Source: Huiozyma naganishii CBS 8797 | Taxonomy: Eukaryota; Ascomycota; Saccharomycetes; Saccharomycetales; Saccharomycetaceae | Length of the DNA stretch: 64,000 nt | Direction: 5' to 3' | Assembly (NCBI RefSeq): GCF_000348985.1 | Contig: NC_035922.1 | Span: 1,067,604 to 1,131,603, forward strand | Part shown: piece by piece, positions 1 through 64,000 of the stretch | Position numbering within the stretch: the first letter of the stretch is position 1 | How the letters are laid out: every line of letters begins with the position of its first letter | Notes under the pieces: generated by a model | Seen by the model: only the letters and a program-made list of their open reading frames with translations | What the model was told of the DNA's origin: nothing | The model's database searches: none | Made by a program: the position numbers and the translations under genes

Positions 1-167
1 ACGTGAAACTGTATGACCTGCCGGACGGCGTCTACACAGAGGACGAGGTAAGACCCGTCAAAAGTAAATCTAAGAGCAAGTCGAAAAGGAGGGAACTCGA
101 GGCATCCCCAGCAAGAACGGACATTGCGAAAAAGCTCAGACCAGAAACAGCAACATCTACCCTATAG
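1..167 (+). CDS. PAP1: Poly(A) polymerase PAP1, C-terminal tail (partial)
   Basis: An open frame enters from the left edge and ends at a TAG at 165-167, giving about 54 residues. The visible part has a short acidic segment with LPDGVYTEDE, followed by a Lys/Ser/Arg-rich tail. No catalytic residues are inside the window. The call rests on synteny: in S. cerevisiae PAP1 lies immediately left of OSH6 on the same strand, exactly as here, and Pap1 ends in a basic disordered tail. Nuclear poly(A) polymerase adds poly(A) to mRNA 3' ends as part of the cleavage and polyadenylation factor. The sequence alone would not identify it. Confidence 0.65.
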   Translation, partial: VKLYDLPDGVYTEDEVRPVKSKSKSKSKRRELEASPARTDIAKKLRPETATSTL

Positions 168-738
168 AGGTGCATCTCTCTGAGTGAATCTACTTTATAG
201 AAGTGTATTTTCCTGAGTGAATGTTAACCATTGCAGCCATCTCTCTTTGTCTCTCTCTCTTTATTTATGTAATACTCCTTTTTTTGGGGAGGGCAGTAGA
301 GGCTTATTATATACTACATTATAACCTCTGGACGACCACGATATATCAGGAAAAAAGGACGAAAGTTGGGTAAGAGACCTCAGACCTGTGTAACTTCTAC
401 TATAAACACCTCATCCACCCCCCAAACCCTTTTCTTCTGCACCTCTGCACCTCATCAGTGTTCCCTTTACATCTCCCCCTCTCTGAATAATGCAGCAAGA
501 ATTTTTTACGAATAAATACCGAAATCCGTACCTTGAAACGTGTTAGTATCCTTTTGGCAAACACGTCCAGTGGAAATCAGTTAGTTCAATTGTACAGTTA
601 TTCAGTCTTCGCACACTCAGAGTTGAATATTCAGCTCATTTTTGCGTTGCTACTGTTGTCGGTCCACGGTATATCTGTATTTTTGGACTTTCCACTCGTT
701 TCTTCTACACTTTATCGCCCTACAATTGAAAAGACGAA
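168..738. other. Intergenic: PAP1 3' flank and OSH6 promoter
   Basis: About 570 bases without a convincing gene. It contains pyrimidine-rich stretches (CTCT tracts near 243-262 and C/T-rich sequence near 410-480). A small open frame at 533-757 begins with TTG and overlaps the OSH6 start, so it is not taken as a gene. Confidence 0.6.
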
Positions 739-2085
739 ATGTCCGCACAGAAACTAGCTTCTGGTGTAGCGGGCAAGATGTCCTCCTACAATCCAACTTC
801 CGCGGAATCCAAAACGTCCATCCATAGTAAAGTTCCAGAGGAGGATATGGAGGCCGCAAACACTGATGATATTGACGAAAACGATGAGTCCGGCCAGAAT
901 ATCCTTCTGAACATCATTTCGCAGTTGAGACCCGGCTCAGATTTATCAAGAATCACGCTACCCACTTTCATTCTGGAAAAGAAGTCGATGCTGGAGAGAG
1001 TCACTAACCAGTTGCAGTTCCCGTCAATTCTGCTGGATGCACATGCGGAGAAGGACCAGCTGCAACGGTTCATGAAAGTCATTAAATGGTACATGGCAGG
1101 CTGGCATATCGCGCCAAAGGCCGTGAAGAAACCTTTGAACCCAATTTTGGGAGAATACTTCACCGCATATTGGGATCTGCCAAACAAGCAGCAGGCTTTC
1201 TACATCGCTGAGCAGACAAGTCATCACCCTCCGGAATCCGCTTATTTCTACATGATTCCAGAGTCGAACATTAGGGTTGATGGTGTCGTGATACCAAAGT
1301 CCAAGTTCTTGGGTAATTCTTCCGCAGCCATGATGGAGGGGAAGACCGTGCTGACGTTCTTGGATATCATTGATCTAAAGACAAACAAGCCAGAAAAGTA
1401 CACTCTGACGCAGCCAAATATGTATGCAAGGGGTATCCTGTTTGGCAAGATGAGGTTTGAGCTGGGAGACCACATGATTATCAAAAGTTCGCATTACGAG
1501 GCGGACATTGACTTCAAAACAAAAGGTTTCATCTCAGGGACCTACGATGCTATTCACGGCACGGTCAAGGATGACAAGGGCAACGAATGCTACGATATTA
1601 CCGGTAAATGGAACGACGTGATGTACTATAAGGACTTGCGTTCAAAATCTGCAAAGAAGGAGGTTCTGTTCGACACTCATAACGACCACCCCTTAAGGCC
1701 AAAGGTTCGGCCTTTGTCCGAACAAGGCCAATACGAGTCCCGGAAGTTGTGGAAGAAAGTCACAGATGCGCTTGCCGTTCGTGACCACAAAGTCGCTACG
1801 GATGAGAAGTTTCAAATCGAGGATTCTCAGAGACAACTGGCGAAGAAAAGGGTGGAGGACGGCGTTGAGTGGTACCCGAAACTGTTCAGGAAAGTTGGAC
1901 CAGGCCATGACCTCGACTATTATATATATAAGCATGTGCCAACAGGGAATAACTACGAGGACCAGATTAGGAGCATCCTGGAGATCGCGCCAATTATACC
2001 TGGTCAGCAATTCACAGAGAAATTTGCTATCCCTGCCTATGAAAAACACGAAATCCAACAGAAAGAATTGTCAGGTGCAAACTAA
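739..2085 (+). CDS. OSH6: Oxysterol-binding-related lipid transfer protein OSH6
   Basis: 448 residues, the same length I recall for S. cerevisiae Osh6. It is a single ORD domain without PH or ankyrin regions. The lid with LPTFILEKKS lies near residues 74-83, KPLNPILGE near 131-139, and the family signature appears as EQTSHHPP near 159-166 (the usual EQVSHHPP with Thr for Val); the two His are the phosphoinositide-binding pair. Osh6 exchanges phosphatidylserine for PI4P between ER and plasma membrane. Synteny with PAP1 and ECM9 separates OSH6 from its ohnolog OSH7, though QCR10, the OSH7 neighbour in S. cerevisiae, also lies further along this window. Start chosen at the first ATG, which precedes an acidic, disordered N-terminus. 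Confidence 0.92.
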   Translation: MSAQKLASGVAGKMSSYNPTSAESKTSIHSKVPEEDMEAANTDDIDENDESGQNILLNIISQLRPGSDLSRITLPTFILEKKSMLERVTNQLQFPSILLDAHAEKDQLQRFMKVIKWYMAGWHIAPKAVKKPLNPILGEYFTAYWDLPNKQQAFYIAEQTSHHPPESAYFYMIPESNIRVDGVVIPKSKFLGNSSAAMMEGKTVLTFLDIIDLKTNKPEKYTLTQPNMYARGILFGKMRFELGDHMIIKSSHYEADIDFKTKGFISGTYDAIHGTVKDDKGNECYDITGKWNDVMYYKDLRSKSAKKEVLFDTHNDHPLRPKVRPLSEQGQYESRKLWKKVTDALAVRDHKVATDEKFQIEDSQRQLAKKRVEDGVEWYPKLFRKVGPGHDLDYYIYKHVPTGNNYEDQIRSILEIAPIIPGQQFTEKFAIPAYEKHEIQQKELSGAN

Positions 2086-2180
2086 TGTTTCTTTTTGGAA
2101 GCATGGCCAACTTCAGAGAGCTTAAATTATGTAAAACTTCGATATAAAGTATGGGGTTTGAAAGTCGGGCCCAGATTATA

Positions 2181-3284
2181 TTATCTTCGTGCGCCCAATT
2201 TTATAAAGAATGTTTTCTTCATGGCCATGTGCCTTGCCATACTGTATTTCAACAGGTCAACCTCAAGAGCTTTCGGTATCACACTATAGAATCCCCACTG
2301 TAGCTGAATCATGCCGTTTTCTTCCTCAAACCTGTATACATCATTCATCCATGGATGGAAGAGAGTGTGGGGCAAGGAAAACACCTGGACAATGCTTAGC
2401 AAAAACAAATACGCAGGCCATTCACTTATCGTAAACGTATCTATAAACTTGACTATCTCGTTTTGAAGCTTCAAGATTTCAACGGGTAGCCAGACGATTT
2501 CAGGAGTGCCTTCTACTCTTCCCTTATTCAAGGTCTCGTAATCCTTTATTGCAAATATGTTCTTCGTTTGCTGTTGACAAGCCATATATGTTAATGCATG
2601 CCAACACGAGCTGTCCCTCGTATTCTGGAACGCAAAACGTTTCGTCTCATGGAACAACTTTTCTTTGACTGTGAAGTCTGTCAAATTGTCAAATATCCAC
2701 CGACATGTATTCCAACAGTAGTAATTGGAGAAGTGTTTAGACCCGGACCTCATAAATATATCAGTGTCCCATAGGTCAAGTGGTAAGCGATACCGATTCC
2801 AAAGGGCGAAAAGCTGTCTGTACCAACACCAAAGTGAAGACGACTTGTTAATTTTATTGTTTGTGCAAGTTAATAGTCTACTGACCACTGCTATTTCCCT
2901 CCGCAAAAACTTGAGGTCCTCCTCGCTTGAGGTTAAACAACGGAAAAACGCACCCTTGTGAAGATTCAGATTCATTTTGTTTTCCGCGGTCGTCATCAAC
3001 AACCCAATCGTCATCTGGTATAGAAGAAATTGATCTACGGTACCATTGCTGTTAGTATTTGAATGTAGTATTTTATCGTTAATATAGTCGTGTGCTTCTC
3101 TGAATATCATTAACCAGGTGCTCTTAAAACAGATTATTTCATGGCAGTTCGGTTCATTTATGGTTAAAAAGAGATCATGCTTCGGTAAATCAGGCCGATT
3201 AGGTACAAAAGAAAGGGTGTATTGCTCTTCCAACGGTTCTTGGACCAGTACCTTGTATAAAGACTGGCATGTTTGACCCTCCAT
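2181..3284 (-). CDS. ECM9: ECM9-like protein with prenyltransferase-alpha-type repeats
   Basis: The frame is open from 3314 but begins there with TTG; the first in-frame ATG is at 3284, giving 367 residues against about 377 for S. cerevisiae Ecm9. Trp/Tyr-rich helical repeats such as LWCWYRQLFALWNRY and YYCWNTCRWIF resemble the tetratricopeptide-like repeats of protein prenyltransferase alpha subunits. Position between OSH6 and the YKR005C-like gene matches S. cerevisiae. The true 5' end is uncertain: coding-like sequence continues upstream to about 3335, and I recall an intron at the 5' end of the S. cerevisiae gene, but I see no consensus 5' splice site here. Molecular function is unknown; the S. 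cerevisiae name comes from a cell-wall (extracellular mutant) screen. Confidence 0.78.
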   Translation of the reverse strand: MEGQTCQSLYKVLVQEPLEEQYTLSFVPNRPDLPKHDLFLTINEPNCHEIICFKSTWLMIFREAHDYINDKILHSNTNSNGTVDQFLLYQMTIGLLMTTAENKMNLNLHKGAFFRCLTSSEEDLKFLRREIAVVSRLLTCTNNKINKSSSLWCWYRQLFALWNRYRLPLDLWDTDIFMRSGSKHFSNYYCWNTCRWIFDNLTDFTVKEKLFHETKRFAFQNTRDSSCWHALTYMACQQQTKNIFAIKDYETLNKGRVEGTPEIVWLPVEILKLQNEIVKFIDTFTISEWPAYLFLLSIVQVFSLPHTLFHPWMNDVYRFEEENGMIQLQWGFYSVIPKALEVDLLKYSMARHMAMKKTFFIKLGARR

Positions 3285-3482
3285 TTGGTGAATGATGCAC
3301 ACAAGTACCTTCAAACAGCATGTTTGAGAGAATCTTCCTGAAATATATATATATATCTATAATATATATCAGTATAAGAAATTTTAAGCCCTACCTATTA
3401 TTTTTTCTTTCTCAGTTAAAAACTATTACTAAGAGTCGTCTATTCGACATAGATAGCAATATTTGAATGTTAAAAGGTGCTC

Positions 3483-5027
3483 TCAGTCGACCCCCAATTC
3501 TATAATTTCCTTGGCAAAGGACTTTCTTTCACTGGGGACAAACTTGGAGATTGTTTCGCATTCTATTTCCGTCAACGCAATGTCGTCCTCCAAAAGCTGG
3601 TTCGTGGGGAGTTCCTCAAATGTCTGGCCATTTCTCCACCTTGACAGAACAACGATGGACCAGACCACCATAAAAAGTACACTGTATAGCATTGGTTTAT
3701 CATTGCTTAGTTTTGCAGCTGCGTTTGTATTTTCTTTCGGCCCCTGGTATTGCATATACGGTGTTATAGTTGACTGCGGCACTTTTGTCACTGATATTGG
3801 CAGTATGCTGCATGGAGAATCTGTTGTTCTCGTCATGTTACTTAGTTCTCTTTTATCTAGATGAGAACCGCCATTATCGTCAGTTTTCATGATACCGAAA
3901 TTCGCAATCCCTGGTACAGTTATTGTTGTAGTGCGGAACACAAAATGAGGAAAAAACCTTCTCCTTGTCGTTGTGGTTGTAGTGGTAACGATGTTTGACT
4001 TCAATTTCCATTTTGTCGTTGTAGCGGTTGAAGTTGTAGTCTTTTTCACTTTTTTGTAGACTGTGTCAAACTCAGTTTCTGTCTCCGTCTCTACCTCTGT
4101 TTCTGTTACTTCGCCAACAAGAACAGTCTTGGTGTATTCATCAAATTCGGTCTCCGTGACCGTGTCCACGTCATGTTTGTACCTTGTCCTAGTGCTGACT
4201 TTGAAGTCTGTGTCGGTTACTGTGATCGTGTCATATTTGTATTTCGTAGTAGTCTTGAAATGTATAATATGGTCCGTCTCGTACTCTGTCCGGTACTTTG
4301 TTTTCCAAACAAGGTCAGTTTCTGTTTCCGTCTCCGTATCAAACTCTGTTTTGTATTCAGTCTCAACATCAGTTGTAGTTGCAGTAACCGTCTGTGTCTC
4401 GATTTCATAGTGAGTTATGGGTTCCTTCTTTCTACAGCGTTCCTTTGGTTGCAAAGCTAGGTCGTTTCCATTGCCATCAAGGACCGTTTTTGCCCCACAT
4501 GCTTGCACAAATCCTCCATCTTTTTCAATTTCCTTACTTACCTTCAAAACGGCTTTGAAGAATTCAGTCCTTTCCGAGGGCAATAAACCCCTCCGTATAA
4601 GACCAGCATCTCTATCTTTGAGCGAAATCAAAATTTTGCCATTGGCAGGGAATGCTTTTTCCCTGTCAGTAAATAGTACACCCTTTTTACATGCTTGCTC
4701 CAAACACACGTTTTGTAATGTATTTGATGCACACTCGATGCACTCAGAATAATCCCCGGGACCAAATTTGGTGGTATTGACGCGAACACAACCCGAGCAT
4801 CGTTTATCCTGCTTTTCAAAATTGCTCTCCAAACACTGGAGCATTGTAATCGTAGTTTCTTGACTGTTCAAACTAGCCCATTTTTGTCATATCCTCCTGT
4901 ATTCTTTGAAGTTCCGAGTATTCCGAACATAATTTGGTAAAATCTGTACCGCTGACCACTCTCAAAGACCCCAATTGAACCAAAAAAATAGCTTTAGCAG
5001 TCTCCAATTATTAAGTTTTGGCCACAT
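3483..5027 (-). CDS. YKR005C-like Thr/Glu-rich membrane protein, 5' end broken by two frameshifts
   Basis: The intact frame covers 3483-4844 (ATG at 4844) and lacks a signal peptide. Upstream, an ATG at 5027 opens a hydrophobic signal-like segment (WRLLKLFF), and a second frame between about 4985 and 4885 continues with protein-like sequence. The three segments join in register if the T7 run at 4982-4988 gains one base and the A5 run at 4881-4885 loses one, giving about 514 residues against about 525 recalled for S. cerevisiae YKR005C. Seen domains: a Cys-containing N-terminal region, a long Thr/Glu-rich repeat tract (TETETE motifs, about 200 residues), one hydrophobic membrane segment near the C-terminus (MLYSVLFMVVWSIVVL) and an acidic cytoplasmic tail. 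It looks like a type I surface protein. Function is unknown in any yeast I know. Synteny with ECM9 and MRPL13 supports the assignment. Confidence 0.72.
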
Positions 5028-5287
5028 CCTGGGAACAATGTTGAATGGTCTGTTTGATGGAGCCTAAAGGTGATGAGAGTCTCTTCCTTTGCCGCTAAAG
5101 TGTGCCTTTTCACTTAATTGACACAAAACTAAAAAATCAAAAAAGACGTCAGAGTCGTTAGAGGACAGTCATAAGGAACTTTGGTATGTACATGTAATTA
5201 GTTAGCGGCACTGCGCCTATCTATGAATAAGAGCTATTGAGTTGAGACTGGGGAATCAGTGGTGTGACGTTTATGAGGCGGAAAACA

Positions 5288-6040
5288 TCACGATCTCCGG
5301 GCCCTTTCGAGAGCCTCCTCTGTTGCGGCCCGTTCCATCGCCTTTACCTCACGTAGAATTTTACTGAACTTACTCATCTGCTGTCCAACAGTCTTCTCTT
5401 GGTTTACGTGGATGTTTGGTGCCTTGTAGGTATCTGCTTTGATTTCGATGGCGTTCGGTTCCTTTTCGTTGAATTTGGCTAATTTCCCGGAGAGAATAGC
5501 CTCCATATAGTACTCCTTGAACTGCGAAGGTGTGCTTAAAACAGTCAAGTAATAATCTGATATCGGATGACCGGTCTTACATTGCAAGGTCTTCACAAAT
5601 CTAAATTTTGTCGCCAAGTCAGAAAATGCAGACTGGAATGCGGCGTTTGTCACGGCGTCAATTTTTGCACCCCCAACACCGATTACAGAACTGTTGTATG
5701 CGTCCAGCAACACTGTATCTAGTTCATTTTCCTTGGTAACCTTCTTTGCGGATAACCAGTGGTTGTAAGGAATCTCTTTGAGTGGTGGGACTTTGCGAAC
5801 TCGTTTCCCGATGAAATTTTCCCGGGTCAGATCCAGTTTAGCAATCTGTGCTTCGCCCTTAATAGCTTTCCCGGACTCTATATCGCTCATAACTTCCTGT
5901 GTGCTTCTTACTGGCTCTTTAGCCAATGCCTTCTCTTTCTTCGCCCGCCTGAACCAGGACATAAAGTCCTGTCTGGTAGCCGAGCTGCCAAACCAGCGCA
6001 CTCGGGCAGTGTTCCCACTCACACTACCGTACTTCAGCAT
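5288..6040 (-). CDS. MRPL13: Mitochondrial large-subunit ribosomal protein MRPL13 (mL50)
   Basis: 250 residues from a clear ATG, close to about 264 in S. cerevisiae. The N-terminus (basic, Ser/Ala-rich, no acidic residues for about 25 residues) looks like a mitochondrial presequence and is followed by DFMSWFRRAKKEK. The rest is soluble and basic, with a charged C-terminal helix (EVKAMERAATEEALERARR). It is a component of the mitochondrial 54S ribosomal subunit. Position between the YKR005C-like gene and MEH1, divergent from MEH1, is the S. cerevisiae order. The 220-base divergent gap to MEH1 presumably holds both promoters. Confidence 0.88.
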   Translation of the reverse strand: MLKYGSVSGNTARVRWFGSSATRQDFMSWFRRAKKEKALAKEPVRSTQEVMSDIESGKAIKGEAQIAKLDLTRENFIGKRVRKVPPLKEIPYNHWLSAKKVTKENELDTVLLDAYNSSVIGVGGAKIDAVTNAAFQSAFSDLATKFRFVKTLQCKTGHPISDYYLTVLSTPSQFKEYYMEAILSGKLAKFNEKEPNAIEIKADTYKAPNIHVNQEKTVGQQMSKFSKILREVKAMERAATEEALERARRS

Positions 6041-6261
6041 CGCAGTAACCGTTTATCTTTGTCGAGATGAAGGTGCAGCACCGTGACCTGCTCAGATACA
6101 GTGACTCCTCTGCAACTGAACGCACTGTTTTCGATATTTTGTAAATACCTCTAAATTTAACGATAATCGCAAACTGATGTTGCTATCGGAGAGCACAAAA
6201 CATCTTGAGTCCTAATTCACAGCTGAGGGCAGAAACGCATTGTGATAGACCGTAGCAAGAG

Positions 6262-6846
6262 ATGGGAGCAGTGCTGAGTTGTTGCTTTAAGAATAGGACC
6301 GGTTCCCCGGACGAGGAGGCTTTGTTAAGGGGCGGTCAGAACGGTTACGGTGCTGCAGGTAGCACTGGTCCTCAAGACGGGTACGATTCAGTGCAAGACC
6401 AGCTGAGAGAGCAGGAGCTCCAGATGAGACAGAGAGATAACGAGCTGAAGGACATTGTTGCGCAGACAAACGACAAGCTGATCGACATCTCGATGGTGAG
6501 CAACAGCGGGATTGTAGTACAAAGCGGCGATTTGGATCAAGCGGAAGGCTCAGATTCGCTGAGAGGTGGCCAAAATAGTAACCAGAACAGTATACAGGAC
6601 ACTACCGATCGCAGTGGATTGGAAGAACCGCAGGACGCAAGTTCAGCTGCCGGAAATGGACCGTTTGCTAACCCAAGCAGCGCGGGCGACAAAGACTCAC
6701 AAGACCCCAAATTCACCGCATTGGATCCATCCACAATCACAAAGGAAACCAGGGGGCACCTGGAACAACTGTACGACACGATGATGGCAGAACTGGAACA
6801 ACAATTGCAAGTCCAAGTGCCGGGGGAGCTGACCATGGCATTCTGA
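6262..6846 (+). CDS. MEH1: EGO complex subunit MEH1/EGO1
   Basis: 194 residues (184 in S. cerevisiae). It begins MGAVLSCC, a textbook N-myristoylation site (Gly2) followed by palmitoylatable Cys7 and Cys8, which anchors the protein to the vacuole membrane. A charged region leads to the conserved helix with DIVAQTNDKLIDISMV and NSGIVVQ, the part that wraps the Gtr1-Gtr2 GTPases in the EGO complex. A low-complexity Ser/Gly/Gln linker and a short conserved C-terminal helix follow. The EGO complex passes amino-acid sufficiency to TORC1. Synteny with MRPL13 and RSC4 agrees. Confidence 0.93.
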   Translation: MGAVLSCCFKNRTGSPDEEALLRGGQNGYGAAGSTGPQDGYDSVQDQLREQELQMRQRDNELKDIVAQTNDKLIDISMVSNSGIVVQSGDLDQAEGSDSLRGGQNSNQNSIQDTTDRSGLEEPQDASSAAGNGPFANPSSAGDKDSQDPKFTALDPSTITKETRGHLEQLYDTMMAELEQQLQVQVPGELTMAF

Positions 6847-7015
6847 TATTTGAGATGGATATTGTAACTTTGTACGGAAAACTCGAAAAAGAAATAAAAA
6901 CACGTCAAAGGAAGCGAAGAAGGATGCAACTTCTGAGGGAGAAAACTCTTGGTCAGAACGTAGAGGGACCCCACACAGCGAACGGGTACGATTCGCGACG
7001 CATTGAGGTTACGCT

Positions 7016-8875
7016 ATGCCGCACACATATATGGACGATGAAAACTCCGCGAACGCCGGCGAACAGGCCCGGTACATGGCCGGTAAAAATCCAAGACATT
7101 ATAACTTCCCCCCAGTGATATACAATGAGGCGTTGAGGCCCAAATCGGAACTTTACAGGGATCCAGACTGGTCGATTCCTAAGTTTGATCTTTTCGTTAC
7201 GTATACTTTGGAAAATTTGATGGATAAGTATAGGGTTCTGTTCAAAGACTTTTTTAAGCTACCAAGCAGGAAATTCCACCCGCAGTACTACTACAAGATT
7301 GAACAGCCAATATCATTGAAGGAGATTATGTCAAGGGATTACGAGTATGCAGGTGGGTCGAGGATCTTTCTTTTGGATATTGAACTTTTGGCAAAGAATT
7401 GTCACGCGTACAACGAGGATGACAGCTTGATAGTGAAAAATGCTTATCAGATGGTCAATTACATCAAATATGAGATGCTAAGAGCCAAAAATATAAGTAA
7501 AGATTATATGATATCAGGCAAAATCAAAACGAAGCTTCAAGAAGTGTGGCAAAGAATTGCAGACGCTAGGGAGCCGGAGATATTGAAAGTGTTGAAGTAC
7601 AATGAAACAGATGGCCGTGACTATAAACTAAGTGAACCATTTATGGATCGGGTTGATGAGGAAGAACTAGCTGAGTACTATGAGGTTATTCACAGACCGA
7701 TGGCATTGAATGTTGTAAAGAAAAACCTGGATGAGGGGAAATATTCCACTCTTTACGACTTCATTTTGGATCTGTACTTAACTTTTGACAACGCAATGAT
7801 CTTTAACGATAAGGGGACTCCGATTTACGAAAGTGCTTTACTTCTATGGGAATTCACGCAAGTCCTGATCAACGATAAACTCTTCCCAGAATTAAAGGAA
7901 GCTCAGGAACGCGGTGAGTTGGATCTAGAATACAACAAGTTTGAATTCAGTAGGAATGCGCGTAAGCGTGCATTAGCTATAGATGCAGATGTCCCAGGGG
8001 AAGAGCATCCATCGGATACGGAACCTGCTCATAAAGGTGCGATAACAGCAAATGATGATGATGAAGATGATGATGATGATGATGACGATGAAACGAAACA
8101 TGAGCCAATAGCAACTGCGACTTCCGAAGAAACGAAGGACGGTGACAATGTCAAAGTCGACGAAGAAGAAGAAGTTCAGGAACGAGACGATGAGGAGGCT
8201 AAACTAAGTAATGTTGAAGGTCTAGGCAATGGTTACACGAGAACTTTGCTTCCAGACGATTATCTGTTGCCGTCAAACAGTAAGCTGAGAAATCCTAATT
8301 CCAACAAAAGGATAAAACTAAATGTAATGGCAACGGAAACGCCTAGACCGGATTTGCCAATTTTCAATATCGTCAAATCCTTAAAGAGGGAACCTACTTC
8401 TGATAGTTACTCCACCGAGAAAAAGGTATTCAAAGTCATTGGCGAGATCTCTGTATACACTGCTAGTAGCATGTATCAGCAGGCGATGAATCCGCTTCCG
8501 GGCTCAAGGCCACCATGTGTACAGGATTGGGCACAGTACGATTTCAATATGAAAGGCTTGAACCAAACTGAAAATACTTACTCCTTTGCAGTGCAACCAA
8601 TGCAGACATTTTTAACGGTTGTGACCAAACTGAATGATGTTGTGACAAAGAGTAATCTAACGGTAAACAACGAAAATATTCCCTCGGCGAAGAGTCAATT
8701 ACCTATATCATCATCTTTAATGGACAACTCACAAAATCCAAACGGTACCTCCGGTAACAACACTGACAAATATGAAATCATCTTGAATGAAGGAATTAAC
8801 CATATCAAATTTGATTGCCAACACACTACTCATGGTGGAGAATCTGTGAATATCTGGGTCAACGTGTTACCGTGA
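7016..8875 (+). CDS. RSC4: RSC chromatin-remodelling complex subunit RSC4 (tandem bromodomains)
   Basis: 619 residues (about 625 in S. cerevisiae). Two bromodomains are visible: the first near residues 55-155 with the acetyl-lysine Asn in KNCHAYNEDD, the second near 185-290 with HRPMALNVVKKNL and FDNAMIFND. An acidic tract rich in Asp/Glu (encoded around 8055-8210) separates them from a conserved beta-rich C-terminal domain ending in WVNVLP. A lysine near residue 24 (AGKNPRHYN) may correspond to Lys25 of S. cerevisiae Rsc4, which Gcn5 acetylates so that it binds the first bromodomain; that equivalence is inference. RSC repositions nucleosomes at promoters. The gene ends the syntenic block before the accessory island. 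Confidence 0.93.
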   Translation: MPHTYMDDENSANAGEQARYMAGKNPRHYNFPPVIYNEALRPKSELYRDPDWSIPKFDLFVTYTLENLMDKYRVLFKDFFKLPSRKFHPQYYYKIEQPISLKEIMSRDYEYAGGSRIFLLDIELLAKNCHAYNEDDSLIVKNAYQMVNYIKYEMLRAKNISKDYMISGKIKTKLQEVWQRIADAREPEILKVLKYNETDGRDYKLSEPFMDRVDEEELAEYYEVIHRPMALNVVKKNLDEGKYSTLYDFILDLYLTFDNAMIFNDKGTPIYESALLLWEFTQVLINDKLFPELKEAQERGELDLEYNKFEFSRNARKRALAIDADVPGEEHPSDTEPAHKGAITANDDDEDDDDDDDDETKHEPIATATSEETKDGDNVKVDEEEEVQERDDEEAKLSNVEGLGNGYTRTLLPDDYLLPSNSKLRNPNSNKRIKLNVMATETPRPDLPIFNIVKSLKREPTSDSYSTEKKVFKVIGEISVYTASSMYQQAMNPLPGSRPPCVQDWAQYDFNMKGLNQTENTYSFAVQPMQTFLTVVTKLNDVVTKSNLTVNNENIPSAKSQLPISSSLMDNSQNPNGTSGNNTDKYEIILNEGINHIKFDCQHTTHGGESVNIWVNVLP

Positions 8876-9191
8876 ATGCTTGAAAAAGAGATAGATTCAG
8901 TATAACAATAACTATTCGTAGTATATTTATATAGGAGCAAGTGGTAGTTTGTAATTTTTTAATAGATAAATAGGAAATGATAATTGAACAACCAAGCAGG
9001 CACTTGTTGAAAAGTGAAAAATTTCGAACTGAAGGCCACAGTTTTAAGACACAAGTTCCAAAGTAATCAAAGGATCAAAAAGTATTTGAAAGCGGTTTTT
9101 GAGTACTAAAAAGATAACTCAGCTTGCCCGGAACGCTACTCATCAGTGTAGCGTTACACATAATAAACTGAAATTCAAAAAGAAAAATAAG
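8876..9191. other. RSC4 3' flank
   Basis: About 315 AT-rich bases between the RSC4 stop and the tRNA-Asn gene. No coding potential seen; it should contain the RSC4 3' end and, next to the tRNA, its T-rich terminator on the minus strand (T run after the 3' end, 9180-9191 read in reverse). Confidence 0.5.
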
Positions 9192-9265
9192 CGACCTCGG
9201 TGAGGATTGAACTCACGATCTTGCGATTAACAGTCGCACGCCTTAACCAGCTTGGCCACGAAGTC
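9192..9265 (-). tRNA. tRNA-Asn (GUU anticodon)
   Basis: Reads on the minus strand as a complete 74-base tRNA. The acceptor stem GACTTCG pairs with CGAGGTC (one G-T pair), with discriminator G. The anticodon loop is CTGTTAA with anticodon GTT, and the T-arm has TTCAATC. The sequence is nearly identical to yeast tRNA-Asn as I recall it. No intron. It marks the left edge of the accessory island, as expected for DNA near a target of Ty3-type integration. Confidence 0.95.
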
Positions 9266-9679
9266 TAACAATTTATACTTTTTTGAAAAAATGTTGTTTT
9301 TCTTATTTTTGTTATATTAAATTTGTGTACAAAAGAGCGATGTGTCTATATACATATGTATATATATATATATATATTTATTTTGTGTATAAAATCCTTC
9401 ACTAATAGTTTTATTCCAGAGTTTCACTACATACTCCAAAGTCTTTTTTGTAACTAAGGCGTTTTTTTGCTGAGTACACTGAATGCTGGCCATCTTCACT
9501 AGGCAAAGTAGAATTTTAGGTTCCATGTGAACGAATACACTATAATGAAGTAGGTACTATTTGAACTTTTTTCTTTATCTGCAAACTAAACTTAATCTGT
9601 TAATTAAAGGTAAATCAATGTCTTTAGAGTTATATTTATACAATGACTAAAAGGTTCCAAAGTCTTAGAGCTCGATAAT
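9266..9679. other. AT-rich flank of tRNA-Asn with TA repeat
   Basis: About 410 bases upstream of the tRNA-Asn 5' end. It contains a TA dinucleotide run at about 9355-9377. One minus-strand open frame (9317-9526, 69 codons) has no recognisable domain and a low-complexity end, so it is not called. Confidence 0.5.
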
Positions 9680-10387
9680 GTCATTGCAGGGTTCAAGACT
9701 TACTACCTAAAAGCCTTTTGAAAACCTGTGGTAATAAGACTAGCGCCTGTTTTACAAGATATTTTCGTGAACATTTATACCTTACATCAGTAAGAACTAA
9801 AATTAGTTTATAGAAATCAACTTCCATATTTTTATTAAAAAGAACTACTGCTAGAACAAAATGTTTTGAACCAGAGGAACGAACGCCTAGCAAAATCCTT
9901 CCGGAGATTCGATTAGACACCATAAAAGAAATTTGTTGGAAAAATTATAGGTCCAAACCCTATAATCTTCCTGGAGATAAGTACATTTTTGTCTCACGTG
10001 AAAATGGAGAATTTTCACAACGATATTTTTCACTGGAAAAATATATTTGAAGATATCTCTAGATAGTATTATGTACACTACATAGTTCTGTTTAAAGAAG
10101 CCGATGCAGTTTTCATAGAAGTCCTATTGCCTTGTGATGATGAATCCCGTCAGCGACCAGTAAAATTATTTCTTAGCCAGATCGCTGCACCAACCCGTTA
10201 TTTTAAATGAAATCTTTTGTTGCATGAAACATCAGATAAAACAGTTGTGTTTAAGTCCTCGTTAACACTTCGTTTAAATATCACTTCTAATGTTCTTGTT
10301 CCAAAAAAATACCGTGAAATTTTTTCTGTGGCTTCAATCACTTTTGGATGTGGAGATAACAGTAATGGGGCAACTTATTAAAATGCA
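9680..10387 (+). pseudogene. Decayed protein-coding relic, family not recognised
   Basis: In one plus-strand frame there is open, protein-like sequence from about 9683, interrupted by a TAG near 9814, then open again to about 10050 (segment including YRSKPYNLPGDKYIFVSREN). After a shift of frame it resumes near 10075-10205 (HYIVLFKEADAVFIEVLLP) and, past a TGA, to 10380 (VLVPKKYREIFSVASITF). Amino-acid composition is balanced and unlike the surrounding AT-rich DNA read in other frames, which suggests a once-functional gene of at least 230 codons with several stops and shifts. I do not recognise the family. It sits between tRNA-Asn and the retroelement, so it could be an older mobile-element gene or a lost chromosomal gene. 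Confidence 0.4.
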
Positions 10388-10918
10388 AATTCAAAGTTGA
10401 GTCTCCCCCAACTTTGTAAGTAATTGAGCTTACCAATTAATTCCACTGATATGGATAATTATGTTGAATAAGGTCTTTTTCGCCGTGTCTATTTTTCGTA
10501 GTAAGATGATTTAGTGAGGATATGACTTCGAGTGTATACTAGTATTTAGATATATGGTTTTATGATCTCTTCTGCCCTGTAACGAAAGATCAGCTCATTT
10601 AGTATAGCTAGCCTTTTTATATGTGAGGAATTTTACCATCTCGCAATCTGTTACGACAATAATGATACTTTTACATCTTTTCATAATGTTCTTATTAAAA
10701 TCTGTTATCATTCTTGTCGTACTGTTTATGCCTATGATGGTATCATATTATCATTATCATTGTTATTTCCTACATTCAGTAGATTACCGAAATATAACCA
10801 ACATCCCAGTTATTCCAGATATTTAGCTTGATTCTTTTTAGATTTCCAAGTTTCATTTTACACTAAATTAGCAGATCGGTCTTGATAATATAAATATATT
10901 GTGAGTGTTAGGATAATT
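10388..10918. other. AT-rich spacer before the retroelement
   Basis: About 530 bases with no supported feature. A plus-strand open frame at 10623-10826 is hydrophobic, starts in AT-rich DNA and matches nothing I know. Confidence 0.5.
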
Positions 10919-11617
10919 TGTGGGAGTCCCCGAATATAGCTGACTGGCCACCAACTATACAACGGCACGGAACACTGCGAACCCGGGTAAGGGAATTGCT
11001 CAATAAGTGCACCCTACAGATACTTCCAAATCATATATAACCAGGCCATGCAGGATTGTCTCAGGCCTTGAAGCTTCTCTGAATATGAACCAAGAAATAC
11101 CCACGGGAATTTACTAAGAATAACTGATTAACTAATAATCATAGCAAGGCACAACCAACGGGTAGACTAGAGTATATACTTAAATATTAGCTAGATTGTT
11201 TAAGAACCTAGTTTGACCCTAGTCCACATCAACAACCGAGTCTTACGCTAACAGTAAGAATGTACTAACATCGAACTGAGAACGTTATTGTGAGGGTAAA
11301 TTGGGAACACTCTTTGGGAATAAACTCATGACCCGTTACCCTTTCTAATACAATACTAAGAACTATTAGAAACCCGACATGTGAGTATACGAACTCGAGA
11401 CATGCGGATGGCCCGTTATCCGGAACGTATATAAGCCGCAAGGTAGCTGCACCGACATCTTTCAAGACCGTCTCTAAATCCAGGACGCAAGGAAGGAACC
11501 TGTCTTAGACAAGCAAGTACAACTGATATAACTAAATACTTTACGTATACGGCGTAAATACACAATATCAAAGTCCTTAAACACTTTAAGAAACCACAAC
11601 CGACTTTAGCTCTTACA
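10919..11617 (+). repeat. 5' long terminal repeat of the Ty3-like element
   Basis: Bounded by TG...CA: TGTGGGAG at 10919 and CTTACA ending at 11617, two bases before the primer-binding site. About 699 bases, longer than the 340-base Ty3 LTR. The left boundary is supported by a second TGTGGGA at 14867 where a 3' LTR should begin. An internal segment (11288-11419) recurs in inverse orientation at 39134-39266, including about 50 identical bases, which shows that it is a dispersed repeat. Confidence 0.65.
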
Positions 11618-11619
11618 TT

Positions 11620-11646
11620 TGGTAGCTCCGCAGTAACGATCCGAGA
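11620..11646 (+). other. Minus-strand primer-binding site for initiator tRNA-Met
   Basis: TGGTAGC followed by TCCGC and then CGATCCGAG matches the complement of the yeast initiator tRNA-Met 3' end (TGGTAGCGCCGC ... CGATCCGAG) with one mismatch in the first block and a shorter spacer. Ty3 uses the same primer. The complementarity runs beyond the usual 8 bases, into the T-arm of the tRNA. Confidence 0.8.
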
Positions 11647-11682
11647 ACAAATTACTTAATTACACCCCACTTTGTTACCACA

Positions 11683-12784
11683 ATGTCGTCTAATTCAGAT
11701 GAAACAGCTAACGAGACGCCCCTGCGGCAGTTTCTGAGGTCGAGGGAGAGTCAACGTCTGCTACAAAGGTAAACGATACTCAGTCAGCAGCAGAGAATAA
11801 CCCCGCTGAGAATGCCACTGCTCCGATCACTCCTGTGGACCCAGCACTATTGGCAATGTTTCAGAAGGTAGTACAGGAGTACAGGCAGGGCAAAGAAGCT
11901 GCTAAGAAAATGGTGGCTGTTCCCGAAAACACCGCCAAGGCTCCTGAGCAAACTGTCACTGCTCCGAAACAAACTGTGGTAACAGCTGCACCAGCTGCGC
12001 CAGCTACAACCGCTGAGTCGCCTATCACGATTGCGAACACAAGACTAACGTATTTGCGTAAAAACTTCACCTTCAGTGGAGCGGAAGACAACGGAATGCA
12101 ATTCAGACAATGGAAGGCGACGTTCAAGTCTATCGCTGAGGGACCCGCCAAGGTGTTATCATTGTCTCCGTATATGATAGCATTGAATTCTTTCCAAGGT
12201 ATGGCAGTGAAAACGTTCGAACAGTTCATTGACAACAAGACTGACGCAGAAAGAGAAGCGTTGACTGTGGAGGAAATCATTCAAGGTATGGCTGCGCCAT
12301 ACGACCACAAGGTTGATAAAGTCAGAAGAACTGGTGACATGCTTCTCACTCCCATCCGCTCTTGGAAAGCTTGCAAGAAGTTTTTGAAGAGTATGAGACC
12401 TTCTTCCAAACGTTCATGTCTGAGAGGATGGCGAGAAACGTTTTCCTCGCTTTAAACCCAATATCCATTCAAAGGGCTTACCGTTTCAATACGACTTTGT
12501 CTTTCCGCGAGCTCATGTATGAGGTTCTATTATCGTGAAAACATGATGACGAAAGTTTGCATGGAAAACGCAATCAATCTCAAGATGAAGACGTCCCAGG
12601 AAGAAAACATCGCAAACGCGAGGTGCAGTGCTCCAACAAGTGGAAAAACAATACCGGGTTCTCAAACAAAGATAAGAACCGAAACAAGGGTTACTACAAT
12701 AACCCTAACCGGTTCAACAACAATAACAAAAGTACCAGCGAGAATGAGCAACACACGTCCAACAGATCCAGTGGTTCACAATAG
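11683..12784 (+). pseudogene. Gag-like capsid gene, frameshifted
   Basis: An ATG at 11683 (MSSNSDETANE) opens a frame that shifts near 11722-11735 into a long frame running through 12455. A Pro/Ala/Thr-rich segment is followed by a capsid-like part (NFTFSGAEDNGMQFRQWKATF). Near 12340-12360 coding sense moves to another frame (FEEYETFFQTFMSERMAR, LNPISIQRAYRFNTTLSF), stops at TGA 12536-12538, and a basic Asn/Lys-rich tail occupies 12557-12784. The order capsid then basic tail is Gag-like. I see no CX2CX4HX4C zinc knuckle in the tail, unlike Ty3 Gag3; the tail has a single Cys. Not functional as it stands. Confidence 0.7.
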
Positions 12785-12829
12785 GATGAGGTCCACAGCG
12801 CCCTCATTCCGACATTAGGTGCTCATGCT

Positions 12830-14290
12830 ATGATTGAAGAAGATCGCGATTATGCCATCATCGGTCCTTTGCCTAGTGTACAGGTCCAGGTGGGTAACGA
12901 GGAGTTTTCGGCTTTCTTTAATACAGGCGCTTCATCCAACTATATATCCAGTAGGTGTGTAGCTAACCTAGACCCTGCTTATTATACAGAGCACCATTGG
13001 GAGAATAAACCTCAGGTGAAAGCTTCCAACGGTACACGGATGAAAGTGAAGAGCCAGATCGTATTGGATTGTATTGTGACATCTCGTCGGATTAAGTTTG
13101 CGTTGTGGGTAATTGAAAATTTAGCACACGATTGTTTCCTAGGTATCCCTTTCAAAGAAGAATTCAAGGACGTAGTTTTGTTGGAACTTAGCCGCAATGT
13201 CAAACTCACGACCATGAAGGACTACTACCAGATCTGTTCCGCTGCGGAAGCTCGCAGAGACCTGCAGAATCCAAACACGGAAGTTCAACTATTCTGGATT
13301 AGCAGTGCAGATCCGAAGGGGCTCCCTCAATCCAACATTGAAACTCAAAACATTCTGAAAGAGTTTAAGGAGGTTGTTGTGGATACCTTACCAAATAAAC
13401 CAACCCAGCAACGTGAAACGAAACATAAGGTGGACCTGATCCCAGGTTCCGCACCAGTAGCTCGCCGTCCATATCGTATGGGCCCCGCCGAGAAGGAAGA
13501 ACTCGAACGACAGCTGCATGATTTACTGGAAGCTGGTCGTGTCGAGGAATCCACGTCACCGTTTGCCGCCCCTGTCCTATTCGTAAAGAAGAAAGACGGA
13601 ACTCGGAGGTTGTGTTGCAACTTCCGAGGGCTGAACGATATTACTATTAAGAGCAAATTCCCAATTCCGAGAATTGATGAATGTTTTGACATGCTATCTG
13701 ATGCGTCTGTTTTCAGTCAACTGGATCTTGTTAGTGGTTACCATTAAGTGGAGGTACAACCAGAGGATCAAAACAAAACTGCCTTTGTGACTCATAATGG
13801 ACAGTATGTGTGGAAAATGATGCCGTTTGGCCTCACCAACGCGCCGTCAACTTTTCAACAGTTAATGAACTCGACATTAAAAGGTCTCATTGGTAAGTTT
13901 GTGTTGGTGTACCTGGATGACATTCTTATCTTTTCGAAGAACGCGGAGGAACATCGCATGCATGTGCGTATGGTGCTCGAAAGATTATAAAAATCCCAAC
14001 TATATGCAAAGGAGAAGAAGTGTCATTTCTTCATGAACTCAGTGCAGTTCCTAGGCCATGTCATAGACAAGGATGGTATCCATGTGGATAACGCCAAAAT
14101 CGATGCCATGGTCAACTGGCCCACACCGAGGAACGTGAAAGAGATGAAAAGTTTTCGGGTACTACCGGTTTTTACAGAAAGTTCATTCGTGACTTCTCGA
14201 AGACTGCAGCGCCTTTGCACGATTATAGTTGTGGTAAACAAACTTGGAATAAAACTTGTCAAAAAGCCTTTGCTAAGCTTAAAAATCAGC
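12830..14290 (+). pseudogene. Pol fragment: aspartic protease and reverse transcriptase, with stops
   Basis: The first open stretch (12830-13747) starts with a retropepsin-like region. The catalytic motif reads [10 protein letters not shown], so the Asp of D-T/S-G is replaced by Asn. It continues into a reverse transcriptase N-terminus ([38 protein letters not shown]), then an in-frame TAA at 13745. RT resumes at 13748 with FGLTNAPSTFQQLMN and the catalytic YLDD box in LVYLDDILIFSKN, then a second stop at 13988. A further piece (NSVQFLGHVIDKDGIHVDNAKI) extends to about 14160, after which the frame shifts again (YRKFIRDFSKTAAPL in another frame). These motifs are typical of Ty3/gypsy RT. RNase H is not recognisable. 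Confidence 0.88.
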
Positions 14291-14392
14291 TAACAACCGC
14301 CCCTGGTCCACCCACGATTTATGGGACTTCTCAACCCATTAGAACCTTCGGCACGCAACACGTTCGGCACAACGTTTAGCAAGAGTCATGAG

Positions 14393-14902
14393 GTGGACAA
14401 AATAGAAAATTACCCACGAGCAGCCCAAGGAATCCTTGAGGACGTTCGCCGTAGGGTGTCACAAGAGCAAGACAGAGTCTCGCTCAAGAAAAACCAAGCG
14501 CTGCGGCCTAGTAACTTCAAAGTGGGTCAAATGGTGTTAATCAAAAAGGACGCTTACATGAAACCGAAACCGGGACAGAAATTCCATTTCTTGTGGTATG
14601 GACCATATGCGATCTTGGAAGTCATCAATCCGAACTCGTACCGAGTGGAGACTGGGACGGACACGCTTCGTCACTGTGTGCTCAATGCGCGGGATTTGAA
14701 ACCTTTCTCGAAGCGGGAGAATGATTACGGACGTATCCCACCTTTGACTCGCGAAGCTCAGTTGGCCAACTTCAGTTGGCCAACCTCAACCAAATTGTTG
14801 GTTTGGGAAATCTGGATATGCGCCCAGAGAAAGCCCGGGTTGAAACTATCTGAAAGGATGCAGAATTGTGGGATACGATATGACTACCGTATGTTTATTT
14901 GA
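14393..14902 (+). pseudogene. Pol fragment: integrase C-terminal region (GPY/F module)
   Basis: An open frame containing a basic, helical region and the motif FHFLWYGPYAILEVI, followed by YRVETGTDTLRHCVLNARDLKPF. WYGPY is the GPY/F signature found C-terminal to the integrase core of many Ty3/gypsy elements. The HHCC zinc finger and the DDE catalytic core are absent, so the deletion between RT and this piece removed them. No chromodomain is visible downstream. The last codons overlap the expected 3' LTR start (TGTGGGA at 14867). Confidence 0.75.
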
Positions 14903-15174
14903 GTTATCATTGTTTCCATCGTCGTCTTCTATTCTGTTCGTTCTTTCTTTTGCCTTTTTTTTTTTTTCGTACATCGTGCAAGAACGAAGAACCAGTAAGT
15001 TGAATGGTCACTCATTGGGATGAACCTCATTTATTCAAACACCAGGGTGTAGTGGTGAAGATTTTGTCTAATAGGTGCACTCTGCGGCTATCAACATATA
15101 CTACATAGCTTGTAATAACCAACTAGTCCGATCCCAGTCCACAAGAGACAATCGAGTCAGTGGACGTCTAGTTT
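14867..15174 (+). repeat. Possible 3' LTR remnant, strongly diverged
   Basis: Starts with the same TGTGGGA as the 5' LTR. Further on, two short stretches resemble the 5' LTR in the same order: AATAGGTGCACTCTGC near 15069 against AATAAGTGCACCCTAC near 11004, and GATCCCAGTCCACAAG near 15130 against GACCCTAGTCCACATC near 11215. The rest does not align by eye. A rearranged or old LTR is possible, but chance is not excluded. Confidence 0.3.
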
Positions 15175-15384
15175 AATCACGCTTGTTCTCCCTCAAAAGT
15201 CTGCCAGATAAACACTTCAGGATGAACTCCTGATCAAACTGTATCCAAGACGTCCCGTGGTCTGTCCCAGACCTCTACCTCCTCATACCCTCTTCCAGCC
15301 AATAAGATGTCGAATTGTGTCACCCCAAAAATCGTGAAGAAAAAAAAAGTTGAAATAAAAGAAAAAGGAATCGAGGAAATCATC

Positions 15385-15448
15385 GTATGTCCGATACAGT
15401 TATCGAAGAGTTACTCCACCCCTCCCAAACGTAACCTAACATACACAG
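15385..15448 (+). other. Candidate intron upstream of QCR10
   Basis: A consensus 5' splice site GTATGT at 15385-15390, a branch-like CCTAAC at 15435-15440 and a 3' splice site ACACAG ending at 15448 define a 64-base intron, nine bases before the QCR10 ATG. S. cerevisiae QCR10 has an intron right after its second codon, so an intron here is expected. The branch-to-3'-site distance is very short, and the exon before it has no ATG adjacent to the splice site, so this may be a 5' UTR intron. An upstream ATG at 15307 would be in frame after splicing but would add an unlikely basic extension. Confidence 0.4.
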
Positions 15449-15457
15449 ATATTCGTC

Positions 15458-15697
15458 ATGGGTATTGCATACAACACAAGAATAAACACCCGGATTGCCC
15501 CACATTTGGGGAAGCTTTCTTTGAAGAACCTCTTCACGTATAGCCCTACGTTGATGCTATGGGGTGGTGCGTCGGCAGCTGGGTTGTTGGTTTTCATTGA
15601 AGGCTGGCCCCTGTTCCGGCAAACTTTCTTCCAAAAGATCCCCGTCTTTGGGAGTCACTGGGTCGACGACACGCCGGAAGAGGACAAGCCACAGTAG
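15458..15697 (+). CDS. QCR10: Ubiquinol-cytochrome c reductase subunit 10 (QCR10)
   Basis: 79 residues (77 in S. cerevisiae). The core with PTLMLWGGASAAGLLVFIEG is a single transmembrane helix with the family's LMLWGGAS signature, followed by WPLFRQTFFQKIPVFGSHW and the acidic end DDTPEEDKPQ, which matches the S. cerevisiae C-terminus. It is a small supernumerary subunit of respiratory complex III in the mitochondrial inner membrane. In S. cerevisiae it neighbours OSH7, the ohnolog of OSH6; here it lies between RSC4 and FOX2, which mixes the two sister regions. It is convergent with FOX2. Confidence 0.92.
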   Translation: MGIAYNTRINTRIAPHLGKLSLKNLFTYSPTLMLWGGASAAGLLVFIEGWPLFRQTFFQKIPVFGSHWVDDTPEEDKPQ

Positions 15698-15963
15698 TCA
15701 CGGCCGGCCCGGTCGCATGCAGCAATTTACAATAACACCCTTACTTATTTATTTCACACGAAACGCACATAACGGTATCTAACAAATATAATTCATAGGC
15801 AAAAAAATACATATATTCGATGTCATCATACTTTATTTAATAATCGTTACTATAATCATAAGCTTACATATCAGATACATGCTCTGATGGTGTAAATAAG
15901 GGAAAAAACGGATCAAGAGATGTGTTGAAGAAAAATGTTAGATCGATGAACTGAGTCGCGGTG

Positions 15964-18723
15964 TCACAACTTGGACCTGGTCACATTTTGCAACCTTATC
16001 GCAGCGCTGTCAAGAACAACAACGTTCCTATCCACGTCGATGGTTTGAAAAATCACGACACCGTTAGCCTGTTTCCAGCCTTTAACCCTTAGTTTGTCAC
16101 CTGGAATGACTACGTTGGTGAACCTTACTTTCAACTCTTCGTAGGGACCGTAGTGTTCATACAGAGCCTTGGCACTGATGCCGAGGAAGCACAAGCCATG
16201 GAGAATAGGTTTGGGGAACTTGACAGCCTTGGCAACAGAAGGGTCGATGTGTAGTGGGTTGTAGTCCCCAGAGAGTCTATACAACGCGGCAAGATCCTCA
16301 GACGTGGTATACTCGAAGACGAAATCGGGACTTTTGTCTTGAGGAGCTTTGAAATTCTCTGTTGCAAACCTTGCTCTGCCTTCTCCCTTCATTTCCTTCC
16401 CCTTTGGTACATGTGCACCTCTTACAAAGAACGTCCCCTCATTGTAAACCAAAGTTTTGCCCGTTTTAGCGTTTACGGTGGTCATTCCACCGACAATGAC
16501 AGCAGCTTTCCCACTTTTGTCCAAGACTTGTAAAGGTTTTGCTACCGTTTTCAACTGTCCCGAGGTTGGCAATTTAGAGACGTTCAGTTTGAAGTACTGT
16601 TCCCCATGCAGCAGCATTGCATAATTGAAATCGTCCACTAGATCGTCCATTGCCAGGGATGGCACGCTGTTCATCGAAGGGATAACAGCAAACGTGGGTA
16701 AAACTTGGAAATCGGGATCTTTCTCGTACACGTATTTCAGTTCCTTGCTAGTAGCACCTAACCCTAAATTGTACAGGATGCAATCCCTGTAATTGAAGTT
16801 GAAACCACCTTTCACGTTCTCTGCTCCTGTACCGGGGTTGGATGATTGACCTGTAGCATTCTCCATTTCAGCCTTTTGAACAGCTTGTAAAATCGCCATC
16901 GAGGACTGCTCTGTTGAGGATGGATTGATCATCTTACCCTTGGTGAAGTTAACCACTTTGCTCCAGTTGTCGCGGAGTAATTCAGGCTGGATGTTAGGAG
17001 ATCTTGATACGTAACCGGGACCTCTCTGCCACCGTGTCTGACCACACCACCCACCACCGACTTCGTACAACTGACCATTGACTCCGCCGCGTCTGTTCTT
17101 CTTCTGAAGTTCTTCAGAGGCCAACAGAACGACAAGTGGGGAGACGTACGCGGGGTCGAAATGGTTTGAGAGTTCCTTTTCACCAAAGATAGTCTTCGTC
17201 ATTGCAGTTTCAGCGTGTGGTGCAATGACGTTTACTCTGATTCCCTTTTTGCCTCCCTCAATTGCCAAAGTTTTGGAAAACCCCAGAATTGAAGCCTTTG
17301 CAGCAGCATAGTTTGCTTGCCCAAAATTCCCGTAAATACCAGAAGTGGACGTGGTGTTGATGATGAACCCTGAACCTTGTTCCAAAAAGATGGGCCAGAC
17401 TGCTTTACACATGGCGAAAGTTGCAAACAGGTGAACTTGTAGCACGGAGAACCAGTCGTCATCGGTCATCTTCAAAAACGATTTGTCTCTAAGGATACCT
17501 GCATTGTTCACCAGGATATCAACACGGTTAAACTTGGCCATTGCTGTGGAGACAATCTTTGGAGCCTCCGTGACGATATTGTGTTTATCTGCCACTGCTG
17601 TATTTGCACCAAACTGTTTGTTCAATTCTGCAACGACAGAGTCTGGGTCCTTTATATCGTTGACAACAACTTTCGCACCGTACCTGGCAAACCACTGGGC
17701 ATGCGATTTCCCAAGACCACCACCGGCCCCCGTGATGATCACAACTTTCCCCCCCAGTGAACTGATCTTAATTTTTCCCTGGTCGTTCTCTTGCGGTAAC
17801 TGCTTAGCCTTGGCAGTCAAAGTGTTGTAGTCTGCCAGTTGCGATGGGTGTTCCACTTTGTTGAAAGGTTTGTCCTTAAAATCTGTGATACTGTCCCACT
17901 TGTTCAAGATACTCTCTGGTGTAAAAGATTTCTCGTTCGGGTTGAAAATTTGCCCCGCGGACCTCTCCCATCTTGTTTGCCCGTAGTATCCAGCGGCCAA
18001 CTCGAAGATCGAGTTTGTCACTTTTGTAGATTCGTGTGTCAAGTACAGGACCAAGGGGGCAATCTTCTCTGGCCCAAGTTCCTTCAATATATGTGGCGGC
18101 AACACGTTCTCGGTCATCCTGGACCTTGCCAGCGGGGCAATCGAGTTGACCAGGATGTTGTACTTGTACCCCTCCTTTGCGAGCGTCTCGGCCAACCCGA
18201 CGAGCCCCATCTTAGCCGCCGCGTAGTTCGCCTGCCCGAAGTTGCCAAACAACCCAGCTGGGGATGCCGTGTTGATGATTCTACCAAACTTCTGGTCCCG
18301 CATGTACGGCCACGCTGCCTTAGTCAGCTTGTAAGCGCCGTTCAAATGAACGTCGACCACGGAAGCAAACTGCTGCGCGTCCATCTTCGCGAAACTCGCG
18401 TCTCTCAGGATCCCCGCGTTGTTAACGAGCACGTCGACTCTCCCAAACGCATCCACCGCCGTCTTGACAATGTTGGCTGCGTTCGCGCCGTTGACTGAGT
18501 CGTAATTCGCGACGGCCTCACCATTGTACTCTCTTTTGATCTGCTCGACAACGACATCCGCGGCCTTCGAATCGGAGCCGGCACCACCAAGCGTCCCGCC
18601 CAGATCATTTACCACCACTTTCGCTCCACGCTTTGCAAACTCGAGCGCATAAACTTTCCCGAGCCCTCCACCGGCACCCGTGACAATAACCACTCTGCCC
18701 TTAAACGACAGCGTATCCGACAT
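15964..18723 (-). CDS. FOX2: Peroxisomal multifunctional beta-oxidation enzyme FOX2
   Basis: 919 residues from the ATG at 18723 (900 in S. cerevisiae). An upstream in-frame start would add 30 Gln/Val-rich residues absent from the family. Two short-chain dehydrogenase domains lie near residues 5-255 and 315-565, each with TGAGGGLGK and a YAAAK catalytic pair. A MaoC/hydratase-2 domain at the C-terminus carries ALYRLSGDYNPLHIDPS and FPKPILHGLC. The protein ends in SKL, the peroxisomal targeting signal 1. It performs the hydration and 3R-hydroxyacyl-CoA dehydrogenation steps of fatty-acid beta-oxidation. The order RSC4-FOX2 matches chromosome XI of S. cerevisiae; the next gene, APM3, marks a synteny break, since TOF2 would be expected. 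Confidence 0.96.
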   Translation of the reverse strand: MSDTLSFKGRVVIVTGAGGGLGKVYALEFAKRGAKVVVNDLGGTLGGAGSDSKAADVVVEQIKREYNGEAVANYDSVNGANAANIVKTAVDAFGRVDVLVNNAGILRDASFAKMDAQQFASVVDVHLNGAYKLTKAAWPYMRDQKFGRIINTASPAGLFGNFGQANYAAAKMGLVGLAETLAKEGYKYNILVNSIAPLARSRMTENVLPPHILKELGPEKIAPLVLYLTHESTKVTNSIFELAAGYYGQTRWERSAGQIFNPNEKSFTPESILNKWDSITDFKDKPFNKVEHPSQLADYNTLTAKAKQLPQENDQGKIKISSLGGKVVIITGAGGGLGKSHAQWFARYGAKVVVNDIKDPDSVVAELNKQFGANTAVADKHNIVTEAPKIVSTAMAKFNRVDILVNNAGILRDKSFLKMTDDDWFSVLQVHLFATFAMCKAVWPIFLEQGSGFIINTTSTSGIYGNFGQANYAAAKASILGFSKTLAIEGGKKGIRVNVIAPHAETAMTKTIFGEKELSNHFDPAYVSPLVVLLASEELQKKNRRGGVNGQLYEVGGGWCGQTRWQRGPGYVSRSPNIQPELLRDNWSKVVNFTKGKMINPSSTEQSSMAILQAVQKAEMENATGQSSNPGTGAENVKGGFNFNYRDCILYNLGLGATSKELKYVYEKDPDFQVLPTFAVIPSMNSVPSLAMDDLVDDFNYAMLLHGEQYFKLNVSKLPTSGQLKTVAKPLQVLDKSGKAAVIVGGMTTVNAKTGKTLVYNEGTFFVRGAHVPKGKEMKGEGRARFATENFKAPQDKSPDFVFEYTTSEDLAALYRLSGDYNPLHIDPSVAKAVKFPKPILHGLCFLGISAKALYEHYGPYEELKVRFTNVVIPGDKLRVKGWKQANGVVIFQTIDVDRNVVVLDSAAIRLQNVTRSKL

Positions 18724-19070
18724 ACTCACTTGCACTTGCACTTGCACTGGCGAAAGCACCTTCACGTACCAATGGAAACCCAGGAACCTAATCAAACCCA
18801 GCCGCCCTCCCATCTATGTATATATATAATTTTGCCGCTGTACGTTGTCTAACCCTCCCCTTTTTTCTTTTTTTTACTCCAACAAAACGGGCCCTTTCCA
18901 AACCCCGACGCGCGTCCTGCCGCATGTTCTGTGGCAAAACGAGACAAGAACGCACCTTCCCGAGCTATACACAGAGGGTATAACAGTTTTTAGCCGCTGA
19001 GACCCCACTGGTGCGGGACAGGTTCTTATCTCCGCGAACGCTAATTCCCCCGAACAGGTTACCCGACGGG
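18724..19070. promoter_or_regulatory. FOX2 promoter region with Reb1-type site
   Basis: 347 bases between the FOX2 start and the APM3 stop. A TTACCCG at 19059-19065 fits the general regulatory factor Reb1. I looked for an oleate response element (CGG-N3-TNA-N9-12-CCG) and did not find a full match by eye. A T-rich tract lies at 18860-18880. Confidence 0.4.
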
Positions 19071-20588
19071 TTATCCGCGGAGTTCCACGGCGGAGGCGAC
19101 AGTGACGTATTTCACGCCCTTGAACAGTTCGCGGCCGCCACGCGTCCCGCGGATGTTGATCGCCTCGACCTGGATCTCTGACGCCAGCTGCTGCTCGTGA
19201 CGGTACGACACCGTGGCGCGGGACAGACGGGCAGCGGTGCCAGTGGGGGTCTCTGGGGGGACCCCCACTGGGGTCCCAGCCTGCGGTGTAGTCGGGCACC
19301 GTTCGATGCAGCCGCGCAGGACGGCGAGGACCCCGGTAGGTGTCTCTGCGTCGAAGACCCACTTGCCCTCGTCGTAGTGCACGCCCTGGCTGTACCGTCC
19401 GTGTGTCGTGCGCAGTATCCGCACTTTGTACTCCGTCTGTTCCGCTTGGCCCTGGGTCAGTGGGGCGGAGAACTGTAGTGCCACTNTGAGGTCTGCCACG
19501 GCGTCGACTTTCGTTGAACCACCGACACTCACGGCGACCTCAAACTCGTCGTTGTTCTTGCCCAGCCCGTCCTCGAAACTAGGGGTCACGAGACCGAAGT
19601 ACGCCCGAGGGTCCCCCAAAGTGACGCTATACTCCATCAGTCTGAATTTACCATCTGGTGGGATAAACTTCAGAGTGGTGTGATCCGCGGGGCCCTCGGG
19701 AACCCCATCTAGCTCGACACAGTCATGTAGTGCTGGGGTCCCCAGATCACACCCGTGGTTGTTGAAAGTTACTTCGACGATGGGGTCCCGACTCAGGTAA
19801 CACCTGCAGTCTACCACACCAGTGATACACCCGGTAACAAGCTGCAGAGGGGCAGGTGTGCCACGGGACGTGCTCCTGTGCGCGGCTCGCTCGACTACTA
19901 CCTCCACGGACTCCCTCACGTCCACGTAGAACTCGTTCCTTCGAGAATTCACTTTCGCACTCCGCCAGGGGACTATCTCCTCCTCATCTGTGTGTTGCAG
20001 TGGTGCCACTTGTTGCTGTTGCTGGTGCTGTGGGAAATGTGGGGGGCGCGACATCAGGTTCTGGCCAACGTGTTGTAGACTCTGCGCGGTGGAGTTCAAG
20101 ATCTTGGAAAAGTCCGATTTCATCGGTACAATCGTCTTGATCCGGTTGCTGTACATCCCGTTGACGCTCGGTTCGCCGCTGTTCACGAGACAGTTGAAGA
20201 TCAGCGCCAATTGATCGTGATTGTTCACAACTTTCTTCACACTCAATTGCTCCTTGTCGAAGTACTCTAGCAGAGCAAGATCAATCTGCGACATTAGAAC
20301 AAACGGTTCCATCCCAGTGGGGGACATAAGTCCGACATCTCCAGCGTCTCTATCGGAAGCGGACGACAGACAGAAATAGTAAAGGTGGCTTGCATCAGAG
20401 TAGTACTTGGACACGACAAGATTCTTGCCTACGGTCCCATGGAGCGCTCCAGAATCGGATACCGTCAAATCAGGACACGCCGTAGAGATCCTCGTCCACA
20501 AGTTCTTGAAAGATGGACAGTTTGCACTGGGGAGGTACTGGAACACCAAATGGTGCCTCGCATCTGTAATGTAAAAGGAGATGTACAT
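19071..20588 (-). CDS. APM3: AP-3 clathrin-adaptor complex mu subunit APM3
   Basis: 505 residues from the ATG at 20588 (483 in S. cerevisiae); the longer frame starts with TTG and would put 18 extra residues before MYISFYITD, the typical mu-chain beta strand. Residues 1-150 form the longin-like domain; a Gln/His linker follows, then a mu-homology domain starting near the SRRNEFYVDVRESVEV region, where mu subunits bind cargo sorting signals. AP-3 sorts cargo such as alkaline phosphatase from the Golgi to the vacuole. An ambiguous base (n) at 19486 makes one residue unreadable. Divergent from SNF5, as in S. cerevisiae chromosome II (APM3-SNF5-BSD2-CTP1). Confidence 0.9.
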   Translation of the reverse strand: MYISFYITDARHHLVFQYLPSANCPSFKNLWTRISTACPDLTVSDSGALHGTVGKNLVVSKYYSDASHLYYFCLSSASDRDAGDVGLMSPTGMEPFVLMSQIDLALLEYFDKEQLSVKKVVNNHDQLALIFNCLVNSGEPSVNGMYSNRIKTIVPMKSDFSKILNSTAQSLQHVGQNLMSRPPHFPQHQQQQQVAPLQHTDEEEIVPWRSAKVNSRRNEFYVDVRESVEVVVERAAHRSTSRGTPAPLQLVTGCITGVVDCRCYLSRDPIVEVTFNNHGCDLGTPALHDCVELDGVPEGPADHTTLKFIPPDGKFRLMEYSVTLGDPRAYFGLVTPSFEDGLGKNNDEFEVAVSVGGSTKVDAVADLXVALQFSAPLTQGQAEQTEYKVRILRTTHGRYSQGVHYDEGKWVFDAETPTGVLAVLRGCIERCPTTPQAGTPVGVPPETPTGTAARLSRATVSYRHEQQLASEIQVEAINIRGTRGGRELFKGVKYVTVASAVELRG

Positions 20589-20973
20589 CGCCAAAAAAAG
20601 AGAATAAAAGGAAAAAAGACACGCGCAATATCCAATTGCCAACCACCGATCCGCTCACTGTACCGTTCACTAGCTGTTAAAGGGGGAACACTACTAGCTT
20701 CTGACACTTTCCAACAAGAACATCGCAGTGAATTTTTACCGATTGTCAAAACATACAAAAAAAACATTAAAAAAAATCATTAACTTCAAGTCAAAACGAT
20801 AAACATTGAAAACTCATCAAACTTTGCTTGACCAAGCACATCTAAAGACAGACGGACGGACGAGTGATCTGCAGTAAGTACCCAGAACTACTACTATATC
20901 AAGCTGGTGTTTTCCCCCATTGCTTTGCTGCTCCATTACCTCCATCGTTGCTACATTTTTGGAGGATAACGCC
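20589..20973. promoter_or_regulatory. Divergent APM3/SNF5 promoter region
   Basis: About 385 bases between two divergent starts. Contains A-rich tracts (about 20755-20780, poly(dA)-like) of the kind that exclude nucleosomes in yeast promoters. No other site is clear. Confidence 0.4.
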
Positions 20974-21681
20974 ATGAATAATATGACAAGCACGAACGAT
21001 GCAGTCCCCAACGCCACAGCGGGCAACAGCAACTCCAATACTACAGGGAACGTCAGTAACAATGGCAACACACCTCGGAACTTTCTGAGCAATATTGGTA
21101 CCCCAGCGTTTAACTTCTCGCAGATTCCACAGCATATACTACAGTCTCTTTCCCAGGCACAATTAAGGGCCATCCAACAGAGACACCAACAACTGCTAAT
21201 GGCACGTATACAACAACAACAACCGCAACAGCACCCTGCACCACAGTCACAATCACAGTCGCCAGGCCAAACTCAAGGACAGATGCAGATGCCCCAGTCC
21301 AGAGAGAACAGCAACACGAACCCAGCTACGCAGATGCAGCAGATCAATATTCAGCAGAGGTTGGCTCAGCTGGCCGAGCAGAAAAACCATGGCGACACAA
21401 ACCCTTTCAACGTGAACGTGCCGACACCCCAACAGCAGCGGCAACCGCAACAACAACAGCCGTTCCAACAACAACAAGGACCCCCACCACAGCAGGACTC
21501 CCGCAAAAACTCCAACGTCACTCAGCCGATTAACTTGCCACCTCAAATAGCACAGCTGCCTCTGCCAACACAGCTACAAGTCCTGAATACTTTGAAGCAA
21601 CAAGCGATAAGCAAGGGCAACCCAACTGTCGTATCCGCCATCATGCTTGCTCAGAAACAGGTGCAACAGCAAATATACCAA

Positions 21682-21726
<45 letters not shown>

Positions 21727-24105
21727 GGTCCTTCACCACCACCACAACCGCAACCTCCACAATCACAACAACCGCAGATGACCGTGCAACCGCAACAAGC
21801 TGTTTCCACGAGACCCGCATCAAGGTCTACGAGTAGAAACTCGTCCAACGTTTCTACTCCTGGTGCAAACCGGTTTGTTCTAATGCAACAGCGTATGCAA
21901 AGCCAATTGGCAGCGCAACAACAGCAGCAAGAGAAGCGCCACCAACAGTTGCAAAAACAGCAGCAACTTCAACAACAAAAAGGCCAGGAGAAGGACAAGC
22001 TTCCACTTGGTCCAACGATCCGTGTTGGTACTCCCGCCACAACAGGTGCGCCAACTCCATCTGCTTTGAACGCGGCTTCGAATAACATCCAGGCAAGCCA
22101 ACCAATGTCTATGCAACAGCCGCAAGTACAATTGCAACCCGGAAAAACGCCACAGATAGGAAACCAGCCTACCACAGTGCCATTTCCAGTGCCTAGTATG
22201 CCAATTTTTCCCCCAGAGCCTGTCCCGCCGTTACCACTACCAGCGTACCAAACCATCAACTACGATCCACCTGAAATGCAAATTCCAAAGTTTAATTACT
22301 GGTCAACTACTTTACAAAAGGATAAGAAAACACCGACGACGGATACGTTGCTGTACGAACAAATAATTCGGAGGGATAAGATTAATCTGGAGTCTCAAAA
22401 GAAGGAGAAGGGTGGATATGAACCCTTTAGTATCTATGGGTTCAGTAATAAAGAGTACGTCTCCAAGTTGTTCCATACTTTGAAGTACTACCAGGATTTG
22501 AAGAATACGAGGATGCAATCCATCACAGAAACGTCCAAGGGTGTCCCCTGTGCCAGTATCTGGGGGCCAGGGTATAGTGGATACGGTAACGGGGTCACAA
22601 ACTCTCTCACCAGGGTCGTGCCTGGATGGAAGGACAAATTCCATTTTGATGAACTCGCATTGTATAGACAGGCGATGCATGAAACAGAGGAAGAACTGGT
22701 TCCCATTAGACTGGAGTTTGATCAAGAGAGGGATAGATTTTTTTTGAGGGACACGCTTCTGTGGAATAGGAACGATACGCTCGTATCGTTGGAACATTTC
22801 GTGGAGGATATGCTTGGGGATTTCAGGTTTGACAAGCCGTACAAATCTCAGCTTGGAGATATCATTCTACAATCCATCAGGGAGCAGATCCAAGAGTTTC
22901 AACCGAATCCATACAAGGAGATCAGTAAAGAGAGATTGGGTGGCGATGACCTGAGGATAACCATCAAATTGGACATTGTCGTTGGACAGAACCAGCTCAT
23001 TGACCAATTTGAATGGGACATATCGAACACGGATAATTGTGCCGAGGAATTTGCCGAGAATATGTGCCAGGAACTACAGCTCTCAGGAGAGTTTGCCACT
23101 GCTATTACGCATTCGATTCGCGAACAAGTCCACATGTACCATAAGTCGTTAGTGTTGTTGGGTTACTCTTTCGATGGATCACCCGTGGAGGATGATGATA
23201 TAAGAAGTAGACTTCTGCCTGTCATCACGGTCAAGGATGCTTTCCGTCCTGCTTCCGAGGCAAAAGTCTTCACTCCAAACTTGCTGCAAATATCAGCTGC
23301 TGAGTTAGAAAGATTGGACAAAGATAAGGATAGGGACACAAGAAGGAAGAGAAGACAAGGGCGGTTCAACAGACGTGGGTTTGGTGCTGCTGCTAGTAGC
23401 GCAAATCTGGCGAACTCTGCGTCCAATACTTCGGGGAATACCAGCGGTCAATCTGCGTTCCCTACTCCTTCCTCGGGCGAGGTTTATTTGCCAGACATAG
23501 CGGATGTACCGAGGACTTTCCGTACACCAATTCCGAGCACCATTCTACCCGGTGGGATCGATTTGGGTCCACAAACGGAGTCGTATACACTGGAGACTAG
23601 CACAGAGTTGAGACCTAGATTAGAAAGACCCGAACGGGTCCCGCCACCATGTCAAATCATTGACAATATCCCAGGGAAGTCATTGCTGATATCTGTCATC
23701 CTACCTAAAAACAAGAATCTGGTACACGATCCAGTGAAAACTGAGGATAGTTTAACGGGCGGATCACAATCCATGCCCGCACATGTAACTGAAGATGAAC
23801 AGCGTCCCGGCACGGTGAACCGCTCTCCGTCTACCACAGTAGACCGTGCAGCGGACGCGACCACGGCGACGCCAAAAATCAAGCAAGAGGAAATACTACA
23901 GCAATCAAGGGAACAGATAGCAACATTGCAACAGGTCCCAGCCAAGACTGTCCCCGGAGCCGCAGGTATTACCGCTGCAGAGGTGCCAAACGGCATCCAA
24001 CGTTCTGACACGGCCACCCCGCAGAGTATCGCGACCAACGAACCCAGCGAGCAGCCAGACTCAGAGCAAGCAGCACAAAGTGCCACGCCAAACAGAACCA
24101 ATTGA
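20974..24105 (+). CDS. SNF5: SWI/SNF chromatin-remodelling subunit SNF5
   Basis: About 1043 residues from the ATG at 20974 (905 in S. cerevisiae); the frame is open to 20920 but begins there with TTG. The N-terminal half is very rich in Gln, with an uninterrupted Gln tract encoded by CAA/CAG around 21678-21725. The conserved SNF5/INI1 domain (two repeats) lies near residues 560-760, with LVPIRLEFDQERDRFFLRDT and later IKLDIVVGQNQLIDQFEWDI, followed by a basic segment (RRKRRQGRFNRRG). The C-terminus is Pro/Thr-rich. Snf5 is a core subunit of SWI/SNF that contacts the nucleosome acidic patch; the Gln-rich N-terminus has been linked to activator contact and pH sensing in S. cerevisiae. Synteny with APM3 and BSD2 is intact. 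Confidence 0.95.
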
Positions 24106-24373
24106 GTTCTCCCGCTCTCGTATGTAACCACTAGCACAACACCAAACGACTGATCGTTTGCCGAGGCGTCATCGACACCCGCTATGCCGTCCGAATCTGC
24201 CTTTCGTAGTAAACGACCGCCTTTAAGGTGAAAAAGGAGAAAAAGGCGTCCGGTATGAAAAGAAAGACATAAAATATTTGTATCGAAACATAAAAAGCCT
24301 CTTTGAGGGAGAACAGAAAGATACAGACAGAGGGTGTAACGTGGCATCGAAACTGGAAACGCCAGCTACTATA

Positions 24374-25357
24374 ATGAGTAATCAAAATAACACGATATCC
24401 GGTGGACTGCTTGATGCAAATGTTGAACTTGATGATATAGAGCTCGCAGAGGATGGTGTCGCGACCCCAGAGGGCGAAGCTCAAGCATCGAACGTGGCGG
24501 AGACGGTTCCACCCACACAGCCACGTCCCGCAGAAGAGATAGACCATAGTGGTGATGTACCCAACGAGAGTGGAGAGAGCACAATAACAGAGATGCTACT
24601 GCCCGCCGCCGTTAGAGAGAGGGCCACGAGGCATATAGATAATATCGGAAGACATTTTAATATTCTAGATAGAGTGTTTCGCCACGGTAGGGGGAACGGC
24701 AATGGTGAGAGCAGAGGAGCACTATTTGATGGTGTTTTTAGCAACCTGACGGCGAAGCCAGATAACAACAACTCAAACCAGCACGATGGCCAGAATGACA
24801 CACCACCAACTTACGACGAGGCTGCAGCGGACTTGGTGCCATCTTATTATGGCATGGATTTGACCAGTGGTGATATTTATAATGATGAGCTGTGCATAGA
24901 AGGTTTGCCAGTGGGGAATATGGCCAATCTCATTTGGAATATAATTGTGAGCACAAGTTTCCAGTTCATTGGGTTTCTGATAACGTACATGCTCCATACG
25001 TCTCATGCGGCAAAGCAAGGGTCGAGGTTTGGGCTAGGACTCACTTTTCTTGGGTACGGGTACTCCATGATTCCAAATAACGTGGTTTCCAAAGTGGGGA
25101 AACATAGAAATCTGGATAGGATCAAGCCATCTGACCCAAACAACTATGATGACTTGCATTTGAATGCAAAGCCATCCACACAGGATAATTTCGAGTCCAA
25201 CCTAAGCCATGGTATAGAGGAGGAAAAGCAAAAACTTCCTCTTCTTGCTGTATTTGCAGGTTTGCTGGGTTTGTTCATATTACTGAAGAGCATTGTCGAC
25301 TTCTTCCAGGTAAAGAAGAAGGAACGCAGATATCTAGCTCAGGATTCAGCTGTCTAA
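24374..25357 (+). CDS. BSD2: Rsp5 adaptor BSD2
   Basis: 327 residues from the ATG at 24374 (321 in S. cerevisiae); 24278 is a TTG. The N-terminal half is acidic and soluble and contains PPTYDEA, a PPxY motif that binds WW domains of the ubiquitin ligase Rsp5, and a second aromatic motif VPSYYGMD. Three hydrophobic segments follow (around LIWNIIVSTSFQFIGFLITYM, GLGLTFLGYGYSMI and LLAVFAGLLGLFILL). Bsd2 lies in ER/Golgi/endosomal membranes and delivers the metal transporters Smf1 and Smf2 and other membrane proteins to Rsp5 for vacuolar degradation. Position SNF5-BSD2-CTP1 matches S. cerevisiae. Confidence 0.93.
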   Translation: MSNQNNTISGGLLDANVELDDIELAEDGVATPEGEAQASNVAETVPPTQPRPAEEIDHSGDVPNESGESTITEMLLPAAVRERATRHIDNIGRHFNILDRVFRHGRGNGNGESRGALFDGVFSNLTAKPDNNNSNQHDGQNDTPPTYDEAAADLVPSYYGMDLTSGDIYNDELCIEGLPVGNMANLIWNIIVSTSFQFIGFLITYMLHTSHAAKQGSRFGLGLTFLGYGYSMIPNNVVSKVGKHRNLDRIKPSDPNNYDDLHLNAKPSTQDNFESNLSHGIEEEKQKLPLLAVFAGLLGLFILLKSIVDFFQVKKKERRYLAQDSAV

Positions 25358-25692
25358 GAAAGAAAAATGAAATAAGAAGTGATAATGAATACTTAATTTT
25401 TCAATAAATGGCATACTACTCGATTTTGTCTTTATACCCCCTCTCCTATAGATATATAATGCATTAATGCATTCTTTGATGGATATGCATATTCTCACAA
25501 GAGAAGTTCAGACGTGGAGCATACAAACAGCTCTCAGTAAACGTCCCGCATGTTTCCTGAATTACCATTTAATGTATATACTATTAGTTTAGTTCTATCG
25601 TACAACTGTTACATATTTGACATTCTTACTATTAGTGTGAATGCCGATTCTATTAATATTTTAGTGCCTTTGGACATCATGAAAAAAACTTG
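25358..25692. terminator. Convergent BSD2/CTP1 3' region
   Basis: About 335 AT-rich bases between two convergent stops, including TATATA and AATAAA-like signals (for example near 25401-25410) consistent with yeast 3' end formation for both genes. No gene seen. Confidence 0.4.
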
Positions 25693-26589
25693 TTAGCCCA
25701 GCACAACGAGCACCTTCTCATAAATAGTGAAGACAATACCACCGCTCAGTATCAACCTACCCAATCTTGGAGTAGCACCCTTCCAGAACACCTTCAACCC
25801 CTCCTCTTTGAAAATCGTGGTAAAACAATTAACTGTTGATGTATACTTCGTCGAATCCAAACTTTGCATTCTCGTTTTGACGGTGTCGATTGGCATCGTA
25901 CTGTACACTGTGACAATACCACTGAATGCACCAACGACAAAAGTCAAACCCGAGGACAGCGGCTTGTCTTTAGGAGAGTTGGTATATTCTTGAATGGAAG
26001 TTTTGATTTTATTGTAACAGCCCAGTCTCACAGCTTGGTTTGCCGCCTGCCTCATAGAAACAGGTAACACACCTCTGTACAAGCCAGAAAAGCCTTCATC
26101 CTTGACTAGTCTAGCATAATTTGCTAGCATGGAACGACCATTGTTTTGGTACTTTGGCGTGGTTGCCTGCTTGTCGTCAATCAGAGCGGTTTTGATAGCT
26201 TCAAATGGGGTGACAGCAACGACACTTTCCAGCAGACCAGCTCCCAGACCAGCAATGACACCCTTAGTACCACTGAGTTCGCCAGTTTCACGATCTCTTA
26301 AAAGATCTTTGATAGTGTCAAACCCAAGAAATCTGATCCCCGCTTTAGCCGTATTACCTACAATAAATGCGGGACAACCAACGTAAATAGAGCCAATACC
26401 TTGAGCCTTAGCCGTATTATATATCAAAACCAATGGATTTCTGGATGCTTTGGACGTCTTGTCAATAAGTTGCAGTCGAGTCTTTGCAAACTCAAACGGA
26501 TACGTGATCGAGGCTTCGATCGCGCCTGCCAGGGCACCTGCAACGAAGGATTTCGCTGGATCCACTTTTGGTTTCTGAGTTTGGGACAT
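25693..26589 (-). CDS. CTP1: Mitochondrial citrate transporter CTP1
   Basis: 298 residues (299 in S. cerevisiae). Three tandem mitochondrial-carrier repeats are visible, each with a PX[DE]XX[KR] signature: YPFEFAKTRLQL in repeat 1, TPFEAIKTALID in repeat 2 and MPIDTVKTRMQS in repeat 3. Each half-repeat carries a membrane helix, giving six in all. Ctp1 exchanges citrate across the inner mitochondrial membrane. It is convergent with BSD2, as in S. cerevisiae chromosome II, and ends that block; the next gene belongs to chromosome XI. Confidence 0.95.
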   Translation of the reverse strand: MSQTQKPKVDPAKSFVAGALAGAIEASITYPFEFAKTRLQLIDKTSKASRNPLVLIYNTAKAQGIGSIYVGCPAFIVGNTAKAGIRFLGFDTIKDLLRDRETGELSGTKGVIAGLGAGLLESVVAVTPFEAIKTALIDDKQATTPKYQNNGRSMLANYARLVKDEGFSGLYRGVLPVSMRQAANQAVRLGCYNKIKTSIQEYTNSPKDKPLSSGLTFVVGAFSGIVTVYSTMPIDTVKTRMQSLDSTKYTSTVNCFTTIFKEEGLKVFWKGATPRLGRLILSGGIVFTIYEKVLVVLG

Positions 26590-27034
26590 TGAGTTTACTT
26601 TCTTGCTTGTTTACAGTGTTGTTTCAAGAGATTGCTAACTGACAACAACATATGTGCACATGCCAAAGTCCCGGATCTTATATGCAATTGCTTCTTGATT
26701 CAGTTGTCGAGTCATCTCAAAATTCCGAATTTTCCACTGGAATTTTTTTAAGGCAATTTTTTTTTTCGCGGGAATTTCAGCAGACACACCTCTTCTAAGG
26801 CGAGTGAAGTACAAGCATCGCGAAGTTCGAGTTAGGATCTTATGTGCAAGGCTCCGTATTCCTATCATTACTTAGTTCCGCTGCGCTGCTGAGTTGATGA
26901 CATTCTTTTTTTCTTTTCTTTCGAAAGTTCTATCATTTATATACAATTGCCTGTTTTTTGCTAACAATATTCAGTGCTTAACACTATGGAACGGGCAGCC
27001 AACAGTGCACACACTCTTGTTACTGGTCCGGAGT
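26590..27034. other. CTP1 promoter and TCD2 3' flank
   Basis: About 445 bases with T-rich tracts (26748-26768 and 26903-26922). No convincing open frame or RNA gene. This is the junction between the chromosome II-like and chromosome XI-like blocks, and I see no repeat or tRNA there that would explain the rearrangement. Confidence 0.5.
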
Positions 27035-28360
27035 TTACCTATACTGAGAGTAGTATTTTTCCTCATCAAATCTTTTGTTGACTAAATCGATCACTTCTCG
27101 TGGATAAACATCCTCCAACTTTTCACCCCCATTTAGCACACGGGTTTCATGCTCCTTTTGTTCCTCTTTTGTCAATAGTACGACGTTCTGCAAGTCTGCG
27201 GGCTTCGATGGATCCCACTTGGATAGAGTAAGTCTAGTGGAGAAACCGCTGACAGGGGACTTGCCTCTGAAAACTTCCTCAACTATGTAACCGACGTCTT
27301 TTAAGGCGACAGGGACACGCTGGTCTGGCATGTTAATCCTTGTCATCTGACCTGCCAAAGATTGGAATATCCCATCGTATATTTTAATTCTATTCTTCCC
27401 CTCTATTGGCGTCATTGGATAACCAGAAACTTTTGTAATAATCCATGTGGCAATGGTTAAACCAAATATACCAGGCATAGTACCCAAAACCGGCAAAATT
27501 CTTACACGAAAATCCTTCAAGGCGCTCAATTCACCTACTTTACCCTTGGAGTGTTCCTCCTCTGGTAAGGGCAATAGTTTTGCCTTGCGTGGGTCCGGTT
27601 TCTCTGCACTGAAGACAACAGGAATGCCTGTGGTGACACCTCTTTGCTTTAGCCTCCTTCTTACAGAACGAGCCAGCGGATCCTCCTCCGTAGTGGTGAT
27701 GTCACCGACGTTGATGCGGGTTGGATCACTCTTCGTTGACGCGCCCATGGAGGAAATCAGCTCAATGTTTTGCTTGAAAACGTACTCTAGCAGGTCAACT
27801 TTGGTGTCGATATTATCGATACAGTCAACGACAATGCTTGGTTTGCCATTACCAAAGATCAATCTTTCGCCGTTTTCTTTGTTCCAAAGCTCATTGACAG
27901 CGTCTATCTCACACCACGGGGCAACAGCTTTCATGTGCTCCTTCAAACAGTCTACTTTAGACGTACCCACGTCCTTCAAAGTAGCACAGCTATGTCTGTT
28001 CAATGAGCTCAAGGACACCTGATCGAAATCGATGACTCTGATTTTGGTGCAACCTGATCTAATTAGCATAGTAACAACCCAGGACCCGACACCACCGGCC
28101 CCTACGACAACAATGTACTGTTCTTTCAACCGCTGCATACCATCTTCACCTAGGAATGCGTAATTGCGGGCCAATTGTTCGCGGTACAAGTTATCGTCAT
28201 ACTCTCTTTCTGCTGAAGCCAATTTCCTTTTCTGCGGGAAGGCATGTTGTTGCCTCGAGTACGACTTCCATGCCAAATCAATACATTTTGTAGCGGCTAC
28301 TGAGGCCAATGCAGTGGCAGCTATCAATTGCCACGTACTAAGTTTGTTTTCAGATCCCAT
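27035..28360 (-). CDS. TCD2: tRNA threonylcarbamoyladenosine dehydratase (TCD2/TCD1 family)
   Basis: 441 residues (429-447 for the two S. cerevisiae paralogues). An N-terminal hydrophobic segment (WQLIAATALASVAAT) is likely the mitochondrial outer-membrane anchor. An E1/ThiF-like ATP-binding fold follows, with VVVGAGGVGSWVV near residues 86-98, RVIDFDQVSLSSLNRH for nucleotide contact, and VDCIDNIDTKVDLLEY. A C-terminal region (AGQMTRINMPDQRVPVALKD) is conserved in the family. The enzyme dehydrates t6A37 to cyclic ct6A37 in tRNAs that read ANN codons. Adjacent TFA1 points to TCD2 (YKL027W) rather than TCD1. Confidence 0.9.
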   Translation of the reverse strand: MGSENKLSTWQLIAATALASVAATKCIDLAWKSYSRQQHAFPQKRKLASAEREYDDNLYREQLARNYAFLGEDGMQRLKEQYIVVVGAGGVGSWVVTMLIRSGCTKIRVIDFDQVSLSSLNRHSCATLKDVGTSKVDCLKEHMKAVAPWCEIDAVNELWNKENGERLIFGNGKPSIVVDCIDNIDTKVDLLEYVFKQNIELISSMGASTKSDPTRINVGDITTTEEDPLARSVRRRLKQRGVTTGIPVVFSAEKPDPRKAKLLPLPEEEHSKGKVGELSALKDFRVRILPVLGTMPGIFGLTIATWIITKVSGYPMTPIEGKNRIKIYDGIFQSLAGQMTRINMPDQRVPVALKDVGYIVEEVFRGKSPVSGFSTRLTLSKWDPSKPADLQNVVLLTKEEQKEHETRVLNGGEKLEDVYPREVIDLVNKRFDEEKYYSQYR

Positions 28361-28584
28361 TACCGGCTTTACGATAGTTGTTTTGGTTTTATTTCGTTAT
28401 AATAAGTAGGTTCCTCATTTCGAATCTTGCGTATATTTTATAAAATTTTTCAATATTTGCTTTTTTCCTAGTAGTGTGGATTACTGTCAGGCCCGATCGA
28501 CAATTAGCTGGACAAGAGTCGAGACTCAGCGTTTCGCCTACGGAACTGACATAGCTCCACTAATGCACTTCTTATTCAATGCAA

Positions 28585-30093
28585 TCAGACGTCTTCAAAT
28601 TCAATATCCATATCGTCGTCGTCTTCACCATCATCGTTTCCGGTGGTAGGCGCCGTTGAAGTGATCGGTTCTGTGGTGGCATCGGTAGCGTTGTTATCCC
28701 CCGGTTGTTCCTTTTTTGAAGATTCTGAAAGGAGTTCGCCCTCCAATTTTTTAATATCACCGTCGTCCTTTGCTTGATTGTTTTCCTCCTCCGACTTATT
28801 CGCATTCATATCGACATCTTCAAAATCCTCCTCAAACTCGTCCTCATCAACCTCTTCCACCACGGGGGTTTTGACCGCGGCTTCCTTCGATTCAGCGTCG
28901 TATTCTTCCTCCTCCATTTCGCGCTCTTCGTCCTCCTCATCCTCTTCTTCTTCATCTTCTTCACCCCTCTTTGCCTCAGCTTGCTGTTTAGCCAACTTAG
29001 CATAGTACTCCGCCAAAGTTCTTTCGTTTTCCCTCTCTTCGATCTCAGTCTCTGTCAAAGCCCTGTGTGAGGAGTAATAGTTGGTTGCGCCGTTGTTACC
29101 GTTCAACCCGTCGTTTTCCAAGTCCGCGTGCTCAGTGGATAACGTAGCCTGGGCAGTTGGCTGCGGATCAAACTCTTCCTCTTCATCAAGCCTCCCGAGC
29201 GCCGTCTTACCGACAGTGCTCTGTTTATGCCATTCAGGGACAGCGTTCTGTTTCCTCTTTTCCTCAGCTTGTCTCTCTTGCAACTGTCTTTGCGCTTGTT
29301 CGTCACTTGCCGTGGTAATATTAACATGCAATGTAGCCTGTGAGTTTGCACCTGCGTTTCTTGAGTTTGCATTGGACAAATCGCGCCTGCCGTTCTGTTC
29401 CCCAGGTCTGAACATCGTCGACCCCTTCTTCGGGTTGTACGTGTATGCGGCACTGGACTGGTTCTGTGGAGGGATCAACCTAGCCAACGCGAACTCGAAA
29501 GTGTTCTCCTCTATTCTCGAATCATCAATCTTCTTCAAGTAGTCGATGACAGGCTGTATCTGGTCCATCAACCTGTTCAGTTTATCCTGTTTCTCCTTAT
29601 TTTTCTTACCTGAATCGTCCTCCACTAGGGGCTCATCGCACAGAGAACACAGAAACTCTGTCCTATCGTAGTTTAACAACTGCACCGCTTCGAGCTGCGT
29701 ATATTTGGTTTCGCATATCGGGCACATGTACCCATTGGGTGCTGAATTCTTATCCAGATCGTCCTTCAACCTCTGCACCACCTGGTGCACTTTCCATTTA
29801 ATCCCGTCGATGGCATGAGGGTACTTGACGTAGAAATATATTCTCTCCACGGACTTCGAGTTTGGCGGGTACTCCCTCTGCTTGTGTATAGATATAAGTC
29901 TGTCCCCCCTCAATCTTGCAATGAGCGGGCCCAACTCCGTCTTGTTTATACTCAGCAGCTGTTTCAAGTCGTCCTCCGCGAGCACCGAATGGAAGAGGAT
30001 AGCATCTAGCACGAGCACGTACGAGCCCCCATAGAACCCTCTGACCACAAACTTCAAAAGACTTTTCACAACCTCGTCAATCGGCCTGTCCAT
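28585..30093 (-). CDS. TFA1: TFIIE large subunit TFA1
   Basis: 502 residues (482 in S. cerevisiae). The N-terminal winged-helix region (residues 1-90) contains LLSINKTELGPLIARLRGDRL. A C4 zinc ribbon follows with CPICETKY and FLCSLCDEP, about 20 residues apart. The C-terminal half is low-complexity and very acidic (EEDEEEEDEEDEEREMEEEE), ending in DDDMDIEFEDV. TFIIE recruits and regulates TFIIH at the RNA polymerase II pre-initiation complex. It is divergent from MAE1 and adjacent to TCD2, as on S. cerevisiae chromosome XI. Confidence 0.94.
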   Translation of the reverse strand: MDRPIDEVVKSLLKFVVRGFYGGSYVLVLDAILFHSVLAEDDLKQLLSINKTELGPLIARLRGDRLISIHKQREYPPNSKSVERIYFYVKYPHAIDGIKWKVHQVVQRLKDDLDKNSAPNGYMCPICETKYTQLEAVQLLNYDRTEFLCSLCDEPLVEDDSGKKNKEKQDKLNRLMDQIQPVIDYLKKIDDSRIEENTFEFALARLIPPQNQSSAAYTYNPKKGSTMFRPGEQNGRRDLSNANSRNAGANSQATLHVNITTASDEQAQRQLQERQAEEKRKQNAVPEWHKQSTVGKTALGRLDEEEEFDPQPTAQATLSTEHADLENDGLNGNNGATNYYSSHRALTETEIEERENERTLAEYYAKLAKQQAEAKRGEEDEEEEDEEDEEREMEEEEYDAESKEAAVKTPVVEEVDEDEFEEDFEDVDMNANKSEEENNQAKDDGDIKKLEGELLSESSKKEQPGDNNATDATTEPITSTAPTTGNDDGEDDDDMDIEFEDV

Positions 30094-30873
30094 ATCAGCA
30101 CGGCTGTCTGTCTGGCTTCCTAAACCAGACCTTTCCTCTCACACTCTTGTCTAATACGGGCCCAACTCTTCCCATATGATCTTATGGAAACTTTTCACTT
30201 TATGACCGGTTCAAGCAATCGGGTAACAGTTTCCCTATCGGGAGCCCCACCACACACACCTTCCCAATCGGGAAAGACCACTGCATCCATTTCCGGAAAC
30301 GGAAATCGGCACCGCACGGCGAGCGTTTTTGCGCGTTTCCGGAACATTTCGGGGGTCTGGGTGTGGAGGGCTGCTTTCCTTCCTGCGCCGCCTTCTGGGT
30401 GAAACCACACTCACGCGCCACCGGAGAGAATCGGGGACCGGTTGACTCTTTCTAGGCAACATGGGCAGAGTCCGCCGGTCGTCCTGGTGCTATTTCTCTC
30501 TGTGTGTACGCCTGTTACGGCCTGTCCGGCGATGACTGACTCTTTCACCGCATCTTGTAGTACACAGATGTAGCATCATTCGCGTGCTCTCTTTCTGCGT
30601 GGTTTCTTCTTTACTGGCAAGAGAGGAGGAAAATTTTTCCTACTGGTGTTCACTGACAGTCCCGCTGAGTCTTTTGCTTTTGGCGGATACAAAGACTCGC
30701 TTTGTTTGCTTCTACATACAAGACATCTGTAAAATTATATATATGAAAAATATTTATATATATATATATATAAATGTAAGTATGTAGACGTATGACTTCT
30801 CTGGTTATGGCGTTACTGTGCAGCTGTTTCCCACAACACTAGTAAACACAACTGGTCTTCTTCCCCCCCATCG
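30094..30873. promoter_or_regulatory. Divergent TFA1/MAE1 promoter region
   Basis: 780 bases. A Reb1-type CGGGTAA lies at 30220-30226. The segment 30230-30370 has several short GGGAA/TTCCC-type repeats (ATCGGGA, AATCGGGAAA, TTTCCGGAAA). A TA run at about 30755-30773 sits 100 bases before the MAE1 start and can act as a TATA element. Overlapping short frames here have no coding character. Confidence 0.4.
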
Positions 30874-32844
30874 ATGATTAGCACCAGAACATCTGGGTTA
30901 TTGGCGAAGCAGAAGTGCGCTCGCGTTTCGGCATGGAGACTGTACTCTTCGAACACAAGGAGTAATAGAGCCACCACTGCCCGCGACACCACGTTCCAGA
31001 CACCTCTGAAGTTCAGCGGGTTCAACACTGCGAGTTCGTCATCTGACGTGAACAGACCGTCGCTTCTGGATGGCGCGCCAGCAGAGATGCCGAAATTGAC
31101 TGTGAGAGGGCCCGTAGAGTGCCCACTCAGCGGGGTGCAGCTTCTGAACTCGGCTTTGTTCAACAAGGGCACTGCGTTCACGGAGAAGGAGAGGACGGAT
31201 TTCAAGCTCCATGGGCTTCTCCCTCCGCAGATCAACACTCTCGATGAACAACTCGAGAGAGCGTTCAAACAACTGTGCCAGTTGAAGACATCCATCGCCA
31301 AGAACGACTTCATGACCAATCTGAGAGTGACGAACAAGACTCTCTATTTTGCACTAGTCAAGAGCCACATTATGGAATTAGTCCCCATTATTTACACGCC
31401 AACGGAGGGTGATGCCATCGCGTCCTATTCTGACAGGTTTAGAAAGACAGAGGGTGTCTTTTTGGACATTACGGAACCAAACTCAGTGATGCAAAGGATG
31501 GCCGCTTACGGTGGTGACAAGAAGGATATCGACTACATTGTCGTGTCTGACTCAGAGGGGATCTTGGGTATCGGCGATCAAGGTGTCGGTGGTGTTAGGA
31601 TCGCTATCTCCAAGCTCGCTTTGATGACCTTGTGTGGTGGTATTCACCCGGGTAGAGTCTTGCCCGTTTGTCTAGACGTTGGGACGAATAACAAGCAACT
31701 GGCCCGTGATGAGCTTTATCTCGGTAACAGATTCTCAAGAATCAGGGGTAAACAGTATGATGATTTCATAGAGGAATTCATGAAAAGCGTGAAAACTCTG
31801 TACCCAAATGCCGTCCTACATTTTGAAGATTTCGGTGTCAAAAATGCTCGTAGAATTTTGGAACGTTACAGAAACGAAGTACCATGTTTCAACGACGATA
31901 TCCAAGGTACCGGTGCCGTTGTAATGGCATCTTTGATTGCAGCTTTGAAGCACACCCACAGAAAGCTGGCAGACACGAAGGTACTAGTGTACGGGGCTGG
32001 TTCCGCTGGCTTAGGTATCGCTGATCAAATTGCAAGTCATATGGTCACACACGGTCTAACTTTGGAGGAAGCCCGCTCTAAGATATACCTGATGGACAGA
32101 CGTGGTCTAATCTTAAGATCCTACGAAGCCGGTTCTACGGCGCAACAACACGTGTATGCGAAGCCAGATGAGGATTGGTCGAACGTCAACACGAAATCCC
32201 TTTTCAACATTGTATCGCAAGTGAAACCAACCTGTCTGGTGGGATGCTCCACCCAAGCCGGTGCGTTCACGAAGGAAATCGTCCAGGAGATGTACAAACA
32301 CAACCCAAGACCCATTGTTTTCCCGCTATCGAATCCAACGAGATTGCACGAGGCTGTACCTGAAGACTTGATGAAATGGACCAACAATGACGCCCTGGTT
32401 GCCACTGGTTCCCCATTCCCACCTGTCGATGGTTACAACATCTCGCAAAACAACAACTGTTACTCCTTCCCAGGTATTGGCCTGGGTGCCGTGCTGTCAC
32501 GTGCCACCACGATCAGTGATAGGATGATCTCTGCAGCTGTTGACGAACTAGCTGCGCTATCGAACCTTAAGGAGGGTGACTCGAAGCCAGGCCTGTTACC
32601 AGGGTTGGAAGTCATCAACAACACCTCCTCCAGAATCGCCGCTGCAGTGATATTGCAAGCGATCGAAGAAGGTCATGCGAGAATTGAAAATGAGGAAGAC
32701 CCTAACAAGCCAGGCGAAAACATCAAGGTGCCACGTAGCTTCGATGCCTGTGTTGCCTGGGTCAAGGACCAGATGTGGGAACCTATATATAGACCACTGG
32801 TCAAAGTTCAGTATGACCCAAAAGTGCATACCTACCAGTTGTAA
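30874..32844 (+). CDS. MAE1: Mitochondrial NAD(P)-dependent malic enzyme MAE1
   Basis: 656 residues (669 in S. cerevisiae). The first 30 residues are rich in Arg, Ser and Leu without acids, a mitochondrial presequence. The malic enzyme core shows VPIIYTPTEGDA, the metal/malate site region VVSDSEGILGIGDQGVGG, the metal-binding ECRYR-equivalent region around VLHFEDFG, FNDDIQGTGAVV, and the nucleotide fold VYGAGSAGLGIADQI. It oxidatively decarboxylates malate to pyruvate in the mitochondrial matrix. Next to TFA1 and near IXR1, as on chromosome XI, in inverted overall orientation. Confidence 0.96.
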   Translation: MISTRTSGLLAKQKCARVSAWRLYSSNTRSNRATTARDTTFQTPLKFSGFNTASSSSDVNRPSLLDGAPAEMPKLTVRGPVECPLSGVQLLNSALFNKGTAFTEKERTDFKLHGLLPPQINTLDEQLERAFKQLCQLKTSIAKNDFMTNLRVTNKTLYFALVKSHIMELVPIIYTPTEGDAIASYSDRFRKTEGVFLDITEPNSVMQRMAAYGGDKKDIDYIVVSDSEGILGIGDQGVGGVRIAISKLALMTLCGGIHPGRVLPVCLDVGTNNKQLARDELYLGNRFSRIRGKQYDDFIEEFMKSVKTLYPNAVLHFEDFGVKNARRILERYRNEVPCFNDDIQGTGAVVMASLIAALKHTHRKLADTKVLVYGAGSAGLGIADQIASHMVTHGLTLEEARSKIYLMDRRGLILRSYEAGSTAQQHVYAKPDEDWSNVNTKSLFNIVSQVKPTCLVGCSTQAGAFTKEIVQEMYKHNPRPIVFPLSNPTRLHEAVPEDLMKWTNNDALVATGSPFPPVDGYNISQNNNCYSFPGIGLGAVLSRATTISDRMISAAVDELAALSNLKEGDSKPGLLPGLEVINNTSSRIAAAVILQAIEEGHARIENEEDPNKPGENIKVPRSFDACVAWVKDQMWEPIYRPLVKVQYDPKVHTYQL

Positions 32845-34781
32845 AACTTGGGAGTACCGAACTGAACCAATTTGATTATAGAGCTCAAGACGAAGAATGG
32901 TGACGAATCGATGACAGTACACATTAGAGATGTACCTTTTAAATAAAGATAGACATACGCTATGTCATTACATAGTAACACTAATACTTTTTGTTAGGCG
33001 AGAGCGTCTGAACATGCGCCGATGAGCAATTAGACAGCGGGGCTGCCTATATCCAACATTGATGGATTACGTGTTCGGATATCTCGAAACGATGCCGTTG
33101 CTGAAAGGCCGCCCTGTGGGGTTCGTAAAAAAAAAGTCAATTCTCGTGCAGCGGAATAAAGAACGACCACAACAATAACATTAATATAAGCCGGAAACCT
33201 TATTTTTGAAAAGGTCGTTATAGGGGCGCTAAAAAAACTCACACGTGTCGAATACATGCAGGAAAAAAAGAATTTTTACACTCTTTGTACGAGAAAATTT
33301 CGAAACAAGAAGGGTCTCTCGTGTGCAGAGAAAAGTTTTTACTCCACGCAAGGTTATCGCAGCTGGAAAAAATAGCCGTAAATTGTTTCTTGGATAAATG
33401 CGCAACTGAGCTGTTTGACTACGGTAAGTTCCCCTAAAGCTAGAAGGAGTTAAATAACTAAGTGGCAATTTTGCTTGTACTAGTTAAGCTAATTCTTTTT
33501 TTATTTTTTGGATGGACATTATCCCTCGTCGTTGCAATACAGCACCCACCTCAAAATGTACCTTCCCGATCAATTTTGTTTCTGACTCAGCCGTTCAAAT
33601 CGGGGGGGGGGATACTACGAGTGTGTATAGATAGCGTGGGGAGATGCCTTAAACAACCCCCACCCCCACCCCAACGAGACACACAATGGATGCAAAAGTG
33701 GGAGCTGGCAAATAAACACCGTTGCAATGTGTCCCAAAACATTGATATTAGTTGCCTTCAGAATAATGAAAAATTATTATTCTTTGCTACGTACACAATA
33801 CCTTCACAGGTACTGAAGCAGAAAAGTTTTATCACGTGGAGCGCGACAAAAAAAGGTTATCCGATATGCTATCTTATTCTGATTTGTAGCAGACCCTTTA
33901 GGAGGCTCGAGTTTGGGCCCATTAGATAGCCATTGAGTACTACAAAATAAATACAAGGATCATGCAAAAGCGACTTGCCGTAGTGCAAGAATTGTTCCCG
34001 CTCCGCTGTCTTAGGTGGGTCAATTCCCCCATTTATTTGCGCCTTGCCTCGGCCCGCGCTATATTCTATGTACCCGAGATTCTGTCGGAACTCATCACTC
34101 TTGCAAATGCAGACGTAATTTCACATTCTTATTCCCGGCACTATTGTCTTGTCCAATAAAACACATTTTTTTTTTCGAGACCGATGAGGAACGGTACCTG
34201 TGTATCAAATCGGTCATCATCCTGTGCCGTTTCATCACAAAACAACAGCAACACAACCAACTGGACAAATGTGCCGGGCTCAACAACTCTAATTCGTAAG
34301 CACTATACGTCTCTCTCTTTTCTTTTTTGCGCGCTGCCTCTTTTCGCCCGTTCTACGGCCTTCGGGTGTAATATTTTTGTTCTCGTTTCCTCGACGAGAG
34401 TTTCCTAATGCGGTACGGGCCATTCCCTCTTCTGAGAAAATTTGCCTACCAAAATCGCTGTGCCAGATCTGACGGCTCTAAGACGTTTTCTTAGCGGAAT
34501 CCCCAAACTCGACACCGTCAGCAGGAGTTAATGCCTGTGCCCCCGAGGTACAAGGGTGAAGACGTACTGTTGTTGAAAACGGTTATATGCATCGGAAAAC
34601 AAAAGTGGGGGAGGCATGATTGGGGGGAGTGTTAGAGCAGAATAATAGGCCGGGATTTGAGCTGCCCTGAACGTATATATATATATATATATATATATAC
34701 TGATCTCTTGTAAGGTAGAACGGTCCTAGTTTTTTCCTTTCTCCTAAGTTTAGTAAGAATAACCTCGAATGGAGCTCAGGA
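32845..34781. other. Long intergenic region upstream of the zinc-finger gene
   Basis: About 1.9 kb without a supported gene. It holds a G10-like run near 33602-33610, a C-rich patch at about 33656-33675, a CACGTG E-box at about 33833-33838 and a long TA repeat at 34675-34700 that probably includes the TATA element of the downstream gene. The best open frame (33462-33929, starting with GTG) is hydrophobic then Pro-rich and resembles nothing I know. The length suggests a complex regulatory region. Confidence 0.5.
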
Positions 34782-35840
34782 ATGGCAATGTATCACTATC
34801 AGCATGCACCACAACATACGATCCTACCACCAATAGAGAAGTATTTGCAACATCAACCTATCAACCAAATGAACAATTGTAATAATAACGGGGTATATGC
34901 AAGCCACTATATGCAATGTATGTTGCCCATCGTCCAAGGAGTGAAGAATATCAATGTGCCGTGTACAACTACCGTCCGGGGGTACCCATCGACAATGGGA
35001 GTGTCCGGTCCACACGATAACATGTACAGTTTGAGAGACACGGCATACCCTGTGTCCTCTACAGGTCAAGTCATACAACCCGCAGGTGTCAACCTCGGGT
35101 ACCAGCATAATATAATAACGCCTCTACTCCCCAAAACGGTACTGTTTAGCGGGTACCCTCAGATAATAAACGACCAATCCCAGAGTCAGGGAACACCCCC
35201 CTTCTTAGCGTATAACCCTCAATCGCAGCAGTTTTACCAGAGACCATATCAACACCGAGAATACATGCAACAGGGAGTCCCCGCAGCACGCACACCTTGT
35301 AGTTTTGAAACAATACGCTCGGATTCCAACGGGATGCATTCCCCTCTAGGTAGTGTCAGTTCCATCGAAGCAAGCCCGTCGTCGACGTCACAACCGGTCC
35401 AACTGCCGACCGAAGAGGAGGAAGGCAAGTCGACCCCCATGTTGACATTGACTAGGAACCCCAAACCGAAACGTAAAGCCTCCGCCAGGGGCAAGGGGAG
35501 GACCCCTAAACCACCGACCATGACGAGTTACCCATGCCCACAGTGTCCCAAGAGTTTCCAAAGGTCCGCGTGGTTGAAGAGACATAGCATAACACACACG
35601 AACTCGCACCCTTTCAAGTGCGTCTGGTGCAAGAGCGAACACAAGAGGCGGGACAACATGTTCAAGCACATGAAGTTGAAGCACATGAACCTTCTGATGA
35701 AAGTGATCAGGAACTACTACCCTCTCGCAGAGTTTGAGGGGAAGGACTTGAAGGGCCTATTAGCGGACGGCAGACTCCATAAAGAAGATGTTAAGAGGGT
35801 ACTGGTAGATATCGTCAACCCCACGCGAGACACTACTTAG
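34782..35840 (+). CDS. C2H2 zinc-finger transcription factor, orthology unclear
   Basis: 352 residues. The first 240 are disordered, rich in Gln, Pro, Ser, Tyr and His. A basic linker (KPKRKASARGKGRTPKPP) precedes two C2H2 fingers near residues 248-300: YPCPQCPKSFQRSAWLKRHS with the second His of SITH, then FKCVWCKSEHKRRDNMFKHM with KLKH. A TNSHPF linker joins them, close to the usual TGEKPF type. It is probably a sequence-specific DNA-binding factor. S. cerevisiae has no such gene between MAE1 and IXR1, and I cannot place it confidently with RME1, CMR3 or any other small zinc-finger protein. A long upstream region with a TA-repeat TATA box suggests regulated expression. Confidence 0.8.
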   Translation: MAMYHYQHAPQHTILPPIEKYLQHQPINQMNNCNNNGVYASHYMQCMLPIVQGVKNINVPCTTTVRGYPSTMGVSGPHDNMYSLRDTAYPVSSTGQVIQPAGVNLGYQHNIITPLLPKTVLFSGYPQIINDQSQSQGTPPFLAYNPQSQQFYQRPYQHREYMQQGVPAARTPCSFETIRSDSNGMHSPLGSVSSIEASPSSTSQPVQLPTEEEEGKSTPMLTLTRNPKPKRKASARGKGRTPKPPTMTSYPCPQCPKSFQRSAWLKRHSITHTNSHPFKCVWCKSEHKRRDNMFKHMKLKHMNLLMKVIRNYYPLAEFEGKDLKGLLADGRLHKEDVKRVLVDIVNPTRDTT

Positions 35841-37151
35841 CAAATCTTTTTAAGTAAAAAAATCAGCAAAAAACCGTTGCAGAGCTTATCGCATCGGATC
35901 CAGAATACAAATATATTACCTGGGGTTCTCGAATCACGAGAAACATACATACAGGAGATAAAAAAAACACAGAGCCAGTTTCAACCATCAACCATACCTC
36001 CCTCAATACGCATCCTAGTGCGGTATCATTGTTCTTTGTCCACTTCGAAACACACTCACCTCCGTGCCAATACGACAAGTGACGTACCTGCTCTGTAGCA
36101 GCATCAACACCAGCCCACGCACACGCGTCACTGCGCCCACGCCAGGGTGGGAGAAACCTGCGCAGGGAGAGGCCGTGCCCGGTGCTCTCTGCGGTGCACC
36201 CGCCTAGGCCCGGGCCCGGCGGGGGGAGTGGAGGGGGGGGGGAACACGTCCCGGGGCCACAGCCTCTGATTGGCCCGGAGGCTGCGAAATTCTGGGAACG
36301 GGGACGGCGACGGCGTTTTGTCCGCATTTTCTCTCTCTCGCTGTGTATTTTATGTTTTTTTTTTATTCCGCTGTACTTACTTGTCTTCTTGATTGCTCAG
36401 TTGCTGTTCTTTTACAACGCACATCTACTCCCTCCTCTCTCTGTCTGCTTTGGATTACTTGTACTACTTGTCGTGCTTTATTCTGTACTGGGGATCTTTA
36501 CTACTCGTTTTATAAAGGACAGTAGCTTTTAAGTGGTACATTGTTGTTGACTACAGCGTTTTCTGTCCACTTCATACAGTTTCTTTTTTGCGTCGAGACG
36601 TTGAGCACTTTGACGAAGAACTAGCTGGCCTGCTACAGACTCTCTGTGTTAGACACATTCTACAGCACAGTTTAGGCTCCACTCTAATATATTTTCCTGC
36701 AACTGTACGTGTGTGTCGCTATACATTTACGTTTATTGTTTTGTTTTATTCCTCGATTGGTGTCGGTTGCCTTTATACATACGTTACTACTGGAAAATCT
36801 CTATTTGCTAGAGAAGAGTGTCGCGTCTACATTTTAACTACACTAGCAACTACTAAGATACGGGCTGACAGTACCTAGCAGCCCTTATTTTTGCTCTACT
36901 CTTCTGTGATCTTATTTGGGTTGTTCCATACACAGTACCAGATCATTGAGTCAACCTAACCCCCCCCCCCCCCGTGTATCTGCTTTAATTTTCGCATCAC
37001 TCGACTTTTTCGTGTTTATATTTTTTGTTCACCGCAGAAATAAACAAAACAAACATTGAAACTTCGTGATAATTGGCACTTACTCCCTTCGGCTTGGTTT
37101 TTTTGTGTTTGCTTGGCATAGTTCTAGTTTCAACTGGAACATCGAAGAAGA
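35841..37151. promoter_or_regulatory. Long IXR1 upstream region
   Basis: About 1.3 kb. A G-rich stretch on the plus strand at 36219-36242 could form a G-quadruplex. A 15-base C run lies at 36960-36974. ATTGTTCTTT at about 36028-36037 resembles the Rox1 hypoxic operator (YYYATTGTTCTC); S. cerevisiae IXR1 is linked to Rox1 and hypoxic control, so this is plausible but weak. Pyrimidine-rich tracts near 36320-36480 suggest a long leader. No coding region is supported. Confidence 0.4.
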
Positions 37152-39083
37152 ATGCAAATGTCTGGAGTTAACACAGGTAAACCAGACGAATCTGGCAGTA
37201 ATCTAGGCGGAATGGTCAATAACCCAGCTGTCAACAACGGATTGGGCCTCGGTCACGAACAATCCTCCGTCAATGCGTTGCAGTATCAACAACAGCTGGA
37301 CGCAGATGACGCGCAGTACGTCGGCCACTCACAGGGTCAACACTCACCTCAGAATCTGAACCAATCGCTACCTGGCCAGCACCAAACAGGCCATATCCAG
37401 CAACATCAACAGCAGCAGCAACGACAGCCAAATGTCGCGCAGCAGTATGCAAACTCAGCTGCATACATGCACGCGCAGTATCAGCAGTCGCCACAGCAGT
37501 CCATCTACTACCAGAATGCAATGAACAGTGGTAATGCTGCACAGCAACAAGCGGCCATGAACCAGTACGCCCAGGCGATTCCAGCTGACTTCGGATACAT
37601 GCAATCAACCCAACAGGGACAACAACCAACAGGGAACAACCCCAATTACAACCAACAGCAGTTCTCCGAACTGATGTACAACTCGTTCCTGTCCCAGTTA
37701 TCGCAAAAGCAACCGCAGGCAAGTTCTGTGCAGGGACAGCAAGGCCAAGGACAGCACGGGCAACAGAACCAGAGCCCACCGCAACAGCAGCAGCAGCAAC
37801 ATCAGCAATCGCAGCAGCAAATGGGGATGGGTAACTCCCATCTGAACCCTGCTACCGCCGCCGCAGTGGCTGCTGCCGCTGCAGCTGGTACAAGCCCTGC
37901 CTTTATGAGTCCTAGCGTTCAGCGGTACTACCAGAACAGCATGGGTAACTACGGATCCATGATGGACACAACTGGGATGTCTCTGTTGCAACAGCAGCAA
38001 TATCAGCAGCAGCAACAACAACATCAACAGCAACAGCACCACCAACAGGCACAGCAGCAACGTCAACAAGCGCTGTTGCAACAGCAACAGATGAGACTGT
38101 CGCCAGAGGCGCAACAACAGGAACTGGTGCAGCAGACTAGTGGGCGTGGCCACCACCAGCAGCAGGCGAATCGTCGCGGCCATGGACAACAGAAGACGAT
38201 GCAGTTGCATCCGGGGAAGGCGATTAAGAAACTGTCGACCACTCAAAGCAGAATCGAAAAGAGGAAGCAGTTGAAGAAACAAGGTCCAAAGAGACCCTCT
38301 TCTGCGTACTTCCTGTTCTCTATGTCTATTAGAAACGACTTATTGCAACAGTACCCTGACGCCAAAGTTCCTGAACTTTCAAAGCTTGCTTCTGCTAGAT
38401 GGAAGGAACTAACGGATGATCAAAAAAAACCCTTTTACGATGAATTCAGAACCAACTGGGATAAGTACCGCGTTTTGAGGGATGAGTACGAAAATACACT
38501 CCCACCTAAAAGACCATCCGGTCCGTTTATCCAGTTCACGCAAGAGATAAGACCGACTATCGTAAAGGAGAACCCAGAAAAGAACTTGATCGAGATAACG
38601 AAACTGATAGGTGAAAGATGGAGGAGTTTGGATCCTGTGGAAAAGACAAGATACACAGATACGTACAAGCTGAAACTGAAAGAATGGGAAAAATGCTACC
38701 CAACGGATGGCGATGCAATGCCCGTCACGTTTTCACCAACGCAGAACATGACTCTTCAGGCAGCAACGGATCTTAACGTAGATGAATCTAATGACACCAA
38801 AAACCCTTTAGTCAGCTCAGCAATGAAAAGCCTGGCGGACCTACCAACGCCAAACACGAATTCCGGTTCAGGCGTCACAAGCCCCTCCCATGTGCAACTA
38901 AGTCACCAGATGGGCGACCCAGATTTGGGCTCAAAGGGAAGTTCTGCCTCGCCGGTATCTGACCAAGTGGACGGAACTAACTCGGGCAATTCTATGGAAC
39001 ACACAGGTGGGGACACGTTATCGCCAGGCGCAGCTGATCATCAACTTTCGATGAATCGAGAGCCTGACCTTAAAACGGAATAA
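37152..39083 (+). CDS. IXR1: HMG-box transcriptional regulator IXR1
   Basis: 643 residues (597 in S. cerevisiae). The N-terminal 360 residues are dominated by Gln, with Gln/His tracts and an Ala run (NPATAAAVAAAAAAG). Two HMG boxes follow: the first starts at GPKRPSSAYFLFSMSIRNDL (about residue 380) and the second at PPKRPSGPFIQFTQEIRPTI (about residue 455), each ending with a Trp/Lys-rich helix. The C-terminus is Ser/Thr-rich. Ixr1 binds bent and cisplatin-modified DNA and represses hypoxic genes such as COX5B in S. cerevisiae; it also affects dNTP supply. MAE1 and YKL033W-A neighbours match chromosome XI. Confidence 0.93.
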   Translation: MQMSGVNTGKPDESGSNLGGMVNNPAVNNGLGLGHEQSSVNALQYQQQLDADDAQYVGHSQGQHSPQNLNQSLPGQHQTGHIQQHQQQQQRQPNVAQQYANSAAYMHAQYQQSPQQSIYYQNAMNSGNAAQQQAAMNQYAQAIPADFGYMQSTQQGQQPTGNNPNYNQQQFSELMYNSFLSQLSQKQPQASSVQGQQGQGQHGQQNQSPPQQQQQQHQQSQQQMGMGNSHLNPATAAAVAAAAAAGTSPAFMSPSVQRYYQNSMGNYGSMMDTTGMSLLQQQQYQQQQQQHQQQQHHQQAQQQRQQALLQQQQMRLSPEAQQQELVQQTSGRGHHQQQANRRGHGQQKTMQLHPGKAIKKLSTTQSRIEKRKQLKKQGPKRPSSAYFLFSMSIRNDLLQQYPDAKVPELSKLASARWKELTDDQKKPFYDEFRTNWDKYRVLRDEYENTLPPKRPSGPFIQFTQEIRPTIVKENPEKNLIEITKLIGERWRSLDPVEKTRYTDTYKLKLKEWEKCYPTDGDAMPVTFSPTQNMTLQAATDLNVDESNDTKNPLVSSAMKSLADLPTPNTNSGSGVTSPSHVQLSHQMGDPDLGSKGSSASPVSDQVDGTNSGNSMEHTGGDTLSPGAADHQLSMNREPDLKTE

Positions 39084-39133
39084 GCGCCGGTGATTCCTGC
39101 GCGATCCTTTTTGTAGTATTAGTCTTTTTGAGA

Positions 39134-39266
39134 ATAACGGGCCATCCGCATGTCTCGAGTTCGTATACTCACATGTCGGGTTTATAATAGTTTCACAGTA
39201 CTGTATTAGATAGGGTAACGGGTAATGAGTCCATTCCCAAAGGGAGTTCCCGATTTATCCTCACAA
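39134..39266 (-). repeat. LTR fragment of the Ty3-like family, inverted
   Basis: 133 bases that match the reverse complement of 11288-11419, inside the 5' LTR of the element at 10919. The first 50 bases (from ATAACGGGCC to GTCGGGTTT) are identical; the rest differs by scattered substitutions and small gaps. No other LTR part or internal sequence is seen here. It starts about 50 bases after the IXR1 stop and lies about 490 bases from the tRNA-Val gene. A remnant of a solo LTR is the simplest reading. Confidence 0.85.
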
Positions 39267-39756
39267 ATTCTCTAATGGGAAACAGGAGAAAATATAACGG
39301 CATGTATTGCTGACTGTCACTATTGCCTCAATACTTATTAGTTATGTAATTAATTTATGTATCGTACAAAGATAGTAAACCAATTGTAATCTACTTTTAG
39401 TAACGTTTTAGAGATATTTTCTATTTGCCAGACTGAATACCGTACAATACTACCATCCCATACAGATAAAACACATACTTGTTTTCTGCATCACAAATTT
39501 CTGCAGCAAAAGAAAAATAGATGGCCCAAAGTTCTTAGGCAATGCATATGGCCACGACACTACAAAGCATTCTTCCAAATTTTGAAAAGAATAATTCTGG
39601 AGTTTACATATTCTGAATGTATGGTGTTCTATATCCTGTTCTTTATACAATCAACTTATAGTAAGAAAAAGGAAAGTTGGAAGAACTAGATGATGTAGCC
39701 GCTTCGACTTGAAGTCTCATTGCAAACTTGATACAATTCAAACAGCAAAAAAAACA
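39267..39756. other. AT-rich spacer between LTR fragment and tRNA-Val
   Basis: About 490 bases, no supported gene. A minus-strand open frame at 39450-39650 has no recognisable domain. Confidence 0.5.
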
Positions 39757-39830
39757 TGATTTCGCCCAGGATCGAACTGGGGACGTTCTGCGTGTTAAGC
39801 AGATGCCATAACCGACTAGACCACGAAACC
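39757..39830 (-). tRNA. tRNA-Val (AAC anticodon)
   Basis: Reads on the minus strand as a complete 74-base tRNA with acceptor GGTTTCG pairing with CGAAATC, discriminator A, anticodon loop CTTAACA with AAC, and T-arm AGTTCGATCCT. It appears identical to yeast tRNA-Val(AAC) as I recall it. No intron. Confidence 0.96.
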
Positions 39831-40554
39831 ATATGTTTCTGAAAAAAAATAATTGTTTCAGAAATTTATATCCCACTTTAGAAACAGAAAGAAAAGAGTG
39901 ATTTCAAAAGCAATTTCAAAGTAGAGATGGTGTAATACTTCAAGATTACTACCCAGTTAGATTGTACTGAAAACACAGTCTTAGATGCAATATAGTCACA
40001 GTACCCCGCGTGATACATGACAAAAAATATGAAACTGTATCGTTAGCGCGCAAACTTGTCCTACATTTACTATTGGCCAAATATTGGAACAAATAACTAA
40101 TATATATGACCCACAACCACCACCAAGCCAAAGAGCTTACCACAGCTTTGAGAGGTTGAATTTTTCAGACATTTCATATAGTAAGGAAGTAGCAGCTTTT
40201 AATTAGCATAAAGTACTTCTCATCAATTGCACCATTCACAAGGTTTAGATCAGCTCTCATAATTCCTGAGACGACAAAAACCCAATTTTGTAATGGAGAT
40301 AGTAGACAGGCTGATGAAAACTATTTGGTATTTTCATGGCGGTAAGGAAGACAAACCAAGCAATACATGCCGCAGATTACATCATTGACTGAGTATGCTG
40401 TCGCCATAAATGTTTTGAGAAAGATTGCTTTCCATAACGTTATTGTCTTCGGCATTCAAAGAATAGTGTACTTCTCCGAGCATCGCTTGTATCTAATTAT
40501 GATCTGCTGTCAGCTGTAAGGCCAGGTAGCAGAAGTAGCCGCATCGATATTGTA
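39831..40554. other. AT-rich region between tRNA-Val and the PRS3 promoter
   Basis: About 720 bases. One plus-strand frame near 39930-40095 is mostly open and protein-like (IVTVPRVIHDKKYETVSLAR) but has stops on both sides. It may be relic coding sequence like that near tRNA-Asn; I call no gene. Confidence 0.45.
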
Positions 40555-40624
40555 TTACCCGGTTGAAAAAAAATTTTCGATGAAAAGTTTCAATTTATTC
40601 GATGAGTTCAAGATCCTCGATGAG
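40555..40624 (+). promoter_or_regulatory. PRS3 upstream elements: Reb1-type, RRPE-like and PAC-like sites
   Basis: TTACCCG at 40555-40561 fits Reb1. AAAATTTT at 40570-40577 matches the core of the RRPE element, and CGATGAG occurs twice, at 40600-40606 and 40618-40624, matching the core of the PAC element. RRPE followed by PAC is the signature of the yeast ribosome-biogenesis regulon (Stb3, Dot6/Tod6). The site lies 150-220 bases before the PRS3 ATG. Confidence 0.5.
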
Positions 40625-40777
40625 TTCCACCTATTTTAATGAATTCAAGATGCTTTAATGACTACAGTAGCACTTTCCGCAAGTTACTCCAAGATACACT
40701 CCAGACCGTACCGTGTTCCTCACTTTGTGTTTTTAATTTAATTACAAAGGTATCAAAACACAGAAACAAATTCGAAA

Positions 40778-41740
40778 ATGGCTAACAATTCTATTAAATT
40801 ATTAGCCCCAGATGTGCACAGAGGGTTGGCCGAACTGGTCTCCAAACGGTTGGGTGTGCCACTGACCGACTGTAAAATAATAAGAGACCCCACTGGGGAA
40901 GTTTCCTTTTCTATTGGGGAGTCTGTCAGAGATCAAGATATCTTCATTATCACCCAGATTGGCTCTGGCGTGGTAAACGATCGTGTTTTGGAGTTGCTGA
41001 TTATGATCAATGCTTCCAAAACCGCATCAGCAAGGAGAATCACAGCTATCATTCCAAACTTCCCTTACGCTAGACAGGACAGAAAGGACAAATCCCGTGC
41101 TCCTATCACTGCTAAACTGATGGCTGACATGCTAACTACAGCTGGGTGCGATCATGTCATTACCATGGACCTGCACGCTTCTCAAATCCAAGGGTTCTTT
41201 GACGTTCCTGTTGACAACTTGTATGCCGAACCAAGTGTGGTTCGTTATATCAAGGAAAATGTGAAGTACGATGAGGCTATCATCATTTCTCCCGATGCCG
41301 GTGGGGCTAAGCGTGCTGCTGGCCTGGCTGATCGTTTGGATCTAAATTTTGCTTTAATCCACAAGGAGCGTGCTAGAGCCAACGAGGTTTCTCGTATGGT
41401 GCTTGTTGGTGATGTGACCGGAAAAATCTGTATTATTGTGGATGATATGGCTGATACATGTGGTACATTGGCCAAAGCCGCCGAAATATTATTGGAAAAC
41501 CGCGCCCAGTCGGTTATTGCCATAGTGACTCATGGTGTCCTATCTGGTAATGCCATCAACAACATCAACAACTCTAAGTTGGACAGAGTGGTCTGTACAA
41601 ATACCGTGCCCTTCGAAGATAAGATGAAGTTGTGTCCAAAATTAGACGTCATCGATATATCTGGTGTCTTGGCAGAGAGTATCCGCCGTTTACACAACGG
41701 TGAGAGTATCTCCTACCTTTTCAAGCATTATCCACTCTAG
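40778..41740 (+). CDS. PRS3: Ribose-phosphate pyrophosphokinase PRS3
   Basis: 320 residues, the length of S. cerevisiae Prs3, with almost identical core sequence. ATP/ribose-5-phosphate site residues appear in [20 protein letters not shown] and the flexible loop; [18 protein letters not shown] is the PRPP synthase signature; [17 protein letters not shown] is the PRPP-binding loop. The enzyme makes PRPP from ATP and ribose-5-phosphate for purine, pyrimidine, His and Trp synthesis, working as a heteromer with Prs1. In S. cerevisiae PRS3 is on chromosome VIII (YHL011C); here it sits inside the chromosome XI-like block, so the two sister regions are interleaved. Confidence 0.96.
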
Positions 41741-41872
41741 TCATTGTATAGTATTAAATTAGATATGGAACAAACAATAACAACATAGATCTCCGAGAAG
41801 GTCTTTTGTAAATTACAAGTGGGTCCCCATCGGGTGTCATAACATTTTATATTGCCGTTTCTAAGAAACAAA

Positions 41873-42580
41873 TCATAATCCATACTGTTCCCTTTTAAAT
41901 GCTTGTAAAGTAGGTAACAGTTCACCTTTATTATCCAGAATACCATCCACATCGCCTAAATATGGCTGAGCTTCTGGATGAGGGACCCAGATAACATGGG
42001 CTCCAAAGGCTTTCCCAGATTTAACACCAGGGATACCATCCTCAAAAACCAAACATTCACTTGGTTTAATATCACCACCAAACTTCTCATTCAACATCTT
42101 CAAACCTAACTGCCAGATATCTGGACACGGTTTTCCCCTTCCTGCAGGAATTCTTGGATCGTCTCCGGTCACGATAACATCGAAATTTTCAAAACATGGA
42201 AGATGGCTAGTTTTCCCCTTGAACTTTAGTTTGTTCGATGAAGTGCATACAGCAGTTGGAATGTTCTTCTCGTGCAAATACTTCAATAACTCAACCACAC
42301 CAGGCAAAAACGAAGAAGTTGGCCACTTGCTTTCTTGAGATTTGACATTCATGTCGTCGTACTCCTCAAAAGAGATGGGCAAATCATAGCTCTCAATCAG
42401 CTTCTCACCAGCCTCCCTACCTGGAAGTCCTTGTAGTTTCAGCTTGATATCCCAAGTCAGAGGACCCTTGCCATATTTATTCAAGATTTCATTACATGTG
42501 AGAGTGTAAATGTCTTCTGTGTTCAGCAAAAGCCCATCCATGTCAAACAGACATGCCTTAATACTCTTATCAATAGTCAT
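41873..42580 (-). CDS. HAD-family phosphatase (YKL033W-A orthologue)
   Basis: 235 residues (236 for S. cerevisiae YKL033W-A). HAD motif I is FDMDGLLLNTE with the nucleophile and acid/base Asp; the cap domain follows; motif II is CTSSNKLKFKGK; and motifs III/IV are GRGKPCPDIW and FEDGIPGVKSG. The order of motifs and a motif I with DGLL fit the subfamily of pseudouridine-5'-phosphatase and related sugar-phosphate phosphatases. The substrate of the yeast protein is not settled to my knowledge. The location beside TUL1 supports the orthology; the TTI1 gene expected nearby is absent. Confidence 0.9.
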   Translation of the reverse strand: MTIDKSIKACLFDMDGLLLNTEDIYTLTCNEILNKYGKGPLTWDIKLKLQGLPGREAGEKLIESYDLPISFEEYDDMNVKSQESKWPTSSFLPGVVELLKYLHEKNIPTAVCTSSNKLKFKGKTSHLPCFENFDVIVTGDDPRIPAGRGKPCPDIWQLGLKMLNEKFGGDIKPSECLVFEDGIPGVKSGKAFGAHVIWVPHPEAQPYLGDVDGILDNKGELLPTLQAFKREQYGL

Positions 42581-42820
42581 TATTCCAATGCCAGCGGCGA
42601 TCTCCTGGTAACTTATGCAGTTGTGAAACCGGAGAAACCTTCGACCTCCAGATCTTTGTTCGTTAAAGACATAATTGACGATAAATTTTTTCTTTTTTCA
42701 AGCTTTTCATGACGTAAAAAATCGGTATGTTAATATTAAATAAGTCAGAACTGCGAGATATTCGGCACTGCCTGCTTAACCGGTGTTCTCCTTATCTTCA
42801 TTGAGAGCTCACATCCCTGC

Positions 42821-45109
42821 TCATACCGGAGGAAGTGGTGTTCTGCATACGGGACATTGCAGTTTGTAGCTCATCCAGTTCTCCAGGCATTCAGTGTGGA
42901 AGATGTGATTGCATGGTGTAACCATGTAACTGTACTGATCGACCTTGTGTGTTTCTGGTTTGTCATCCACGTACAATGGTATCCCAGACATACAAATCGA
43001 ACAATCCACTGAGTTCGTCTCCACCAAGCTCTCGTCTCCATGCTCGGCAAGGTATTGAGATGTCACAGACTTGAAGTATGAATATCCTTCTGGAATGGTA
43101 TGTTGAGGCAAGAACCAGCGTGCTCCTAGGATATCTTGCGAGTACAATATAGACACCTGGAATAGCAACCACAGCGATAACAGTACGACAAACTTCACAT
43201 TTTTGTGGTGCTTGAATATGTTCGATGGGTAAGTGAAGATGTATATTACTGGTAGCACCCTGATAATCGTTGTGCCAACGACAAACTTCCACAGTAATGG
43301 TAATTTGGTCTGCCCTCTGTTCCTTGCGTTCTCATTCCGTCTTCGAATATTCCGCGCTGGGATTCCCTTGACTGCATTCCTCAAAATTTGCGGTACCCAA
43401 TACGAGTTGAGAATAAACAATCCAGTGTACTCCACAAACAATCTTACATTTCGTGGCCAAGCTGGCGCACTTATAGCCAGGAAGGAAAAAGTAACCAGGA
43501 AAAAGAAAAACCGACCATATATCCCTCCACTTATAGCTGCTTCGTCAGGTACTTCAGGTATTACTCTCTGTCTCTCTGGACCTTCTGTGTTCCCTTCAAA
43601 CAATGTTCGTATACTGATCCCCTCTTCGTTTGCTTGTGAGGCGTACACAGCGATCAAATACCTCGTCTCAAACAGAGATGCTAAAATGAATGAGCAAAAC
43701 GCACTTATCACAAGGGGGAGATACAATTCTGCCACAATGCTGGATGCAATAAAGTAGACCATCGCTAAAATCCCATCCACCAGATTTATCATTCGGAAGG
43801 AATAAAATGAAATCTTGTTAACGCTTGAAGGTGTGTTGGTGTGTTTCATCTGGCATAACAACAGATATATCTGACACATAATCAGAATAACACCACAGAG
43901 TAGATGGTATCTTACCTTTTTGGTCTGCAACTCGTATCTAGGTCCCCTCACGTTATCCAGCTTTAAAGAAACACCACAATCTGGGGAGAAAAACAATCCT
44001 GAACTGATACTGATTGGCGGCAAGTCAGACAAATTGGCTGGTCGACCAAGCGGCCAATTCAGCTCGTCGTCTATCATCTTTAGTTGGTCTTTTGTGTATT
44101 GGTTCCAAGGGTCTATCTGCAAAAAAATCGCGTACTCGCATTTTTCCTGAGCATTGTGGTATGCAGCACTAAGGTCACCTATCCTTAGTGTGTCTATGTA
44201 CTTGGAAGTATCCCAGTATTCTGTTATTAGTTTTTTGGACTGCTCAAATGATTCCTTCCGCAAGTTTTCATCTTGGTCCAGACTCATATAGTGAGGAAAT
44301 GCGAAAAGTGAGTGGAACTTAGCACTATCTGAAAGAGACAATATTCGACCACGCTGGATGTCATAGACCCCAAACGTTGTCAGACTATGCTTTTCCTTTT
44401 CTGCATCATCATTGAAAGTGATTTGCAGCTCCAAAAATTTCCACTTGTCGTCCTGAGAATTAAAGGAGTATTTCTTACTCGAACCCAAATCATTTGACAC
44501 CCTATTAATATGGGTAACTTTGATATTAATATCTCCGCGCTGAAAAGTGACGTTGTGTACTTCACTGGATCCCGGCCATTCCGCCGAGTAGTCATCGCCA
44601 AGTTCAGGCTGATCAACGGAAAACCCAGACGGAGTTTTGTAGAAGTTGGGTATCGGCATACGTATTTTCTCATACTTATGATTCGATATCAAATCTGTGG
44701 TCCCTCGTAAACTACTAGAAATATTGAAGGGGAATACGTTGTTTTTGTTTTCTAGCTCACTAATATTCCACACCTCGTCTTGAATATAATTGATAACTTT
44801 GTCGGGTAAGAGCATGTGCGATTGGCCAACGTTCCAGCTGTTGTAATTCTTATTAGGTAAGGGGAAAGTGGCATTCTGATCTGGGTTGTCTAATATATCT
44901 TGGTAGCTTAGCTTCAAACCAGTTATATTCTTAAAGTTACTATCATAAGTCATATTATTAAACAACTGGTACTCTAAATCGAGTGTCTCCTTCAAGATCT
45001 TCATTTGGTTAAACTCAAATGTTGAAGAGACCCCATCGCCTCCAGGGGAGGAGAAAAAGATGTAGAAAACTATTATAATAAATAGTAGCGTGTTCCCATC
45101 AATCTCCAT
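42821..45109 (-). CDS. TUL1: Golgi transmembrane RING ubiquitin ligase TUL1
   Basis: 762 residues from the ATG at 45109 (758 in S. cerevisiae). The frame is open to 45226, but the start at 45109 gives MEIDGNTLLFIIIVFYIFF, a signal sequence that matches the known N-terminus. A long lumenal domain with several N-glycosylation sequons is followed by about seven membrane helices from around residue 400 onward. The C-terminal RING-H2 domain has CSICMSG, CNHIFHTECLENW and CPVCRTPLPP. Tul1 is the E3 of the Dsc complex, which ubiquitinates membrane proteins with polar transmembrane segments in the Golgi and endosomes. UGP1 and AIM26, which in S. cerevisiae lie between TUL1 and RGT1, are absent here. 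Confidence 0.95.
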   Translation of the reverse strand: MEIDGNTLLFIIIVFYIFFSSPGGDGVSSTFEFNQMKILKETLDLEYQLFNNMTYDSNFKNITGLKLSYQDILDNPDQNATFPLPNKNYNSWNVGQSHMLLPDKVINYIQDEVWNISELENKNNVFPFNISSSLRGTTDLISNHKYEKIRMPIPNFYKTPSGFSVDQPELGDDYSAEWPGSSEVHNVTFQRGDINIKVTHINRVSNDLGSSKKYSFNSQDDKWKFLELQITFNDDAEKEKHSLTTFGVYDIQRGRILSLSDSAKFHSLFAFPHYMSLDQDENLRKESFEQSKKLITEYWDTSKYIDTLRIGDLSAAYHNAQEKCEYAIFLQIDPWNQYTKDQLKMIDDELNWPLGRPANLSDLPPISISSGLFFSPDCGVSLKLDNVRGPRYELQTKKVRYHLLCGVILIMCQIYLLLCQMKHTNTPSSVNKISFYSFRMINLVDGILAMVYFIASSIVAELYLPLVISAFCSFILASLFETRYLIAVYASQANEEGISIRTLFEGNTEGPERQRVIPEVPDEAAISGGIYGRFFFFLVTFSFLAISAPAWPRNVRLFVEYTGLFILNSYWVPQILRNAVKGIPARNIRRRNENARNRGQTKLPLLWKFVVGTTIIRVLPVIYIFTYPSNIFKHHKNVKFVVLLSLWLLFQVSILYSQDILGARWFLPQHTIPEGYSYFKSVTSQYLAEHGDESLVETNSVDCSICMSGIPLYVDDKPETHKVDQYSYMVTPCNHIFHTECLENWMSYKLQCPVCRTPLPPV

Positions 45110-45404
45110 ATTTGTAAACCCTGATAGAGGCGTATGTGCGTATGCTAAATGTGGTGCTGGTGGTGTTAGAACGTGTAATGGTGAGGTCTCTTTACCAAAG
45201 GATACTCTGTTCCTCGCGATTTCCATAACGTCGTTCTATGTTCCTTTTTTTTCTCATCTTTATTTTTACAATCAGGAAATCAACGGTTGCAAGTCACATG
45301 CGTCCAAGGGTGCCGTATCTAATGAAATCAGATATAGTATTACAATGGTATTATTTATTACAATGTCCAAGGTTATGAAGAAACTTACACAAACACGTAG
45401 TTAC

Positions 45405-48400
45405 TTAAAGCCATCCCAGCTCAGCATCATCAAACAGTTTCCATCCAATATTGATAAACCGTTCAACAATCTCATTTTTCTCACCGGGTTTCTCATCTGG
45501 CTTTACAAACTTCCACTTCATCTTCAGCTCCCCCACACTGCTCTCATCTACGATGGACCTCTCATTCAGATCTGTATCAAAGATCTTGAACGGCCTTATC
45601 ATGTTCAAAAGACTCATAATTTGGACGAGTTCATTCATGGAATTGGATAATTTGACTACAATGCTTTGAGCCTTTGAATTGTCGACATAAGCCACCTGCA
45701 TTACCGTCCCTATCAGTTGCGTTGGTAATTTCTTAATAATATTGATCACATTGTGAAGTTCGTAGAAGATAGGTACTGCGTAAGGTGCAATGACACCACG
45801 TCGTAAAGTTTCGGCGTTGTCCTTATTCTTGTCCTTGTTCAAGCCCAGCAATTTCTGGTAAAAGTCGTTGGCTGCATCAGTCGGTATGCTGAGACTGTTT
45901 GCCGACCTCGAAGATGCGGGTGAGGGCTGTGGTTTCTCCAAAGGCCTGTAAACGGGGTCGATACTGTTCGTTGGGTTAAGACGCATGGCCAGCGTCAGTA
46001 TTTGAAGTGTCTGTGTTATCAATTTTGAAACAGCCCCCGCTATCGTCGCACTCAACTCCAAAGTCAGCTTGAACTCGGAGTTGTTCACAAGGCTCAATGA
46101 GATTAGGGTATTGATGAACTTTTGTTTAGTGATCAGTAGGTCATGGAATAATCTGGAGATCGTGATAAATTCGTGAGCGTCAGAAGCAGGATGAGTCTCG
46201 TCCCGTGGGGGATCGGGAATCCATGCTAGGTTGTCCAAGGATGTAGACTTGAGGGAAAAGTAATTGACAGACTTTCTGTGTATGCTTAGTTCGGTGATGA
46301 ACTCGCCCAACTTCAAATCTTGCAACATATAATGAAGCTTAACAGGGTCCTCCTCAATACACCACTTCTCGACGTATGACTCCGTGCTATTGACGTTGTT
46401 TTTCTCCAAGTTTGAATTGTCAAAGAAGCTGTCAATGGTTCCCGTTATCGGAATATTTAGCAACTTGGGTCCACCAAATGTGCAGCTTTGCAAAGAATCG
46501 AAGATAATCAGCAACACGTATAGTCTTTTGAAGACAATGCTGCAGTCCAAAGCCGTCTCATTTGGGGTTTCCTCCTTTTCTAGCTTTGTGTCAACAAAGA
46601 GAATTTTGTACAACTTGAACTCGTTGAAGATGGTTACCGACATTCCTAGAACAAAGGAGTTGTCGTAACCTACGTATGACAAAATGTAATTCAGGATAAT
46701 GAATGTGGACAAGTAAATGATCTTGATCTTCGGTGATATCATGTCTTTGTTTTCCCGAAGTTTAGGGTGAATGTCTACAATTTTTTGGAAGCATTCGTTA
46801 AGCGCGGAAATGAATATAGTTTGAATTTCAAAATAGTCGTTGACACTCAGATCATCGCCTTCTGAGGGAGAATTCTTCTTTTTATGTGGGTTCTTGTTTA
46901 TGTCCCAACCATCTGGGGACCCCTGGCCGTTGTTGGAAAGAGGGTTTTCCCTAGCATTTTCTTTGTTACTGCCTCTACTCTCCGCATCAAAGGGATTGTT
47001 GAACTCCTCGCTGAGAAAACTTCCTTTTCCCCGCTTCATGGCCAATCTTACCAACAGCTCTAACGAATTTCTGAACCACAAAATCACATAATTATTTAGT
47101 TCGTGGATTGAGGAGACAGGTTGAGTGTTAATTAGAAGAATATCGCCAGTGAGAGTCTTCTTATTGAGTGGTATGATAGGGAAACCCGTGTGGATAAACT
47201 CGTAGTATATGTCGATCAGTTCCATATCAGAGATGCGCCCGTACTTCATCTCGCGCTCGGGGCCCAGGTCCTTTGTCACAGGGGTCGTCGAGCAACTTAT
47301 CTGGTTCATATTTGAACGGGTACCACTCCCACTCAGTGCCGACTCCACATTTGCAGTCATGGGAGTCCTGGTCAGCTTTGGGTTGGTGATTGAATTAACG
47401 TTCCCCGTGGAGCTGACCCTGTGCGTCTCTGCTGTTGGGTGTGCGACAGGGTCCATCAGCGAGCTGATGGAGGTAATCGAGTTCCCACGTCGTATTTGGC
47501 TAGACGTGGCGGAATCCGATCTTTTGAACACATTCGTAGAATGCGGCGCGGGGGAGCCCTTTTTGCTATTCCCAAGAACATTCTTGTTTGCGCTTGGCGT
47601 ATCTGTCGGACACAGTGGGTCCTCTGGGTTGAATTTCCTTACCACTGGCACCGATGTCGGCCTCACGATCGCGTCTGCGCCACTATTCGCATGATGCCTC
47701 TCGTGAGAACACAGAAGACTAAAGTTTTTGATCTGGCAGTTCGTTTTGGCGTAGGTAGTTTTCTCTGCAGATCCTGCCGTGGTGGGGGTTCGTTGGTTCG
47801 GTGCAGATCCTGCCTGTGGGGGTCGCTGTTGGCCGTTTTCCGGAAGCAGAGCTGTACTGTTCGGGAATACTGTTGATGCGCTTGGAGACATCGCCTCACT
47901 CATCGTAGAGCTATTTCTCGAATGGAACCCTCCGTTTGTGGCGTACTGTCCAAAGGACGAAAGGGTTGTGGTATTTACCCCCGTTGGCACATTTCCCTGT
48001 ATTTGCGGTGTCTGATGCTGTTGCTGCTGCTGTTGATGATTATGAAACTGCGAGTATGGGTATGACGGTTGACGTTGACTACCAGAAGGGTGCGGCAGTT
48101 GTTGCTGCCCCGCAATAACCGGATTTGAATTCTGTCTTAAAAGCGACGGGATGGAACTCGACCTTCTGAACTGCATATCTTGATCTTCTGGGTTTGTGAT
48201 TGGGTTGAAGTTTTTGAAGTACGACCAGTACGGCCCGTTAGCGGGTCCAGACACGCTGTTAGTCACGGTGGCCGCGCCTATATTACCACTAATCGGCGAC
48301 CCTAACGATGACTGATGCATTTGTATCTGCGGTTGTTGCTGTGCTGGCGACTGTGACTGCTGCCGTGGTGGTTGCGCCGGTGCACCGTAAAACAACTGAT

Positions 48401-49265
48401 CGGACGAGTTTAAATTCCTTACAGAGATGTCGCTTAGCAACGAGTCGATCGATCCCCTCCTCTGGTGAGGATAGTCGTGGTAGGGGACTTTCCAAAACTG
48501 TTGTTGTGCCACGTTTACGTTATTGGGAGTCACTGTGCCCGTGACGACACCCGCACCAGGGATAATTCCCGGGTGCAGAGCCCCCACGGAGCCTGGATAC
48601 TTCCCAGCACCAGTACCAACACCACCGGACGACGACGGCCTTGCTGCATTTACCTGTATACCTGCAGTATCCAAATTGCTATTTTTATGCGCCAATGCAC
48701 CGTCATCCGGGAGCGACATTCTCTTCGGTACTTTTGCATCCTGGATCCTTTCTGGACCCAATTGTGGTGAGTAACCATAGTTTGCGAGGGGTGGTAGTAA
48801 TACCGCATTTGGGACTTGTCCTGGAGTCGGCGTCGACGCGACGTACCTGTTTTGCTCCCCCGCGCTGCCAACGCTGTAGTGCCTCTTCTGCCTGTCCATC
48901 TCTGGCGGGGTGCTCCCTGCAGTGGGGGTAGCCGCAGCCGTGGACCCTGAGTTTCTGTGCTGTCTACTGTAGCCCTTCGTTGGACCTCTCTTCAAGGGCA
49001 CTCTTTCAAAACTGCACCTTTCGCCGATCCGTTGACAGTTGGTACAGATGTTCCTCATGTCGTTGTAATCGCACTTTATTTTCTTCCTCCTGCACTGATC
49101 ACACGCCCGCGACGCCTTCGTCCGCTTCTTACCATGCATCTCCATCGGGGGATCCGCGGTCCGCCTCTGTCCGGACCTGCTGTCTCCTGCGCTGCCATGC
49201 GACATCTTCCCGGGACTTATGGGGAGCGGCTCGTTTGCTTTGTCCGCATCCATCGAGAGAGTCAT
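45405..49265 (-). CDS. RGT1: Zn2Cys6 glucose-responsive regulator RGT1
   Basis: About 1286 residues from the ATG at 49265 (1170 in S. cerevisiae); the longer frame begins with TTG, and a second ATG four codons later is possible. The binuclear zinc cluster starts near residue 55: ACDQCRRKKIKCDYN and ICTNCQRIGERCSF supply six Cys, followed by the basic linker LKRGPTKGYS, which is typical of Rgt1/Eds1. The next 500 residues are Ser/Gln/Asn/Pro-rich, and the C-terminal 600 form the middle homology region with long helices. Rgt1 represses hexose transporter (HXT) genes when glucose is low, with Mth1/Std1. Position between TUL1 and PTM1 favours RGT1 over its paralogue EDS1. Confidence 0.9.
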   Translation of the reverse strand: MTLSMDADKANEPLPISPGKMSHGSAGDSRSGQRRTADPPMEMHGKKRTKASRACDQCRRKKIKCDYNDMRNICTNCQRIGERCSFERVPLKRGPTKGYSRQHRNSGSTAAATPTAGSTPPEMDRQKRHYSVGSAGEQNRYVASTPTPGQVPNAVLLPPLANYGYSPQLGPERIQDAKVPKRMSLPDDGALAHKNSNLDTAGIQVNAARPSSSGGVGTGAGKYPGSVGALHPGIIPGAGVVTGTVTPNNVNVAQQQFWKVPYHDYPHQRRGSIDSLLSDISVRNLNSSDQLFYGAPAQPPRQQSQSPAQQQPQIQMHQSSLGSPISGNIGAATVTNSVSGPANGPYWSYFKNFNPITNPEDQDMQFRRSSSIPSLLRQNSNPVIAGQQQLPHPSGSQRQPSYPYSQFHNHQQQQQQHQTPQIQGNVPTGVNTTTLSSFGQYATNGGFHSRNSSTMSEAMSPSASTVFPNSTALLPENGQQRPPQAGSAPNQRTPTTAGSAEKTTYAKTNCQIKNFSLLCSHERHHANSGADAIVRPTSVPVVRKFNPEDPLCPTDTPSANKNVLGNSKKGSPAPHSTNVFKRSDSATSSQIRRGNSITSISSLMDPVAHPTAETHRVSSTGNVNSITNPKLTRTPMTANVESALSGSGTRSNMNQISCSTTPVTKDLGPEREMKYGRISDMELIDIYYEFIHTGFPIIPLNKKTLTGDILLINTQPVSSIHELNNYVILWFRNSLELLVRLAMKRGKGSFLSEEFNNPFDAESRGSNKENARENPLSNNGQGSPDGWDINKNPHKKKNSPSEGDDLSVNDYFEIQTIFISALNECFQKIVDIHPKLRENKDMISPKIKIIYLSTFIILNYILSYVGYDNSFVLGMSVTIFNEFKLYKILFVDTKLEKEETPNETALDCSIVFKRLYVLLIIFDSLQSCTFGGPKLLNIPITGTIDSFFDNSNLEKNNVNSTESYVEKWCIEEDPVKLHYMLQDLKLGEFITELSIHRKSVNYFSLKSTSLDNLAWIPDPPRDETHPASDAHEFITISRLFHDLLITKQKFINTLISLSLVNNSEFKLTLELSATIAGAVSKLITQTLQILTLAMRLNPTNSIDPVYRPLEKPQPSPASSRSANSLSIPTDAANDFYQKLLGLNKDKNKDNAETLRRGVIAPYAVPIFYELHNVINIIKKLPTQLIGTVMQVAYVDNSKAQSIVVKLSNSMNELVQIMSLLNMIRPFKIFDTDLNERSIVDESSVGELKMKWKFVKPDEKPGEKNEIVERFINIGWKLFDDAELGWL

Positions 49266-49590
49266 GTGCGTGTGTAATATAGATATATTTTCCAATCACC
49301 TCAACCGAAGTGAGATATGGAGGGAAGACCGATAACCGGGAATGGCGTGGGAGTTGTTGTCAGTTAAACGTCAAAAGAGAAGGGTTGAAATGGAAAAAAA
49401 AAGGATGGAAAAGGAGAGAAAAAAAGGTACAGAAAACCCAATCAAAATGGTTAACTGATATCCCGGGAAACGGTATATGTTGTTGATGTTGTTGTTGTTG
49501 TACTCCTCGGAGTAAACTTCCAATACTTTCTGAACTTGTTCCTTCAAAATAGAAAAAATTAGAATAAAATTAACGAAACAGAAAAAACAC

Positions 49591-49625
<35 letters not shown>

Positions 49626-50080
49626 ATTGTCTTGTCTTGTTTGGTGAACGGAGCCTATTTGTATCTCTCCTAACCTCACTCAATCTATATCTAATTACTA
49701 TGTAAAAAAACCAAAGAGAACAACAACAAGTTGACCCTTCTGGGTGCTGTCTTAGATATGAAGGCGCGGCTGCAACTAAGATACGATAATGGAACCACAC
49801 TCCCACATAACAAGAAATAACAGCGAGAGGAAAAGAATGATTACATATGTTTAATGTGTACCGCTGCAGTTTTCCATCGAAATGTGGAGGGCAAGAGCGG
49901 GGCACCCGCTGGCAGCGTTCACTGTTCGTGTATCCGTGAAAGACAAAAGTTTGAACGTATTGATGGATATGTATATACATCTTTATACATGGAGCCAGCC
50001 CGCAGTTATGTTACTTTGGCAGCGGGCAAGAATGCGGATGGTGCAAAAAAAAAGGTACAGTTGTAGGCGCCATGTAAGTA
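49266..50080. other. RGT1 upstream region with (AG)n repeat
   Basis: About 815 bases. An (AG)14-type microsatellite lies at about 49594-49622, and a GTT repeat at about 49480-49500. No gene is supported: open frames crossing the repeat are low-complexity. Part of it must hold the PTM1 3' end and the RGT1 promoter. Confidence 0.5.
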
Positions 50081-51655
50081 TCACTTGTTCTTTGTAGAGT
50101 CTGGGCCCTCCTCGGTATCGTCGAAATTGAAGTCCGGTTCGTTGTCCAGGTCAGCTGCCGCTTGTTGCGGAGACCCCTGGAAGTTGTCGTCGTTGGTCAC
50201 GATGCTAAGGTTGTCGTCGTTACCGAGTTCTGTGTCGTCAAGGGGTTCTCCCAGAGACTGCAAGTCGCTAAGGTCGAAGTCTGCGACGTTCTCTGGGTCA
50301 GTGGGCAACTGCTGGGACACGGCAAGCATGTACGACGTGTCTGTGGGTCTCCAAATGAACGAGATCACGACGAAGACGCAGAAGTACACGAGCGAGGGCC
50401 AGAAATCTGTGAAGAAAAAACGCGACCGCCAGTTCTTCTCCACCATCTTGATCGAGTTCATGCTCGTGAAGATGATCGACGTGATGACAAGCCCGATCAT
50501 CAGCACCACCATCGCACCGTACAGAATCATCAACAGCTTCTTGTACATCCCCAGTTTCACCACCTGTCTCTGCTCCTTCAAGTATCCGACCGTCTTGGTC
50601 ATTGACCGCAAGATCATGATGTAGAACCCTGCCATCGTGACCACGAAGGGCGCGAAACTGATGAAGATCAGGGGCGAGGGTGCCTCCGGGTCCGACAGGT
50701 AGCTGTGGATCAGGAACGCGCAGCAGGCAACGTAGCTGAACGCGGAGTAGAACTGGCACCGTCTCATCAGTGTCTTGTTCAATTTCGGGTACACAATCCC
50801 GTACCCTAGTGCCACAATCAGCAACAGGAAGAAAGAAAACACAATCTTACCACCGGTCATCAGCGACAGAAAAACCATGTACACTTTTGTCCCTGCAACG
50901 TCCCCCTTCTCGTTCTTTAAGTCAAAGTATGCCCAGACAAAGATCGTCTCAGCGGTCAAAAACACGTAGAAGGCAAGAACGTACTTCTGTAGCGGTAACA
51001 ACTCGTGCTTGTGCTTCCAAAAGGCAAAGAGGAACAGACACATCGCGACAACGTATCCAACTGCAAGCAGCCCGTACAGGGGCAACTTGTTGATCTCCGC
51101 ACCGGACAGATGCCCGTACGAGTTTCTGAAATTGACGACCGCGTTGAAATCAACGTCCTCGGAACTTGTAAAGACGGTCACACAATAGAACCCGGTCTTC
51201 GAGATAGGGTACTTCGTGTCGTGTAACCCAACAGAGTCCTGCGAAAAGGTCATGATTGGATTCACCAGCGTCTTGTTCTCCTTGTCAAAAGGATCGTAAC
51301 TTGTCTTCTCGACAATGAAAGTCCCACGGTCAGCATCCTCACAGAGTCCAGCACCGATCGCGTAGTCGTCACAGATATACTGTGGGGTTCCATCGGGCCT
51401 TTGGACCCCGAGGTGCAAGTAATCCTGGAAATCGTAGATGGCCACAGAGACACTACTCTCCTCCCCGTACTCACTTTTCAGCTTCTTCAAGTTGAACGAG
51501 ATGAACGGGTCCACTTTCCCGTGCCAGTCGTTCTTGGAGTACATACCGGAGCAAACCTCATAGTTCTTCTTGTTCAGTTTCTCCTTGTTCGCCGCAGCAA
51601 ACCCGATAACCTGCCACAGCAGCAAAACCACACAGCGATACAAACTCCACTTCAT
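50081..51655 (-). CDS. PTM1: GOST-family seven-transmembrane protein PTM1
   Basis: 524 residues from the ATG at 51655 (523 in S. cerevisiae); the longer frame starts with GTG. A signal peptide ([20 protein letters not shown]) precedes a lumenal beta-rich GOLD-like domain up to about residue 190. Seven membrane helices follow, from [20 protein letters not shown] onward, and the protein ends in an acidic cytosolic tail. The family (GPR107/GPR108, TMEM87; GOLD-domain seven-helix proteins) works in Golgi and endosomal membranes; the biochemical role of Ptm1 is not settled. RGT1-PTM1-VPS24 order follows S. cerevisiae apart from the absence of NFU1 between PTM1 and VPS24. Confidence 0.92.
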
Positions 51656-52201
51656 TTTTTTCTTCCACTCAAATGAACTGCAATTGCCGGTAGTAGTATC
51701 TCTAGTGGTGTTTAATCGTTGCACAGTTCAGTGCTCTCAAGACAAACGGTCCAAACCTTCTAACGCCCCCTCTCTATGTCTCCTTTGTCAATGAACAGAA
51801 CGCAAGGGCAAAAAAATAAAAGAACAAGATATAATAAAAATTTTTAATAGCAGTTCGATGATACATCAAAGATGGTGTTACTTTTACTGTGTTTACTGGT
51901 CTAGCTATGGAGTAATACAAAGTAATGCCGTACAGTATAGTATTTACCGTCAGAGTGTTCTACTTGGCTTGGTGCCCCCCCGGGTTTGCGTTACTTCTTT
52001 TTTTGATAACAGAACCTCCTATTTTGCAAACGAAACACTTTCAAGTAGTGATACTCTGGGGACACACACTCAGGTCTGGGAGGTGCTGACTGGGAATGAC
52101 TCCCGCGACTTCCCTCCTTCGTAGTCAATCGACCGCTGGAACAGGTTTTGATGTCACGTGGAAGGCGATGCCGTAGGGGACCCGGTAGAGACCTGCACAG
52201 G
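51656..52201. other. PTM1 promoter and VPS24 3' flank
   Basis: About 545 bases without a supported gene. In S. cerevisiae NFU1 would lie here; no NifU-like CXXC frame is present. A TCACGTG (Cbf1-type) occurs at about 52153-52159. Confidence 0.5.
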
Positions 52202-52906
52202 TCAGTTCTGCAGGGACTTGAGACGGTCACGCATATCTTGAAGCATTTTGTCCGCCTCCTCTTCGATTTGGCCCTCTGGGATGGGCTGTTCTTGCTGTTG
52301 CTGCTGTTGCGGCGGCGATGCAACGGGCTGTTCTGCAGCGAGCCGGTCTTCTGGAACGGTGCCGACTTTTGAGAATTGCTCGCTGGTGTACTGTTCAACA
52401 ATCTTATTAACCTCCGCGTCTACCTCCTCGTCGAGCTCTGTGTCCTCCCCAACGGACTCCATCGTGTCGTCGACCATCTCGCTGATGATCCCTGCCTTCA
52501 TCAGTTCTTTCTCCAGTTCCACCATCGTGGACTGCAGCTGTGGCAAGTGAACAAGCGAGTTCACCTCATGCATCAGGCTCGCGGACTGCGCCATCTGGTT
52601 CGTGATCGTCCTCATCTTGTACGCTTCCTCGATCTTCATCCCCACGGAGTCCAGCTGCGCCTTAGACGTGTACATCCGCCCGTACTGCTTGTTGATCTGG
52701 TACAGCTCCTTCGCGTACACCTGCACGCTCTTGTAATCCTGCTTCTTAGCGGCCCGCTGGATCAGTTGTTTCGTCTTGCCCTGCAACGCGGAAAGATCCC
52801 GTAGGTTCCGGTCTATCGCCCGACCGTTCTTCCTCAAAACACCCTTGATCCGCCTGTGTTGCTCCTTAGGGTCGGGACCCCATATTGCCCTCTTCATGTA
52901 GTCCAT
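52202..52906 (-). CDS. VPS24: ESCRT-III subunit VPS24
   Basis: 234 residues (224 in S. cerevisiae). It starts MDYMKRAIWGPDPKEQHRRI, the conserved N-terminal amphipathic region, followed by the basic ESCRT-III helical core (AKELYQINKQYGRMYTSKAQ, MAQSASLMHEVNSL, GIISEMVDDTMESVGED). The acidic C-terminal half ends in a MIM1-type helix EADKMLQDMRDRLKSLQ for Vps4 binding. A Pro/Gln insertion (SPPQQQQQQEQPIP) near residue 205 lengthens the linker. Vps24 caps and remodels Snf7 polymers during multivesicular body formation. Confidence 0.95.
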   Translation of the reverse strand: MDYMKRAIWGPDPKEQHRRIKGVLRKNGRAIDRNLRDLSALQGKTKQLIQRAAKKQDYKSVQVYAKELYQINKQYGRMYTSKAQLDSVGMKIEEAYKMRTITNQMAQSASLMHEVNSLVHLPQLQSTMVELEKELMKAGIISEMVDDTMESVGEDTELDEEVDAEVNKIVEQYTSEQFSKVGTVPEDRLAAEQPVASPPQQQQQQEQPIPEGQIEEEADKMLQDMRDRLKSLQN

Positions 52907-53096
52907 GCCGCACCACTCCGTGTCCGTCTACGTGTATGAGTAGACCGCACCGTATACATCCCTGTTTTGCTTTAATGATTACATACACTGAATTCAATTC
53001 CTTCAAGAAATATCCAACATTGGTTATTTGCTTTCAAGTAATAGTAGTACATGGGGGGGGAGATACAAGTCAATTACGGCAATATACATACCCTCA

Positions 53097-53951
53097 TCAG
53101 GATGCGGAGCGCAGTATGGACCGTTTACTTATACTGTCGTCCCCAGCCACGTGTAGCGGGATCTTGGTGCTGGTGCTGGTGGCCCGTCGGTTCGAGTCCG
53201 ACGTTCCCTGTGGAGCTCGGTCCTCCCCACCGAGATCCTTCTGCAGTTTGAGTAGTTCCTGTTGCAACGACGTCTTCCTCCTATCGTTTTCCCTCTTGAC
53301 TTTCACTTTCTGCCTGTACTCCATGACGGCGTCCTCTAACTGTTTCAATTCTTCCGTTTCTCTCACTATAATATCTTGCTCCGAGGGTGCACGGTCCGTA
53401 GTCGCAGGTGCGTGGTGTTCTCCAGGTTGTAACCGCGACAGTACGTCGTATATCTTATCCATTTTCGCGGTCAGCACATCTGGATCCTGCCCCTGGTCTC
53501 TCTCCGCACCGTTGCCTCCACCACCAGCGGTTCTCTTGTTGATATGTATACGGTCCGGTTCCCTATGGTCCGGTTCCCTATGGTCCGGCTCCCTACGATC
53601 CAACTCCCTGTCTCGAACGCGCAATGCGGCGACCTCCTCGAGCAAATCGTCCCGCTCCGCTTTGTACCGCTGCGACACGTCCACATATTTCTTCAGTTTC
53701 CCCCGTAGCGTGTCCGTCAGCGCAGTCAACCGCATGATGTCCTGCTGTCTCTCGTTCAGATTCCTATTCAAAGCCTTCACCTCTGCCAACAGCTCCTCAA
53801 AGGTCTTCGCGGACTCCCTGTACTCTCTTGGGATCAACCTGTCCCTGTCGTCCCTGTACTTGTTCCGCAGCGGTCTCTCCCCAAAGTAGTACTTGTCCCC
53901 ATCCATGGCGTTGAACGAACTGTATCTCTTTGGCGTGGGCGACGCGTTCAT
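53097..53951 (-). CDS. SPC42: Spindle pole body central plaque protein SPC42
   Basis: 284 residues, clearly shorter than 363 in S. cerevisiae. The N-terminus MNASPTPKRYSSFNAMDG matches the conserved Spc42 start. The main coiled coil spans about residues 55-130 (ALNRNLNERQQDIMRLTAL and following heptads). A second, shorter coiled coil near 215-255 has ETEELKQLEDAVMEYRQKVK. Between them lies a tandem charged repeat (REPDH units, residues about 138-152). Spc42 forms the crystalline central layer of the spindle pole body and binds Spc110 and Spc29. Synteny with VPS24 and PHD1 supports the call. Confidence 0.9.
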   Translation of the reverse strand: MNASPTPKRYSSFNAMDGDKYYFGERPLRNKYRDDRDRLIPREYRESAKTFEELLAEVKALNRNLNERQQDIMRLTALTDTLRGKLKKYVDVSQRYKAERDDLLEEVAALRVRDRELDRREPDHREPDHREPDRIHINKRTAGGGGNGAERDQGQDPDVLTAKMDKIYDVLSRLQPGEHHAPATTDRAPSEQDIIVRETEELKQLEDAVMEYRQKVKVKRENDRRKTSLQQELLKLQKDLGGEDRAPQGTSDSNRRATSTSTKIPLHVAGDDSISKRSILRSAS

Positions 53952-54170
53952 CTGACAGATGGTGTGCTTGTCCCGTCCACGATCTCATCGTCTTTGTGTT
54001 TCGTGTGTGTTTTGGTATTTAAATATATTGAAATATCAACTCTTTTGGCATCGCGTAAAGTGGTGGGTTACATACAGTAAGGAGTGAGGAGGAGGGGGTC
54101 GGGTCGTTATGCGCTGGTGAAAACAGCAGTAGTGTTACAATATTTACACGTGCACTTCTTGGGGACACTT

Positions 54171-55194
54171 CTATGTCATGAGTACCGAGATCGTTGTCTT
54201 GTCCGTTCCCTCAGCGGTCTCCTTCTTGTCGCTGGGCACCCCCCTCGGTTGCACTTGCGTGACTGGTGATTCCGGTGCCGGTGTGTTCAAAGCGGGCATA
54301 CGGATCGGGGGCAATGCTGCGTTGCGTGCTGTGAACTGTTCGTATTCTGTTGTCGGGCCTGTTTGTGGGAACTGAATCCCCGGTAGCGTTGTACTATTTT
54401 GCGTGACACCTGTATCCGGGCCCGAGGCCGCGGCCGCGGCACTTGCACCGTGCATCTGCGGGGCTATATACGTCGGCGTCATCTGTTTCAGCAGACCCTT
54501 GATGTCCTTGACGAACAACGGGTACAAGAGGTCGAAGATCTTCTCCCGTTCTGCGATGAGGTACGCTCGCTCGAAGGGGATCCACACGCCCTTGAGGTGC
54601 ATGGACCCTATTTTCACCACGGTACGCACTTTCTCGCCCCTCAGGATCCCGTCCCTGCCGCCCCCTCGTCATCTTCGTCACGTTCAACAACTTCGTGCCG
54701 TTGATCATATCGTTATCTGCCCTCCTCACCACGGAGACACCGTTGGCTTCCACTTGGTAACAGAGTGTCCTCTCGTCCTCCCACATCGTCGTGATCATCC
54801 TCGGGTTGGCCAAGTGACCGTCACCAGTGCCACGCCGAGCCTTCCTCGGGACAGGTTGTGGACCACTACTTGTGTTGCTGTTGCTCCTCGAGGCGGGCTG
54901 AGCGGGCGGTGACATCGCCAGAGGTTGAATGGGCCTCAGCATCTGTGGCAGCGGCGCGAGATGCTGTGCTGGTGCCAATTGAGGTAACGGAGCCTGTTGC
55001 GGCATCTGCACCATTGCAGGCTGGTAATAGTAGTAGTACCCGGCCTGGCTAGTCCTGCTGAGCATCGGTTGCGGCACCATATACTGTTGCTGCGGGAAAT
55101 ACCCACTTTGACCCAGCACCTCATTGCTGCTGCTGCTGTTACTATTACTGCTGCCCGTTCTGCTTATCTGCGTGCCTTGACCGTAGCCCGGCAT
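54171..55194 (-). CDS. PHD1: APSES transcription factor PHD1, interrupted by a frameshift
   Basis: Two overlapping frames make one gene: 55194 down to about 54655 and about 54655 down to 54171. The first holds a Gln/Pro-rich N-terminus and the start of the APSES domain ([39 protein letters not shown]); the second holds the rest ([36 protein letters not shown]). The junction falls at CGGCAGGG (54652-54660 in reverse): one extra base there breaks the invariant RGRRDGIL. Without it the protein would be about 340 residues (366 in S. cerevisiae). Phd1 promotes pseudohyphal growth. A sequence error is the simplest explanation, though a real lesion would leave a truncated factor. The neighbour SPC42 favours PHD1 over the paralogue SOK2. 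Confidence 0.88.
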
Positions 55195-57905
<2,711 letters not shown>

Positions 57906-58100
57906 GGAGGTGCATGATACAGCACTCCCCCCCTCCCCTTCCCACGTTACGCTTGCTACTGAAATGTCCTTGTAAATAGACAACACAAGTATAATATGAA
58001 ATAAAGCTACGTACATATAACCTATACTTTATGTACGTTACTGGACCGTGTCTATCTTTGCACGCATCCTTTTTTGTGCGTTGTTTCCAGTCCACTTTCT

Positions 58101-59618
58101 CTACTTGCCGCCCATGGCAGAACGCTTCTTTTCCAACATCCTAGATCTCTCAAAATACAAGTTTGGATGGTCAATCAAAGTCCCCTCGGCGACATCCGCG
58201 CCCTTATGCGTAAACTCAAACACTTTCGTGTTCGCTAAAATGTAATCCCCCTTTTCAGAAAGGTCCAAGACACTGGTTATCTGTTGTTGTGTCAGATTCA
58301 TCGCCTGTAACTCAGAGGTTAGCCGCTCGCTGCTCCAATCCCTGAAGGGACACCCGTGGTAATCGCCCCTCCCGGGCCGAGGTTTCGACAAAATAGTACG
58401 ACAATCCCAGGGCCGGTAATTGATCCTATTACCTTCCAGCCCATAACTGTGCCTGAAATTGTACCTGTACTCTTTATTGAATTTATCCTCGCTGATATGG
58501 CCACCTTGGACAAATGCCTTTGTCCAAAACTTCAGCGACTCGTCCGCGCTCAACCCGATACCCTTCAAAAAAAGGGTCAACTGTTGTCGACCATAGTAAC
58601 GCAAATGGTGGTTCTGCTTCAAACCCTGCATCAGGTTTCTCACGGACAATGGGTAATGCTTGCTGATCTCGGGGGACCACACGGACTCTGCATTGATCTC
58701 GTCGTCGTCGTTGTTTCCGTACCCGTTTGCGCCCTTGCTGTTGTTGTAATCAGACACCGTGTAACCGGAGGACAAGTGGTTCAAGATCGGAACCAGCCTG
58801 TCGTCCTCATTCAGTCTCGGCAGGAATTGGAAAGTCCTCATCAGTTCATCGTTCAAACGTTGTGAGAACTCAGAAGAGATCATCGTCACTTGTTGGAAAT
58901 GGGGCAAGTACGCATACCCATTTTTTATAAACACCTGTCTGTTCCCCAACAGCTCGATGACATTCTCAAAGGGCAACTTTATGAATCTCTCCTGTTGAAA
59001 GTACGCCTGCTTTTGTTGTTCATCTGAGATATTCATTTGGAACTGGAGTAGCGGGGATATTGTTTGGTACAGTTCTTTGGACAGGGTACGTTTCTCCTCC
59101 TCTGTGATGGACTGCGAAGTGGACAAGTGCAAGGACTGCACGAATTTCACTTGGTCTGTGGAGGTCAACATCCCAAATCTAATCTTGAACAGGAGCGTCT
59201 CTGAGCGGACGAATTTGTCTCTGAGCTCTTTCTTCCGGCAAAAGCACAGCCTCAAGATGTAATGCGATATGTAGTCCTTTCTCATATCAGCAACATTATC
59301 GGTCCCGAGAGGCAACAGCTTGTGCAAAAGAGGTTTCATGAGAGACTCCATCTCCTTCAAACTGTAGTTTCTTGAGACGAACGCCTCAATCTCAAGCAGC
59401 ACTTTCAGCCTGTCTATAGCCCACGTCTCAAAATGCTCCAACGTAATCTCCCCAAGGGGCCGCTCATGGTAAAAGGACAGTTTCCCAGTATAAAGTCGTT
59501 CCAACTGTCTTTGCTCTTGCTCCGGTCTGCTGCTGGCCGTTAGCGAGTCATTGCTACCTTCCTCGGCAGAGCCGAAATTCCTCCTAGAGGAAATCCTCTT
59601 CTTCGTCTGTCTAAACAT
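58101..59618 (-). CDS. PRI2: DNA primase large subunit PRI2, with two iron-sulfur ligand positions changed
   Basis: 505 residues (528 in S. cerevisiae). The N-terminal helical domain is conserved (LSFYHERPLGEITLEHFETW), and the C-terminal domain has NHHLRYYGRQQLTLFLKGIG, FNKEYRYNFRHSYGLEGNRI and PRPGRGDYHGCPFRDWS. Primase large subunits bind a [4Fe-4S] cluster through four Cys (336, 417, 434, 474 in S. cerevisiae, from memory). Here the equivalents by exact spacing (81, 17, 40 residues) are Ser325, Cys406, Cys423 and Asn463, so two ligands are missing. Codons read TCC (58646-58644) and AAC (58232-58230). With Pri1 and Pol1/Pol12 it starts Okazaki fragments. Divergent from DCW1 as on chromosome XI. 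Confidence 0.95.
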   Translation of the reverse strand: MFRQTKKRISSRRNFGSAEEGSNDSLTASSRPEQEQRQLERLYTGKLSFYHERPLGEITLEHFETWAIDRLKVLLEIEAFVSRNYSLKEMESLMKPLLHKLLPLGTDNVADMRKDYISHYILRLCFCRKKELRDKFVRSETLLFKIRFGMLTSTDQVKFVQSLHLSTSQSITEEEKRTLSKELYQTISPLLQFQMNISDEQQKQAYFQQERFIKLPFENVIELLGNRQVFIKNGYAYLPHFQQVTMISSEFSQRLNDELMRTFQFLPRLNEDDRLVPILNHLSSGYTVSDYNNSKGANGYGNNDDDEINAESVWSPEISKHYPLSVRNLMQGLKQNHHLRYYGRQQLTLFLKGIGLSADESLKFWTKAFVQGGHISEDKFNKEYRYNFRHSYGLEGNRINYRPWDCRTILSKPRPGRGDYHGCPFRDWSSERLTSELQAMNLTQQQITSVLDLSEKGDYILANTKVFEFTHKGADVAEGTLIDHPNLYFERSRMLEKKRSAMGGK

Positions 59619-60357
59619 TTGTGTGTGCTCCCTCTTCTGCTTTTACACCAGACAAACTCGTTATTGTAGTATCGAACTCTGGCTTGCTTTGCGTAAAGTG
59701 TCACTCATCTACGTAGAACGCGTTAATTGATTCATCTCTTGATTTATTTTTATTTTTTCGTGTTTGTTTTCACACCTTCGCTAGTAGCTTCCATTAACAA
59801 ACAAATACCGTGAACGGCAGCCGTCAGCGAGACTCGCTAAACTACTGCCTTTAACATACACTGTTTAAATACGGAAACCAACAGCGAGGATCGGTGGGGC
59901 ACTTTTTCCCCAACCCCCAGACCATGTCCCAAAAAGGAAACTGTAAAAAAGCCTACCGTTACCCGGCCACAGCTCAAGGTTTCGAGGTTTTCCGATCATC
60001 TTCTCGTTCTTTTTTTTTAGAACAGTGAGTAGTTTAGTCGTCGCGCCTCGGTATACAGTACAGGAGCCTGTAAGAGACGAAGAGTACGTTTGTTGAAGTG
60101 ATCGAGGGGTTTTGCTTGTGTTTCCATCTGCGTGTACTTGCAAATCTCGGTTGTTTACTCGCTTTCTAGTTGCTTTGACGCTGAAACGACAGAAATAGCA
60201 TACGGAAAGAAAAAGAGCTGGCTTAGACGTTACTTCTCTTCTGTGTTTCTCTCCCTGGCTCTCTAAATCGGAACAGGTTATACTCTCGAGGAGATACTAG
60301 TTGCTAGACTGCTCTGTTTGTTTTTTTTGATTCCGCATTTTCTCACTTCTCTAGTCG
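59619..60357. promoter_or_regulatory. Divergent PRI2/DCW1 promoter region
   Basis: About 740 bases. A TTACCCG Reb1-type site is at 59959-59965. T-rich tracts lie near 59745-59765 and 60008-60018. I looked for the MCB core ACGCGT, expected for a G1/S replication gene, upstream of PRI2; AACGCGTT occurs at 59718-59725 and contains it. Confidence 0.5.
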
Positions 60358-61735
60358 ATGCAGTTTTCCAGTTGTAAGATGGGGACGAGTACCGTCTCGG
60401 TGCTGTTGGCGTTGAGTGCGGTCGTCTCCAAAGTTGCCGCGTTGGATATAGACTTGGACAATTTGGACTCGATAAGGAATGCTACCTCGCTGATCGCGTA
60501 CGGTTTGATGGACTACTACACCGGTGAACAGTATGGGAAAACGGTGGGTATGTTCGCTGATCCGTACTACTGGTGGGAAGCCGGTGGTGCATGGGGGTCC
60601 ATGCTAGATTACTCGTGGTTTATGGATAACGACACGTATGACTCCCAGATCATGAGCGCAATGCTGCACCAGACCGGTGAGCACAACAACTACATCCCGT
60701 TGAATCAATCGACCACGGAAGGTAACGATGATCAAGCTTTTTGGGGGATCGCAGCGATGACCGCAGCGGAAAGAAATTTCACAAACCCACCCGAGGATAA
60801 ACCACAGTGGTTGTACTTGGCGCAGGCCGTTTTCAACACCATGGCACTTCGTTGGGATACGGAGTCCTGCGGCGGTGGGTTAAGATGGCAGATTTTCAAC
60901 TGGAACTCTGGTTACGATTACAAAAATACAGTCTCCAACGGTGCCCTGTTCCACATGGCATCAAGATTGGCAAGGTACACAGGGAATCAAAGTTACGTCG
61001 ATTGGGCGGAAAAAGTTTACGATTGGATGTGGGACGTCCACGTCATCTCTAATAGCACGTACATGTTTGTGTACGACGGTGTGGATGCAAACGACAACTG
61101 TAGCACAGTGACACAATACCAATGGACGTACAACCATGGGCTGTTGCTGGCCGGGTCCGCCTACTTGTACAACTTCACTGGTGACGAAGTTTGGCATAAC
61201 AGAACGAAAAAACTGGTGACCGCAGCGCAAGTGTTTTTCAACTCCACCACCGGTATAATGTACGAGGCTGCTTGTCAAGCAGCATTGACTTGTAACAACG
61301 ATCAACGGTCCTTCAAGGCATACTTCTCCCGTTTCTTGGGGTTGACTGCCCAGTTGGTCCCCGAGACGAGAACGCAGATCATGGGCTGGTTGAACACTTC
61401 GGCCGTTGCAGCTGGTAAATCGTGCAGCGGTGGTTACGATGGTCATACCTGTGGGTTGAACTGGTTCAAGGATGGCTGGGATGGGATGTACGGTCTCGGT
61501 GAGCAAATGTCTGCCTTGGAGTGTATTCTGAACACGAGAGCACTTATGAAACCGGCCCCTTACACTGCAACCAATGGTGGTTCGTCTAAGGGGGAGTCCA
61601 GCCGCTGGTACGGAAGCATACCCAACCAACTTGTCCCCATTGCATATCACAAAAGGGTCTCGGGCAGGTGCCGGTATCATCACTGCCATCATCGGTATTT
61701 CAATCGTATCGTGTGCATTGTGGCTAGTGTTCTAA
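60358..61735 (+). CDS. DCW1: GPI-anchored mannosidase-like cell-wall protein DCW1, frameshifted near the C-terminus
   Basis: A GH76-family protein. A signal peptide (STVSVLLALSAVVSKVAA) precedes the catalytic domain with YGLMDYYTGEQYGKTVGMF, DPYYWWEAGGAWG, and TTEGNDDQAFWGIAAMT, the paired acidic residues of GH76. The uninterrupted frame ends at 61749 with a His/Arg-rich tail unlike the family. If one G is removed from the G5 run at 61590-61594, the other frame gives a proper GPI-attachment tail ending in hydrophobic residues (AGIITAIIGISIVSCALWLV) and a stop at 61733-61735; length would then be about 451-458 residues (449 in S. cerevisiae). Dcw1 and its homologue Dfg5 are thought to transfer GPI proteins to wall glucan. 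The start could be either ATG (60358 or 60379). Confidence 0.9.
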
Positions 61736-61991
61736 GAAAACAAGAATGAAATAGAGTGGGAGAGGCGAACATGGCAACAACCACGAACACCATATTTGCC
61801 TTTGCACTTTGTTCTTTTCTTTTAAAATGAACTATTGTACGTTATTAACACTATCCTTAAATACTCTTATACTTTCTTTTTCTGTCAACATCCTTATTGT
61901 ATTTACTATTACGTATCTGTTATCTGGAGAGTTGCTCCCTCTTCTTCTTTCACTCTCTCTTTTCCTTGCTGCTTCAAAGTCACAGACTTTT

Positions 61992-63461
61992 CTAACAAGC
62001 CAATTTCAAGTAATCCGCGCCTCCATTGACAACAATCTCCTTATCGAACCATTTCTTACCGATCTCAGCAATAAATTCGTAATCCTGGGCACTGAAACAG
62101 TCCAGAGTCAGTTCTTTCATTTCCTGTGGTAGTATAACGACCCCATCGCCTATGGCGGGGTCCACACTCTGCGTTGCGATAATTGATTGCAAGGTGTTGT
62201 ATATATGTGCCGTTTTGTCGTAGAAATAACCTTGGACGGACTTTGCTAGGAGGACGTCTGCATTCGCATTGAAGTCGTCTACATCCACGGACGTATCCGG
62301 GAGACACACATTGTCTGCGGTGATATGGAAGAACGGTTGAACGTATCCGACAGTACCAAAAAAATACGCCGTGTCGACAAGATATTGGTACCAAGATACA
62401 GGTTCCACTAGCAGTTGGTATTTAAATCTGTCCAGATTAGTTATTCCCTCCCTCAGTACCGTGTTCAACATGAGTTCGTATAATTCCAGCTCGTATGGTG
62501 TGGCACGGATCTGCTTCCCCTTGTTGTCCAAGATTTTCAACTTCTTGCTCTCATCGACAACGTCGCAGTTCAATTCGTCCTCTTCATCGTCAATCCATAT
62601 GGAATTTACCCTCAGCACTTTGTCATAGATCTCGTGTTTGTATGGGAGCAACTCATCGCTTGTGCAGGCGATGTAACCCCTGCCACGCTTAGCCTGAAGG
62701 ATACTCTTCATGTTTTCCAGGTCGGCAGTACCGATGGTGTACAATAATAAGGGTGATTTCGTCTTGCTCCCCAGTTTACAACTCTGAGAGATCAGTGAGA
62801 GACAGTAGCATAAAGCGTTAACGGTACCTATACGGTCTCCTGACGGGTTCAAGATCAATATCCTTTCATTCAGTAGACAAGATTTCCAGAGTGTGAAAAT
62901 CAGGGGCCCCAGTCTCTTGATCCAGTGGTACAAGTAATGAATCATTGGAATCTGACTCTCTACCCCCAATTCTAACGTAGTAATATCTTTGTCCCTAGCA
63001 TGGCTCTCGTAGAAATCCTTGAATGAGTCTGTATTCTTCACATCGTTGGCTGTAAACCAAGCGTTCAACAAAGATTCCAGCTTGTTGATATAGTAGTGTC
63101 CATACTCTGTAAACGGTCCCTGTTTTGTCCCCCGCTCGCTGTCGTACTCGACGTCGAGTATCACCCCTAGGGAATACATGTGCACTTTGCTCCTATCGAG
63201 TTGTTTTCCATCGGCCATAATATCGAACCCGTTCTGCTTGTAGAACGCAACCCCGAGATAGTACTTCCCCTCTGTATTGTCCTTTGCAACGAAACTGATC
63301 GAGTCGTCCGTCACGTCGTGGATCCCGGACGGCATCGATTTGAACTCGAGACTGGCAAAGGGCGAGCAATCGACGGACCACTCGACGACGTTACCACGCC
63401 TCATATCGAATTTACTCAGAAACACTCCGCGAAGCGGCACAACCGGTTTACTGTTCGTCAT
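61992..63461 (-). CDS. ANR2: DENN/AVL9-related protein ANR2 (YKL047W)
   Basis: 489 residues (about 516 in S. cerevisiae). It opens with VPLRGVFLSKFDMRRGNVVEWS, the longin-like start typical of the AVL9/DENND11 group, followed by YLGVAFYKQNGFDIM and MYSLGVILDVEYD. A middle part (GPLIFTLWKSCLLNERILIL) matches the DENN core where the family binds Rab-like GTPases. No transmembrane segment. It probably acts in vesicle traffic, but a precise role is not established. Neighbour DCW1 supports orthology with YKL047W. Confidence 0.85.
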   Translation of the reverse strand: MTNSKPVVPLRGVFLSKFDMRRGNVVEWSVDCSPFASLEFKSMPSGIHDVTDDSISFVAKDNTEGKYYLGVAFYKQNGFDIMADGKQLDRSKVHMYSLGVILDVEYDSERGTKQGPFTEYGHYYINKLESLLNAWFTANDVKNTDSFKDFYESHARDKDITTLELGVESQIPMIHYLYHWIKRLGPLIFTLWKSCLLNERILILNPSGDRIGTVNALCYCLSLISQSCKLGSKTKSPLLLYTIGTADLENMKSILQAKRGRGYIACTSDELLPYKHEIYDKVLRVNSIWIDDEEDELNCDVVDESKKLKILDNKGKQIRATPYELELYELMLNTVLREGITNLDRFKYQLLVEPVSWYQYLVDTAYFFGTVGYVQPFFHITADNVCLPDTSVDVDDFNANADVLLAKSVQGYFYDKTAHIYNTLQSIIATQSVDPAIGDGVVILPQEMKELTLDCFSAQDYEFIAEIGKKWFDKEIVVNGGADYLKLAC

Positions 63462-63648
63462 CTATGTTGTTATTCCTGGATGGTTTTGAAGGTTTCTGAG
63501 CCAAACTTCTTATCTGGTTGCGATATCATTTACTTCTTCAGTACGTGCACTTTTGAACAAAATTTTCGTCAATTTTTACACCTTATTTGTGTGTGCTGTG
63601 CCCTCAGTCCCTTGCGATGCACCCCATTAGCAGTCGCGTGTCGCCCTG

Positions 63649-63989
63649 ATGGTCGAGACGGGTTCTGGGAGGAGCATTGGACGGGACATCGATGCGTTGG
63701 TGGGCGGTCTGCAAGAGTTCGTCGACACGCGGTCCGTAGAGGCGATTTCCACGTTCAACGAGCGGACAGAGTCCAACGAGTTGTTGCGAGGGAGATCACC
63801 AGTTCAGTACAATTGAAGGACTCTGCGGAGTTGGAACGGGTCCAAATGTTGAAGGAGCAGTACTCGCAACGGATTGGTGAGCTGGAATTGCAATTGGACT
63901 CGATGGAACGGCTATGCGGTGAAATGGAGGAATTCCTAGAGGAGCTCAACTTGAAACGGCAGCAAAGGAAGCCCGCTGGTGGGACCTGA
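63649..63989 (+). CDS. BLI1: BLOC-1 subunit BLI1-like coiled-coil protein, frameshifted
   Basis: An ATG at 63649 opens a frame to about 63790 (GRDIDALVGGLQEFVDTRSV, TFNERTESNELLR). Coding sense then continues in another frame to a TGA at 63987-63989 (QLKDSAELERVQMLKEQYSQ, ERLCGEMEEFLEELNLK). Adding one base to the G3 run at 63790-63792 joins them into 113 residues, the length of S. cerevisiae Bli1, and the two proteins then align without gaps around SNE...LKD..EL and ER...E.EEF. It is predicted to be all coiled coil. Bli1 is part of the yeast BLOC-1 complex on endosomes, which controls Rab5 (Vps21) through Msb3. In S. cerevisiae it lies further along chromosome XI. The assignment relies on a remembered sequence. 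Confidence 0.62.
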
Positions 63990-64000
63990 GAGCGGGTTGT

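Follow-up and report, generated by a model that had tools for sequence, protein, structure and literature searches.

Replacement of [4Fe-4S] cluster ligands in the DNA primase large subunit of Huiozyma naganishii and other budding yeasts

The large subunit of DNA primase, Pri2, of H. naganishii carries a serine and an asparagine at the places of C336 and C474, two of the four cysteines that ligate the [4Fe-4S] cluster in S. cerevisiae Pri2. The yeast protein and human PRIM2 (p58), both [4Fe-4S] primase large subunits, are its nearest known counterparts. Judging from aligned sequences, H. naganishii Pri2 is very probably a working primase in which the cluster, a structural clamp, has been lost and the seam that it held has been repacked. 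Related ligand replacements are found in other budding yeasts.

The PRI2 gene of H. naganishii

The window analyzed is a stretch of 64,000 nucleotides of H. naganishii DNA, in which the gene and the residues of its cluster site lie as follows.

58101..59618, minus strand: PRI2, DNA primase large subunit, 505 amino acids, stop codon included (open reading frame, structure alignment and PF04104)
58644..58646, minus strand: Ser325 (TCC), at the place of S. cerevisiae C336, first lobe (structure alignment and codons)
58401..58403, minus strand: Cys406 (TGT), ligand C417 retained, first lobe (structure alignment and codons)
58350..58352, minus strand: Cys423 (TGT), ligand C434 retained, second lobe (structure alignment and codons)
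58239..58241, minus strand: Ile460, at the place of the cluster-shell Thr471 (codon position counted by hand)
58230..58232, minus strand: Asn463 (AAC), at the place of S. cerevisiae C474, second lobe (structure alignment and codons)

The frame is uninterrupted over 505 codons, as a first-pass annotation of this DNA had stated, and its product matches the Pfam family PF04104 (DNA_primase_lrg) with 297.5 bits against a cut-off of 22.4. A phmmer comparison with solved structures aligned residues 1–500 with S. cerevisiae Pri2 (8b9a_A, 751.6 bits) and placed Ser325 and Asn463 under C336 and C474, which bears out the annotation's claim that the first and fourth cluster cysteines are replaced. The ligand spacings (81, 17 and 40) are identical to those between positions 336, 417, 434 and 474 of S. 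cerevisiae Pri2; the annotation had judged a misalignment unlikely, and the alignment from residue 1 to 500 agrees. The nucleotide- or template-binding residues R355, K363, H401, Y395 and Y397 are all present, and the C-terminal domain (CTD) has the fold of the Pri2/PriL orthologue group, predicted structure models drawing on homologues. Only two of the four cysteines of a [4Fe-4S]-binding PriL CTD are there. The H. naganishii and S. cerevisiae proteins are 66% identical over the N-terminal part and 73% identical over the CTD; in other proteins that lack ligands the balance falls either way (for example 77 and 70 in P0003).

The annotation had named two alternatives, ligands lying elsewhere and a second, intact PRI2. 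The whole protein has four cysteines (125, 127, 406 and 423), of which 125 and 127 belong to the N-terminal part, so that four Cys ligands elsewhere in the CTD are impossible; the structure alignment and the cysteine count disclosed no displaced ligands. In the 10,845,821-base, 13-contig genome a second intact PRI2 is absent, since both a protein search and a search with PF04104 at E values up to 1 returned a single locus. PRI2 is best read here as encoding the only Pri2 of a Saccharomycetaceae yeast, and an ordinary one. H. naganishii Pri1 has 411 amino acids and an FDIDMDD motif. The neighbor of PRI2 is a plus-strand open reading frame (56187-57905), whose product, we presume, resembles mitochondrial HSP60.

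Ligand patterns among yeast homologues and their history

Homologues were collected with three queries, H. naganishii Pri2, N. bracarensis P0027 and Ascoidea P0078. The best 120 of 1313, 864 and 560 matches, respectively, gave 160 distinct proteins, all of which were aligned. Among these matches listed, 137 are C-C-C-C (in the order 336-417-434-474) and 23, here called losers, lack at least one ligand; because the N. bracarensis and Ascoidea queries were picked for their missing ligands, the proportion 23 of 160 should not be taken as a census. With the H. naganishii query alone, 18 of the best 120 of 1313, H. naganishii included, depart from C-C-C-C. The commonest departure among the matches listed is S-C-C-N, with eight rows including H. 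naganishii. C-C-C-L (N. dairenensis and K. africana) and E-Y-L-V occur twice each, and D-Y-C-N, C-C-Y-N, C-Y-C-N, S-C-C-C, C-Y-C-L, E-Y-L-I, E-Y-L-L, D-Y-L-L (N. bracarensis), S-F-C-S (H. blattae), E-Y-C-I (A. rubescens) and E-Y-S-I (Saccharomycopsis crataegensis) once each.

All four ligands are missing in six of the 160 matches listed (P0027, P0136, P0138, P0139, P0140 and P0152), and two are missing in P0004, P0013 and P0030. P0004 has Tyr at 434 and Cys at 336 and 417. C434 is the ligand most often retained, being present in 16 and missing in 7 of the 23 losers among the matches listed. P0007 and P0024 (N. dairenensis and K. africana) are without C474 only, and P0023 is without C336 only. 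These three are possible three-ligand intermediates that might hold a weaker or altered cluster.

A careful tree was built from 63 chosen rows of the 160 after removal of the four ligand columns, and five changes between intact and not intact are needed on it. The five loser groups are a 13-row clade that contains H. naganishii (support 97/86), Nakaseomyces (P0023 and P0027), N. dairenensis, H. blattae and the six rows of Ascoidea/Saccharomycopsis. Within the 13-row clade, where K. africana is the only member named outright, C474 is missing in all 13 rows; the ligand patterns (SCCN, DYCN, CCYN, CYCN, CCCL and CYCL) are erratic beyond position 474. The annotation had proposed loss of the cluster in a lineage rather than drift at one site, and the homologues support this, through the uniform lack of C474 and varying other ligands in the clade and through the six rows outside it that are without all four. 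A quicker tree of all 160 rows needs four changes. There P0030 sits in an unresolved fork adjoining the other 12 clade rows, so that its placement in the clade is less sure.

The number of separate losses was approached with topology tests, the groups for which were named after inspection of the tree. N. dairenensis groups with the intact N. castellii as its sister (support 100/99), and forcing N. dairenensis into the 13-row clade was rejected (p 0.0016). Joining Nakaseomyces to that clade was not rejected (p 0.44), joining H. blattae to it was nearly rejected (p 0.056), and joining all four groups together was rejected (p 7e-9). The independence of the losses appears only partly settled. P0023 retains C474, and therefore the loss of C474 in Nakaseomyces would be separate from that in the 13-row clade, unless the residue was regained. 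The four cysteines are invariant in 102 outgroup rows, which points to loss, not gain, as the direction of change.

Conservation and repacking around the cluster site

For a comparison across the domain the alignment was divided into 102 outgroup yeasts and a second set of 58 rows, the latter comprising 52 Saccharomycetaceae-like rows and the six-row Ascoidea/Saccharomycopsis clade, assigned to it as a clade of losers on the tree. In the CTD, 40 columns have one exception or none among the 102 outgroup yeasts. Among the 58 rows, the three columns with the most deviants are ligands, 474 (22), 336 (18) and 417 (11), followed by 376 (10), 477 (8), and 435 and 434 (7 each); 22 of the 40 columns have no deviant. 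This concentration of change at ligand positions exceeds chance. Of 39 near-invariant CTD columns outside the ligands, H. naganishii retains all 39, in agreement with the annotation's remark that the CTD keeps the landmarks of Pri2, and each loser retains 36 to 39. H349, R355, K363, K393, Y395, Y397, H401 and Y412 are retained in all 23 losers among the matches listed. No general decay of loser Pri2 is apparent, and selection would seem to act on the rest of the domain.

The changes that accompany ligand loss lie around the cluster. Position 471, Thr in S. cerevisiae Pri2 and Ile in H. naganishii, is Thr, Gln or Ser in all 137 intact proteins and hydrophobic in 12 of 23 losers among the matches listed. 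Two residues are altered in losers only, P435 (7 of the 23 among the matches listed) and W376, which is Trp in all 137 intact proteins and Phe in 10 of the 23 losers of the same set. Phe376 is found in two distant groups, four rows of the 13-row clade and the six Ascoidea/Saccharomycopsis rows, and is possibly a compensating change. Among the matches listed, an acidic residue at 336 is always paired with Tyr417 (8 of 8 rows, in three lineages) and Leu434 always with an aliphatic residue at 474 (5 of 5 rows); the second lobe of the complete losers is mostly Leu-aliphatic. As far as the residues themselves can tell, several lineages converge on acidic 336 with Tyr417 and the cluster shell is repacked.

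Position 465 was considered as the source of a replacement ligand. It is Cys in 21 of the 23 losers among the matches listed; of the 31 intact rows in P0001–P0048, 25 have Cys there as well. H. naganishii has Ser there, and together with the frequency of Cys465 in intact rows this excludes a ligand swap for H. naganishii; in other rows it is still possible. Tyr353, which we take to be part of a proposed redox path, varies in intact rows also and is therefore uninformative.

Readings of the ligand loss, and other iron-sulfur proteins

The cluster bridges two helical lobes, each of which supplies two cysteines (PMC2852410), and its ligands have been mutated in S. cerevisiae. According to the account in PMC4348247, C336A, C417A and C474A have singly no apparent effect on growth from 23 to 37 °C, C434A causes a severe defect at both 30 and 37 °C, double Cys-to-Ala mutants are temperature-sensitive and a triple mutant is severe. 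C434 is likewise the natural ligand with the fewest losses. The C336A/C474A allele, one of the viable pairs, which removes the same two ligands that are missing in H. naganishii, is viable and temperature-sensitive at 37 °C (PMC4348247). Binding of 55Fe was measured there for two mutants, with a drop of 60% in C434A and of 90% in C417A/C474A, and apo-Pri2 was judged unstable (PMC4348247). By analogy, the viability of the mutants makes an evolutionary path plausible. The laboratory allele is Ala/Ala and temperature-sensitive, whereas the natural forms have Ser/Asn with an altered shell and sustain species. C434Y is reported to be lethal at 37 °C in S. cerevisiae (PMC4348247); P0004, with its natural Tyr434, is a contrary row.

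We infer the absence of metal and of the cluster from the ligands and the S. cerevisiae mutant data, and likewise infer activity without the cluster, the mechanism of packing and the order of events. C474, in the second lobe, would have been lost in the common ancestor of the 13-row clade, after which the remaining ligands would have been free to drift; differing replacements across lineages are expected once nothing holds the ligands. The seam would be filled through direct packing, by Ser325, Asn463 and Ile460 in H. naganishii and, in the complete losers, by an acidic residue and a Tyr of the first lobe and, in most cases, a pair of aliphatic residues of the second. Pri2 would thus initiate primers and hand them off with no [4Fe-4S] cluster bound, and selection would hold the nucleotide- and template-binding residues because priming would need no electrons from the cluster.

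Other explanations start from the letters themselves or from the cysteines that remain. A sequencing error, or a degenerating PRI2 copy accompanied by an intact one, is scarcely credible, as there is one PRI2 locus with an open frame, the 39 other near-invariant columns are all present and the same residues stand in seven other homologues; the identical S-C-C-N of these seven makes a sequencing error very unlikely and upholds the annotation's view that simple error does not suffice. Its accompanying statement that AAC lies two bases from either Cys codon holds for TGC and fails for TGT, which is three bases away; TCC is one base from TGC. An altered cluster could be held by Cys406 and Cys423 with Ser325, Asn463 or outside ligands, as a labile [4Fe-4S], a [3Fe-4S] or a [2Fe-2S] cluster, perhaps of shifted potential. 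Ser ligates Fe in some proteins and Asn is a poor Fe ligand. The two cysteines of H. naganishii and the C434 of 16 of the 23 losers among the matches listed might point to an altered or weakened cluster in partial losers, S. cerevisiae C434A retains about 40% of its 55Fe (PMC4348247), and three-ligand Pri2 proteins may still bind a cluster. For H. naganishii this explanation is nevertheless unlikely, given that the retained cysteines vary within the clade (C417/C434, C336/C417, C336/C434 or C434 alone), that Leu or Tyr, unable to ligate, stand at ligand places in clade rows, and that C417A/C474A loses 90% of its iron in S. cerevisiae (PMC4348247).

It is also conceivable that Cys406 and Cys423, alone or with Ser and Asn, bind zinc or form a disulfide as a substitute clamp, these being the cysteines retained in the eight S-C-C-N rows, one per lobe. 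One of the two is gone in clade rows P0002, P0004, P0013 and P0030, and a disulfide in the nucleus would be unusual, so that such a clamp is highly improbable. A working, cluster-less primase with a repacked seam is preferred to all of these. An initiation module of this kind has a likeness in the PriX subunit of Sulfolobus solfataricus, which resembles the PriL CTD and needs no Fe-S cluster; the Fe-S domain of PriL is dispensable for priming by PriSLX (PMC5700102). In that enzyme PriX forms a third subunit of its own and PriL retains its Fe-S domain, whereas in H. naganishii the large subunit itself has lost ligands.

The role of the primase cluster is debated, as a structural clamp or as a DNA-mediated redox switch (PMC5700102, PMC11941123). 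For human primase a redox switch was put forward in 2017 (O'Brien et al., cited in both), and the PriL cluster has been called highly conserved (PMC12770985). Ligand loss would argue against an obligatory redox role, and the cluster is apparently dispensable for DNA priming in these yeasts. Y395 and Y397, residues that carry mutations in solved yeast structures according to the structure titles, are presumably part of a proposed charge path; they are invariant in the 23 losers among the matches listed, which suggests that their conservation is independent of the cluster. A broader reading is likely, although less so than that for H. naganishii: budding yeasts lost the primase cluster repeatedly, on one occasion in the common ancestor of the clade, with convergent replacements (an acid and Tyr for the first lobe, paired aliphatic residues for the second); it is a replaceable clamp; redox switching is dispensable for eukaryotic priming and hand-off; and nucleic acid contact, not electron transfer, accounts for the conservation of Tyr395 and Tyr397.

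The set adds eukaryotic primases seemingly without a cluster in the large subunit itself and would illustrate the loss of a metal cofactor from an essential replication protein, with a readable signature of repacking. In the full-text literature, covering titles and the starts of abstracts and excluding subscription papers, we found no description of natural loss of Pri2 ligands; one may be in print already. Extant yeasts in which one to four ligands are replaced, set beside four-Cys relatives (as N. dairenensis beside N. castellii), form a natural experiment, and loser and intact Pri2 proteins are open to production, measurement and swapping into S. cerevisiae.

Other nuclear Fe-S proteins of the genome were inspected by eye, their names and ligand positions being our assumption. 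Five of the six (Pol3, Rev3, the Pol2 core, Rad3 and Chl1) have four Cys in the cluster motif. The sixth is located as follows.

L013:707-5323 on contig C5, minus strand: Dna2 (comparison with the solved DNA2 chain 5eaw_A)

Dna2 has Cys567, Cys815 and Cys818, and Ser824 where 5eaw_A has the last Cys of CxxC-x5-C; we take these four positions to be the cluster ligands. As five of the six others retain four Cys, a general collapse of nuclear Fe-S proteins is ruled out, and the change is largely peculiar to Pri2, Dna2 being one possible companion. The cluster-assembly families matched in the genome are MMS19_N, Fe_hyd_lg_C and two ParA, presumably Met18, Nar1 and Nbp35/Cfd1.
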